A stretch of DNA of 41,862 bases from Bacteroidales bacterium (GTDB lineage: Bacteria; Bacteroidota; Bacteroidia; Bacteroidales; UBA932): assembly GCA_024401745.1 (NCBI GenBank), contig JAKSKK010000018.1, positions 1-41,862 on the forward strand. Reading direction: 5' to 3'. The notes below the pieces were generated by a model. It was not told where the DNA came from, did not search any database, and saw only the letters and a list, made by a program, of their open reading frames with translations. The position numbers and the translations under genes were made by a program. Every line of letters starts with the position of its first letter. Within the stretch, counting starts at the first letter, position 1. Below, piece by piece: positions 1 through 41,862 of this stretch.

Positions 1-102
1 AAAATATCTACGCACGTAACAAGTGAATGTCCAGATATCCCATCTGGGCCAAACCGGGCCATTTTTGAAAATGTAGGAAAGATGTAGGATACTTCGGATA
101 CT
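1..102. other. unassigned left edge of window
   Basis: No gene can be assigned here. Frame +1 is open from the window edge to a TAG at 85-87, giving 28 codons that match no family I recognise, so it could be the 3' end of a truncated gene or chance. A small inverted repeat (CCAGAT at 31-36, ATCTGG at 42-47) and a short direct repeat (ATGTAGGA at about 72-79 and 82-89) are present. The stretch lies just beyond the 3' end of a tRNA gene, a common integration site, but no attachment repeat or integrase is visible. Confidence 0.3.
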
Positions 103-135
103 AAAAATGCCCCTCACGTGTGTGAGAGGCATTTT
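103..135 (-). terminator. intrinsic terminator of tRNA-Asp
   Basis: A 14-bp stem with one mismatch (104-117 paired with 122-135) closes on a GTGT loop. Read on the minus strand it ends in a run of five T. It starts one base beyond the encoded CCA of the tRNA, so it is the tRNA transcript terminator. Confidence 0.85.
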
Positions 136-136
136 G

Positions 137-213
137 TGGCGGTGCGGAAGGGACTCGAACCCTCGACCTCCGGCGTGACAGGCCGGCATTCTAACCAGCT
201 GAACTACCGCACC
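137..213 (-). tRNA. tRNA-Asp (anticodon GTC)
   Basis: The minus strand folds into a complete cloverleaf. The seven-base acceptor stem GGTGCGG/CCGCACC closes perfectly, the D arm carries AGCTGGTTAGA, the five-pair anticodon stem CCGGC/GCCGG holds the loop CTGTCAC with anticodon GTC (plus-strand 177-179), and the T arm has the GGTTCGAGTC core. The discriminator base is G and the 3' CCA is encoded (137-139), giving 77 nt in all. It inserts aspartate at GAC and GAU codons. A promoter lies just upstream and a terminator directly downstream, so it is transcribed alone. Confidence 0.97.
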
Positions 214-240
214 AGGCTGGTTGCTTCCTGAAAGCGATTG

Positions 241-270
241 CAAAGATAGATACTTTTTTTGAATCTGCAA
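241..270 (-). promoter_or_regulatory. promoter of tRNA-Asp
   Basis: On the minus strand, TTG (270-268) is followed after 19 nt by TATCTTTG (248-241). This is a full match to the Bacteroidota housekeeping consensus TTG-N19-TAnnTTTG. The predicted transcript start is near 235, leaving about 20 nt before the mature tRNA 5' end at 213. Confidence 0.85.
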
Positions 271-285
271 GTGACCTGCTGAAAT

Positions 286-306
286 TTTTCTAAAAATTGT
301 AGAAAA
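286..306. repeat. 7-bp inverted repeat between divergent promoters
   Basis: TTTTCTA (286-292) and TAGAAAA (300-306) form a perfect inverted repeat around a 7-nt centre. It sits between the tRNA-Asp promoter and the exporter promoter. It could be an operator for the exporter operon, but it is AT-rich and short, so chance is possible. Confidence 0.35.
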
Positions 307-352
307 GATGAGCTTTGTCTTCTGCGCGTACGTGTGCGTGTGAAAAAAGTGC

Positions 353-360
353 TATCTTTG
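353..360 (+). promoter_or_regulatory. -7 box of the polysaccharide export operon
   Basis: TATCTTTG matches the Bacteroidota -7 consensus TAnnTTTG. No clear TTG is found at the -33 position. The predicted transcript start near 366 leaves a leader of about 24 nt before the ATG at 390, which supports that start over the longer upstream reading frame. Confidence 0.7.
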
Positions 361-389
361 TATGTTTAATGCATAATAGTGTTATATAT

Positions 390-2804
390 ATGAAGAGATT
401 TTTGATTATGTCCATTTCGCTGGCGCTGCTCTGCGGTTTCTCAGTAGAGGGACAGGCTCAGATGAAGGATGAGGAAGTCATTGCCTACATCAAGAGTGGC
501 ATGGCCTCAGGTAAGGGTGAGAAGCAGATTGGTGCTGAACTCCTTGCCAAAGGTGTGACTCAGGCTCAGGCAGAACGCATTCAGGCCAAGCTTGAAGCAG
601 GCGCCGGCACAACAGTAAGTGTTGCTGACCAGACCGTCAATCATGCAATGCGTGAGCGTAGGGCTGATGCTTCTGACTCAAAGATTGCAGGTGCTGCCGA
701 CGTGCTCACCGCTGAGGCCTCTGATGTCACAAGCTCATCAAGCGCGCGGATCTACGGGCATAACGTTTTCAATGGCAAGTCTCTTACGTTCGAGCCTAAC
801 GAGAACATGGCTACTCCGGAGAATTACAAGCTTGGACCTGGAGATCAGGTGATAATTGAACTCTGGGGCTACAATGAGGCAACATATAACCAGACCATAT
901 CTCCTGAGGGCCGCATCACAATCAGCCAGGTCGGTCCCATCTATTTAAGTGGACTTACTATCAAGGAGGCTCAGGCGAAGATCCGCAATGTCCTCAGGTC
1001 GAAGTACGCCAGCATAGACGGAGCTCAGACCGAGGTCAGTCTTACACTCGGCAACATACGTTCTATTCAGGTGAACATGATGGGCGAGGTCGCAGTTCCT
1101 GGCACATATCGCCTTTCTTCATTCTCAACCGTTTTCCATGCTCTCTATCGTGCCGGCGGCGTTACCAAGACTGGCTCGCTCCGTGGCATCAAGGTTATAC
1201 GTGGCGGAAAGGAATTCGCCACCGTTGATGTATATGGATATCTGTTCACCGGTAACTCAGAATCCGACATCCGCCTTGAGGAAGGTGATGTAGTGCTCAT
1301 TCCGCCTTACATCAAGATTGCGACTGTGACCGGTGGTGTCCGTCGTCCTATGAGCTACGAACTCACCGAGAATGAGACACTTGCAGACCTTATTGGCTAC
1401 GCAGGCGATTTCACCGGCGATGCATACAAGGATGACATCCGTCTTGTAAGGAATACTGGCAGCGAGCAGGAGATATTCACCGTGGCTAGTGACCGCATGA
1501 AGTCATGCATCATGGAAGATGGAGACGTTGTTACAATAGGCAGTAACCTTGATCGTTTTGCCAACAGGATTGAGATACGCGGTCACGTTTTCCGTCCCGG
1601 AATGTTCCAGCTCGGTTCTGACATCAGGACTGTGAATCAGCTGGTTGAGCGTGCCGGTGGTCTTACTGAGGATGCTTTCCTTGACCGTGCCATCATCATG
1701 CGCGAAATGGCTGACCTTTCTCTTGAGACAGTCTCATTCGACTTGGGTGCCGTGCTGAAGGGAACCAATGCCGACATCGCACTCAGGAAGAATGACGTTG
1801 TCGTCATCTCCGGTATACATGAGCTTAAATCCAGAGGTTCATTTACAATCAACGGCCTCGTTGCAAATCCCGGGGAATTCCCGTTCGCGGAGAATACGAC
1901 CATCGAAGACCTGATTCTTCAGGCAGGAGGCTTGCTTGATGGTGCATCCGCCGCACGCGTCGAGGTTGCCCGCAGGGACATTGACCCTATGAGTCTGACT
2001 CCTTCTGATACATTGGGAACCACTTATACTTTCTCTCTTGAAAATGGTCTTGCAATGGGCAGTGGCCGTGGATTCATTCTTCAGCCTTACGATGTTGTGT
2101 CAATCCGTCGCAGTCCTGGTTTCGTAACGCCTCAGCATGTCTCTGTCGAAGGTGAGGTCGCTTTTCCTGGCAGCTATGTGCTTCTTACCAAGGATGAGAG
2201 GATATCTGATGTTATAAAGCGCGCAGGCAATGTCACGAACCATGCTTATCTCAAAGGTGGACTTGTGGTAAGACGCACCACAGAAGAAGAACTTACATTG
2301 AACTCCGCCACGCGCAGAATGGTCAGACAAGGTGGTGGCCGTGATTCGGTGGATGTCAGCAAACTTAATTTCGCTGGGCAGTACACTCTTGGCATTGACC
2401 TGGCAAAGGCCGTTGCAGATCCTGGCTGTGCTGACGACATCATTCTCAAGGATGGAGACCGCATAATCGTTCCTGAATTCCTCAGCACAGTAAGGATTCA
2501 GGGAGATGTGATGTATCCGAACACTGTCCTCTACCAGCCGAACAAGGGCATGGCATATTATATCGATGCTGCCGGTGGCTATGGTTCGAGGGCAAAGCGC
2601 AGCAAGGTATATATCATCTACATGAACGGCAACGTATCAAAGGGAACCAAGATGAACGCCAAGATCGAGCCCGGCTGTGAGATAGTCGTTCCTACTAAGC
2701 GTGACAGGAGACAGATGTCGACTTCTGAAATCCTCTCTATGGGTACTTCCGGCGCTTCTCTGGCAACGATGGTTGCAACAATTGTTTCACTTCTTAGCAA
2801 GTAA
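390..2804 (+). CDS. Wza-type polysaccharide export protein with multiple SLBB domains
   Basis: This is an outer-membrane or periplasmic exporter component for capsular or exopolysaccharide. The frame is open from 315, but the ATG at 390 begins a clean signal peptide (MKRFLIMSISLALLCGF, cleavage near SVEGQAQ) and lies just downstream of a -7 box. The mature protein starts with a helical region (about 25-75), followed by a Poly_export domain beginning at the LGPGDQV motif (about 147). Six SLBB-like repeats follow, each with a G-x-V-x-x-P-G/N-type motif, near residues 228, 309, 394, 484, 583 and 701. A hydrophobic C-terminal segment follows ILSMG. At 804 aa it is about twice the length of E. coli Wza, as is usual for Bacteroidota multi-SLBB exporters. 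The wzz-like gene starts 5 nt downstream. The substrate is unknown. Confidence 0.93.
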   Translation: MKRFLIMSISLALLCGFSVEGQAQMKDEEVIAYIKSGMASGKGEKQIGAELLAKGVTQAQAERIQAKLEAGAGTTVSVADQTVNHAMRERRADASDSKIAGAADVLTAEASDVTSSSSARIYGHNVFNGKSLTFEPNENMATPENYKLGPGDQVIIELWGYNEATYNQTISPEGRITISQVGPIYLSGLTIKEAQAKIRNVLRSKYASIDGAQTEVSLTLGNIRSIQVNMMGEVAVPGTYRLSSFSTVFHALYRAGGVTKTGSLRGIKVIRGGKEFATVDVYGYLFTGNSESDIRLEEGDVVLIPPYIKIATVTGGVRRPMSYELTENETLADLIGYAGDFTGDAYKDDIRLVRNTGSEQEIFTVASDRMKSCIMEDGDVVTIGSNLDRFANRIEIRGHVFRPGMFQLGSDIRTVNQLVERAGGLTEDAFLDRAIIMREMADLSLETVSFDLGAVLKGTNADIALRKNDVVVISGIHELKSRGSFTINGLVANPGEFPFAENTTIEDLILQAGGLLDGASAARVEVARRDIDPMSLTPSDTLGTTYTFSLENGLAMGSGRGFILQPYDVVSIRRSPGFVTPQHVSVEGEVAFPGSYVLLTKDERISDVIKRAGNVTNHAYLKGGLVVRRTTEEELTLNSATRRMVRQGGGRDSVDVSKLNFAGQYTLGIDLAKAVADPGCADDIILKDGDRIIVPEFLSTVRIQGDVMYPNTVLYQPNKGMAYYIDAAGGYGSRAKRSKVYIIYMNGNVSKGTKMNAKIEPGCEIVVPTKRDRRQMSTSEILSMGTSGASLATMVATIVSLLSK

Positions 2805-2809
2805 TAGCC

Positions 2810-3943
2810 ATGGAAGAAAGATACGACGAATACTACGAGGAAGAGGAGTACAATGAGATAGACATAATGGCCCTGGTCAGGAAGCTTTTCTCCAATTGGA
2901 AGAAGTTGCTTGTCTGGGTCGGTATTGCAGCAGTCCTTGGACTCATCATAGGCTACAGCATTCCCAGAACTTATACGGCATCCGCAGAGCTTGCCCCCGA
3001 AATCGTACAGAAGTCAAGCAGCAGCATGAGCTCATTGGCCGCCCTGGCTGGCGTCAATCTGAACAACATGACTGTGACGGATGCCATGTATCCCGATCTT
3101 TATCCTGAGATAGTGAACTCGGTTCCTTTCAGGATCGAGCTCTTCAGCATGCCTGTTACCCTTGTCGAGAAGAAAGATACTGTGAAGACGGACATGTATG
3201 ACTACCTTCTCAACTACAATAAGTCGCCATGGTGGTCAAGCGTAATAGGTTTCCCGTTCAAGGTCCTTGGCTGGGTGAAGAACATCGGAAAGGAGAAGGA
3301 AGATGAAGTATCAGGCCATTCTGAGGTTGACCCTTATCACCTGACTTTGGAACAAGGCAAGATGGTGAAGGCTCTTGGCGAGAGCATTTCCATCGCAGTT
3401 GACAAGAAGACATACCTTATCTCAATAGCAACTACCGCCCAGAATCCTAAGGTTGCAGCAGACCTCTGCCAACTTGTGGTTGCCAACCTTCAGAAGTACG
3501 TCGTGAACTACCGTACCGAGAAGTCACGTCATGACCTTGCATACTACCAGCAGCTCAATGAGCAGGCACAGAAGGAATATTACGACGCCCAGCAGCGTTA
3601 TGCCAGGTATGTGGATGCCAATCAGGGCGTCGTCTTCCAGCGTGTGCTCATCGAGCGTGAGCGCCTTCAGAACGAGGCCAATCTGAAATATCAGGTCTAC
3701 AACACTACAGCCCAGCAGGTCAACAATGCCAAGGCCAAGGTGCAGATGGAGACTCCGGTGTGCGCTGTGATTCAGCCGCCTACCATTCCTTTGAAGCGCG
3801 CAGCACCTTCCAAGGCCAAGATTCTCGTAGCGTTCATGTTCCTTGGATTCTGCTTTGGCGCGGTCTGGTATCTCTGGGGCAAGGACCTTGTTGCCAAGCT
3901 CCGCGGCAAGGACGAAGAACCTGAAACTCCCACCGAAGCATAG
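2810..3943 (+). CDS. Wzz-type chain-length determinant / polysaccharide co-polymerase
   Basis: This inner-membrane protein is predicted to control polymer chain length and to contact the exporter encoded 5 nt upstream. It has the classic two-membrane-segment layout. An acidic, tyrosine-rich N-terminus (1-20) precedes TM1 (about 32-52), then comes a large periplasmic region with a predicted coiled coil (about 225-310), and TM2 (about 336-357) is followed by a short acidic tail. A proline-rich stretch (IQPPTIPLKRAAPSKAK) precedes TM2, as in Wzz/GumC families. There is no C-terminal tyrosine-kinase domain, so this is the kinase-less form. Its TAG stop shares one base with the GTG start of uvrA. 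The whole four-gene run is probably one transcript. Confidence 0.93.
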   Translation: MEERYDEYYEEEEYNEIDIMALVRKLFSNWKKLLVWVGIAAVLGLIIGYSIPRTYTASAELAPEIVQKSSSSMSSLAALAGVNLNNMTVTDAMYPDLYPEIVNSVPFRIELFSMPVTLVEKKDTVKTDMYDYLLNYNKSPWWSSVIGFPFKVLGWVKNIGKEKEDEVSGHSEVDPYHLTLEQGKMVKALGESISIAVDKKTYLISIATTAQNPKVAADLCQLVVANLQKYVVNYRTEKSRHDLAYYQQLNEQAQKEYYDAQQRYARYVDANQGVVFQRVLIERERLQNEANLKYQVYNTTAQQVNNAKAKVQMETPVCAVIQPPTIPLKRAAPSKAKILVAFMFLGFCFGAVWYLWGKDLVAKLRGKDEEPETPTEA

Positions 3944-6852
3944 TGCAGGAAACCATCCATATCAAAGGCTCCAGGGTCAACAATCTGAAGAATGTATCCC
4001 TGGATATCCCTCGGGGAAGGCTCGTTGTCATAACGGGCCTTTCAGGTAGTGGCAAGTCCTCCCTGGCCTTCGACACCCTGTTCGCCGAGGGGCAGCGCCG
4101 CTTTGCGGAGAGCCTCTCGTCCTACGCACGCCAGTTCCTTGGGCGCATGAGCAAGCCGGACGTCGATTCCATCGACGGCATTCCGCCCGCAATTGCCATA
4201 GAGCAGAAGGTGAGTACGAAGAACCCTCGTTCCACAGTCGCCACCACCACTGAGATATACGATTACCTGCGCCTGATATTCGCGAGGATAGGCAAGACCT
4301 ACAGTCCCGTTTCCGACAGGGAAGTCCATGCGGATTCGGTCCGTGACGTGCTGGACTACATTGACTCGCTCACCGGCGCCGCCCATTGTTTCATCCTGGC
4401 CGATCTAGGCTGGGCCGGCCGCGACGACAGGACCGAACTGCTCCTTTCACTCAAGGAAGATGGCTACAACCGCCTCTACGCCAATGGCCCCGTGAAGATT
4501 GACGACGTCCTTCAGATGCCGGAGTACCCTTCGGATGCCGAGCTTCTCATCGACCGCATAAGCCTTGGTGCAACGGCCGACGACCCTGAACAGCACCGTA
4601 CCCGAATGCTGTCATCCCTTGGCGATGCTTTCAGCCGGGGTAACGGCAGGATAGCCATTGTCTGCGGTGATGTGCGCCGGGAGTTCAGCAACCGTTTTGA
4701 GCTGGACGGCATCACTTTCCGCAAGCCCGACGACTTCCTGTTCAGCTTCAACAGCCCTCTTGGCGCATGCCCGACCTGTGGCGGCCTCGGCAAGATAATA
4801 GGCATCAGCGAGGACCTCGTTGTCCCCGACAAGACGAAGAGTATCTACGACGGCTGCATAGCCTGCTGGCGCGGCGAGAAGATGGGCTGGTTCAAGGACC
4901 ACCTCATCGAGCTCTCCGGCCTTTACGGCATAGACATATTCAAGCCCTGGTGCGAGCTTCCGCAGAAGACCCGCGACCTGATCTGGGATGGCATGCCGCC
5001 TATCGCTGCCACGAAGGACAGCGACCGAAGGGAGCCGGGGGGCGTTACGGGGGCAGAGCCCCCGTCAAAAGTCGACAACGGCGCAGCCGTTACGGGGGCA
5101 GAGCCCCCGTCAAACGATTCTGACGATTCGAAAAGAATCGTCGGCATAAAAGAATTCTTTGCCTGGGTCGAGACCCAGCGCTACAAGATACAGTACAAGT
5201 ACATGCTCAGCCGCTTCAGCGGCCGCGCCACATGCAGTGACTGCCACGGCAGTCGCCTTCGCAAGGAGGCCCTGTGGGTGCGCGTAGGGGGCAGGAACAT
5301 ACACGAGCTGCTCAGCATGAACGTCGAGCAGCTGATCGACTTCATGAAGAACCTCAGCCTGACTGAGGATGAGAGGAAGATAGTCGAGGAGCCTCTTGCC
5401 GAGGTGACCAGCCGCCTGCAGTACATAATGGACGTCGGTCTCGGCTACCTTACGCTCAACCGCACCTGCAACACGCTTTCAGGCGGCGAGAGCCAGCGCA
5501 TCAATCTCGTGACCGCCCTCGGCAGCTCGCTCGTTGGCTCTATGTATATTCTCGACGAGCCCAGTATCGGCCTGCATCCGCGTGATACTGAGCGCCTTAT
5601 CAGCGTCCTCAAGCGCCTGCGCGACCTGGGCAACACCGTGATCGTGGTGGAGCACGACGAGGAGATCATACGCGCGGCCGACCAGCTCATCGACATGGGT
5701 CCCAAGGCCGGAATATTCGGCGGAGAGGTCATCTACCAGGGCACGGCATACGGAGCCACCCAGGCAGACCTTGAGCGCTCCATGACGCTGCAGTACCTGT
5801 CGGGTGCAAGGCATCGCTACACCCGTGTGAAGCGCCCCTGGCAGTACAGCATAACGGTCGAAGGTGCGCATGAGCACAACCTAAAGGGCGTGGACGTGCA
5901 GTTCCCGCTTGGCGTCTTGACGGTTGTCACCGGCGTCAGCGGTTCGGGAAAGTCATCTCTGGTGGGGGACATACTCTATCCGGCCCTGCACCGGCAACTT
6001 AACGATTCGGGTGACCTGCCCGGAGTGTTCAAGTGCCTTTCCGGCAATCTCGACCGTATCCAGCGCGTGGAGTATGTTGACCAGAATCCCATAGGCCGCA
6101 GCACCCGCTCCAATGCGGTGACTTACCTCAAGGCCTACGACGACATACGCTCGCTGCTCTCACAGCAGCAATATGCGAAGATAAACGGCTTCGGGCCTAA
6201 CTACTTCAGCTTCAATGCCGATGGCGGCCGCTGCCCCGAATGTCAGGGCGAGGGCGTCGTGCGCATAGAGATGCAGTTCATGGCTGACGTGACCATGGTG
6301 TGCGAGGAGTGCGGTGGCAAGCGCTTCAAGCCGGAAGTGCTGGATGTCCGCTACCGCGGCAAGAACATCGACGACATTCTGCAGATGAGCGTCGACGAGG
6401 CGATCAAGTTCTTTGGAGAAGGAGCCGAGCCTGAAGCCAGGTCAGTAGTGCAGAAGCTTCTGCCCCTTCAGGACGTCGGCCTGGGCTACATAAAGCTCGG
6501 GCAGGGGAGCAGCACCCTTTCCGGAGGCGAGAGCCAGCGCATCAAGCTCGCATACTTCCTCAGCATCAGCCGATCCAGCCGCAAGGCCGAGAAGATACTG
6601 TTCATATTCGACGAGCCTACCACCGGCCTGCATTTCTACGATGTGGAGAAGCTGCTGAAGTCGTTCGACGCACTGCTTGACGCCGGGCACAGCCTTGTTG
6701 TGGTGGAGCACAACCCCGACGTAATACGCAGCGCGGACTGGATAATAGACCTTGGTCCCGATGCGGGTGACAAGGGAGGTGAGGTGGTTTTTGCCGGAAC
6801 TCCGGAGAATCTGATAGAACAAGGAAAGACCTGTACAGCAAAATATCTATAG
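3943..6852 (+). CDS. uvrA: excinuclease ABC subunit A (UvrA) with an in-frame palindromic insertion
   Basis: UvrA is the damage-recognition ATPase of nucleotide excision repair and acts with UvrB and UvrC. Visible features are Walker A 1 (GLSGSGKS, 32-39), the zinc-binding CPTC/CSDC pairs (276/279 and 431/434), the first ABC signature LSGGES (512-517), Walker A 2 (GVSGSGKS, 664-671), a second zinc module (C764, C767, C787, C790), a second LSGGES, and DEPTTGLH near the end. The start is GTG at 3943, overlapping the TAG of the wzz gene by one base; MQETIHIKG is the expected UvrA N-terminus. At 969 aa it is somewhat longer than E. coli UvrA (940). The excess is explained by residues about 363-400, where repeated VTGAEPPS peptides are encoded by palindromic DNA. 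The frame is intact, so the protein is probably functional. Co-transcription with envelope genes is unusual. Confidence 0.97.
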   Translation: MQETIHIKGSRVNNLKNVSLDIPRGRLVVITGLSGSGKSSLAFDTLFAEGQRRFAESLSSYARQFLGRMSKPDVDSIDGIPPAIAIEQKVSTKNPRSTVATTTEIYDYLRLIFARIGKTYSPVSDREVHADSVRDVLDYIDSLTGAAHCFILADLGWAGRDDRTELLLSLKEDGYNRLYANGPVKIDDVLQMPEYPSDAELLIDRISLGATADDPEQHRTRMLSSLGDAFSRGNGRIAIVCGDVRREFSNRFELDGITFRKPDDFLFSFNSPLGACPTCGGLGKIIGISEDLVVPDKTKSIYDGCIACWRGEKMGWFKDHLIELSGLYGIDIFKPWCELPQKTRDLIWDGMPPIAATKDSDRREPGGVTGAEPPSKVDNGAAVTGAEPPSNDSDDSKRIVGIKEFFAWVETQRYKIQYKYMLSRFSGRATCSDCHGSRLRKEALWVRVGGRNIHELLSMNVEQLIDFMKNLSLTEDERKIVEEPLAEVTSRLQYIMDVGLGYLTLNRTCNTLSGGESQRINLVTALGSSLVGSMYILDEPSIGLHPRDTERLISVLKRLRDLGNTVIVVEHDEEIIRAADQLIDMGPKAGIFGGEVIYQGTAYGATQADLERSMTLQYLSGARHRYTRVKRPWQYSITVEGAHEHNLKGVDVQFPLGVLTVVTGVSGSGKSSLVGDILYPALHRQLNDSGDLPGVFKCLSGNLDRIQRVEYVDQNPIGRSTRSNAVTYLKAYDDIRSLLSQQQYAKINGFGPNYFSFNADGGRCPECQGEGVVRIEMQFMADVTMVCEECGGKRFKPEVLDVRYRGKNIDDILQMSVDEAIKFFGEGAEPEARSVVQKLLPLQDVGLGYIKLGQGSSTLSGGESQRIKLAYFLSISRSSRKAEKILFIFDEPTTGLHFYDVEKLLKSFDALLDAGHSLVVVEHNPDVIRSADWIIDLGPDAGDKGGEVVFAGTPENLIEQGKTCTAKYL
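5030..5142. repeat. in-frame cluster of palindromes inside uvrA
   Basis: Four perfect stem-loops occur in about 100 bp. Two are ACGGGGGC-AGA-GCCCCCGT (5047-5065 and 5092-5110), one is AACGGC-GCA-GCCGTT (5077-5091), and one is GACGATTC-GAAAA-GAATCGTC (5122-5142). The first two lie in a 27-bp direct repeat (5043-5069 and 5088-5114) with a period of 45 bp, exactly 15 codons. The block encodes a low-complexity peptide rich in G, A, P, S and D where UvrA homologues have only a short linker before the conserved EFFAWVE region. It looks like a mobile palindromic element accommodated in a coding gene. No sequence like it is evident elsewhere in the window. Confidence 0.85.
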
Positions 6853-6853
6853 C

Positions 6854-7738
6854 ATGGATGTCGTCATCACATACGTCAATGGACTGGACCCCCTGTGGCA
6901 GAAGGACTACGAGAACGCTGTGGGAAAGAAGGTCCTTGCCAAGCGCTTCCGCGACTGGGGCACGCTGAAGTATCTCCTGCGTGGGATTGAGGTCAACATG
7001 CCCTTTGTCCGCAACGTGTATCTTGTGGTGGCGCGCGAGAGCCAGGTGCCCGAGTGGGTGGATCGCGGGAACCTGCATGTTGTCCTGCATGAAGACATCA
7101 TACCCGCAGAGTTCCTGCCTGTATTCAACAGCACCGCGATAGAGATGTTCCTGCATCGTATTCCTGGGCTCGACGAGCAGTTCGTCTATTTCAATGACGA
7201 CATGTTTCCCGTAATGCCATGCTCACCATCAGACTTCTACACGCAAGGTGGGAGGCTCACGATGGGCTTTTCCAGCCACCTGTTCGCCCGTAACATGTAC
7301 AGGATGCAAGTGAAGGGCTCTGACAGGCTGGCACGGAAATATGCCGGCAGGAAGCGCTGTGCGTTCTTCATCAGGCCGCAGCATATCTGCAGCCCCATGC
7401 TGAAGAGCGACTGTGAGGAGCTGAGCCGTCTGGCCGGGGCTGACATAGAGGCAAGCATCACCAGGCTGCGCGACCCCAGGAATCTCAATCAATACCTGTT
7501 TCTTGATTACAGTCTTTTCCGCGGTCATGCAGAGAACAGGAGAATCAGCAAGAAGCACATATCCATGGCTGTCTACACTCCGTCAAGGATTGCAGAGTTC
7601 CTCTGCCATCCGACCAGCAGGATGGTCTGCATAAACGATGTGAACATCAGTCCCGACATGGTGCAGGCTTACAGGGATGCCATCAAGACGGGATTCGAGA
7701 CTATCCTTGGTGCCAGGTCACGCTTTGAGCTGAACTAA
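6854..7738 (+). CDS. Stealth-family sugar-phosphate transferase
   Basis: Stealth proteins transfer hexose-1-phosphate units to build phosphodiester-linked capsule or cell-wall glycans. The conserved regions are visible in order: CR1 at the N-terminus (DVVITYVNGLDPLWQ), CR2 (RFRDWGTLKYLLRGIE, then HEDIIPAEFLPVFNS, IEMFLHRIPGL and FVYFNDDMF, about 31-122), a less conserved CR3 region, and a CR4-like end (MVCINDV, about 256-262). At 294 aa it is a compact member. The ATG lies 1 nt after the uvrA stop, so it closes the exporter-wzz-uvrA operon. Its stop overlaps the end of the convergent minus-strand gene by 4 bp. The acceptor and sugar cannot be predicted. Confidence 0.88.
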   Translation: MDVVITYVNGLDPLWQKDYENAVGKKVLAKRFRDWGTLKYLLRGIEVNMPFVRNVYLVVARESQVPEWVDRGNLHVVLHEDIIPAEFLPVFNSTAIEMFLHRIPGLDEQFVYFNDDMFPVMPCSPSDFYTQGGRLTMGFSSHLFARNMYRMQVKGSDRLARKYAGRKRCAFFIRPQHICSPMLKSDCEELSRLAGADIEASITRLRDPRNLNQYLFLDYSLFRGHAENRRISKKHISMAVYTPSRIAEFLCHPTSRMVCINDVNISPDMVQAYRDAIKTGFETILGARSRFELN

Positions 7739-8703
7739 TCCAGTTCGTATCTTAAATCTACAAGTTCCCTGTTGTTGATCCGTGATGCACATAAAGGGAA
7801 CTGAGTGCCGTACATCTTTCCTGCGCATACGCGGTAGAGCTTCTCTGCACCTGCAAGCAGGTAGAAGTCCAGAAAAGTCTTGAGGTAGGCGCTGGACTTG
7901 GCGTTGGTGTCGAACTGTATGTGTACGCGCTGCCCGGGAACGGCGAACACTCCGTCAATCTTCAATGCCTCGTCGACGAAGGTGCCGCTGTCAGACGCGA
8001 CCAGCACCATCTTTCCGGGGTTCAGTGCCTTGATCTCCTGTATGGCATCGAGACAGCATCTGATGTATCTGTCCCTCTGCTCGGCGTCCTTTATCTTCTT
8101 TGCAAGCTTTTCGTCAAAGTCACCGAGAAGGTGCTGGAAACGGAAGCTGGCTGATACGTAAGGTGTGTCAGGCGTGAAACGGCCGATTTCTTCCTGCAGA
8201 GCCTTTCCGGGCTTGAACAGTTCGCGGAAAAGTGTACCCCAGTCATATTCGGTGCCGAAGGTGGCGTTGATCTTTTCCACAACGTCCATGTTGCCGAAAT
8301 AGTGGATCTGGCGGCCATCCGGCCTGTATCCGGTGAGGCGGCGGCCGGTACCTTCTCCGCGGGCATAGAGCATTCGCGCATCTGCGGCGTAGGGACTCAT
8401 CTCGCCCTGCTTGAGCGTCCAGTCATAGCTGGCACAGTCGATGAAGTCGTGCAGCTCGTAGGGGAAACTGTGGCTGATCCTGAATTCGTAGCCGTTGGCC
8501 TTTGCCCAGGCGTAGGCGGATACCATGCCCTTGAAGCGGTCGCACATTCCACCGGCATAGAACCTGCGGTCAGTGCAGGCAATGATCATCTTCCGTGGAG
8601 AGGCAGGGCAGCTCCCTTTCTGCTTATATACGAATGTGTTCTGTATGGCCTCCTTCAGCTTGTGAGTGGCCTCGAGATAAGGCGTCGACTTGCGTATCTT
8701 CAT
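7735..8703 (-). CDS. putative glycosyltransferase, fucosyltransferase-like
   Basis: I do not recognise a well-characterised family with certainty. The protein (322 aa) has no signal peptide or membrane segment. It contains an N-terminal glycine/basic motif (AGGMCDRFKGMVSAYAWAK, about 49-67) like the donor-binding motif of GG(L/M)xxR-type fucosyltransferases. It also has a C-terminal portion with VASDSGTFVDEAL followed by VPGQRVHIQF and LDFYLLAGAEKLYRV, which resembles the (T/S)D and late motifs of the O-fucosyltransferase/NodZ fold. It is the last gene of the minus-strand acyltransferase-LicD-GT4 run, 13 nt after GT4. Function as a surface-glycan glycosyltransferase is inferred from these motifs and the context. 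Its stop overlaps the Stealth gene by 4 bp, with no terminator between them. Confidence 0.6.
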   Translation of the reverse strand: MKIRKSTPYLEATHKLKEAIQNTFVYKQKGSCPASPRKMIIACTDRRFYAGGMCDRFKGMVSAYAWAKANGYEFRISHSFPYELHDFIDCASYDWTLKQGEMSPYAADARMLYARGEGTGRRLTGYRPDGRQIHYFGNMDVVEKINATFGTEYDWGTLFRELFKPGKALQEEIGRFTPDTPYVSASFRFQHLLGDFDEKLAKKIKDAEQRDRYIRCCLDAIQEIKALNPGKMVLVASDSGTFVDEALKIDGVFAVPGQRVHIQFDTNAKSSAYLKTFLDFYLLAGAEKLYRVCAGKMYGTQFPLCASRINNRELVDLRYELD

Positions 8704-8716
8704 CCGAATATCAGTT

Positions 8717-9817
8717 TTATCTGAGAATCAGCTCGTTGAAGAGCTCTTCCCACTGGTTCATTATTGCCGCTATCGAGAATCTTTCAGAGTTTATCTTGGC
8801 CTGTGCGCCCATCTCTCTTCTCAGTCCCTCGTTTTCGATCAGCATGCATATCTTCCGTGCCATTTCTTCCACATCTCCCTGCTTGACAAGATAGCCGTTC
8901 GTGCCGTCCTCGATGATTTCTGCAGGGCCTTTCGGGCAGTCATAGCTGATTGGCGGTACACCTAATGAAGAAGCTTCCACCAGAATCAGAGAGAGCCCTT
9001 CATATCTAGATGTCAGAAGGAGCCCAGAACTCTCCATCAGCGCCGCCGGGACATTGTCTGTACGCCCCATGAGCCTGACGTTTGCGTCCTTGAACCTTTG
9101 TGCTACCATAGTCTCGAGGGATGCTCTTTCCGGTCCGTCGCCATAGATTTTCAATGTCCAGTCAGGATGCTTCTCGATGACCCTTGCCCATACTTCCAGC
9201 ATGTCAGGGTAATTCTTCTCGAAGGAAAGTCTGCCTGCGGCTACCATGACCTTGTTGCTCAGCTGTGATTGAGCGTTGCCGGTTTCGATATTGGGGTTGT
9301 AGATCTGGGTCGCACACGGGACTTCGGGCAGCCAGGCTTCAAGATCCTTCCTTGTCAGGACCACGAAAGCATCCATCCTTGCTGCGGTTCTGGCTACCTG
9401 CCTTGTGCGGAACTCGGCGTATTTCATTCCCAGAGGTTTCTTACCGTATTTCAGTATGTACTTCTCGCGCGGGAAATGGAACTCCGCGACCTTCCTGCTG
9501 CCGTCGGTACAATGAGGAAATGCATACATGGCCTTGCCGTTGACGGCTATGGCAATGTCGGGCCTGATGGCCTTCAGGCAGTGGTCCAGTGCCGGGATAT
9601 AGCCGGTACGCCATAGCGGAGAAGAATCGTTCCTGTCAAGGTCGATCAGCTTCACTGCCGGATCCACGGCAAATGCATTTGCCCGCCCGTGCTGATGGGC
9701 GGTGATTATGAAGACCTCCCATCCTTTCACCGCTGCAAGATAGTTCGCCTTGCGGACAAGGACGCCCTCCGTCCCGCCGCAATTGTGCAGGGCGTGTATG
9801 CAGTAGGCTATTCTCAT
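8717..9817 (-). CDS. glycosyltransferase family 4 protein
   Basis: This is a cytoplasmic retaining GT-B glycosyltransferase expected to add a sugar to a lipid-linked surface glycan. The N-terminal acceptor domain begins MRIAYCIHALHNCGGTEGVL, with the glycine-rich loop typical of GT4. The C-terminal donor domain has VAAGRLSFEKNYPDMLEVW, IYGDGPERASLE, VRLMGRT and the EX7E motif (E273 and E281 in RYEGLSLILVEASSLGVP). The length of 366 aa is typical. It overlaps the upstream licD-like gene by 4 nt (ATGA), indicating translational coupling. The sugar specificity cannot be read from the sequence. Confidence 0.9.
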   Translation of the reverse strand: MRIAYCIHALHNCGGTEGVLVRKANYLAAVKGWEVFIITAHQHGRANAFAVDPAVKLIDLDRNDSSPLWRTGYIPALDHCLKAIRPDIAIAVNGKAMYAFPHCTDGSRKVAEFHFPREKYILKYGKKPLGMKYAEFRTRQVARTAARMDAFVVLTRKDLEAWLPEVPCATQIYNPNIETGNAQSQLSNKVMVAAGRLSFEKNYPDMLEVWARVIEKHPDWTLKIYGDGPERASLETMVAQRFKDANVRLMGRTDNVPAALMESSGLLLTSRYEGLSLILVEASSLGVPPISYDCPKGPAEIIEDGTNGYLVKQGDVEEMARKICMLIENEGLRREMGAQAKINSERFSIAAIMNQWEELFNELILR

Positions 9818-10638
9818 CTGCTGATTCTGTAGGCTTTGATCCTGTGCTGTGGCTTCTGTTCCTCGACCGGGGGGAACTTCATGTAGTCGTTGTAGTATGC
9901 CGAGAGATACCTGTGATAGTCGGTCAGGCAGCTGATGCTCCTGCCTTCGAACGGCATGTCGGCGAAGGACTCGAATACCTCCTTGGGTATCACAGCCTTC
10001 ATATAAGAGTCTCCGGTTGCTTCTCCTGCATATTCGCAGGCCTCGAAGTCGTACGAGCGCAGCATCTCCTCCATCTTTGCTGCAGCTTCCCTGTTGCCCT
10101 TGTGGAATATGTTGCGTACCAGGAACTTCAATGCCACGAAAGGGTTGGACGTATATCTGTAGAGCGGACAGGATTTGTGGAGCTGCCTGAAAAGATCCAT
10201 GAAGGTCCTGTAATACTCGGGCGTGGATCCGGCGTCAGGATGCCCGTCCACCGGGAAGACGTCGACGTTCACACCGTAGCAGAATATCCTGTTCCCTCCT
10301 GAGACTATCTGTGTCCCCATGTCCATGACCTTGGCAAATGGCTGGCAGTAGTCCGGCTCTGAAATGTAGTCGAGGGTCTCGAGATTCTCGTAGTTGCCGT
10401 TGAACGTTGCCAGAAACTTGTCGTAGTCCTTCCTTAGCATGAGTATGTCGATGTCATCGTCCCAGGGAATGAATCCCTTGTGGCGCACGGCTCCGATGAG
10501 GGAACCGCTGCTCAGGGAGTAGGGAATGGAATTCTTCCGGCAGAATTCGTCAATGCAGTCGAGAATGTGCAGCTGTGCCTGCCTCACTTCTGCATCGGAG
10601 AGCCTGACGGCACCCTTTGTATATAGTTTCTTGTGCAC
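9814..10638 (-). CDS. LicD-family phosphotransferase
   Basis: LicD proteins transfer phosphocholine or related polyol-phosphate groups from CDP-activated donors to surface glycans. The diagnostic N-terminal block is present: LHILDCIDEFCRKNSIPYS, then SGSLIGAVRHKGFIPWDDDI and DILMLRKDYDKF, about residues 25-80, with the acidic DDDID cluster of the nucleotidyltransferase-like active site. The length of 274 aa is normal. No choline uptake or CTP:phosphocholine cytidylyltransferase gene (licA/B/C) is in the window, so the transferred group is uncertain. The gene starts 5 nt after the acyltransferase stop and overlaps the GT4 gene by 4 nt, so it is part of one operon. Confidence 0.88.
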   Translation of the reverse strand: MHKKLYTKGAVRLSDAEVRQAQLHILDCIDEFCRKNSIPYSLSSGSLIGAVRHKGFIPWDDDIDILMLRKDYDKFLATFNGNYENLETLDYISEPDYCQPFAKVMDMGTQIVSGGNRIFCYGVNVDVFPVDGHPDAGSTPEYYRTFMDLFRQLHKSCPLYRYTSNPFVALKFLVRNIFHKGNREAAAKMEEMLRSYDFEACEYAGEATGDSYMKAVIPKEVFESFADMPFEGRSISCLTDYHRYLSAYYNDYMKFPPVEEQKPQHRIKAYRISR

Positions 10639-10643
10639 TTAGT

Positions 10644-11570
10644 CTATTTGAAACGTTTGTGTGTCCAGAGATAGTTCGCGGGATCCTTGCGTATGTCGTC
10701 CTCGAGGAGTTCGTAATACCGGGTCATGATGGCCTCCACTGTGGATTCGGCTGCGTTGGCGCATATCGGGACGTATTCCATGATGTAATGGCCGCGTTCC
10801 TTCCTTTCCATCCTCAGATAGCACACTGCCATGCCGAACTTCCTTGCAATGGCGGCTGCGCCGGTCATGGTCTGGGTGTCCTGCCCGAGGAACCTGACGG
10901 GTATGTTCGCACCGGAGTCCTGATAGGGCCTCTGGTCTGTGTTGATGTTATATATCCTCTTCTCGGCCTTGTGCGTGAAGGCGTAGCGGATGAGATCCCT
11001 GGTCTCGACGTAGCCGTTGTATCCATCGCGGTCTTTCAGCGGGGCGAAACGGTTCATCCTGAGCACTTCGTCCGTCGTCTTGCTGTTGGTGCGCTTGTAC
11101 ACCACGCTGAAGTTCTGCTCTGTTATGGGCATGGGAGTGCCGCTGTAGTTGTAGCTTTCGATGCCGCCGTAGAGCTCCCAGTTTCCGCAGTGAGAGTAGA
11201 GCACGGCAACGCTCGGCGATGACTCGAAGAGCGCGGAGATGACTTCAGGGTTGGCAATCTCGACTATTCTGGCGTCGTGCAGACGCCTGGGGTCCCTGCA
11301 TGCTCCGAACCAGAATGATTCCACCACGATGTCGGCGAAGTGCCTGTAGGCTTCCTTGCGCAGTTCCTTGAGCTCTCTGGTAGTCTTCTCGGGGAAGCAG
11401 CGGGCAAGGTTGAAGGATACGACATCCCTGCGGTAGCGTATCACGTCACCTATGAGCCAGGCAAGAAATCTGGCGTTGGCGTAATGCGCCTTGAGGGGCA
11501 TCCTGCCTATGAGGCGCAACGGCGCATGCGATATTTGAGCTGAGATTGACATCAACGCAAATATAAGCAT
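10644..11570 (-). CDS. LpxL/HtrB-family lipid A acyltransferase
   Basis: This membrane-associated enzyme is expected to add a secondary acyl chain to lipid A. The family hallmark HX4E motif is present as SHCGNWE (His127 and Glu132 from the first ATG), with VVSFNLARCFPEKT upstream and the later NTDQRPYQDSGANIPVRFLG block matching the family's D(Q)...G...FFG region. The length of about 308 aa is typical. Two starts are possible: ATG at 11570, or ATG at 11552 (MSISAQISH), which lies just after a TATATTTG box and gives a more typical N-terminus. The gene follows the Mfa2-like gene by 9 nt and leads the LicD-GT4-GT run. Confidence 0.9.
   Translation of the reverse strand: MLIFALMSISAQISHAPLRLIGRMPLKAHYANARFLAWLIGDVIRYRRDVVSFNLARCFPEKTTRELKELRKEAYRHFADIVVESFWFGACRDPRRLHDARIVEIANPEVISALFESSPSVAVLYSHCGNWELYGGIESYNYSGTPMPITEQNFSVVYKRTNSKTTDEVLRMNRFAPLKDRDGYNGYVETRDLIRYAFTHKAEKRIYNINTDQRPYQDSGANIPVRFLGQDTQTMTGAAAIARKFGMAVCYLRMERKERGHYIMEYVPICANAAESTVEAIMTRYYELLEDDIRKDPANYLWTHKRFK
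11558..11565 (-). promoter_or_regulatory. possible -7 box of the acyltransferase-LicD-GT operon
   Basis: TATATTTG on the minus strand matches TAnnTTTG. It lies inside the first six codons of the long form of the acyltransferase gene and ends 5 nt before the second ATG (11552). If used, the mRNA would be leaderless or nearly so. No -33 TTG is visible, and read-through from the gene 9 nt upstream is equally possible. Confidence 0.4.
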
Positions 11571-11579
11571 TTATTTTCA

Positions 11580-12479
11580 TTAGTATATGTTATAGGAGTA
11601 TTCCGTAGCCTCGTCGACTGTCATGGCTACGGAATGGACGCTGGCGCGGCTCAGAGGCGGCAACTCGACCGTGAACTGGCGTGTGGTATCCCTTATCTCG
11701 CATTCCAGCACCAGCTCTGTCCTGGGGCTGCCCAGCATGTTCTCAGGAGTCTCGTTCGGGTAGCAGAGCAGGGTGGTTCCGGGATACTGGGTATAGAAGC
11801 CGACGTCGCAGGGGAGGGCGCAGCGCTGGCCTTCATCTATGTTGTCAGACGGGCGGAATCCGTTTTCCCGGAGGATGTCTGCCTTCGGGTTGAGGTTCCT
11901 TAGGAACACCCGCGGGTTCTCCAGCCTCTGATAGCTGCCGAGATTGTTGCTTGCCTCGGCAAGGACTATCCTGCATACGAGCGTCCTGACGCTGATCTCG
12001 ACCGACGTTTCTTCGTCGGCTCTGACCGTAAGGCTGTTCTTCCCGCTCATCGAGGGCGACAGCATGTCTTCATCCTCGAATGCGAACTGCACCTGCTCGA
12101 GGCTCTCGATCCTGGTCAGAGCCTGGTCGTTGAAAGTGTACGGGGAGTTCACTATCGCTATTATCTCCTTCTCTCCTGCAGTAAGGTCAAGGGTATGTAC
12201 GGCTGATGAATCATCGAAGCTTTCATGGAGTTCCAGCCCTTTCTGGTCAGAGAGAGAATAAACGAACAGGTCGGTGCGCACAATCGTGGTACTTCCTGCG
12301 CTTTCTGTTACTGTTACGCGCACCGAGCCTGTCCGAGGTCCCGCAGGCTGCTCAGGTTCCTCCTGGGACTCTTCTTCATTTATGGGAGTTCGAGAGCAGC
12401 CGGGAGAAGCCACAAGGGCCGGCAGCAAGCTAATTATAACACATAAATTTATGAATGACCGATATTTGGCATGTAACAT
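11580..12479 (-). CDS. Mfa2/FimB-family fimbrial anchor lipoprotein
   Basis: The family anchors or nucleates Bacteroidales fimbriae at the outer membrane. The frame is open to 12593, but the ATG at 12479 gives a proper lipoprotein signal peptide ending in SPGC (Cys28). The mature part begins with an acidic, proline-rich linker (EEESQEEPEQPAGPR). It then shows the first beta-rich domain (VRVTVTE, LFVYSL, KEIIAIVNSPYTF) and the second (VEISVRTLVCRIVL, RVFLRNLNP, GFYTQYPGTTLLCYPNE, ending in VHSVAMTVDEATEYSYNIY), the typical arrangement of the family. At 299 aa it is full length. No Mfa1/FimA-type pilin or other fimbrial gene lies beside it, so it is an orphan here; it may serve another surface fibre. 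Confidence 0.85.
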   Translation of the reverse strand: MLHAKYRSFINLCVIISLLPALVASPGCSRTPINEEESQEEPEQPAGPRTGSVRVTVTESAGSTTIVRTDLFVYSLSDQKGLELHESFDDSSAVHTLDLTAGEKEIIAIVNSPYTFNDQALTRIESLEQVQFAFEDEDMLSPSMSGKNSLTVRADEETSVEISVRTLVCRIVLAEASNNLGSYQRLENPRVFLRNLNPKADILRENGFRPSDNIDEGQRCALPCDVGFYTQYPGTTLLCYPNETPENMLGSPRTELVLECEIRDTTRQFTVELPPLSRASVHSVAMTVDEATEYSYNIY

Positions 12480-12483
12480 AGTT

Positions 12484-12500
12484 TGGAGGAGACCCCTCCA
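12484..12500 (-). promoter_or_regulatory. hairpin in the leader of the Mfa2-like gene
   Basis: On the minus strand, TGGAGG and CCTCCA form a perfect 6-bp stem around a 5-nt loop, ending 4 nt before the ATG at 12479. The 5' arm carries a GGAGG sequence that would be masked in the stem. It could modulate translation, but no homologue comparison is available. Confidence 0.4.
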
Positions 12501-12562
12501 CGACGAATGTCGCAGTTCAGATATTATCCGGCCCCTATGACTCTCTTTCCACATAGTGCCGG

Positions 12563-12593
12563 CAAAGCTAACGTCAGTTGACTCCCAAACCAA
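12563..12593 (-). promoter_or_regulatory. promoter of the Mfa2-like gene
   Basis: TTG (12593-12591) is followed after 20 nt by TAGCTTTG (12570-12563), a full match to the Bacteroidota consensus. The predicted start near 12557 gives a leader of about 78 nt to the ATG at 12479. The rest of the 12480-12713 gap holds only this promoter, the leader hairpin and the nqr terminator. Confidence 0.75.
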
Positions 12594-12665
12594 ATAAAGT
12601 AAAAAAACATAAACGAAGTTTTCATGTTTTATTACTAATTCGTGATTCCAGCCTTGTTATAACAG

Positions 12666-12693
12666 AAGATGCCGACCATGAGGCCGGCATCTT
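12666..12693 (-). terminator. terminator-like hairpin after nqrF
   Basis: AAGATGCCG (12666-12674) pairs with CGGCATCTT (12685-12693) in a perfect 9-bp stem, about 20 nt beyond the nqrF stop. The T tract on the minus strand is weak, so termination may be partial. Confidence 0.6.
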
Positions 12694-12713
12694 GTGAAAT
12701 ATCAGACTGTGCT

Positions 12714-13988
12714 CTATGCACCGAAGTTGTCGAAGAGAATGTTCTCAGGAGCAACTCCAAGAGAGTCGAGAAGGTCGCATACGCACTTTGTCATCATAGG
12801 AGGACCGCACATGAAGTACTTGATGTCCTCGGGTGCATCGTGCTGCTTGAGGTAGGTCTCATACATTACGTTGTGTACGAAGCCTGCGGTGTAGGGAACG
12901 CCTGCTGCATCAGCTGCGGGATCCGGACGGTCAAGTGCCAGGTGGAACTTGAAGTTAGGGAACTCGCGCTCGATCTCTGCGAAGTCCTCAAGATAGAATG
13001 CCTCCACAAGTGCACGTGCTCCATAGAAGAAGTGAACCTTGCGGCCGGTCTTGAGAGTCTTGAAGAGCTGCATGATGTGGCTGCGGAGAGGTGCCATACC
13101 TGCACCACCACCTACGAAGATGTACTCCAGATCGTCGGGATCGTTCTTGGGGAGAAGGAACTCGCCGAAAGGACCGCTGATCATCACCTTGTCGCCGGGC
13201 TTGCGTGTGAACACGTAAGATGATGCGATACCGGGGTTCACAGGGAGAAGCTTGGGACCAAGCTCGCGGGGAACGCTGCGGTCGAAGGGAGGAGTGGCGA
13301 TACGTACATTGAGCTTGATGATGCCCTTCTCACCAGGATAAGAGGCCATTGAGTATGCACGGATCGTATCTTCGGGGTTGGAAGAATGAAGATTGAAGAA
13401 ACCGTATTTCTCCCAGTCTGCACGGTACTCGGGCTCGACCTCGATGTCCTTGAAATCAAGCTCGTACTTAGGGATGTCGATCTGGATGTATTCACCGCTC
13501 TTGAACTCGAGGTTCTCGCCCTCAGGGAGCTTGACGGTGAATTCCTTGATGAATGTTGCGACGTTCTTGTTGGAGATCACCTCGCACTCGAGCTTCTTGA
13601 CGCTGAGAGCGCTCTCGGCAACCTTGATCTTGAGGTTGTCCTTGACCTTCACCTGGCAGCCGAGGCGCCAGCCTTCCTTGATCTGCTTGCGGTTGAAGAA
13701 GCCGACCTCGGTAGGAAGAATCTCACCGCCGCCTTCCTCTACGATGACCTTGCACTGACCGCAGTTAGCCTTTCCACCACAAGCTGAGGGGAGGAAAATC
13801 TTCTGCTCTGCGAGGGTAACCATGAGGTTTCCGCCGGGAGTCACGTCAAGTTCCTTCTTGCCGTCGTTGATGCTGATCTTTACAGTTCCCTTAGGGGTGA
13901 TGTATGCCTTCACTACGAGGAGAAGAGCCACGAGGATAAGCGTCACGATGGCGATTATCGCTGCTGATGCTAAGATAGTTTTAATCAT
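12714..13988 (-). CDS. nqrF: Na+-translocating NADH:quinone reductase subunit F
   Basis: NqrF is the electron-input subunit of Na+-NQR, oxidising NADH through FAD and a 2Fe-2S cluster at the inner membrane. An N-terminal membrane helix (about 5-30) is followed by a ferredoxin domain with cluster ligands Cys70, Cys76, Cys79 and Cys111. Next is the FAD-binding motif RAYSMASYP, the nucleotide-binding motif FVGGGAGMAPLRSH, and the C-terminal FMCGPPMMTKCV. It ends with the canonical FDNFGA-type terminus. At 424 aa it is close to the family norm. It is the last gene of the nqr operon, 15 nt after nqrE, and is followed by a hairpin. Confidence 0.97.
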   Translation of the reverse strand: MIKTILASAAIIAIVTLILVALLLVVKAYITPKGTVKISINDGKKELDVTPGGNLMVTLAEQKIFLPSACGGKANCGQCKVIVEEGGGEILPTEVGFFNRKQIKEGWRLGCQVKVKDNLKIKVAESALSVKKLECEVISNKNVATFIKEFTVKLPEGENLEFKSGEYIQIDIPKYELDFKDIEVEPEYRADWEKYGFFNLHSSNPEDTIRAYSMASYPGEKGIIKLNVRIATPPFDRSVPRELGPKLLPVNPGIASSYVFTRKPGDKVMISGPFGEFLLPKNDPDDLEYIFVGGGAGMAPLRSHIMQLFKTLKTGRKVHFFYGARALVEAFYLEDFAEIEREFPNFKFHLALDRPDPAADAAGVPYTAGFVHNVMYETYLKQHDAPEDIKYFMCGPPMMTKCVCDLLDSLGVAPENILFDNFGA

Positions 13989-14003
13989 ATTGCAGTCCTC
14001 CTG

Positions 14004-14600
14004 TTAAAGTGAAATACCCATGAAGATCATGAATGCCATACCCATGAGACCTACGGTGATGAAGGTGATGCCGATTCCCTTGAGGGGAGCGGGCACATTG
14101 CTGTAGCTGAGCTTCTCGCGTATAGCTGCAAGGCAGACGATGGCGAGGTACCAGCCGATACCGCTACCGAGAGCGTATACTGCTGATTCACCGACGTTTG
14201 CGAATTCCTTCTGCTGCATGAAGAGTGAACCGCCGAGGATGGCGCAGTTCACGGCTATGAGCGGCAGGAAGATACCGAGCGAGCTGTACAGAGAGGGGAG
14301 GAACTTCTCCACTATCATCTCGACGAGCTGCACGATGGCTGCAATGACTGCAATGAAGATGATGAAGCTCAGGAAGCTGAGGTCAACGCCTTCGATGAGC
14401 GCATTGGGTGCAAGGACGTACTTGTTGAGGAGATAGTTGATAGGGAGTGTGATGAGGAGCACGCCAATGACTGCGATACCGAGTCCGTTGGCGGTCTTTA
14501 CATTCTTGGATACTGCCAGGTATGAACACATACCGAGGAAGTATGCAAAAATCATATTGTCAACGAAGATTGACTTTACGAATAAGCTTAAATATTCCAT
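14004..14600 (-). CDS. nqrE: Na+-translocating NADH:quinone reductase subunit E
   Basis: This integral membrane subunit of Na+-NQR is related to RnfA, and with NqrD it forms the inverted pair that carries the membrane iron centre. It has about six hydrophobic helices over 198 aa. The N-terminus is [20 protein letters not shown] and the motif [16 protein letters not shown] is characteristic of NqrE. It lies 19 nt after nqrD and 15 nt before nqrF. Confidence 0.97.
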
Positions 14601-14619
14601 GATCGATAAGTGTTACGGT

Positions 14620-15243
14620 TTATTTTTCCTGGAGGTCCTTGTCTATGCTTCTGTGTACCCAGATGATGCATCCGAGGAGGATGAGAGCGAACGGAGGAAG
14701 GATGACCAGACCGTTGTTCACATAACCTGCGTTGTAGAATGCCTCAGGGATGACGCGGAGGCCGAAGAGGGTACCGCTTCCGAGAAGTTCACGGACGAAT
14801 GCGACGATGATGAGGATGGCGCCATATCCCATACCGCTGGCGAGACCGTCGATGAGTGAGGGAATAGGCTTGTTGCCGAGAGCGTATGCCTCGATGCGGC
14901 CCATGACGATACAGTTGGTGATGATAAGGCCAATGTATACAGAGAGGGCCTTGTCGATGGGATAGGTTGCCTCGAATGCCTTGAGGAACTGGTCAACGAG
15001 GATAACCATCAGGGAAACGACAACCAGCTGTATGATGATACGTACACGGTTGGGGATGGTGTTTCTGATGAGAGAGCATACAAGGCTTGACAGACCTGTG
15101 ACTATGGTCACGGAGAGAGCCATTACGAGAGCGCCCTTGAGCTCGACTGTTACTGCGAGTGAAGAGCAGATACCGAGGATGAGGACGGTGATGGGATTGC
15201 CCTTCATCAACGGAGTGAGGAATGTTTCTTTCATTTTACCCAT
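14620..15243 (-). CDS. nqrD: Na+-translocating NADH:quinone reductase subunit D
   Basis: This integral membrane subunit (207 aa, about six helices) is related to RnfE and is the partner of NqrE. It shows the family pattern LMKGNPITVLILGICSSLAVT near the N-terminus and IGLIITNCIVMGRIEAYALG around the conserved cysteine half-site. The ATG lies 3 nt after the nqrC stop. Confidence 0.97.
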   Translation of the reverse strand: MGKMKETFLTPLMKGNPITVLILGICSSLAVTVELKGALVMALSVTIVTGLSSLVCSLIRNTIPNRVRIIIQLVVVSLMVILVDQFLKAFEATYPIDKALSVYIGLIITNCIVMGRIEAYALGNKPIPSLIDGLASGMGYGAILIIVAFVRELLGSGTLFGLRVIPEAFYNAGYVNNGLVILPPFALILLGCIIWVHRSIDKDLQEK

Positions 15244-15246
15244 GGC

Positions 15247-16029
15247 TTATTCCTCCGTTTCGTTAAGTTCAACTTCTTCTTCGCATGCGGCTACCTCTAC
15301 GGGAGCGGGAGCAGCTGCTTCAAATGCGGGCTTGAGTGCGCTGAGCCATGATACGATGGCTGCGCTGAGGCCCTTGCTTGTCATTGTTGCGCCTGTGATG
15401 GCGTCCACTGCATTCTCCTTGCCGGCGGGAACGCCACCCTTTATGATTGAAAGGGGAGCGGCGTCTGAGAAGTCGATCTTCTTTCCAGCGAACTGGGCGC
15501 GGAATGAAGGATCGTCCTTGATCTTTCCACCAAGACCGGGAGTCTCAGACTCGTGGTCGAAGTATGCACCTGCAACGGTGCTGAGGTCAGACTCCACAGC
15601 GATGTATCCCCAGATGGGACCCCAGAGGCCTGCGCCGTAGATGGGGACGACTGTGATACCGTTGTTGAACTTGTACATAGGGATCGTGAAATCCTTTGAC
15701 TCGTCCTTTACGTTGTAGTTCTGAGCCTTGAGTTCAGATGTAGAGTAGATCTGTGCGTCTGCGCAGTCGAGATTTCCAACCTGCTGGCCTTCAGTGTTGA
15801 CGAGGACGACCTCGCTGATGTTGTTCTTGTAGAACTCGATCTTCTCAGCGTTTGAGTTGCCGAAGTCCTCGAACTGTGCAGCAGTCAGAATCTGGCTGAT
15901 AGTCTCTGCCTTCTGGTTGGCGGCCTGCATGGGGCCGAGCTTCTGTGAAACGAAGGCCAGGATAGCTGCGACCAGTACAACCACTATCGTGGTGTAGATC
16001 ACTGTATATACGTTACTGTTTGTATTCAT
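15247..16029 (-). CDS. nqrC: Na+-translocating NADH:quinone reductase subunit C
   Basis: NqrC carries a covalently bound FMN on a threonine exposed to the periplasm. One N-terminal helix (about 7-28) anchors the FMN-binding domain. The attachment motif appears as AITGATMTSKG, predicting flavinylation at Thr215; this is TGAT where Vibrio has SGAT, within the tolerated S/T variation. The C-terminus is extended by an alanine- and glutamate-rich tail (about 240-260), ending EEEVELNETEE. Maturation needs an ApbE flavin transferase, which is not in this window. It lies 2 nt after nqrB and 3 nt before nqrD. Confidence 0.96.
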   Translation of the reverse strand: MNTNSNVYTVIYTTIVVVLVAAILAFVSQKLGPMQAANQKAETISQILTAAQFEDFGNSNAEKIEFYKNNISEVVLVNTEGQQVGNLDCADAQIYSTSELKAQNYNVKDESKDFTIPMYKFNNGITVVPIYGAGLWGPIWGYIAVESDLSTVAGAYFDHESETPGLGGKIKDDPSFRAQFAGKKIDFSDAAPLSIIKGGVPAGKENAVDAITGATMTSKGLSAAIVSWLSALKPAFEAAAPAPVEVAACEEEVELNETEE

Positions 16030-16031
16030 GG

Positions 16032-17144
16032 CTATGCGACCTTGATTTTCTTTGCCTTACGTGAAATGTGCGCGCTTGTGACACAGTGGTCGATAAGCGG
16101 AGCAACGAGGTTGCCGAACAGGATTGCGAGCATCATTCCTTCTGCGTATCCAGGGTTGAAGAGGCGGACTGTGATACAGAGAGCGCCGACCAGGAATCCG
16201 TATATCCACTTGCCGCACTCGGTCTGGGCTGATGTCACAGGGTCGGTTGCCATGAATACGGTACCGAATGCGAAACCGCCGAGGACGAGCTGCTGCCAGC
16301 AGGGAACTGCGCTTACGCCTGCGAGGTCACCGAGGAATCCTACTGCGAGGGCGCCGATGACTGAACCGGCCATGATCTTCCAGCTTGCAACGCCTGTCCA
16401 GAGAAGAAGGATTGCGCCGAGGAGGATGCACAGGGTAGAGGTCTCACCAACAGAACCGGGGATGGTGCCGAGGAACTCGCTCCAGAATGAGGTGCTGTAC
16501 TGAGCTGCACCGTCAAGTGCGAGGGGAGTTGCTCCGGTGAATCCGTCGATTGCCTGCTCGCCAGCCTTGAAGTGGATCCAGGTGCTTGAGCCGGACATGC
16601 TGTTAGGATAAGAGAAGAACAGGAATGCACGTGTGAGGAGTGCAGGGTTGAAGATGTTCATACCTGTACCTCCGAACACTTCCTTGCCGAAGATCGTTGC
16701 GAATGCAACTGCGATTGCGAGCATCCAGAGGGGAGTGTCTACGGGAACGATGAGAGGAATGAGGAAACCTGTCATGAGGAAGCCCTCGTTCACCTCTTCG
16801 CCACGGATCTGGGCGGTTCCGAACTCGATTGTCAGACCTACGAGGTAAGATACGATGTAGAGAGGCAGGACGCGGAGGAATCCGAACCAGAAGTTGCCGA
16901 GGATGTTGATGCGGCCGTCGCCGATGGCGAGGCCGTGCTGATAGCCGACGTTCCACATGCCGAAGAGGGCAGCGGGGATGACGGCGATGAGTGCGATGAT
17001 GATGATGCGCTTCAGATCGACTGCGTCGCGTACGTGGGAACCCTTCTTTGTAACGGTTCCGGGCACTGCAAGAAATGTGTCGAAAGCATCAGCTGTGGAG
17101 TGCAGCCACCAGAGCTTTCCTCCCTTTTCGAAAATCTTGTTCAT
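16032..17144 (-). CDS. nqrB: Na+-translocating NADH:quinone reductase subunit B
   Basis: This is the largest membrane subunit of Na+-NQR. It carries a second covalent FMN, a riboflavin site and the quinone site, and it is central to sodium translocation. The protein has about ten hydrophobic segments over 370 aa. The FMN attachment motif is GFTGATPLAL, predicting Thr206, again TGAT rather than SGAT. The motif VFGGTGMNIFNPALLTRAFLF is typical of the NqrB/RnfD family. The start is 3 nt after the nqrA stop. Confidence 0.97.
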   Translation of the reverse strand: MNKIFEKGGKLWWLHSTADAFDTFLAVPGTVTKKGSHVRDAVDLKRIIIIALIAVIPAALFGMWNVGYQHGLAIGDGRINILGNFWFGFLRVLPLYIVSYLVGLTIEFGTAQIRGEEVNEGFLMTGFLIPLIVPVDTPLWMLAIAVAFATIFGKEVFGGTGMNIFNPALLTRAFLFFSYPNSMSGSSTWIHFKAGEQAIDGFTGATPLALDGAAQYSTSFWSEFLGTIPGSVGETSTLCILLGAILLLWTGVASWKIMAGSVIGALAVGFLGDLAGVSAVPCWQQLVLGGFAFGTVFMATDPVTSAQTECGKWIYGFLVGALCITVRLFNPGYAEGMMLAILFGNLVAPLIDHCVTSAHISRKAKKIKVA

Positions 17145-17147
17145 ACT

Positions 17148-18494
17148 TTAGGCCATTTCTTTAAGCATCAGGTCAATACCCTTTGCGATCATTTCCTGAA
17201 TATTGTTCTTGCTCGGATCCACGAACTCGCAGACTGCGAGGTCCTCGGGGAGGACTTCATAGATGCCGAACTTCTCCATCTTGTCGATGTCTCCTGCAAG
17301 GCAAGCCTTTGCGAGATACAGAGGATAGATGTCCATGGGGAGAACCTTGGCATAGTAGCCGTCGTTCATGAGGAACGCGCGGGGACCGCCGTGCAGGTTG
17401 GTGTCCATGTCGTACTTGCGCCAGGGCATGAGCCAGCTGAAGTAGCAGTGGTCTGAGCTGAACTGCTTGTAGCGGATGGGACGTATCCATCCGAAGAGCT
17501 CGCGCTCGGTACCTTCCTTGATGAGGGTCACCTGGTCTGAGTACCAGCCGAGGTATCCGTCCTTGCCGATGTTGTCGCCACAGAGGACGTCACCGCTGAT
17601 GAAGCGGATTTCGTCTGCGAGGGCGCCGTAGAAGCCGGCGAGGTTCTTCATGGGAATGCCGGGGAGGGCTTTTACGTATGAAGCCTCGATTGCCATAGGG
17701 CCGCATACAGCCACCTTGCGTGAGAAGTCTGCAGTTCCCTTGAGCATGAGCTTTCCGATAGCTGCGAGGCCGGCGAGGCTGATGGTCCAAACGGCCTCAT
17801 CCTTGCAGATGGGAGCGATGTGGCTGATCTGTACGCCTACGTTGCCTGCGGGGTGCTTGCCCTTGAAGGAGTGGATCTCGCAGTTCTCGAGCCTTGTGAA
17901 TGCTGATGCGACTTCTGAGTCGACAGACACGTGCACCTTGCTGATCTGTGCGAGTGCGTTCACACCTGCCTGAATGAAGTTGAACTCGTCGGCGTGGCAG
18001 AACTCTGCGTCGGCTGCGAGGGGCGCGGTGTTGAATGCTGATACGAAGATGGCCTTGGGGCAGATCACAGGATTGGCGAGGATGCCGTAGGGGCGCTGGA
18101 TGAGCCAGGGCCACATGCCGCTTGAAAGCAGAAGCTGCTTTACCTGAGCGGCGTCCTGAGGAACTTTCTTGCACCCGAAGTCTACTCGAGTGAACTCATG
18201 GTCGTTCTCGATGAGAACAGCCAGAAGCTTGCGCTTGTCTCCACGTACGATCTCCTTCACCTTTCCGCTGACGGGTGAGGTGATGAGGATGTCCGTGAAA
18301 TTCTTGTCTGCCATGACGGGAGAACCGCACATCACAGGGTCGCCCTCACGCACAAGGAGCCTCGGTGAGAGACCCTTGAAATCGGAAGGTTTGATGGCTA
18401 TGACGTCCGGAGATACCGTCTTGGAGATGCGGAGCGCTGCGACTCCCTTGATGGGAATGTCGAGGCCCTTTTTAAGAACGATAGTTTGGGACAT
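17148..18494 (-). CDS. nqrA: Na+-translocating NADH:quinone reductase subunit A
   Basis: NqrA is the cytoplasmic, cofactor-free subunit of Na+-NQR, related to RnfC. The N-terminus (IVLKKGLDIPIKGVA) and the barrel-sandwich-type segment around LLVREGDPVMCGSPVMADK are characteristic, and HGGPRAFLMNDGYYAKVLP is typical of the C-terminal region. The length of 448 aa is normal. It is the first gene of the canonical nqrABCDEF order, with intergenic gaps of 2-19 nt. A TATCTTCG box lies about 38 nt upstream, divergent from pcrA. Confidence 0.97.
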   Translation of the reverse strand: MSQTIVLKKGLDIPIKGVAALRISKTVSPDVIAIKPSDFKGLSPRLLVREGDPVMCGSPVMADKNFTDILITSPVSGKVKEIVRGDKRKLLAVLIENDHEFTRVDFGCKKVPQDAAQVKQLLLSSGMWPWLIQRPYGILANPVICPKAIFVSAFNTAPLAADAEFCHADEFNFIQAGVNALAQISKVHVSVDSEVASAFTRLENCEIHSFKGKHPAGNVGVQISHIAPICKDEAVWTISLAGLAAIGKLMLKGTADFSRKVAVCGPMAIEASYVKALPGIPMKNLAGFYGALADEIRFISGDVLCGDNIGKDGYLGWYSDQVTLIKEGTERELFGWIRPIRYKQFSSDHCYFSWLMPWRKYDMDTNLHGGPRAFLMNDGYYAKVLPMDIYPLYLAKACLAGDIDKMEKFGIYEVLPEDLAVCEFVDPSKNNIQEMIAKGIDLMLKEMA

Positions 18495-18531
18495 TTTTTA
18501 TAACGTTATAGTAATTTCTATAAATGCGACG

Positions 18532-18539
18532 CGAAGATA
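18532..18539 (-). promoter_or_regulatory. -7 box of the nqr operon
   Basis: TATCTTCG on the minus strand differs from TAnnTTTG by one base. The predicted start near 18526 leaves a leader of about 32 nt to nqrA. A TTG at -33 is not clear. Confidence 0.5.
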
Positions 18540-18552
18540 GTCATTTTTTTGC

Positions 18553-18560
18553 TAATTTCG
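18553..18560 (+). promoter_or_regulatory. -7 box of pcrA, close to the start codon
   Basis: TAATTTCG differs by one base from TAnnTTTG and ends 7 nt before the pcrA ATG at 18568. The predicted transcript would have a leader of only 0-4 nt. It is back to back with the nqr box. Confidence 0.5.
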
Positions 18561-18567
18561 CGCCGTT

Positions 18568-20976
18568 ATGGAGAATAAAGTGAGTGCCATCTTCGATGGA
18601 TTGAACGACGAGCAGAAAAAGGCTGTCGCTTGTGTGGACGGGCCGGTGCTTATTGTGGCGGGAGCAGGATCGGGCAAGACCAGAGTGCTTACGAGCCGCG
18701 TTGCCAACATCCTCGCCCAGGGTGTTCCGGCGGAACGTGTTCTGGCGCTGACATTTACAAAGAAGGCGGCTTCCGAGATGAAGGAACGCATAGCCATGAT
18801 GGTGGGCATGAGGAACGCCCGTCATGTGGTCATGGGAACCTTCCATGCCGTGTTTGTGCGCTTCCTCAGGGAATACGCGCAGTTCCTTGGATACAACGAC
18901 CAGTTCACCATATATGACCAGGGAGATTCGACTTCGGCAATAAAGGTCTGCATAAAGGAACTCGGCCTCGACGACAAGATATACAAGCCCCGCGACGTCC
19001 TCTCAAGGATTTCCATTGCAAAGAACAATCTGATGACCGTCGATGCCTATCGCAGCAACCAGGACGTCCTGATGGCCGACCTCCATGCGAAGAAGCCACG
19101 GCTCGTGGATCTCTATGACCTTTATCAGAAGAAGCTCAAGGCTTCCTCTGTGATGGACTTCGACGATATCCTCCTCAACATGAACCTGTTGCTGAGAGAC
19201 AACAGGGAGGCTCTCGAGAATATCTCAGGCAGATTCTCCCATATCATGGTCGACGAGTATCAGGACACCAACATCGCCCAGTACATCATACTCAAGAGGC
19301 TTTCCGCAAGGCACCGCAACATCTGCGTGGTGGGAGACGATTCTCAGTCCATCTACGCCTTCCGCGGAGCCAAGATCGAGAACATCCTCAACTTCAGGAA
19401 GGATTACCCCGAAAGCAAGATATTCCGTCTGGAACGCAACTACCGTTCCACCTCCACCATCGTGGACGCCGCGAACTCGGTCATAGCCCACAACGACGGC
19501 CGCATCCCCAAGCAGTGCTATGCCGTTGGCGGTTCCGGAGACCTGATCCATCTCTTCAAGGCCTATACCGAGCAGGAGGAAGCCATGCTTCTTGTCTCTG
19601 ACATAATAGCGAAGATCCGTGCAGAGAGTGCCAGGTATCAGGATTTTGCAATCCTGTACCGCACCAACTCCCAGTCGCGTGCGCTCGAGGAGCAACTGCG
19701 CCGAAGGAACATCCCTTATATGATCTATTCGGGCAATTCTTTCTTCGAGCGGGCCGAGGTCAAGGACCTGATGGCCTACTTCAAGCTGGCCGTGAACGTG
19801 TCTGACGACGAGTCCTTCAAGAGGGTCGTGAACCAGCCTGCCCGAGGCATTGGCAATACCTCGGTAAGCGCGCTCAACGAATGTGCAAGGGCGCACGGGT
19901 GCTCGCTGTTCAAGGCAGCGTATATGCCCGATTATGAACTGTTTGGACTGAAGCCTGCAGCCGCCGCGAAGATCCGCGCGTTCTGCGACATGATCAACGG
20001 TTTTGCCGTGGCAGTGCACAACACCGATGCCTTCGACCTTGCCCGCAGGATTGCCGACGACTCCGGCCTCTACGCCTTCTACAAGTCCGACAATTCCATC
20101 GAGGGCCTTGCCCGCATGGCGAACGTCGACGAGCTCATCAACTCCGTAGCTTCCTGGGAGGAGGAACAGACCGGCGAGTACGAGGATGAAGACACCCAGA
20201 GGACCGATATCCTGAGCCTTGGCGACTTCCTTGAGAACGTCAGCCTTCTCAGTAACGTGGATGTGTCGGAGGGCGAGGACAGCAACAACAAGGTCGCGCT
20301 GATGACGGTGCACTCATCGAAGGGCCTCGAGTTCCCTTACGTGTACGTGGCCGGCATGGAGGAGAACCTCTTCCCGAGCCTCAACCTGCTCAGTTCAAAG
20401 CAGGAGATAGAAGAGGAGAGACGCCTCTTCTATGTTGCCATCACCAGGGCCAAGCGAGCAGTTGGGCTGTCGTTTGCCGAGACCAGGATGCGCAACGGAA
20501 AGCACGAGAGTAACCAACCCTCGCGCTTCATCCATGAGATTGATTCTCAATACATTGACAATCCGCTTGAAGACGATGACGCAGATGCTCCCGTATCGTC
20601 ATGGGGTGGCTTTGGAAGGGGAGCGCACAGCACCTCGCACAGTCCCCAGAACTACGGCAGGTCTTCAGGCGTGACCTTCGAGCGCAGGCGCCCCGTCAGC
20701 GGCTCCACCCGCCCGGCCTCTCTGCCTCAGCGCGAAGCAGCGCCAGTACGCAGGCCTGCGGCAACACCCAAGCCGGCCGAGATAGATCCCAACTTCGTTC
20801 CTGTTCCCATGAAGGAACTCTACGAAGGCGAGCGCATCGAGCACAACCGCTTCGGTGCCGGTACGATCAAGACCATCACCGGAGTCTTCCCTGAGCTCAA
20901 GGCCACCGTGGTCTTCGACGATTACGGCGAGAAGCTGCTCCTACTGAAATTCGCAAAGATGCGGCCACTAAAATAA
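18568..20976 (+). CDS. pcrA: UvrD/PcrA-family superfamily 1 DNA helicase
   Basis: This is a 3'-5' DNA helicase for repair and replication restart. Motifs in order are the Q motif (LNDEQKKAV), Walker A GAGSGKT (32-38), LTFTKKAASEM, GTFHAVFVRFLR, the DEYQDTN box (229-235), VGDDSQSIYAFRGA, ERNYRST, TVHSSKGLEF and RRLFYVAITRAK. A low-complexity Ser/Pro/Arg linker (about 675-740) leads to the PcrA-type C-terminal domain (ERIEHNRFGAGTI ... VVFDDYGEKLLLLKFAKMRPL). This C-terminal domain and the 802-aa length favour PcrA over Rep. It is monocistronic between the divergent nqr operon and a strong terminator. Confidence 0.93.
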   Translation: MENKVSAIFDGLNDEQKKAVACVDGPVLIVAGAGSGKTRVLTSRVANILAQGVPAERVLALTFTKKAASEMKERIAMMVGMRNARHVVMGTFHAVFVRFLREYAQFLGYNDQFTIYDQGDSTSAIKVCIKELGLDDKIYKPRDVLSRISIAKNNLMTVDAYRSNQDVLMADLHAKKPRLVDLYDLYQKKLKASSVMDFDDILLNMNLLLRDNREALENISGRFSHIMVDEYQDTNIAQYIILKRLSARHRNICVVGDDSQSIYAFRGAKIENILNFRKDYPESKIFRLERNYRSTSTIVDAANSVIAHNDGRIPKQCYAVGGSGDLIHLFKAYTEQEEAMLLVSDIIAKIRAESARYQDFAILYRTNSQSRALEEQLRRRNIPYMIYSGNSFFERAEVKDLMAYFKLAVNVSDDESFKRVVNQPARGIGNTSVSALNECARAHGCSLFKAAYMPDYELFGLKPAAAAKIRAFCDMINGFAVAVHNTDAFDLARRIADDSGLYAFYKSDNSIEGLARMANVDELINSVASWEEEQTGEYEDEDTQRTDILSLGDFLENVSLLSNVDVSEGEDSNNKVALMTVHSSKGLEFPYVYVAGMEENLFPSLNLLSSKQEIEEERRLFYVAITRAKRAVGLSFAETRMRNGKHESNQPSRFIHEIDSQYIDNPLEDDDADAPVSSWGGFGRGAHSTSHSPQNYGRSSGVTFERRRPVSGSTRPASLPQREAAPVRRPAATPKPAEIDPNFVPVPMKELYEGERIEHNRFGAGTIKTITGVFPELKATVVFDDYGEKLLLLKFAKMRPLK

Positions 20977-21002
20977 AAGCAGGCAAACGCCTGCTTTTAT
21001 TT
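20971..21002. terminator. bidirectional terminator between pcrA and the S9 peptidase gene
   Basis: AAATAAAAGCAGGC (20971-20984) and GCCTGCTTTTATTT (20989-21002) form a perfect 14-bp stem with a 4-nt loop. T-rich tracts follow on both strands, and the pcrA stop lies in the 5' arm. It serves the two convergent genes. The following 21003-21051 holds only two weak GC-rich inverted repeats. Confidence 0.9.
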
Positions 21003-21051
21003 GTGTCCGTCGCAGAATCCCGTAGCGGGTGGCACTGCTCCTCCTGCCAGT

Positions 21052-23292
21052 TTATTCTTTAATCCATTTTTCCAGCCAGTCGAAGAACTCCTTGTGCCAG
21101 AGCATTGCGTTCTGGGGCTGCAGAATCCAGTGGCACTCCTCCGGGAAGATCACGAGCTTGCTGGGAACACCCATCATCTGCGCAGCATTGAATGCCGCCA
21201 TGCCCTGAGTGTAGGGGATGCGGAAGTCCATCATGCCATGCATGCACAGCAGAGGCGTATGCCAGTTCGTGACCTTGCTTTCAGGGTCATTTGCGTAGTG
21301 GTGCTGAGACTTTGCTACGTCTGCGTAGGGAGCACCGGCCTGCTGGAGACCGCCGAAGGTGATGCCGTCGCCTGCAGGGCCTACCTGACCATCCTGATAT
21401 GCGTACTCCATCAGACCGCCGTTGTCCCAGTTGCCGAACCATGCCTCCTCGGTGGTGTACCACATGATCTTCTCGTCGAAGATGCCTGCGTGTGAGATGA
21501 AGCAGTCGAAGAGGTCGCCGTGCATTCCCATCATGTTGTATACTGAGAATCCGCCGTATGAAGCGCCCACGCCGGCTATCTTGCCGCACCAGGGCTGCTC
21601 CTTTGCCCAGCGGGCGGCGAGCATGTAGTCCTGCATGTTGAGACCCTGGTAGTCGCCGCTGATCTGCTCCTTCCAGGGCTGGCCGAAGCCGCTGTCGCCG
21701 TGACGGGCGGGGAGTACGACAACATAGCCCTGCTGGCACATCATCCTGAAGTTCCAGCGATAGCTCCAGCTCTGGTCAAGCGAGGTCTGGGGGCCGCCGT
21801 TGAACATTTCGACTACGGGGAACTTGCCGTCGGGAGTGAAGTCGGAAGGGTAGAGAACCCAGCTGTAGAGGGTCTCGCCTTCGGGAGTGGGAATCGTTAT
21901 CTGCTCGCAGGATATTCCGCTGAGCTGCGACAGAATGTCTTCGTTCTCGTGACTTATCTGGGTGAACTTGCCGGCCTCGACCTTGACTATCTCGGTGGGG
22001 AAGTCCATGCTGTTATAGGTGGTGTAGAGCACGGGGGAACCGTTCTCTTCCGTATACGCGAAGGGGTTTCCGAAACCGTACCACCAGTCCTCGGGTGTCA
22101 CTCTCTCAATGCCCTCGGCTCCAATTGTCGCCTTGCAGAGCGCGCCTACGCCATTGATGGTGGTGGGGAAGTAGACTGCCTTGCTGTCGGGTGTCCAGAA
22201 GATTCCCTGAACATCGTAGATGAAGTCGGTGGTGAGCTCCCTGATCTCCTTCACGGCGAAGTCGATGCCCTGGCCGTCGGGGTCAGCGTCCGTCATGTCG
22301 ATGTCGGCTACCATGAGGCGCTGGCGGTCAGCCTCATATCCGTTGCGCTCCATGCTGATCCATGCGAGTTTGGTGCCGTCGGGGCTGAAAGCGGGGTCGG
22401 TGTCGTATCCGCCCTCGGATGTGACAGCTATGGTCGCTCCGGTGAGGATGTCGAATACGTAGATGCTTGTGTTTGTGGAGAATGCATACTGCTTTCCTGT
22501 CAGCTTGCGGCAGCTGTATGCGATGTGGCGTCCGTCAGGAGCCCATGCGAGCTGCTCGGCACCGCCGAAAGGTTCGGTCGGGAGCTCGATGCCGGGATCC
22601 TCGCCTGCAAGGATGTCAAAGCACTTGTCGGGGGTGATGAGACCATTGCCCATGCTGGCGTAGTAGCTGCGGGGAGTCTCGGTTACCCAGTGGTCCCAGT
22701 GACGGTACATCAGGTTCTCGGTGACGTATGCCTGAGCCTTCGTGAGCGTGGTGTCGATGTCTGAGGGCTGGTCCACGTTGGGATTCTTGGTGGAGCTTAC
22801 GATTATGATCTGTGCCTCGTCGGGCGAGAGCTTGTAGTCGCTTACGCCTGCGGGAAGGTCGGTGAGCTTGATCCTGCCGCCGAGCTTCGATTTCTTCACT
22901 GCAGCCTTGTAGAGCTGGCCGTCCTGGAGGAAGTATATCCACTTGCCGTCATTGCTCCATTTCGCTGCGTTCACGCTCTTCGCATAGCGGGTGAGCTGCC
23001 TGGGTTCGCTGCCGTCGGCATTGCAGACGAACAGGTTGCGGCAGCTGCGGTTCTCAGCTATGTCGGTGTAACTTACGCCATAGAGGATGCGGCTCCCGTC
23101 GGGCGAGAGCTGAGGGTCGCTGAGGCGGCCCAGCTTGAGGAGAACCTCAGGTGAGAGGACTCCGTCCTGTACAGTCACGGGCTCCTTTCCGATATAGCCG
23201 GACTGCTGTTTTGCATTGTACTTCATACTCAGGAACAGACCTGCTGCCAGGCCGATAGCTACAAAGATCGAGTAAAAACCAAGTTTTTTCAT
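21052..23292 (-). CDS. S9 family peptidase (prolyl-oligopeptidase/DPP type), membrane-anchored
   Basis: This is a serine exopeptidase or oligopeptidase likely facing the periplasm. The frame is open to 23433, but the ATG at 23292 gives MKKLGFYSIFVAIGLAAGLFL, an N-terminal anchor or uncleaved signal (about 1-24). A beta-propeller made of PD40/WD40-like repeats (SPDGSRILYG, SPDEAQIIIV, APDGRHIAYS, SPDGTKLAWIS) covers about 45-480. The alpha/beta-hydrolase domain then carries the triad Ser578 (GVGASYGGFS), Asp689 (MHGMMDFRIP) and His721 (PEECHWILQP). It is 746 aa long. Dipeptidyl-peptidase versus acylaminoacyl-peptidase activity cannot be decided. It follows susCD across a terminator, and a weak TAACTTTA box (23313-23320) lies about 20 nt before its start. 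Confidence 0.92.
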   Translation of the reverse strand: MKKLGFYSIFVAIGLAAGLFLSMKYNAKQQSGYIGKEPVTVQDGVLSPEVLLKLGRLSDPQLSPDGSRILYGVSYTDIAENRSCRNLFVCNADGSEPRQLTRYAKSVNAAKWSNDGKWIYFLQDGQLYKAAVKKSKLGGRIKLTDLPAGVSDYKLSPDEAQIIIVSSTKNPNVDQPSDIDTTLTKAQAYVTENLMYRHWDHWVTETPRSYYASMGNGLITPDKCFDILAGEDPGIELPTEPFGGAEQLAWAPDGRHIAYSCRKLTGKQYAFSTNTSIYVFDILTGATIAVTSEGGYDTDPAFSPDGTKLAWISMERNGYEADRQRLMVADIDMTDADPDGQGIDFAVKEIRELTTDFIYDVQGIFWTPDSKAVYFPTTINGVGALCKATIGAEGIERVTPEDWWYGFGNPFAYTEENGSPVLYTTYNSMDFPTEIVKVEAGKFTQISHENEDILSQLSGISCEQITIPTPEGETLYSWVLYPSDFTPDGKFPVVEMFNGGPQTSLDQSWSYRWNFRMMCQQGYVVVLPARHGDSGFGQPWKEQISGDYQGLNMQDYMLAARWAKEQPWCGKIAGVGASYGGFSVYNMMGMHGDLFDCFISHAGIFDEKIMWYTTEEAWFGNWDNGGLMEYAYQDGQVGPAGDGITFGGLQQAGAPYADVAKSQHHYANDPESKVTNWHTPLLCMHGMMDFRIPYTQGMAAFNAAQMMGVPSKLVIFPEECHWILQPQNAMLWHKEFFDWLEKWIKE

Positions 23293-23312
23293 TGTCGTTG
23301 TGTTTGAACGGA

Positions 23313-23320
23313 TAAAGTTA
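23313..23320 (-). promoter_or_regulatory. possible -7 box of the S9 peptidase gene
   Basis: TAACTTTA on the minus strand is one base from TAnnTTTG. It lies between the susD terminator and the peptidase start and would give a leader of about 15 nt. No -33 element is clear. Confidence 0.4.
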
Positions 23321-23333
23321 AGTCTTTTCCCGG

Positions 23334-23369
23334 TAAATAAAAAAGGAGGCCGCGGATTCCGCAGCCTCC
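23334..23369 (-). terminator. terminator of the susCD operon
   Basis: AGGAGGC (23343-23349) pairs with GCCTCCT (23363-23369), and an inner GCGG/CCGC stem extends the hairpin. On the minus strand a run of T follows at once. It lies 20 nt after the susD stop. Confidence 0.85.
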
Positions 23370-23389
23370 TGATCGATATGGGTCGGTGA

Positions 23390-25144
23390 TTACTTCTTGT
23401 AATAAGGAAGGTCACCCTTTGCGAACTCGGCATCCTTGTCCCAGCCGGGATTCTGCTCCAGAACGCCTTCAGACAGCGTTACCTGGCTCTCGGGGATCTT
23501 GAAGAATCCGCCGCCGGTAGCGTTGTAGCGATCCATGAACTTGTGGTTTGCCTGCCACTGGTATACACCTTCGGCACCCTGGTTGAGGATGGGATTGCCT
23601 TCCTGGTTCTTGACGATTACCTCTACGTCGCCCCAACGGCGAAGGTCGTTCCAGCGCACTGCCTCGAAGCAGAGCTCGTAACGACGCTCCTTCTTGAGCG
23701 CGTCGAGTGTGTAAGCTACGTCGTCGAGGCCTGCTCTCTGGCGAACGGCGTTCATTCCGCTCTTGCCGTTGTAGATGGTCTTGCCGTCAGTAAGTTCTGA
23801 GTGCATGAGGAGGACGTCGGCGAAGCGGATCCAGATGATTGCCTGGGTAAGACCGACCTGCTTGTCGTTCTCTGAACCGTAGAAGTAGCCGTAGCTCTGG
23901 TAGAGAGTGCCGTCGTCACCATAGGCGCCGCAGCCGAGGTACTTCTTGGCGAGGAGGTCGGTGTTCTCAACTTCCTTTGCAGTGTCGCCACCGTAGTCGG
24001 GAATCTCGTCGGCGCGCTTGCAGATTGAGCCGAGACGACGATAGTCGCCTGCGTATGCGGGATCGTTGCCCCAGTCTTCCCACAGTGTCCAGCAGACGGG
24101 ACCGTTGGAGTAACCCTGAGGAGTGAAGGGGAATGCACCAGCGTTGCTCTTCCTGACACCGAAGTACTCTACGATACGGTTGTGGCGGAGGTCAGGCTTG
24201 TTCCAGCCGGCTTTGTTTGACATCTTGATGGCAAACATGCTCTCGATGTTCTCGTCGGTTACCCAGTTGAGGCCATTCTCCTTTGCGTAAGGATAATCCT
24301 TTGCGGTGTAGGGGTTGGTGTAGGGCCAGAGGTTGCGCTGGTCGCTGATGAGCTTGTGGCCTGAATTGTTGATACAGTCCTCGAGCCAGCCTACAACTTC
24401 CTGCTTTGAAACGCTGAGTGTGATGTTGCCATCGGCGTCCTTGAGAGGAAGTTCGGTCTTCTTGTAGAAGCCTGTATAGAACAGCCATACCCTTGCCATG
24501 AGAGCCTCTGCTGCCCACTTTGAAGCGTGGCCCTCACCGAAGTCGGGATAACGGCTTGAAGGCATGGTGGTGATGGCCTGCTTGAGGTCGAAAGCTATCT
24601 GGGCATAGATTTCTTCGGTGCTGGCCTTGGGAAGGTTCATTGCCTCAGTTGTGAGCACAAGGGGAACCTGTCCGAAGATCTGTGCGAAGTTGAAATAGTA
24701 GAATGCCCTGAGGAAATAGGCTTCGCCGAGGAGCTGGGCCTTTACTTCGGGCTTTGACCATGTGGGAACGTTGTCCATGGTGGCAATGGCGTTGTTGGCG
24801 CGGAAGATACCTGCATAGCGTGATTCCCAGAAGGGTTTGAACTTGTCGATGATGTCGTTCATCAGACGGTCGCATGACTGTGCACCGATGTTGCTCTGGC
24901 TGCCGCCGCCGAGACGGTCGTCACCTGCCATTTCGAATACATAGAAGGGGTCGCACTCAGGATCGGCAAGGTTGTCGTTCATGACGGCATAGATACCTGC
25001 GATCATCTGCTTGGCATCAGTCTCGTTGATTGGGAAGTTTCCGGTATTCTTCTTGGTGAGGCTCTGTGTGTCAAGGAAATCGTCACAGGCTGCGAAGCAA
25101 AGAGCGCTCAGTATTATTGCGGAAATGTATAATATCTTTTTCAT
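23390..25144 (-). CDS. SusD/RagB-family outer-membrane nutrient-binding lipoprotein
   Basis: This is a surface lipoprotein that forms the lid of a SusC transporter and binds the incoming oligomer. MKKILYISAIILSALCFAAC is a lipoprotein signal with Cys20 as the lipidated residue, followed by the standard DDFLDTQSLTKKN. TPR-like helices carry the family pattern (IAGIYAVMND, LLGEAYFLRAFYYFNFAQIFGQVPLV, YAQIAFDLKQAITTMP, AEALMARVWLFYTGFYKK). The C-terminal domain has IIWIRFADVLLMHSELTDG, MNAVRQRAGLDDV and ERRYELCFEAVRWNDLRRWG, as in RagB/SusD. In-frame ATGs at 25153 and 25150 are alternative starts; 25144 gives the usual MKK signal and more room after the susC stop. The ligand is unknown; no glycoside hydrolase is nearby. 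Confidence 0.95.
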   Translation of the reverse strand: MKKILYISAIILSALCFAACDDFLDTQSLTKKNTGNFPINETDAKQMIAGIYAVMNDNLADPECDPFYVFEMAGDDRLGGGSQSNIGAQSCDRLMNDIIDKFKPFWESRYAGIFRANNAIATMDNVPTWSKPEVKAQLLGEAYFLRAFYYFNFAQIFGQVPLVLTTEAMNLPKASTEEIYAQIAFDLKQAITTMPSSRYPDFGEGHASKWAAEALMARVWLFYTGFYKKTELPLKDADGNITLSVSKQEVVGWLEDCINNSGHKLISDQRNLWPYTNPYTAKDYPYAKENGLNWVTDENIESMFAIKMSNKAGWNKPDLRHNRIVEYFGVRKSNAGAFPFTPQGYSNGPVCWTLWEDWGNDPAYAGDYRRLGSICKRADEIPDYGGDTAKEVENTDLLAKKYLGCGAYGDDGTLYQSYGYFYGSENDKQVGLTQAIIWIRFADVLLMHSELTDGKTIYNGKSGMNAVRQRAGLDDVAYTLDALKKERRYELCFEAVRWNDLRRWGDVEVIVKNQEGNPILNQGAEGVYQWQANHKFMDRYNATGGGFFKIPESQVTLSEGVLEQNPGWDKDAEFAKGDLPYYKK

Positions 25145-25156
25145 ACTCATCATTTT

Positions 25157-28100
25157 TTAGAAGTTTATGTTGAGTCCGAAGATCCAGGCGTGTGAGCTGG
25201 GGTAGTAACCGATATCGATGCCTGATGCCCAGCTTGTGCCGTTGTTGAAACCAACCTCAGGATCCATGCCTGAGTACTTTGTGAAGGTGATCATGTTCTG
25301 TGCTGAAACATAACCGCGGATGTTGCGTACTGCATTCCACTTGAAGAGCTTGTTGAAATCGTAGCCGAGGGTGATGTTCTGGATCTTGAAGAAGTCTGCG
25401 TCCTCGATCCATACCTTGGAGATTTCTGACATATTGACGTTCTTGCCGTCGGTGAAGCGGGGATAGCGGTTGGTTGAACCGTCACCAGTCCAGTACTTGG
25501 TGTAGACGTCGGTGCAGTAGTTGTTGTCGGGGTGGTCGGAGAACTGACGGTATGACTTTGCAACCTGCTGGCCGAATGCGCCGTATCCGTTGACTGAGAA
25601 GTCGAATCCCTTCCATGCGATGTTGAATGAAAGACCCATGTTGAAGTCGGGGTTGGGGTCACCGATCATGGTCTTGTCGTCCTTGGTGATCTTTCCGTCG
25701 CCGTTGACATCGACGAACTTCACGTCGCCGGGCTGGATTGCTGAGCCCTGGAGTGAGTTGCCTGCCTCGCCGCCGCAGTTCTTGTCGAGGTATGCCTTGA
25801 CGTCTGCGTCATTCTGCATGATGCCGTCCATTGCATAGCCCCAGAAGTAGCCGATAGGGTAGCCGACCTGTACGCGGTAGCACTCGTTGGTGTTTTGTGC
25901 GATTGCATTCTCGGGACCGTGGATGATGCCCTCTGAGTTGGCAAGACGTACAACCTCGTTGCGGTTGTGAGAAAGGGTGAGTGATGCGCCGTAGCGGAAG
26001 TCCTTGCTGGGAGAGTCGTTCCAGCTGAGGAGGATCTCGTAACCGGTGTTCTTGATGTCACCGCCGTTTACGTAAGGAGCGCCTGTACCATAAGAGAGAA
26101 GGGTAGGTGCCACTACGAGCCAGTCCTTGGTGGTCTTGTTGTACCAGTCGAAGGTGAATCCGAGACGGCTCTTGAAGAAGCGTGCGTCAAAACCGAAGTC
26201 AAGCTGCTCTGAAGTCTCCCACTTCACGTTCTCGTTGGGAAGGATGTCGGGATATGCACCTGTGACAGGGGTGTCCTTGTCGTCGAAATAGTAGGGAGCG
26301 TTGAATGCAACGGTTGCAAGATACTGGAAGTTGCTGATGCTGCAGTTACCGTTCTGTCCCCAGCTTCCCCTGAGTTTGAAGAAGCTCAGCCAGCCCTTGC
26401 TGAAGTCCATCCAAGGCTCGTTGCTGATTACCCAACCTGCAGATACAGAAGGGAAGATACCCCATCTGTGACCTCTTGCGAAGTTGGACGATCCATCAGC
26501 ACGCAGAACTGCAGAGAACATGTAGGTCTCGTTGTAGTTGTAGTTTACACGGCCGAAGAATGAAGAAAGGGCGCCCTGGCTCTGAGGTGAACCACCGATG
26601 GAGGTGTTGGCCACGTCGAGGCCCTGGGTGTTGTCGATGTATGCGTGATCGTATGATCCGGGGAAGAGTGAGTTGGAGTTCTTTGCGGAAACGCTGCTGC
26701 CGAAGCCCCACTTCTCTATTGACTGACCTGCGAGGAAGTCGAAGTTGTGGTTGCCCCAGCTCTTTACGTAGTTGACGGTGTTTTCCCAGCTCCATCTTGA
26801 GCTGTAGCTCTGGTTCTGGTTGACGTCGTCGGTAGGGTTTGAGGTCTTGCCGCTGAGAACGTATGTGGGAACGTAGCTGCGGTACTCCCTGTGGTTGTAC
26901 ATCCAGCCTGCGCTTGACTTGATCTTGAGTCCCTGGATGGGGCTGATCTCAAGGTAGAAGTTGGCGTGCATGCGATGTCCCTTGGTGTTCTTGTTGCCGC
27001 TCTTGTACTGAACTTCTGCGAGAGGGTTGCTGAAATCCTGGTTGAAGTCCCACTTGTCGGCAAGCATGTCGGCATACTCATAGAAGCCGCCTTCGCTGTT
27101 GTATGCGGGGAGCAGAGGAGTGGCGGTTAGGAGGTTGCGGATCTGGTTGTCGTAGATGCCGCCGATGTTGATGCCGCCCTTGTCGGTGATTGAGAATGTG
27201 ACGTTCTCGCCTAACTTGATGATGTCTCTGCCGTGCTTCTTGAGGAGGCTGTAGTCTGAGTTCATGCGGACGGTGTAGCGGTCGTAGCTGGGATTAGCGG
27301 GATAACCGATTGTACCTTCCTGCTTGAAGTAGGTGAAACCGAGTGCGAAGCGTGATACTTCGCTGCCTCCGGTGATGTTGAGTGACTGGTTGCTGATGGG
27401 AGCGTTGTGGTTGGTCATCTCCTCAAGCCAGTTGGTACCGTTCCAGGTGCCGGCCTTGATCTGTGCATACTGGGTGGGGATGAGAGAAGGGAAGTCGTAT
27501 CCCGTTGTTCCCTGGATGTCGTATGCCTTGTTGATGATCTCCATGTACTGCTCTGCGTTCAGAGGGGTGACACCGTTGGTGTTGGGGTTCTGGAAGCCGA
27601 TGTATCCGTCGTATGAAACGTGTACCTTGCCTTCCTTGCCCTGCTTGGTGGTCACGAGGATGACGCCGTTGGATGCACGGGCACCGTAGATGGCGCTTGA
27701 TGCTGCATCCTTGAGGACGTCGATGGACTCGATGTCGTTAGGGGAGAGTGCCTGGATGGATGCTCCGGGAACACCGTCGACTACATAGAGGGGCTCGGCG
27801 TCGCCGATGGTACCCATACCACGGATGGTGACCTTGTAACTCTCGCCGGGCTGACCTGAGTTGGAAACGATGTTCACGCCGGCTGCCTGGCTCTGGAGAG
27901 AACCAAGAGCATCCACTGCATTGATTCGTCCGATTTCCTCAGAGTTTACGCTTACGGTAGAACCTGTGATGAGTTTCTTCCTCTGCGTACCGTAGCCGAT
28001 GACCACTGTCTCCTCGAGGAATTCCGAATCTTCCTCAAGAATGATGTCGAGGTGGCTCTGTCCGGCAACGGCTACTTCCTTTGTCTTGTAGCCTATACAG

Positions 28101-28318
28101 GATACGGTGAGCTTCGCATCTTTCGCTGCGTTGATCGAGAAGTTACCGGCTGCGTCGGTGACGGCACCGGTGTTTGTTCCAGCAACAATCACGGTTGCAC
28201 CTATGATGGTCTCACCCTGACTGTCGACTACTGTACCCTTGACGCTGTTCTGCGCCGAAGCGTACACTGGCATTGCAAGAAGCAAAACCAGGCCAATGAA
28301 TTTTGACAATAGTTTCAT
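25157..28318 (-). CDS. SusC/RagA-family TonB-linked outer-membrane transporter
   Basis: This is the beta-barrel importer partner of the SusD protein encoded just downstream. A signal peptide (about 1-23, ending VYASAQ) precedes a carboxypeptidase-D regulatory-like domain (VKGTVVDSQGETIIGATV ..., about 26-103). The TonB box region and plug follow (EETVVIGYGTQRKKLITGS; QSQAAGVNIVS; ITIRGMG-like; PLYVVDGVPG), then the barrel ending HAWIFGLNINF with a terminal Phe. The ATG at 28318 is preferred; the frame continues to a TTG at 28327 with no advantage. The length of 1053 aa is typical. No anti-sigma, sensor or hydrolase gene accompanies the pair, so its substrate is open. Confidence 0.96.
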   Translation of the reverse strand: MKLLSKFIGLVLLLAMPVYASAQNSVKGTVVDSQGETIIGATVIVAGTNTGAVTDAAGNFSINAAKDAKLTVSCIGYKTKEVAVAGQSHLDIILEEDSEFLEETVVIGYGTQRKKLITGSTVSVNSEEIGRINAVDALGSLQSQAAGVNIVSNSGQPGESYKVTIRGMGTIGDAEPLYVVDGVPGASIQALSPNDIESIDVLKDAASSAIYGARASNGVILVTTKQGKEGKVHVSYDGYIGFQNPNTNGVTPLNAEQYMEIINKAYDIQGTTGYDFPSLIPTQYAQIKAGTWNGTNWLEEMTNHNAPISNQSLNITGGSEVSRFALGFTYFKQEGTIGYPANPSYDRYTVRMNSDYSLLKKHGRDIIKLGENVTFSITDKGGINIGGIYDNQIRNLLTATPLLPAYNSEGGFYEYADMLADKWDFNQDFSNPLAEVQYKSGNKNTKGHRMHANFYLEISPIQGLKIKSSAGWMYNHREYRSYVPTYVLSGKTSNPTDDVNQNQSYSSRWSWENTVNYVKSWGNHNFDFLAGQSIEKWGFGSSVSAKNSNSLFPGSYDHAYIDNTQGLDVANTSIGGSPQSQGALSSFFGRVNYNYNETYMFSAVLRADGSSNFARGHRWGIFPSVSAGWVISNEPWMDFSKGWLSFFKLRGSWGQNGNCSISNFQYLATVAFNAPYYFDDKDTPVTGAYPDILPNENVKWETSEQLDFGFDARFFKSRLGFTFDWYNKTTKDWLVVAPTLLSYGTGAPYVNGGDIKNTGYEILLSWNDSPSKDFRYGASLTLSHNRNEVVRLANSEGIIHGPENAIAQNTNECYRVQVGYPIGYFWGYAMDGIMQNDADVKAYLDKNCGGEAGNSLQGSAIQPGDVKFVDVNGDGKITKDDKTMIGDPNPDFNMGLSFNIAWKGFDFSVNGYGAFGQQVAKSYRQFSDHPDNNYCTDVYTKYWTGDGSTNRYPRFTDGKNVNMSEISKVWIEDADFFKIQNITLGYDFNKLFKWNAVRNIRGYVSAQNMITFTKYSGMDPEVGFNNGTSWASGIDIGYYPSSHAWIFGLNINF

Positions 28319-28386
28319 ACGGTTCAATTTTAATGATAAATGAGTTGTTATGTTTTTGCAGCATTAAGTTAGAAAATACGCGTGTG

Positions 28387-28412
28387 CAATCCAATATTCT
28401 ATAATTGGATTG
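28387..28412. promoter_or_regulatory. inverted repeat upstream of susC, candidate operator
   Basis: CAATCCAAT (28387-28395) and ATTGGATTG (28404-28412) are perfect 9-bp arms around an 8-bp AT-rich centre, about 70 nt upstream of susC. No T tract follows, so it is a poor terminator for recG, and the symmetry suits a dimeric regulator. No TAnnTTTG box is found in this gap, so susC may use a different promoter type. Confidence 0.5.
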
Positions 28413-28450
28413 TATCAATATCGTAAAAACAGGTTACAATGATAAAAATC

Positions 28451-30556
28451 TCAGCTGATCTGGCTGAAGTCCTTTACGGCATATTTGTCCTTGCGCAGTT
28501 CCTGGACAAGTTTCGCGTTCGCTGGGTTCTGCAGCGATGGGTCGGCATCCAGCACCCTTGTTGCGTAGCCTCTCGCTTCCTCGAGCATACGGCCGTCCTT
28601 TGCGAGTGACGCTATGTTGAGCGATATGGGCAGGCCGCTCTGCTGTGTGCCTTCCAGGTCGCCGGGGCCGCGCATGCGCATGTCCTCGTCGGCGATCTCG
28701 AATCCGTTGCTCGTGCGCACCATGAGCTCCAGGCGCTGCAGAGCCTCCTTGCTGACCTTCTGCCCCTTGACCAGGATGCAGTATGACTTGTCGGCACCCC
28801 GGCCGACGCGTCCTCTCAGCTGGTGAAGCTGGCTCAGCCCGAAGCGCTCCGCCGATTCGATGGCCATGACAGAGGCATTGGGCACGTCCACGCCCACCTC
28901 GATCACGGTCGTGCTCACGAGTATGTGCGCGCGCCCTGCCGCGAATGCATCCATGTTGAACGCCTTGACGTCGGGGGCCTGCTGGCCGTGGACAATCGCA
29001 ACCTTGTAGCCTTCCTGCATCGGGAAGGCCTGCATTATGTCCTCGTAGCCCTTCTCGAGGTTCTGCATGTCGGTCTTCTCGCTCTCGAATATCATGGGAT
29101 AGACCACGAAGACCTGGCGGCCGGCGGCTATTTCCTTGCGCATGAAGTTGTACATGGCCGCCCGCTTGCCTTCTCCTATCAGCAGGGTCTGCACCGGCTT
29201 GCGTCCGGGAGGCATCTCGTCCAGCACGGAGACGTCGAGGTCGCCGTACAGGGTCATCGCGAGAGTGCGGGGAATCGGCGTGGCCGTCATCACCAGTATG
29301 TGCGGAGGGCAGCCGGGGCCTTTTGCCCAGAGGCGGCTCCTCTGCTCCACGCCGAAGCGGTGCTGCTCGTCCACCACGGCCAGTCCAAGTGCCTTGAACT
29401 GAACGGGTTCCTCGAGCAGGGCGTGAGTGCCTACGATGAGGCCTATGCTGCCGTCTTCCAGGCCTTGATGTATCTCGCGGCGTGCCTTCGTGCCGGTGGA
29501 ACCCGTCAGGAGCGCACATCTGACTCCCGTGGGCGAGAGATACTTCTGGATGTTGTTATAGTGCTGCTGAGCAAGCACTTCGGTGGGAGCCATGATGCAT
29601 GACTGATAGCCGTTTCCTATTGCCATCAGGCAGCTCAGCACCGCCACCATGGTCTTGCCGGAGCCAACGTCGCCCTGGAGCAGGCGGTTCATCTGCCGGC
29701 CGGATGAGATGTCGGCTCGTATCTCCTTTATGACCCTCTGCTGTGCTCCTGTAAGACTGTACGTAAGAGCGTTGTAGCAGAGATGGAAATCGGGGCCGAC
29801 CTTGGGCATGGGTATTCCATGCTCGCTGCGTGAGCGTATGTATTTCTGCTTGAGGAGGCTCAGCTGCAGGTAGAACAGTTCCTCGAACTTGAGACGTCTG
29901 GTGGCCTTTTCCAGAGCATAGCTGTCGGAAGGGAAGTGTATGTTCTTTATTGCATACTGCAGCGGGCAGAGGGCCAGGTCCTTGATTATGTAGTCCGGTA
30001 GGGTTTCCTGGATTTCTGAAAGGCAGAGGCTGAGGGCGGCCTGCTGTATCTTGCACATGAACTTGCCGGTTATGCCGCTGTTCCTGAGCTTTTCAGTACT
30101 GGGATATACGCCGGTGAGGGAGGTCTGCGTGAGCGATCCTTCCTGAGGCGCGTCAATCTCCGGGTGGACCATGTTCAGCTTGCCGTTGAAAAGCTGTGGC
30201 TTCCCGAAGAATACGAACACACGGCCGGGCTCAAGCTTGTCGAAAACCCATTTGGTGCCTTTGAAGAACACCATCTCCATCCTGCCGCTCGCATCCTCGA
30301 CTATTACGCTCAAGTGCTTGATGCTGATGAGGTTGCGGTTGACGACTCTGGCCTGTACCTGTACGTAGGCCAGTTCCGGTGTGATGTTCGCTATGGGGGT
30401 TATGCTGCTGCGGTCGATGTACCTGAAGGGGTAGAGGTGTATGAGGTCGCTGAGCGTCTCTATTGCCAGTTCAGTCTTAAGGAGTGAGGCCTTCTTGGGC
30501 CCCACTCCTGTAAGAAACTGTACGCTGGTCTGAAGTTCGCTCATCGCCTGTATCAT
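28451..30556 (-). CDS. recG: ATP-dependent DNA helicase RecG
   Basis: RecG remodels stalled forks and branched recombination intermediates. The N-terminal wedge/OB region (LTGVGPKKASLLKTELAIETLSDL ... YPFRYIDRS ... GRMEMVFFKGTKWV) is followed by Walker A GDVGSGKT (295-302), the DEQH box (396-399, in DEQHRFGVEQR), the TATPIPRT motif, STTVIEVGVDVPNAS, and QLHQLRGRVGRG. It ends with a TRG-like helical region. At 701 aa it is standard. The ATG at 30556 overlaps the stop of the DUF2207 gene as ATGA, supporting this start over the internal ATG at 30544. It is therefore translationally coupled to an envelope gene. Confidence 0.97.
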   Translation of the reverse strand: MIQAMSELQTSVQFLTGVGPKKASLLKTELAIETLSDLIHLYPFRYIDRSSITPIANITPELAYVQVQARVVNRNLISIKHLSVIVEDASGRMEMVFFKGTKWVFDKLEPGRVFVFFGKPQLFNGKLNMVHPEIDAPQEGSLTQTSLTGVYPSTEKLRNSGITGKFMCKIQQAALSLCLSEIQETLPDYIIKDLALCPLQYAIKNIHFPSDSYALEKATRRLKFEELFYLQLSLLKQKYIRSRSEHGIPMPKVGPDFHLCYNALTYSLTGAQQRVIKEIRADISSGRQMNRLLQGDVGSGKTMVAVLSCLMAIGNGYQSCIMAPTEVLAQQHYNNIQKYLSPTGVRCALLTGSTGTKARREIHQGLEDGSIGLIVGTHALLEEPVQFKALGLAVVDEQHRFGVEQRSRLWAKGPGCPPHILVMTATPIPRTLAMTLYGDLDVSVLDEMPPGRKPVQTLLIGEGKRAAMYNFMRKEIAAGRQVFVVYPMIFESEKTDMQNLEKGYEDIMQAFPMQEGYKVAIVHGQQAPDVKAFNMDAFAAGRAHILVSTTVIEVGVDVPNASVMAIESAERFGLSQLHQLRGRVGRGADKSYCILVKGQKVSKEALQRLELMVRTSNGFEIADEDMRMRGPGDLEGTQQSGLPISLNIASLAKDGRMLEEARGYATRVLDADPSLQNPANAKLVQELRKDKYAVKDFSQIS

Positions 30557-32250
30557 CTTCCGCCGCCACCGAAGCCACCTCCGCTGAAGCCGCCTCCTCC
30601 GCCGATGGACGAGCCACCGCCGAAGCCGCCCCAGCCACCCGTGGTATGCGGGCCGGTGCTGTACGTGGGCTTGACGTACCTGGCATTGGTTATCGAGCGT
30701 GAGAGCATGTCGGTCATGTTGATGACATTGCGCATCGTGCCATAGTCATATACGAGAACATGGTCGAATACCTGAGGATTGATCTCCTTGAGCTCCTTGG
30801 CCACCTTGTCGGCTATGCCGAAGAGGGCACCGTAGACCATGTACTCCTGCCACATGTTGACCTCGATGCTGGTCTTGTCCTTCATGTTGGTGAAGTCGCT
30901 CAGGAACTTCTTGAATCCGTATGTCTCGCGGGCCTTGGCCTTGCCGGCTTCTGTCCATCTGGTACCTGATTTCCAGTTGTTAGAGCGCAGGGTCTGCACG
31001 GCATTCGTCTTGCTGTCGTTAGCCCAGATGCGTATGCTGCTCTTGTGACCGTTAGCCCATTTCTTGAATTCGTTGTGCTGGAGTATCCTGTCGTCTCCTG
31101 ATGCTTCCTTCATCATGTCATAGAGGAGCTGAGCGCTGGTGCTCAGGCCGCTGCGGTCCTTGCTGTCGTTGAAGCTTATCTCTATGTTCTCCTTCTCATC
31201 CTTGCTGACGTTGAGGTAGCCTTTGTAGATCATCCTGAGAATGAGGGCTGAGGCCAGCGAGTTGTCCTTCTGCACTTCGCCCAGGTTCTCGAGCGTATAG
31301 TATGACGCGTCGAGGTCTCCGTCGAAGGGGATGTTCCTGTTCCAGTCCACATCCTTTGGCCATACGCCGAGGATGCGGCGCTTCTCCAACTTGCTGATCT
31401 TCTTGCTGTTGCCTGCACTGGCCATGCGTGTGATGAGTATCATGGGCATGAGTATCACGAAGAAGAACGAGATGAGTATCTCAAGGAAATACTCCCACTT
31501 CGAGGGGCCCTGTCCTTCCTCTTCTCCGAAGTCGGCTCCTTCAAGGGCGTTGGTCAGCACGTCATCGAAGCTTCCACCGCGTACGCTTGTGGGCGTGAAT
31601 ATGCCCTTGTCGAAGCGCATGAGCGAAATCACGGAGTTGTAGTAGCTGATCTCCTCGCTGGCCTCGAACACTGCCTTGCCGTCCTGATAGCCGGTCAGGC
31701 CTCTGTAGTCAGCATAGCCGAATCCCCACATACGTGAGTTTTCGCTCGAGAGGGGGGTGCCCTTTGCCTCCACCGTGACCTTCACGTGTCCGGGGCTCTG
31801 GCTCAGGCCGGGGGAGATGAACTGCATGTGCAGGCAGTCGTAGTCGTCGAGGGACTTCACGACGTTGCTCATCGTGTAGCGGGCCTCGTACTTGTGCGGA
31901 CCGTATTCTCCACAGCCCCAGCAGAGCTCCACGCCGTTGTTCTTCTTGACTATGCCGCATCTGCCGGCCTTCTGCTCGCGAGAGCGGTCGACGTTCCAGC
32001 GACCCTCGTTGTAGAGCTCCTGACCGTCCACGAAGACGGTGAAGTTGGATATCTCGATGTCGCCGAGATTGTCCTTGACCAGATACCACTCGGTGATGCC
32101 GGCGGCGGTCACGTCCCAGCATTCGCGTATGACGGCGCTGCCATCGGGATACAAGCAGACGTTCACGTCGATGTCTCGTATCTCGGGACTATAGGCAAAA
32201 GCAGCACAGGCGCAAGCCAATGCTGCAATTGTAGACAGTAATCTCTTCAT
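30553..32250 (-). CDS. DUF2207 domain membrane protein with glycine-rich tail
   Basis: This is a predicted envelope protein of unknown function. A signal peptide (MKRLLSTIAALACACAAFA) precedes an extracytoplasmic beta-rich DUF2207 region (about 20-245: DIDVNVCLYPDGSAVIRE ... EWYLVKDNLGDIEISNF). One strong membrane segment (about 253-275, FLEILISFFFVILMPMILI) follows. The cytoplasmic C-terminal part contains GVWPKDVDWNRNIPFDGD, a winged-helix-like stretch (SLASALILRMIYKGYL), and a tail of almost only Gly, Ser and Phe (about 535-565), as in many DUF2207 proteins. It starts immediately after the lemA stop and overlaps recG by 4 nt. The LemA-DUF2207 pairing recurs in bacteria, but its role is unclear. 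Confidence 0.88.
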   Translation of the reverse strand: MKRLLSTIAALACACAAFAYSPEIRDIDVNVCLYPDGSAVIRECWDVTAAGITEWYLVKDNLGDIEISNFTVFVDGQELYNEGRWNVDRSREQKAGRCGIVKKNNGVELCWGCGEYGPHKYEARYTMSNVVKSLDDYDCLHMQFISPGLSQSPGHVKVTVEAKGTPLSSENSRMWGFGYADYRGLTGYQDGKAVFEASEEISYYNSVISLMRFDKGIFTPTSVRGGSFDDVLTNALEGADFGEEEGQGPSKWEYFLEILISFFFVILMPMILITRMASAGNSKKISKLEKRRILGVWPKDVDWNRNIPFDGDLDASYYTLENLGEVQKDNSLASALILRMIYKGYLNVSKDEKENIEISFNDSKDRSGLSTSAQLLYDMMKEASGDDRILQHNEFKKWANGHKSSIRIWANDSKTNAVQTLRSNNWKSGTRWTEAGKAKARETYGFKKFLSDFTNMKDKTSIEVNMWQEYMVYGALFGIADKVAKELKEINPQVFDHVLVYDYGTMRNVINMTDMLSRSITNARYVKPTYSTGPHTTGGWGGFGGGSSIGGGGGFSGGGFGGGGR

Positions 32251-32799
32251 TTAGATCTTCATTGAAGGCATCTCTGTCTTGCCTTCGGGTTCCTTGAGGT
32301 AATCTTTCTTCTCGAAGTGGAGAAGGCTTGCCACGAATGACTCGGGGAACTGGCGTACCATCTTGTTGAAAGCGGTGACGGTGTCGTTGTAGACCATACG
32401 GGCGGTACGTACCTGGTTCTCGTACATGTTCACTGACTCCATTGCCTGCTTGTAGTTCTCGTTTGCCTTGAGCTCGGGGTAACGCTCCACTACTACGTCG
32501 ATCTGACGGGCGAGTTCGTTCATTGCCTTTTCCTGAGCCTCCACGTCAGCGGCGCTGCTGTTCTGGTTGATAGGCTTGCGTGATGCGATGACGTCCTTGA
32601 GTGTGTTGTACTCGTGCTCGTTGTATGACTTCACGAGTTCAGCAAGGGCTGTGAGAGCATCCCAGCGGCTGTTCTGCTGAACGCCGATCTGGCTCATTGC
32701 ATTCTGACATTTCTCATCCTTGCCGACGAGTTCGCGCTGAACTTTGATTACCCAAAGTACGATGACCGCCAAAATGGCGATAATGATTAAAGCTACCAT
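32251..32799 (-). CDS. lemA: LemA family protein
   Basis: This small membrane-anchored helical protein has an N-terminal transmembrane helix (about 2-20, VALIIIAILAVIVLWVIKV), which in the family leaves the rest largely on one membrane face. The remainder is a helical bundle with the conserved blocks NSRWDALTALAELVKSYNEHE, ELARQIDVVVERYPELKANENY and YNDTVTAFNKMVRQFPESFVA, ending near KKDYLKEPEG. The length of 182 aa is typical. Its stop abuts the DUF2207 start with no spacer. The biochemical function is not established. It lies just after the pckA terminator. Confidence 0.95.
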   Translation of the reverse strand: MVALIIIAILAVIVLWVIKVQRELVGKDEKCQNAMSQIGVQQNSRWDALTALAELVKSYNEHEYNTLKDVIASRKPINQNSSAADVEAQEKAMNELARQIDVVVERYPELKANENYKQAMESVNMYENQVRTARMVYNDTVTAFNKMVRQFPESFVASLLHFEKKDYLKEPEGKTEMPSMKI

Positions 32800-32826
32800 T
32801 TGATCTTACAATTAATGATTGATTTG

Positions 32827-32834
32827 TAAATATA
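32827..32834 (-). promoter_or_regulatory. possible -7 box of the lemA-DUF2207-recG operon
   Basis: TATATTTA on the minus strand is one base from TAnnTTTG, about 28 nt before the lemA ATG, in the AT-rich stretch after the pckA terminator. No -33 TTG at the right distance is seen. Confidence 0.35.
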
Positions 32835-32848
32835 GGTATAATTACAAA

Positions 32849-32880
32849 CAAAAAAAAGACCGCCCGGATAGGCGGCCTTT
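32849..32880 (-). terminator. intrinsic terminator of pckA
   Basis: GGCGGCCTTT (32871-32880) pairs with AAAGACCGCC (32855-32864), a 10-bp stem with one G-U pair and a 6-nt loop. On the minus strand a run of eight T follows. It lies 18 nt after the pckA stop. Confidence 0.92.
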
Positions 32881-32898
32881 CAGGTATAAGGTTTACGA

Positions 32899-34503
32899 TT
32901 AAAGCTGAGGACCAGCTGCTACGAGTGCCTTACCAGCCTCGTTGCTCTCGTACTTCTTGAAGTTCTTGATGAAGCGGCCTGCAAGATCCTTTGCCTTCTC
33001 TTCCCACTGTGAAGCCTCAGCGTAGGTGTCGCGAGGATCGAGGATGTTGGTGTCAACGCCCTTGAGCTCGGTAGGAACCTCGAAGTTGAAGTAAGGGATG
33101 TTCTTGGTAGGAGCCTTGTCGATTGAACCGTCGAGGATAGCGTCGATGATACCGCGGGTGTCGCGGATAGAGATACGCTTGCCTGTTCCGTTCCATCCTG
33201 TGTTGACGAGGTATGCCTTTGCACCGCTCTGCTCCATTCTCTTTACAAGCTCCTCAGCATACTTTGTAGGGTGAAGCTCGAGGAATGCCTGGCCGAAGCA
33301 AGCTGAGAATGTAGGAGTAGGCTCGGTGATGCCGCGCTCGGTACCTGCAAGCTTAGCGGTGAAGCCGCTGAGGAAGTAGTACTTTGTCTGCTCGGGGGTA
33401 AGGATTGAAACGGGAGGAAGAACGCCGAATGCGTCAGCTGAGAGGAAGATGACCTGCTTTGCAGCGGGACCTGCGCTCAGAGGGCGTACGATGTTCTTGA
33501 TATGGTAGATAGGATAAGATACGCGGGTGTTCTCGGTAACGCTCTTGTCGTTGAAGTCGATGACACCGTTCTCGTCTACTGTAACGTTCTCGAGGAGAGC
33601 GTCGCGGTGGATTGCGTTGTAGATGTCGGGCTCAGACTCCTTGTCGAGCTTGATGACCTTAGCGTAGCAGCCGCCCTCGAAGTTGAATACTCCGTGGTCG
33701 TCCCAGCCGTGCTCGTCGTCACCGATGAGCTTGCGCTTAGGATCGGTTGAAAGGGTGGTCTTGCCGGTTCCTGAGAGACCGAAGAAGATGGCGGTGTTCT
33801 CACCGTTCATGTCGGTATTTGCTGAGCAGTGCATAGCTGCGATGCCCTTGAGGGGAAGGAAGTAGTTCATCATTGAGAACATACCCTTCTTCATCTCACC
33901 ACCGTACCATGTGTTGAGGATGACCTGCTCCTTGCTTGTTACGTTGAATGCAACGCAGGTGTCGCTGCGGAGACCAAGCTCTGCGAACTTCTCGACCTTA
34001 GCCTTTGATGCTGCGTAAACTACGAAGTCGGGCTCCTGGTCGAACTCTGCCTGGTTCTTCGGGCGGATGAACATGTTGGTAACGAAGTGTGCCTGCCATG
34101 CAACCTCCATGATGAAGCGTACCTTCATGCGGGTGTCAGCGTTGGTTCCGCAGAATCCGTCGACTACATAGAGCTTCTTGCCGCAGAGCTCGTCAACTGC
34201 GAGCTTCTTGACCTCTGCCCATACAGCCTCTGACATGGGGTGGTTGTCGTTGGGATACTCAGGGGTGTTCCACCATACGGTGTCCTTTGAGTTCTCGTCC
34301 ATTACGATGTACTTGTCCTTAGGAGAACGTCCGGTGTAGATACCGGTCATTACGTTGAGAGCGCCGAGCTCTGTCTCCTGAGCCTTCTCGTAACCGTCGA
34401 GTTCAGGACGGGTTTCTTCGTTGAAAAGCACCTCGTATGTAGGGTTGTAGATAATCTCCTTAACATCGTTGATGCCGTACTTGTTCAGATTGATATTTGC
34501 CAT
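32899..34503 (-). CDS. pckA: phosphoenolpyruvate carboxykinase (ATP)
   Basis: PckA interconverts oxaloacetate and phosphoenolpyruvate with ATP/ADP in the cytoplasm. In Bacteroidales it often runs in the carboxylating direction on the succinate/propionate route. Diagnostic motifs are [12 protein letters not shown] near the N-terminus, [19 protein letters not shown], the kinase-1a P-loop GLSGTGKTT (242-250), the metal-binding LIGDDEHGW, and [12 protein letters not shown]. At 534 aa it is the ATP-type length. It has a full consensus promoter and its own terminator, so it is monocistronic. Confidence 0.98.
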
Positions 34504-34554
34504 AATTGTTTATAGAAATTTGTTAATAACCGTTTATTTTGCTTTGAAGCGCCG

Positions 34555-34585
34555 CAAATTTACCTTTTTTTCTTCTTTTTTCCAA
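34555..34585 (-). promoter_or_regulatory. promoter of pckA
   Basis: TTG (34585-34583) is followed after 20 nt by TAAATTTG (34562-34555), a full consensus match. The predicted start near 34549 gives a leader of about 45 nt. Confidence 0.8.
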
Positions 34586-34586
34586 G

Positions 34587-34602
34587 TATTGCTAAAGCAA
34601 TA
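34587..34602. repeat. small inverted repeat abutting the pckA promoter
   Basis: TATTGCT and AGCAATA form a 7-bp inverted repeat with a 2-nt centre, placed between the recQ stop and the -33 element of pckA. It is either a weak recQ terminator without a T tract or a pckA operator. Confidence 0.4.
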
Positions 34603-34604
34603 TG

Positions 34605-36476
34605 TCATATTTCACCCTCGTCCAGCATGCTTCTGTATATGGCCACGGCGTCCTTTGGCAGGCCGTTCGCCGGATTGAGGCACCAGGCCGTCACATCTGC
34701 CGCTGATGCGCCCGGATGGGCCTCCAGATAGGACCTTATCTGCCTTCTGGCCGAGGCCTTCACCGCCTTGCCGTTGCTGCGGCATACGTCGCAGTTCCCG
34801 CAGTAGTCGCTCTCCTCCTGGCCGAAGTAGGCCAGCAGTGCCCTTTCCCTGCAGGTGCTGCAGTCGGAGGCATAGCGGACTATGGCGTCGGCCCTCTGCT
34901 CTGCCGTCTCCTTCAAGAAGTTGTACTTGTCGGGCTGCAGGTTCACGTTGCCCGGCTCCAGTCGGTTGTGGTATAGGAAGATGACCGTGCTGTGGTCGGC
35001 CGGTATGTAGCGGATGACGTGCTCGAGCGAGAGCTTGTACAGCAGTTGCCTGAGCCAAGGCACGGTCGTGCCCATCTCAGAGGCTATGCGCTCTTCGTTG
35101 ATGGGAACCGCGAAGCTGAAGATTCCTGCGTGGGTGCGCATCAGCTTCTCCAGCAGCTCGACCATCTGTGGGTCAGGAAGTTCCGTGTCGTACAGGGCTT
35201 CCCTCGAAACGGCAATCTTGACCTGCGTCGAGATGTCGGCGTCCTCGGTGTAGGAGAGGTGCTCGGAGCGTTCCAGGTACTTTATCGCATAGTGGACCGA
35301 AGGCCTCTGCAGCCTGTAGTGCCCGCAGAACTCGTCGATGTCGAACTTCAGCGTGCGACCTTCGCCGCTCTCGTACTGTATGCCGTAGAAGATATGGAGC
35401 TTCTGGTAGATGTCGGCGATGTATTCCAGGCTTGGGAAGGAGCAGTCGAGCACCTGCCTGATGCCGCGCACGTCCGCCTCGTTCCAGAGCAGCACGGCAT
35501 ACGAGCGCCTGCCGTCCCTGCCGGCGCGGCCCGCTTCCTGGAAATAGGCCTCAGGACTGTCCGGGAGGCTCATGTGCGCCACGAAGCGTACGTCCGGCTT
35601 GTCTATTCCCATGCCGAAGGCGTTGGTGCAGACCATGACTCTTATCGCTCCGCTCTTCCAGTCTGCCTGGCGCTGGTTCCTGGTCTCGGGCCCCAGCCCC
35701 GCGTGATAGAACGAAGCGCTGATTCCGTTTGCCTGCAGGAAGGCTGCGACCTCCTCGCACTTCCTGCGGTGCCGCATGTAGATTATTCCTGAGCCGGGAA
35801 CGCCCCGGCAGATGTCGAGTATCTGGCCTGACTTGTCCTCGCACTCGCGGACTATGTAGCTGAGGTTCGGCCTCTCGAAGCCGCTGCGCAGTACGGTGAA
35901 GCCCCCCTTGCCACCGGAAAGCTTGTCGATGATATCCTCGGCCACACGAGGCGTCGCAGTGGCGGTGAGGGCAATTACCGGCGCCTTGACAATGCTTCGT
36001 ATCTGGTTTATCTTCAGGTAGTTCGGCCTGAAGTCGTAGCCCCATTGGGAGATGCAGTGCGCTTCGTCGACAACTATGTAGCTGACGTTCATCACATCGA
36101 GGTACGACTTGAAGAGAGAGGTGCCGATGCGTTCGGGGGAGACGTAGAGGAACTTGAAGTCTCCGTATGCCGCGTTGTTGAGGGCGAGGTCGATTTCGCG
36201 CCTGCCCATTCCAGCATGGACGGCAAGAGCCTTGATGCCGCGCGCCTCCAGGTTCTGCACCTGGTCCTTCATCAGGGCTATCAGGGGCGTGATGACTATG
36301 GCAATGCCTTCGCGGGCCATCGCCGGCACCTGGAAGCAGACGCTCTTTCCTCCTCCTGTGGGGAGGATGGCGAGGACATCATGGCCTGCAAGCGCTTCGT
36401 CTATGATCTCCTGCTGCATGGGGCGGAACGAGTCGTATCCCCAGTATTCCTTCAGTATTTCTATTGCCTGCGGCAT
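34605..36476 (-). CDS. recQ: ATP-dependent DNA helicase RecQ
   Basis: RecQ is a 3'-5' helicase for recombination and repair. The frame is open to 36641, but the ATG at 36476 (MPQAIEILKEYWGYDSFRPMQ) is the conserved start; upstream codons are antisense to the neighbouring methyltransferase gene. Motifs are LPTGGGKSVCFQ, DEAHCISQWGYDFRP, TATATPRV, MVCTNAFGMGIDKPDVRFV and QEAGRAGRDG. The RQC zinc-binding cluster appears as CSTCRERALLAYFGQ followed by CGNCDVC. After it comes only a short helical tail; no HRDC domain is evident. At 623 aa it is close to E. coli RecQ. Confidence 0.96.
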   Translation of the reverse strand: MPQAIEILKEYWGYDSFRPMQQEIIDEALAGHDVLAILPTGGGKSVCFQVPAMAREGIAIVITPLIALMKDQVQNLEARGIKALAVHAGMGRREIDLALNNAAYGDFKFLYVSPERIGTSLFKSYLDVMNVSYIVVDEAHCISQWGYDFRPNYLKINQIRSIVKAPVIALTATATPRVAEDIIDKLSGGKGGFTVLRSGFERPNLSYIVRECEDKSGQILDICRGVPGSGIIYMRHRRKCEEVAAFLQANGISASFYHAGLGPETRNQRQADWKSGAIRVMVCTNAFGMGIDKPDVRFVAHMSLPDSPEAYFQEAGRAGRDGRRSYAVLLWNEADVRGIRQVLDCSFPSLEYIADIYQKLHIFYGIQYESGEGRTLKFDIDEFCGHYRLQRPSVHYAIKYLERSEHLSYTEDADISTQVKIAVSREALYDTELPDPQMVELLEKLMRTHAGIFSFAVPINEERIASEMGTTVPWLRQLLYKLSLEHVIRYIPADHSTVIFLYHNRLEPGNVNLQPDKYNFLKETAEQRADAIVRYASDCSTCRERALLAYFGQEESDYCGNCDVCRSNGKAVKASARRQIRSYLEAHPGASAADVTAWCLNPANGLPKDAVAIYRSMLDEGEI

Positions 36477-36482
36477 ATTCTG

Positions 36483-36514
36483 CGAATTTAACAAATTATT
36501 CCCTACCTTTGCAA
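36483..36514 (-). promoter_or_regulatory. promoter of recQ, close to the start codon
   Basis: On the minus strand, TTG (36514-36512) is followed after 21 nt by TAAATTCG (36490-36483), which ends 6 nt before the recQ ATG at 36476. This predicts a leaderless or nearly leaderless mRNA. It overlaps the divergent promoter of the methyltransferase gene. Confidence 0.55.
36504..36511 (+). promoter_or_regulatory. -7 box of the methyltransferase-folB-mtaB operon
   Basis: TACCTTTG matches TAnnTTTG and ends 5 nt before the GTG start at 36517, so the mRNA is predicted to be leaderless or nearly so. No -33 TTG is visible. Confidence 0.6.
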
Positions 36515-36516
36515 GC

Positions 36517-37218
36517 GTGAAAGGCAAATTGTATCTGATACCTTCTCCATTAGGAGAAGTCGACCTGGCCGAGATACTTCCGGCCCATGTGCTTGAGATT
36601 GCGTGCAGTCTCAGGACATTCGTCGTGGAGGAGACTCGCACCGTGCGCCGTTACTTGTCGAAGGCCGGCCTCCGCGGACACATCGACGAGCTGGAATTCC
36701 ATGAACTGAACGAGCATACGACTCCTGCTGAGGTCGAGGCACTCGTGTCCCTGTTCGACAAGGGTGACGTCGGCCTTATTTCCGAGGCCGGGCTACCTGC
36801 AGTGGCTGACCCTGGAGCAGCCCTCGTGGCCCTCTGCCACAGGCATGGCATAGAGGTGGTTCCCCTGGTGGGTCCGTCATCGCTCATGCTCGCGCTGATG
36901 GGCTCGGGACTGAACGGACAGTCCTTCGCATTCAGAGGCTACATCCCCGCCAAGACAGACGAGCGCCGCACCGCCTTGAAAGATATCGAGCGCCTTTCCA
37001 AACAGTTGAACCAGAGCCAGATAATCATAGAGACCCCGTACAGGAACGACTCCCTCTTTGCCGACATGCTGCAGTACCTCGAGCCCGCCACGAAGATATG
37101 TGTGGCGGCCGACATAACCCTGCCGACGCAGTATATCCGCACGGCAAGCGCGGCTTCCTGGAAGAAGCAGTCTCTGACCATTGGCAAACGCCCTTGTGTC
37201 TTCATAATACTAGCATGA
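36517..37218 (+). CDS. RsmI-like SAM-dependent methyltransferase
   Basis: This is a tetrapyrrole-methylase-fold enzyme related to RsmI, which 2'-O-methylates C1402 of 16S rRNA. The frame is open far upstream, but the GTG at 36517 begins the conserved MKGKLYLIPSPLGEVDLAEI. Further motifs are FVVEETRTVRRYL, GLISEAGLPAVADPGAALVALCHRHGI, VVPLVGPSSLMLALMGSGLNGQSFAF and IIIETPYRND. At 233 aa it lacks the C-terminal extension of E. coli RsmI (286 aa), matching the short Bacteroidota group. The exact rRNA target is therefore inferred. Its stop overlaps the folB ATG (ATGA). Confidence 0.85.
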   Translation: MKGKLYLIPSPLGEVDLAEILPAHVLEIACSLRTFVVEETRTVRRYLSKAGLRGHIDELEFHELNEHTTPAEVEALVSLFDKGDVGLISEAGLPAVADPGAALVALCHRHGIEVVPLVGPSSLMLALMGSGLNGQSFAFRGYIPAKTDERRTALKDIERLSKQLNQSQIIIETPYRNDSLFADMLQYLEPATKICVAADITLPTQYIRTASAASWKKQSLTIGKRPCVFIILA

Positions 37219-37571
37219 TGATAGCTACGGTCGAACTTTGCGGAATGGAATTCCATGCATATCACGGCTGCCTCGAGTTCGAGCGCCGCGATGGTAACAC
37301 CTTTGTCGTCGACGTCAGGTTCAGGTACGACGTTACAGCGGCCGCCGCGTCCGACGACCTTGCTGATGCCGTCAACTATGCGGCCGTCTATGACTTAGTC
37401 GCAGCCCAGATGGCCGTGCCCTCCAATCTGCTGGAGCACGTTGCCGCGCGCATAGCGGCAGAGCTCAGGAAGAACTTCCCGCAGATGCTCTCGCTCAACG
37501 TCAGCGTGGCCAAGAAGAACCCTCCTGTAAGCGGCCCTGCCGCCTGGTCGAAGGTCACGGTGGAGTCATGA
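37215..37571 (+). CDS. folB: dihydroneopterin aldolase
   Basis: FolB cleaves 7,8-dihydroneopterin to 6-hydroxymethyl-dihydropterin and glycolaldehyde in folate synthesis. The frame opens at 37098, but the ATG at 37215 overlaps the upstream stop and starts MMIATVELCGMEFHAYHG, the expected N-terminus. The catalytic region is recognisable: HGCLEFERRDGNTFVVDV aligns its Glu23 with the conserved Glu of S. aureus FolB (Glu22), VNYAAVYDLV carries the conserved Tyr, and VAKKNPPVSG carries the conserved Lys. LLEHVAARIAAEL is the family helix. At 118 aa it is standard. It overlaps mtaB by 4 nt. Confidence 0.93.
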   Translation: MMIATVELCGMEFHAYHGCLEFERRDGNTFVVDVRFRYDVTAAAASDDLADAVNYAAVYDLVAAQMAVPSNLLEHVAARIAAELRKNFPQMLSLNVSVAKKNPPVSGPAAWSKVTVES

Positions 37572-38815
37572 AAAGAATAGCGTTCCTCACCCTCGGCTGC
37601 AAGCTCAACTATGCCGAGACCTCTACATACGAGCGTGGATTCCTCGAGGCTGGATATGAGGCCGTGCCCTGGCAGGAGAAGGCCGACGTGTACGTCGTGA
37701 ACACCTGCTCCGTCACCGCAACGGCCGATGCGAAGTCCCGTAACCTTGTGCGCAAGGTGCTGAGGGTCAATCCTTCAGCATGCGTCGTTGTGGTCGGCTG
37801 CAGCGCTGAGCTGAGGCGCAGCGACATAGAACCCATACCCGGGGTAGCAAGAGTCTTCGGCGCGAACGAGAAGTCGGAACTTGTTCCCTGGACCATCGCA
37901 CACATGGCCGGCTGTCCAATGGAGCAGACGGAGTTCCAGAGCGTCTTCCCTGCATACAGCACGGGCGAGCGCACCCGTTCCTTCCTCAAGGTCCAGGACG
38001 GCTGCAACAACTACTGCAAGTACTGCACGGTCCCGTATGCACGTGGCGAGAGCCGTAACGTGCCCATATCGGTATGCGTGGAGAACGCCAAGGCAATTGC
38101 CGCCGCCGGCGTCAAGGAGATAGTGCTCACGGGAGTGAACACAGGCGACTTTGGCCGCACCACAGGCGAATCTTTCCTCGACCTGATCAAGGCTCTCGAC
38201 GAGGTCGAAGGCATAGAACGCTACCGCATCAGCAGCATCGAGCCCAATCTGCTTTCGGAGGAGATAATAGACTGGATAGCCTCCGGCACCAAGTTCCAGC
38301 CTCACTTCCATATTCCTCTTCAGACTGGTTCCGACATTCAGCTGGAACGTATGGGACGCCACTACGACACCGATTTCTTCCGCAGGAAGATAGCCTACAT
38401 ACGCTCAGCCATGGAGGGCCCCGGCAAGCCACGCGTTTTCTTCGGCATCGACGTCATGGTCGGCCTGCCCGGCGAGACGGAGGAACTCTTCGAGCAGACG
38501 CGTGCGTTCATAGAGGAGATACATCCCGCATTCATACACGTATTCCCTTATTCCCGCCGTCCGGGTACACCGGCAGCCGAAATGCCGGGCGAGGTACCGG
38601 AGGAGGAGAAGCACCGCCGCGTTGCAGTACTTGAGGACCTGTGCGCGCGTCTGCACGCGGAATTCCATGGCCTGAACAGGGGAGTGGCCGAGAAGGTCCT
38701 GTTCGAGTCTACGAAGCGTGGCGGAAAGATGGAGGGCTACACAGGCAACTACATAAGGGTGGAACGCCCTTATGATCCTGCTCTTGTGAATACTCTGGTT
38801 GACGTTATTCTATGA
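37568..38815 (+). CDS. mtaB: tRNA threonylcarbamoyladenosine (t6A37) methylthiotransferase MtaB
   Basis: This radical-SAM enzyme converts t6A37 to ms2t6A37 in tRNAs reading ANN codons. The N-terminal UPF0004 domain has the three auxiliary-cluster cysteines Cys11 (LTLGCKLNYAET), Cys47 (VNTCSVT) and Cys78 (VVGCSAE). The radical-SAM cluster is Cys146, Cys150 and Cys153 (DGCNNYCKYCTVPYARG). Further family blocks are IVLTGVNTGDFG, RISSIEPNLL, HFHIPLQTGSD and IDVMVGLPGETEE. The C-terminal TRAM domain is short. The LGCKLN and SVT signatures fit MtaB rather than MiaB or RimO. The ATGA overlap with folB shows coupling, and its 3' end overlaps the convergent MBL gene by 11 bp. Confidence 0.95.
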   Translation: MKRIAFLTLGCKLNYAETSTYERGFLEAGYEAVPWQEKADVYVVNTCSVTATADAKSRNLVRKVLRVNPSACVVVVGCSAELRRSDIEPIPGVARVFGANEKSELVPWTIAHMAGCPMEQTEFQSVFPAYSTGERTRSFLKVQDGCNNYCKYCTVPYARGESRNVPISVCVENAKAIAAAGVKEIVLTGVNTGDFGRTTGESFLDLIKALDEVEGIERYRISSIEPNLLSEEIIDWIASGTKFQPHFHIPLQTGSDIQLERMGRHYDTDFFRRKIAYIRSAMEGPGKPRVFFGIDVMVGLPGETEELFEQTRAFIEEIHPAFIHVFPYSRRPGTPAAEMPGEVPEEEKHRRVAVLEDLCARLHAEFHGLNRGVAEKVLFESTKRGGKMEGYTGNYIRVERPYDPALVNTLVDVIL

Positions 38816-39674
38816 CGAGCCCGTCGTAGGCTGCATAAACGCCTTTGGGAAGCATGGCCTCGAACTTTGCATGAGGCGGCAGAAGGTGTGACATGTGGGT
38901 GATGTAGGACTTCTTTGCCCCGATCTTTTCGAACATGTCAAGGCATTCCTGCAGTGAGGGATGCGAGTGGTGAGCCTGAATCTTGACGCATCCAAGCGTC
39001 ACGGCGTCCAGTCCCTGGAGCTTCTCGAGCTCACCTTCTTCCAGCATGCTTATGTCGGTCATGTATGCAATGTTCCCGAAACGGTAGCCCAGAACCTGCA
39101 GCTTCTTTGTCTTGTGGTGCCATCCTCGTATGGGAATCACATCGACCGTAGTGTCGTGAGGGTTCTTTGCCGGCAGGCGCTGATAGCCCTTGCCTGTCTC
39201 CCATTCAAGCCAAGGTTCTATTGAATTGGAATGGATGGTGATGGGGGAGCAACCGTCGATGGTGTGCACGTTTATCTCAGGAGCGCCGGGGTAGAGCACT
39301 TCTGCGAATGCGTAGGGAATTTCGCCCCTAAGGGTGTTCTTCACGTACTCCTGGCAGTAGATGTTCACTGGATGGTGCTCTATGAGGTTGAACGAGCGCA
39401 CGTCGTCCAGGCCGCCAGTATGGTCCTTGTGATTGTGAGTGAGGAGAATTGCGTCGATGTGGCGAACGTTGGCGCGGAGCATCTGGTATCTGAAGTCGGG
39501 ACCGGCATCCACCAGTATCGTAAGCCCGCCGTATTCCACCAGAGCCGAGGCCCTGAGCCTTCTGTCTCTCGGGTCGGAGGAGGTGCATACGTGGCAGTCG
39601 CAGCCTATCATTGGAATGCCCTGTGAAGTTCCTGTGCCGAGGAATGTCAGCCTTGCCTTACTGCTTGTGCTCAT
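38805..39674 (-). CDS. MBL-fold metallohydrolase, PhnP-like
   Basis: This cytoplasmic metallo-beta-lactamase-fold enzyme resembles PhnP cyclic phosphodiesterases and related proteins. The N-terminus (LTFLGTGTSQGIPMIGCDCHVCTSSDPRDRR) has the PhnP/RNase Z-like GTG turn and a Cys-x-Cys-x-x-Cys group (25, 27 and 30) that could bind structural zinc. The metal site HxHxDH is His80, His82, Asp84 and His85 (LTHNHKDHTGG), and later histidines occur in RGWHHKT, QAHHSHPS and THMSH. At 289 aa it is a complete protein. The physiological substrate is unknown. Its first 17 bp overlap the 3' end of the tamB-like gene, so the two are probably co-transcribed. Confidence 0.88.
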   Translation of the reverse strand: MSTSSKARLTFLGTGTSQGIPMIGCDCHVCTSSDPRDRRLRASALVEYGGLTILVDAGPDFRYQMLRANVRHIDAILLTHNHKDHTGGLDDVRSFNLIEHHPVNIYCQEYVKNTLRGEIPYAFAEVLYPGAPEINVHTIDGCSPITIHSNSIEPWLEWETGKGYQRLPAKNPHDTTVDVIPIRGWHHKTKKLQVLGYRFGNIAYMTDISMLEEGELEKLQGLDAVTLGCVKIQAHHSHPSLQECLDMFEKIGAKKSYITHMSHLLPPHAKFEAMLPKGVYAAYDGLVIE

Positions 39675-41862
39675 CGTCCATTGTGATTGTTACGGTGCTC
39701 CTGCTGCGGTTGCGCGGCGTTGTGGTGGAGTACTTCTTCTTGAATATTGACTTTATCAGGTCGGCGAAGTTGTTGTAGTCCACCTGGTAGCTGAGGCCGC
39801 CGCCGTTTCGCTGCGAGTAGTCGAGGAAGCTCGTGTATTCGTCGGCTGAATGCGAGAATGCGTTGAGCCTGAACTTTCCTGACTTGTCGAGCTTGAGGCT
39901 GGCATCGAAGTCACCCACGATGCTCGTCTGCCCGCCGCCAGAGGTGCTGTATTCCCTGTTTCCAAGCGAGCCGTTCACTTCGACCCTGTTGTTGAAGAGC
40001 TGTGTGCCTATGGCCACATCGAAGATGCTCTTGCCGGAGTTGTTCTGCTGGTAGTCGAAGCCGAAGCCGAGAGGAATGTCCAGCTTCTGCATGATGTTAT
40101 TCAGCTGACCAACCACTATCGAGCTCACGTTCGAATAGATGGCGTTGCTTCCGTTGAATACGCCGGAACTTTCGCCCGGGATGAACGAGCCGAGCATCAG
40201 CAGGGCAACGAACTGCTTCTGTACCTTGTCTTCAGAGTTCAGCGCGCTCTCGACCTGGGCCTTCGTGACGGGATCGAGGTCGGGTATGTTGATGGCGAAG
40301 TCGGTGCTGAGGCTGTTGAGCTTGTCGTGAATCCTCAGGCTGGCCTCTACGTTTCGTCTGGTGGAGACTGACTTGGTGTCGGCCACGAGGGTGCCCAGTG
40401 AAGTCCTCAGGTTGTATATCGCGGTAACGTCAAGCTCGCTGTCGGGAATCGCTCCGTTGAACTTGATCGAACCGCCGCTCTTGATGGTGAGCTCCCTGTC
40501 GAGCAGGTTTGCAAGGTTGACGTGGAACTTTCCGCCTGAGATGTTGTAGTCTCCGTTCAATGTGAATATGTCTCTTGACGGGTCGAGTTCAAGGTCGACC
40601 GTGCCCGATCCGAATGCACTGAGTATGTTTCCTGAGTCCTTGTCAAGCTCCATGAACGCGGTCACTCCGGGAGTGGCGGTGGCTCTGGCCTTTGCCGAGA
40701 AGCGGCTGCCGTTGTTTTTCCTCGACTTGTGCAGGCTGTTCATCATCAGCTCGTAAGGGTCGTCTACTATGACTTCAGGCTCTTTGAATGTCAGCAGGTC
40801 GCTGGTGCTTCCTACAAGGGCGGAGTTGAGGGGGACGTGGATGTTTCCGTCGCCGGTGGTGGTTGCCTGTGCCTCGAGCCTGAGGTCGTTGAACGGGCCG
40901 CGTATCGTCGCGTTTCCTGATGCCAGAAGGTCGCCGTAGAAGCCCATCTTGTCCTCCTCCCTGAGCTTGAGGGCTTCAAGCTGCCTGAATCTCAATGAAG
41001 CGTCAAGGCTCATGTTCTTCAGGTGGTCATGGCTGAGGGTTCCGTTGAGGCTTCCCGTGCCGGTCTTGCTGTCGGACACGTTCATGCCCTGGATGGTGAT
41101 GGCCTTGTCGTTGATCTCTATGGGGCCTTCGAGAGTGTATGTCACGCCTGTGAACACGGGCTTTATGATGAGCTTGTCGAGCTTAAGGTCACGGCTGGCA
41201 AGTGAAAGCGTGTCAAGAGGGCCGCTGGCCTTCAGATGGCCGCTGATGCTGCCACCGAAGTCGCTGAATATCGAGCCGACGAAAGGTCTGGCTATGGCGG
41301 GGTTCATTCCGTCAAGATTCACGCTCGTATCTACTCTCTTCCTTTCGGGATCGTAGTCGGCAACGGCCATCATTGCCTTCTTTTCTCCGAGTTCGTTGCT
41401 CAGGTAGGCCTTGATGCGGTCTTCCTCTTCATCCCACCTTCCTGCAAGCGTGAAGTTTCCGGCTTCCGTTCCGCCCACCGACACGTCGGTTACGTCCATC
41501 CTGAGCATCATGCCAAGGTTCTCCGGTGTAGGGGATATGAGGTATGCACTGCCGTTGGCCTCTCCCTTGAAGTCGAACTTCTGGGGCAGGAAGCTGTCTA
41601 TCAGCGCCAGTCCCAGCTTGTTGATGCTGAGGTTCAGGGTGTCAGCCCTGGAACCTGATATACCGCCGTTCACCAGGATGGCCTGCTCGCTGTTCCTGAT
41701 GCTGAAGTTGTCTATCGTTATGTCCTGGCCGCGTATGACGACGTCAGATTCGCCGATGTCCCAAACTCCGTCGTCAATTATTATGTGCGACTTCTGCGGA
41801 TGCGCACTGATGGTCAGCGTATCGCTCTCGTCACGGCTGAAGCTGCCCGTTATCGATATGTC
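39658..41862 (-). CDS. TamB-like translocation/assembly module protein (5' end beyond window)
   Basis: This is the C-terminal 734 codons of a DUF490/TamB-family protein, an envelope-spanning beta-helical protein linked to outer-membrane protein assembly and lipid transport. The frame is open without a stop from 41862; the GTG at 41673 is an internal codon, not a start. The visible part is dominated by repetitive beta-strand units (LKASGPLDTLSL, LNGTLSHDHLKNMSLDASL, GNATIRGPFNDLRLEA). The conserved C-terminal DUF490 end follows (IYNLRTSLGT, DLDPVTKAQVESALNS, LLMLGSFIPGES, GFDYQQNNSGKSIFDVAIGTQ). It ends in a basic tail and HKQ. Only about half of a typical Bacteroidota TamB is present. It overlaps the MBL gene by 17 bp. 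Confidence 0.9.
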   Translation of the reverse strand, partial: DISITGSFSRDESDTLTISAHPQKSHIIIDDGVWDIGESDVVIRGQDITIDNFSIRNSEQAILVNGGISGSRADTLNLSINKLGLALIDSFLPQKFDFKGEANGSAYLISPTPENLGMMLRMDVTDVSVGGTEAGNFTLAGRWDEEEDRIKAYLSNELGEKKAMMAVADYDPERKRVDTSVNLDGMNPAIARPFVGSIFSDFGGSISGHLKASGPLDTLSLASRDLKLDKLIIKPVFTGVTYTLEGPIEINDKAITIQGMNVSDSKTGTGSLNGTLSHDHLKNMSLDASLRFRQLEALKLREEDKMGFYGDLLASGNATIRGPFNDLRLEAQATTTGDGNIHVPLNSALVGSTSDLLTFKEPEVIVDDPYELMMNSLHKSRKNNGSRFSAKARATATPGVTAFMELDKDSGNILSAFGSGTVDLELDPSRDIFTLNGDYNISGGKFHVNLANLLDRELTIKSGGSIKFNGAIPDSELDVTAIYNLRTSLGTLVADTKSVSTRRNVEASLRIHDKLNSLSTDFAINIPDLDPVTKAQVESALNSEDKVQKQFVALLMLGSFIPGESSGVFNGSNAIYSNVSSIVVGQLNNIMQKLDIPLGFGFDYQQNNSGKSIFDVAIGTQLFNNRVEVNGSLGNREYSTSGGGQTSIVGDFDASLKLDKSGKFRLNAFSHSADEYTSFLDYSQRNGGGLSYQVDYNNFADLIKSIFKKKYSTTTPRNRSRSTVTITMDDEHKQ

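Follow-up and report, generated by a model that had tools for sequence, protein, structure and literature searches.

A composite palindromic element is dispersed through the genome of a Bacteroidales bacterium, where it was found inside genes such as uvrA as well as between genes. Its copies differ by gain and loss between this bacterium and its sister species Candidatus Cryptobacteroides choladohippi, the intragenic copies keep the reading frame open, the stems covary, and a strong hairpin follows the core. The element is probably lineage-specific and filtered for positions in frame, and it may be stamped with a hairpin from the host gene by template switching; of these points, we infer both the translation of the insert and the origin by template switching. 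How short palindromes come to lie in frame in important genes is poorly understood. The filled and empty sites in well conserved genes of the two sister species, together with the hairpin of most copies as a possible trace of the insertion, make the mechanism testable, and in this gut bacterium the host-derived hairpin beside the element may hint at the route by which such elements are inserted.

The insert in uvrA

The window, i.e., the whole stretch of DNA analysed, comprises 41,862 nucleotides. It contains an open reading frame of 969 amino acids including the insert (3943..6852, plus strand), which was delimited by the open frame, by family models and by the UvrA of the sister species that lacks the insert. 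Its assignment as uvrA is borne out by the match to TIGR00630 with 1010.9 bits (cut-off 729.8); against the stricter model NF001503 it scores 1041.9 bits, which is under the cut-off of 1147. An earlier note, made from the sequence of the window, had described two identical 27-nt copies in this gene, both in frame and each containing the palindrome ACGGGGGC-AGA-GCCCCCGT, and all of this was confirmed, with the copies located at 5043-5069 and 5088-5114 and a period of 45.

The stretch supported by repeats exceeds the 27-mers and extends over about 5004-5114 (-39 to +72 from the first 27-mer). On the plus strand it starts with a left module (5004..5042), which is common to other copies in the genome and ends in CCGGGGGG. 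This module encloses the left hairpin GC-GA-CC GAA GG-GA-GC (5021..5035), recognised from the alignment of copies and by covariation: its helix is paired to 89.4% in the alignment, with two-sided changes, and other copies show different stems such as AGCGGCC..GGCCGC. The first and the second 27-nt core (5043..5069 and 5088..5114, plus strand) are defined by the repeat and by the genome-wide copies. Each contains a core hairpin on the same strand, copy 1, ACGGGGGC AGA GCCCCCGT, at 5047..5065, seen in the sequence and supported by covariation, and copy 2, seen in the sequence, at 5092..5110. Two extra hairpins on the plus strand complete the insert. The first, AACGGC GCA GCCGTT (5077..5091), is read from the sequence between the tandem cores and overlaps the start of core 2, and its unit recurs in other tandem copies (L010, L105 and L122). 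The second lies directly 3' of the second core and is specific to this copy (GACGATTC GAAAA GAATCGTC, 5122..5142); it is supported by a folding window with a z-score of -4.22 and by the alignment with the sister, in which its far arm, encoding RIV of RIVGIKEFF, aligns with RLVGIKEFF. The RNA fold of 5020-5150 has an energy of -62.6 kcal/mol and a z-score of -4.97 versus shuffles.

Dispersal and composition of the element

The genome of the bacterium (1.99 Mb in 63 contigs, 71.6% complete) contains the 27-mer with up to three mismatches at 21 places, compared with none for a reversed control, and the repeat is therefore beyond chance. The copies lie between genes and inside other open reading frames, as expected for the dispersed element that the earlier note had suspected. 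Neither of the two findings that were named there as speaking against such an element was made, as the repeat is not confined to this uvrA and no peptide insert shared with divergent DNA by all close relatives was found. A local expansion or an assembly artefact confined to uvrA, of which the perfect 27-nt tandem copies and the MAG-like state of the draft genomes might be signs, is refuted by the dispersed copies in two separately assembled species and has next to no probability.

The view of the 27-bp unit as the element itself held for its dispersal but not for its extent, since the unit forms only the core of a composite in which a left hairpin, the core hairpin and a copy-specific hairpin follow each other. 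In most copies, the predicted translation is PGGVTGAEPPSK for one strand and FDGGSAPVTPPG for the opposite one, and insertions are present in both orientations. Around the start of the core, the repeat-supported stretch usually covers about -45 to +33; the left ends mostly vary between -7 and -48, with few reaching further, and the right end shows little variation. Covariation is seen in the element's own stems, with paired changes among copies such as ATGGGGGC..GCCCCCAT and ACGGGGGT..ACCCCCGT. Over 17 aligned copies and the 13 pairs counted, standard pairs occupy 95.5% of cells versus 89.5% in shuffles, and 17 two-sided changes were observed versus 5.2 in shuffles. Terminal inverted repeats, as they are typical of MITEs, were not noticed in the 17 copies. 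A covariance model built from these 17 copies yielded 26 matches at E<=1 in the genome, three of which are second copies in tandem or in the same gene, leaving 23 loci. A second dispersed module, GGGATGGAGCGAAGCGGAA, was observed with up to two mismatches at four places (L183, L184, L185 and L186), two of them being the inserts of tilS and atpG.

Host genes and selection on the reading frame

All 23 loci were examined, and 14 of them are intragenic and nine lie at gene ends or between genes. The intragenic hosts are tilS, uvrA, lpxB, the CCA-adding enzyme gene cca, purL, a sigma-54 activator, dnaX, wbqC, msrA-ybaK, an rlmI-like gene, atpG, argS, a galactarate/altronate dehydratase (garD) and rsmF. 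They were named by Pfam and NCBIfam matches, some names leaning also on known motifs. Family matches or the sister alignment extend over both flanks of the insert in all of these genes except the dehydratase, in which the left side of the insert is presumably assigned correctly by known motifs. The gene-end copies are found at metK, der and a 2-hydroxyacid dehydrogenase gene, the rest of the nine being apparently intergenic. No broken gene was seen at these nine loci, a result that applies to open frames, which were looked for first so that a badly decayed host gene could escape, and that for L078 and L079, both near a contig end, is based on open frames only. At the metK locus, a SAM-II riboswitch was observed upstream (L018:102-160; 64.2 bits, gathering score 44).

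The open frame is kept in 14/14 intragenic copies, and the six that lie antisense all use the sole one of the three antisense frames that has no stop in the core. An intragenic element would survive where the frame is kept and no stop arises, so that translated residues are expected to be added to the host protein. An untranslated insert, removed by ribosome bypass or by RNA processing, could account for strong hairpins within many important genes, and the palindromic elements of Magnusiomyces mitochondria are bypassed or RNA processed (as cited in the accessible part of PMC6649704). Bypass or splicing would not need the open frame found in every intragenic copy, and we give this explanation very little credence. 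Between the two species, dN/dS is 0.04-0.17 in all 11 host genes measured, which are thus under purifying selection. The genes for UvrA, ArgRS, the gamma subunit of ATP synthase, DnaX and the CCA-adding enzyme hence combine purifying selection with selfish-looking inserts. The element may be selfish or neutral, with selection at the protein level filtering where it stays.

Filled and empty sites in the sister species

In the sister species (G097), 23 model matches were obtained at E<=0.01. Its UvrA is 91% identical (856 aa compared), and synonymous divergence between the species amounts to 0.7-1.5. The empty orthologous uvrA sites expected for an inserted element were found in the sister and in the 28 genus relatives shown (one more was unparsed), all of which have a short, variable linker without the insert. 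Across the 17 genes covered by the comparison, uvrA, argS and rsmF have no recognisable element in the sister, cca and atpG keep the left part there without a recognisable core, and the element is common to both species in lpxB, rlmI and msrA. The inserted block of tilS lies in opposite orientation in the two species (L002 versus L095 and L120), the remaining genes differ in other ways, and for garD no true sister counterpart was found.

In the converse direction, three genes filled in the sister were checked in the own genome. The site in a methyltransferase gene is empty there, with a difference of 31 residues between nearly identical flanks; in a gltD-like gene, the place of the sister's insert is taken by a different sequence of about the same length; and for a lysA-like gene no match was found in the own genome. 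At the three cleanest sites, rsmF, the methyltransferase and uvrA, the insert comprises 12, 31 and 33 residues, respectively. The gltD-like gene of the sister (L105) was observed to carry three head-to-tail cores in frame just before the nucleotide-binding motif.

Occurrence in other genomes

The family is of a known kind, new in Bacteroidales and undescribed within the literature searched. The suspected dispersed family is supported by its many copies, but its spread is uneven and dense in the two sister species. Model matches were obtained in 14/81 genomes of the genus, the own genome included, and those in 13/80 other genus genomes are fewer and weaker. A scan of the order, in which the filters were strict and few candidates were scored for each genome, detected the element in 2/295 genomes including the own one, i.e., in 1/294 others. 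The strict, exact-type pattern was present in 1/41 genomes, the own one, and in 0/40 relatives. A pattern scan of GTDB species representatives returned 12 stretches, six from Ca. Cryptobacteroides choladohippi, three from Ruminococcus sp. UBA1366 and three from other Bacteroidales MAGs, two of these last three originating from horse feces. Viral contigs gave no match to the exact pattern, and phages and plasmids gave none to one 121-nt query. Rfam yielded no element match at gathering score for 16 loci; among matches under this score, one to RF03818 (24.9 of 100 bits) overlaps a hairpin of L080, and those to RF02356 (35 of 50 bits) and RF02066 (26.8 of 50) are located within or next to the Ruminococcus element of L099. 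No description of the element was found in the open-licence literature on palindromes in coding genes, Bacteroidales and Cryptobacteroides, subscription journals being mostly outside this scope.

The copies in Ruminococcus sp. UBA1366 (L093, L099 and L102) represent a longer element of roughly 185 nt, its ends judged by eye, with the same GGGGGCAGAGCCCCC core. They adjoin a terminator-like hairpin, of which a copy is present on both sides in two of the three; in the third, the left hairpin copy is imperfect. In L107 and L118 (G098), direct repeats of 34-41 nt flank related elements, which probably reflects a shared flanking module.

The hairpin downstream of the core and possible routes of spread

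In most copies, a hairpin lies directly 3' of the core, and its sequence differs from copy to copy. The 75-nt windows downstream have a mean z-score of -4.03, with 14/22 below -2, compared with means of -0.34, -0.72 and -0.28 and with 2/22, 4/23 and 1/22 below -2 in three control windows, among which one far_up window (L079) was mis-cut, inflating that control. A lenient symmetric score gave a smaller contrast (mean 24.4 at 47 sites versus 18.6 in 273 control windows). The far arm of this hairpin can be aligned with the sister's host sequence. Divergence from the sister is greater for the near arm than for the far arm in 11/16 genes, smaller in three and equal in two; for uvrA, purL and tilS another helix was picked in this comparison, and without them the numbers are 10, 1 and 2 of 13. 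In the methyltransferase, the near arm exists solely in the filled allele. The sister's atpG lacks 54 nt that comprise the near arm and most of the core, and the 2-hydroxyacid dehydrogenase gene has the near arm in place of another, native sequence. The far arm is hence host sequence, and the near arm was usually changed or added together with the insert in a way that pairs with it.

Some sites depart from this pattern. Both arms of the lpxB hairpin fall within codons that can be aligned with those of the sister. The near arm of argS pairs yet keeps the conserved SILRK residues and is therefore no simple inverted copy; the third positions of SILRK show four changes, read by eye, each of which adds a pair, but this is weak evidence given a dS of 0.74. 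Near arms contain bulges and wobbles. Pooled over the 10 genes with a more-changed near arm, over half of the positions in this arm are still identical to the sister, so that some sites may have been quasi-palindromes before.

Fold-back template switching is a tentative account of the spread, to which we give clearly less than even chances. The end of a nascent strand would fold back on the host gene and copy a short stretch, giving the near arm of the copy-specific hairpin, and would then jump to an element copy elsewhere and later jump back, so that every insertion would contain inverted sequence copied from the gene that it entered. If true, protein-coding palindromes would gain a way of spreading without a transposase, each copy being stamped with a hairpin from its own target.

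The main rival to template switching, a possible but again rather doubtful explanation, is a transposase with a preference for DNA or terminator hairpins that are already in place, for which the copy-specific hairpin would be the target and not the product. The sister's metK has no core, yet its end already carries a hairpin, and the sister's der has one at the same place too, which favours insertion beside existing hairpins. The GGGGGCAGAGCCCCC core beside a terminator-like hairpin at the three Ruminococcus sp. UBA1366 loci points in the same direction, and known REP dimers can occur within palindromes according to the available portion of PMC3733652. Against such a transposase, the empty alleles of uvrA and the methyltransferase have no hairpin, and the cut-off for direct repeats, as a sign of target duplication, was passed by 1/21 own copies (L017, hairpin-like). 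Among 26 sister and relative loci four passed; L107 and L118 look like the shared flanking module, L120 may be one, and the 17-nt direct repeat of L088 may be a target duplication. For the Y1 (RAYT) transposase family PF01797, of the kind linked to GTAG REPs, the own genome has two weak matches and the element-rich sister none, whereas a Y1 transposase is present in G043, G023 and G016, all without an element match. Over eight genomes, neither a Y1 transposase nor a reverse transcriptase tracks the element; the mover search covered these two enzyme families, and at 71.6% completeness of the genome a mover could be missed.

The fairly constant right end and the variable left end would also fit RNA-mediated spread by target-primed reverse transcription, as in a bacterial SINE-like element. 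On the element strand of the own genome, G-U pairs outnumber A-C pairs by 24 to 5 (20/21 sites counted), but in the sister the excess is weak (16 to 12; 13/13 sites) and in relatives it is reversed (14 to 21; 11/13 sites), so that it is not built on. Among windows of 85 nt, the element strand gives the better fold in 27/39 cases (the worse in 11), compared with 107/226 controls. RVT_1 was matched in none of four genomes with element matches, namely the own one, the sister, G093 and G061, and a SINE-like origin is considered highly improbable.

Comparison with known systems

The core resembles CGTC-type REPs, for which no linked transposase and no known mover are given in the part of the source at hand (PMC3733652). 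These are defined there by a tag CGTC (or TGTC, CCTC), a stem of 8-9 bp with complementary A/T in positions 1-2, a loop of 4-5 nt and predominantly head-head dimers, and the intragenic copies of CGTC/GTAG REPs include some within the uvrA genes of Opitutus terrae and Thioalkalivibrio (PMC3733652). Like these, the element has an 8-bp stem, unpaired tag-like and tail bases and intragenic copies; the first pair of its core stem is A-T in 17/17 copies, the second T-A in 6/17 and C-G in 11/17. A REP-type miniature element of this kind, the product of an old amplification by a transposase that was lost or is shared, would be compatible with the tag-like CGTT, the 8-bp stem starting with A-T, the unpaired tail and the intragenic copies, the more so as REPs with such traits and no known transposase have been described (PMC3733652, in the part available). 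In contrast to CGTC REPs, the tag is CGTT at 21/21 places, the loop has 3 nt (AGA or GGA at the 21 places listed), the tandems seen (uvrA, L010, L105 and L122) are head-to-tail, and an additional left module and a copy-specific hairpin are present. Membership among the CGTC REPs was rejected on tag, loop and dimer type, and an origin as a similar miniature element is regarded as unlikely.

For the composite, frame-filtered element favoured here, the Rickettsia palindromic elements (RPEs) are the closest system in behaviour, as compared by description. RPEs are described in the available part of PMC10969869 as short palindromic repeats with many copies in frame in unrelated genes, and the likeness to them that had been noticed in the uvrA insert is supported by the many dispersed palindromic copies and by the frame kept in 14/14 intragenic ones. 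The element differs from RPEs in belonging to another phylum, its host being Bacteroidales and not Rickettsia, and in combining several hairpins, including the copy-specific one with a far arm from the host gene.

The proposed mechanism appears nearest to the coding palindromes of Nematomorpha mitochondria and to template-switch mutation in yeast (PMC8604942, as far as available). In Nematomorpha, the arms of coding palindromes contain conserved host residues, and template switching is discussed as a possible origin (PMC6649704, accessible part). The element likewise has hairpins within coding sequence and host residues in their arms, whereas the Nematomorpha palindromes are long and perfect, and the accessible part of that source describes no dispersed repeat alongside them. 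Quasipalindrome template switching rewrites one arm of an imperfect repeat to match the other (available parts of PMC8604942 and PMC7202029); in the element, unlike in such mutations, the arm that appears rewritten is tied to an adjoining dispersed insert.
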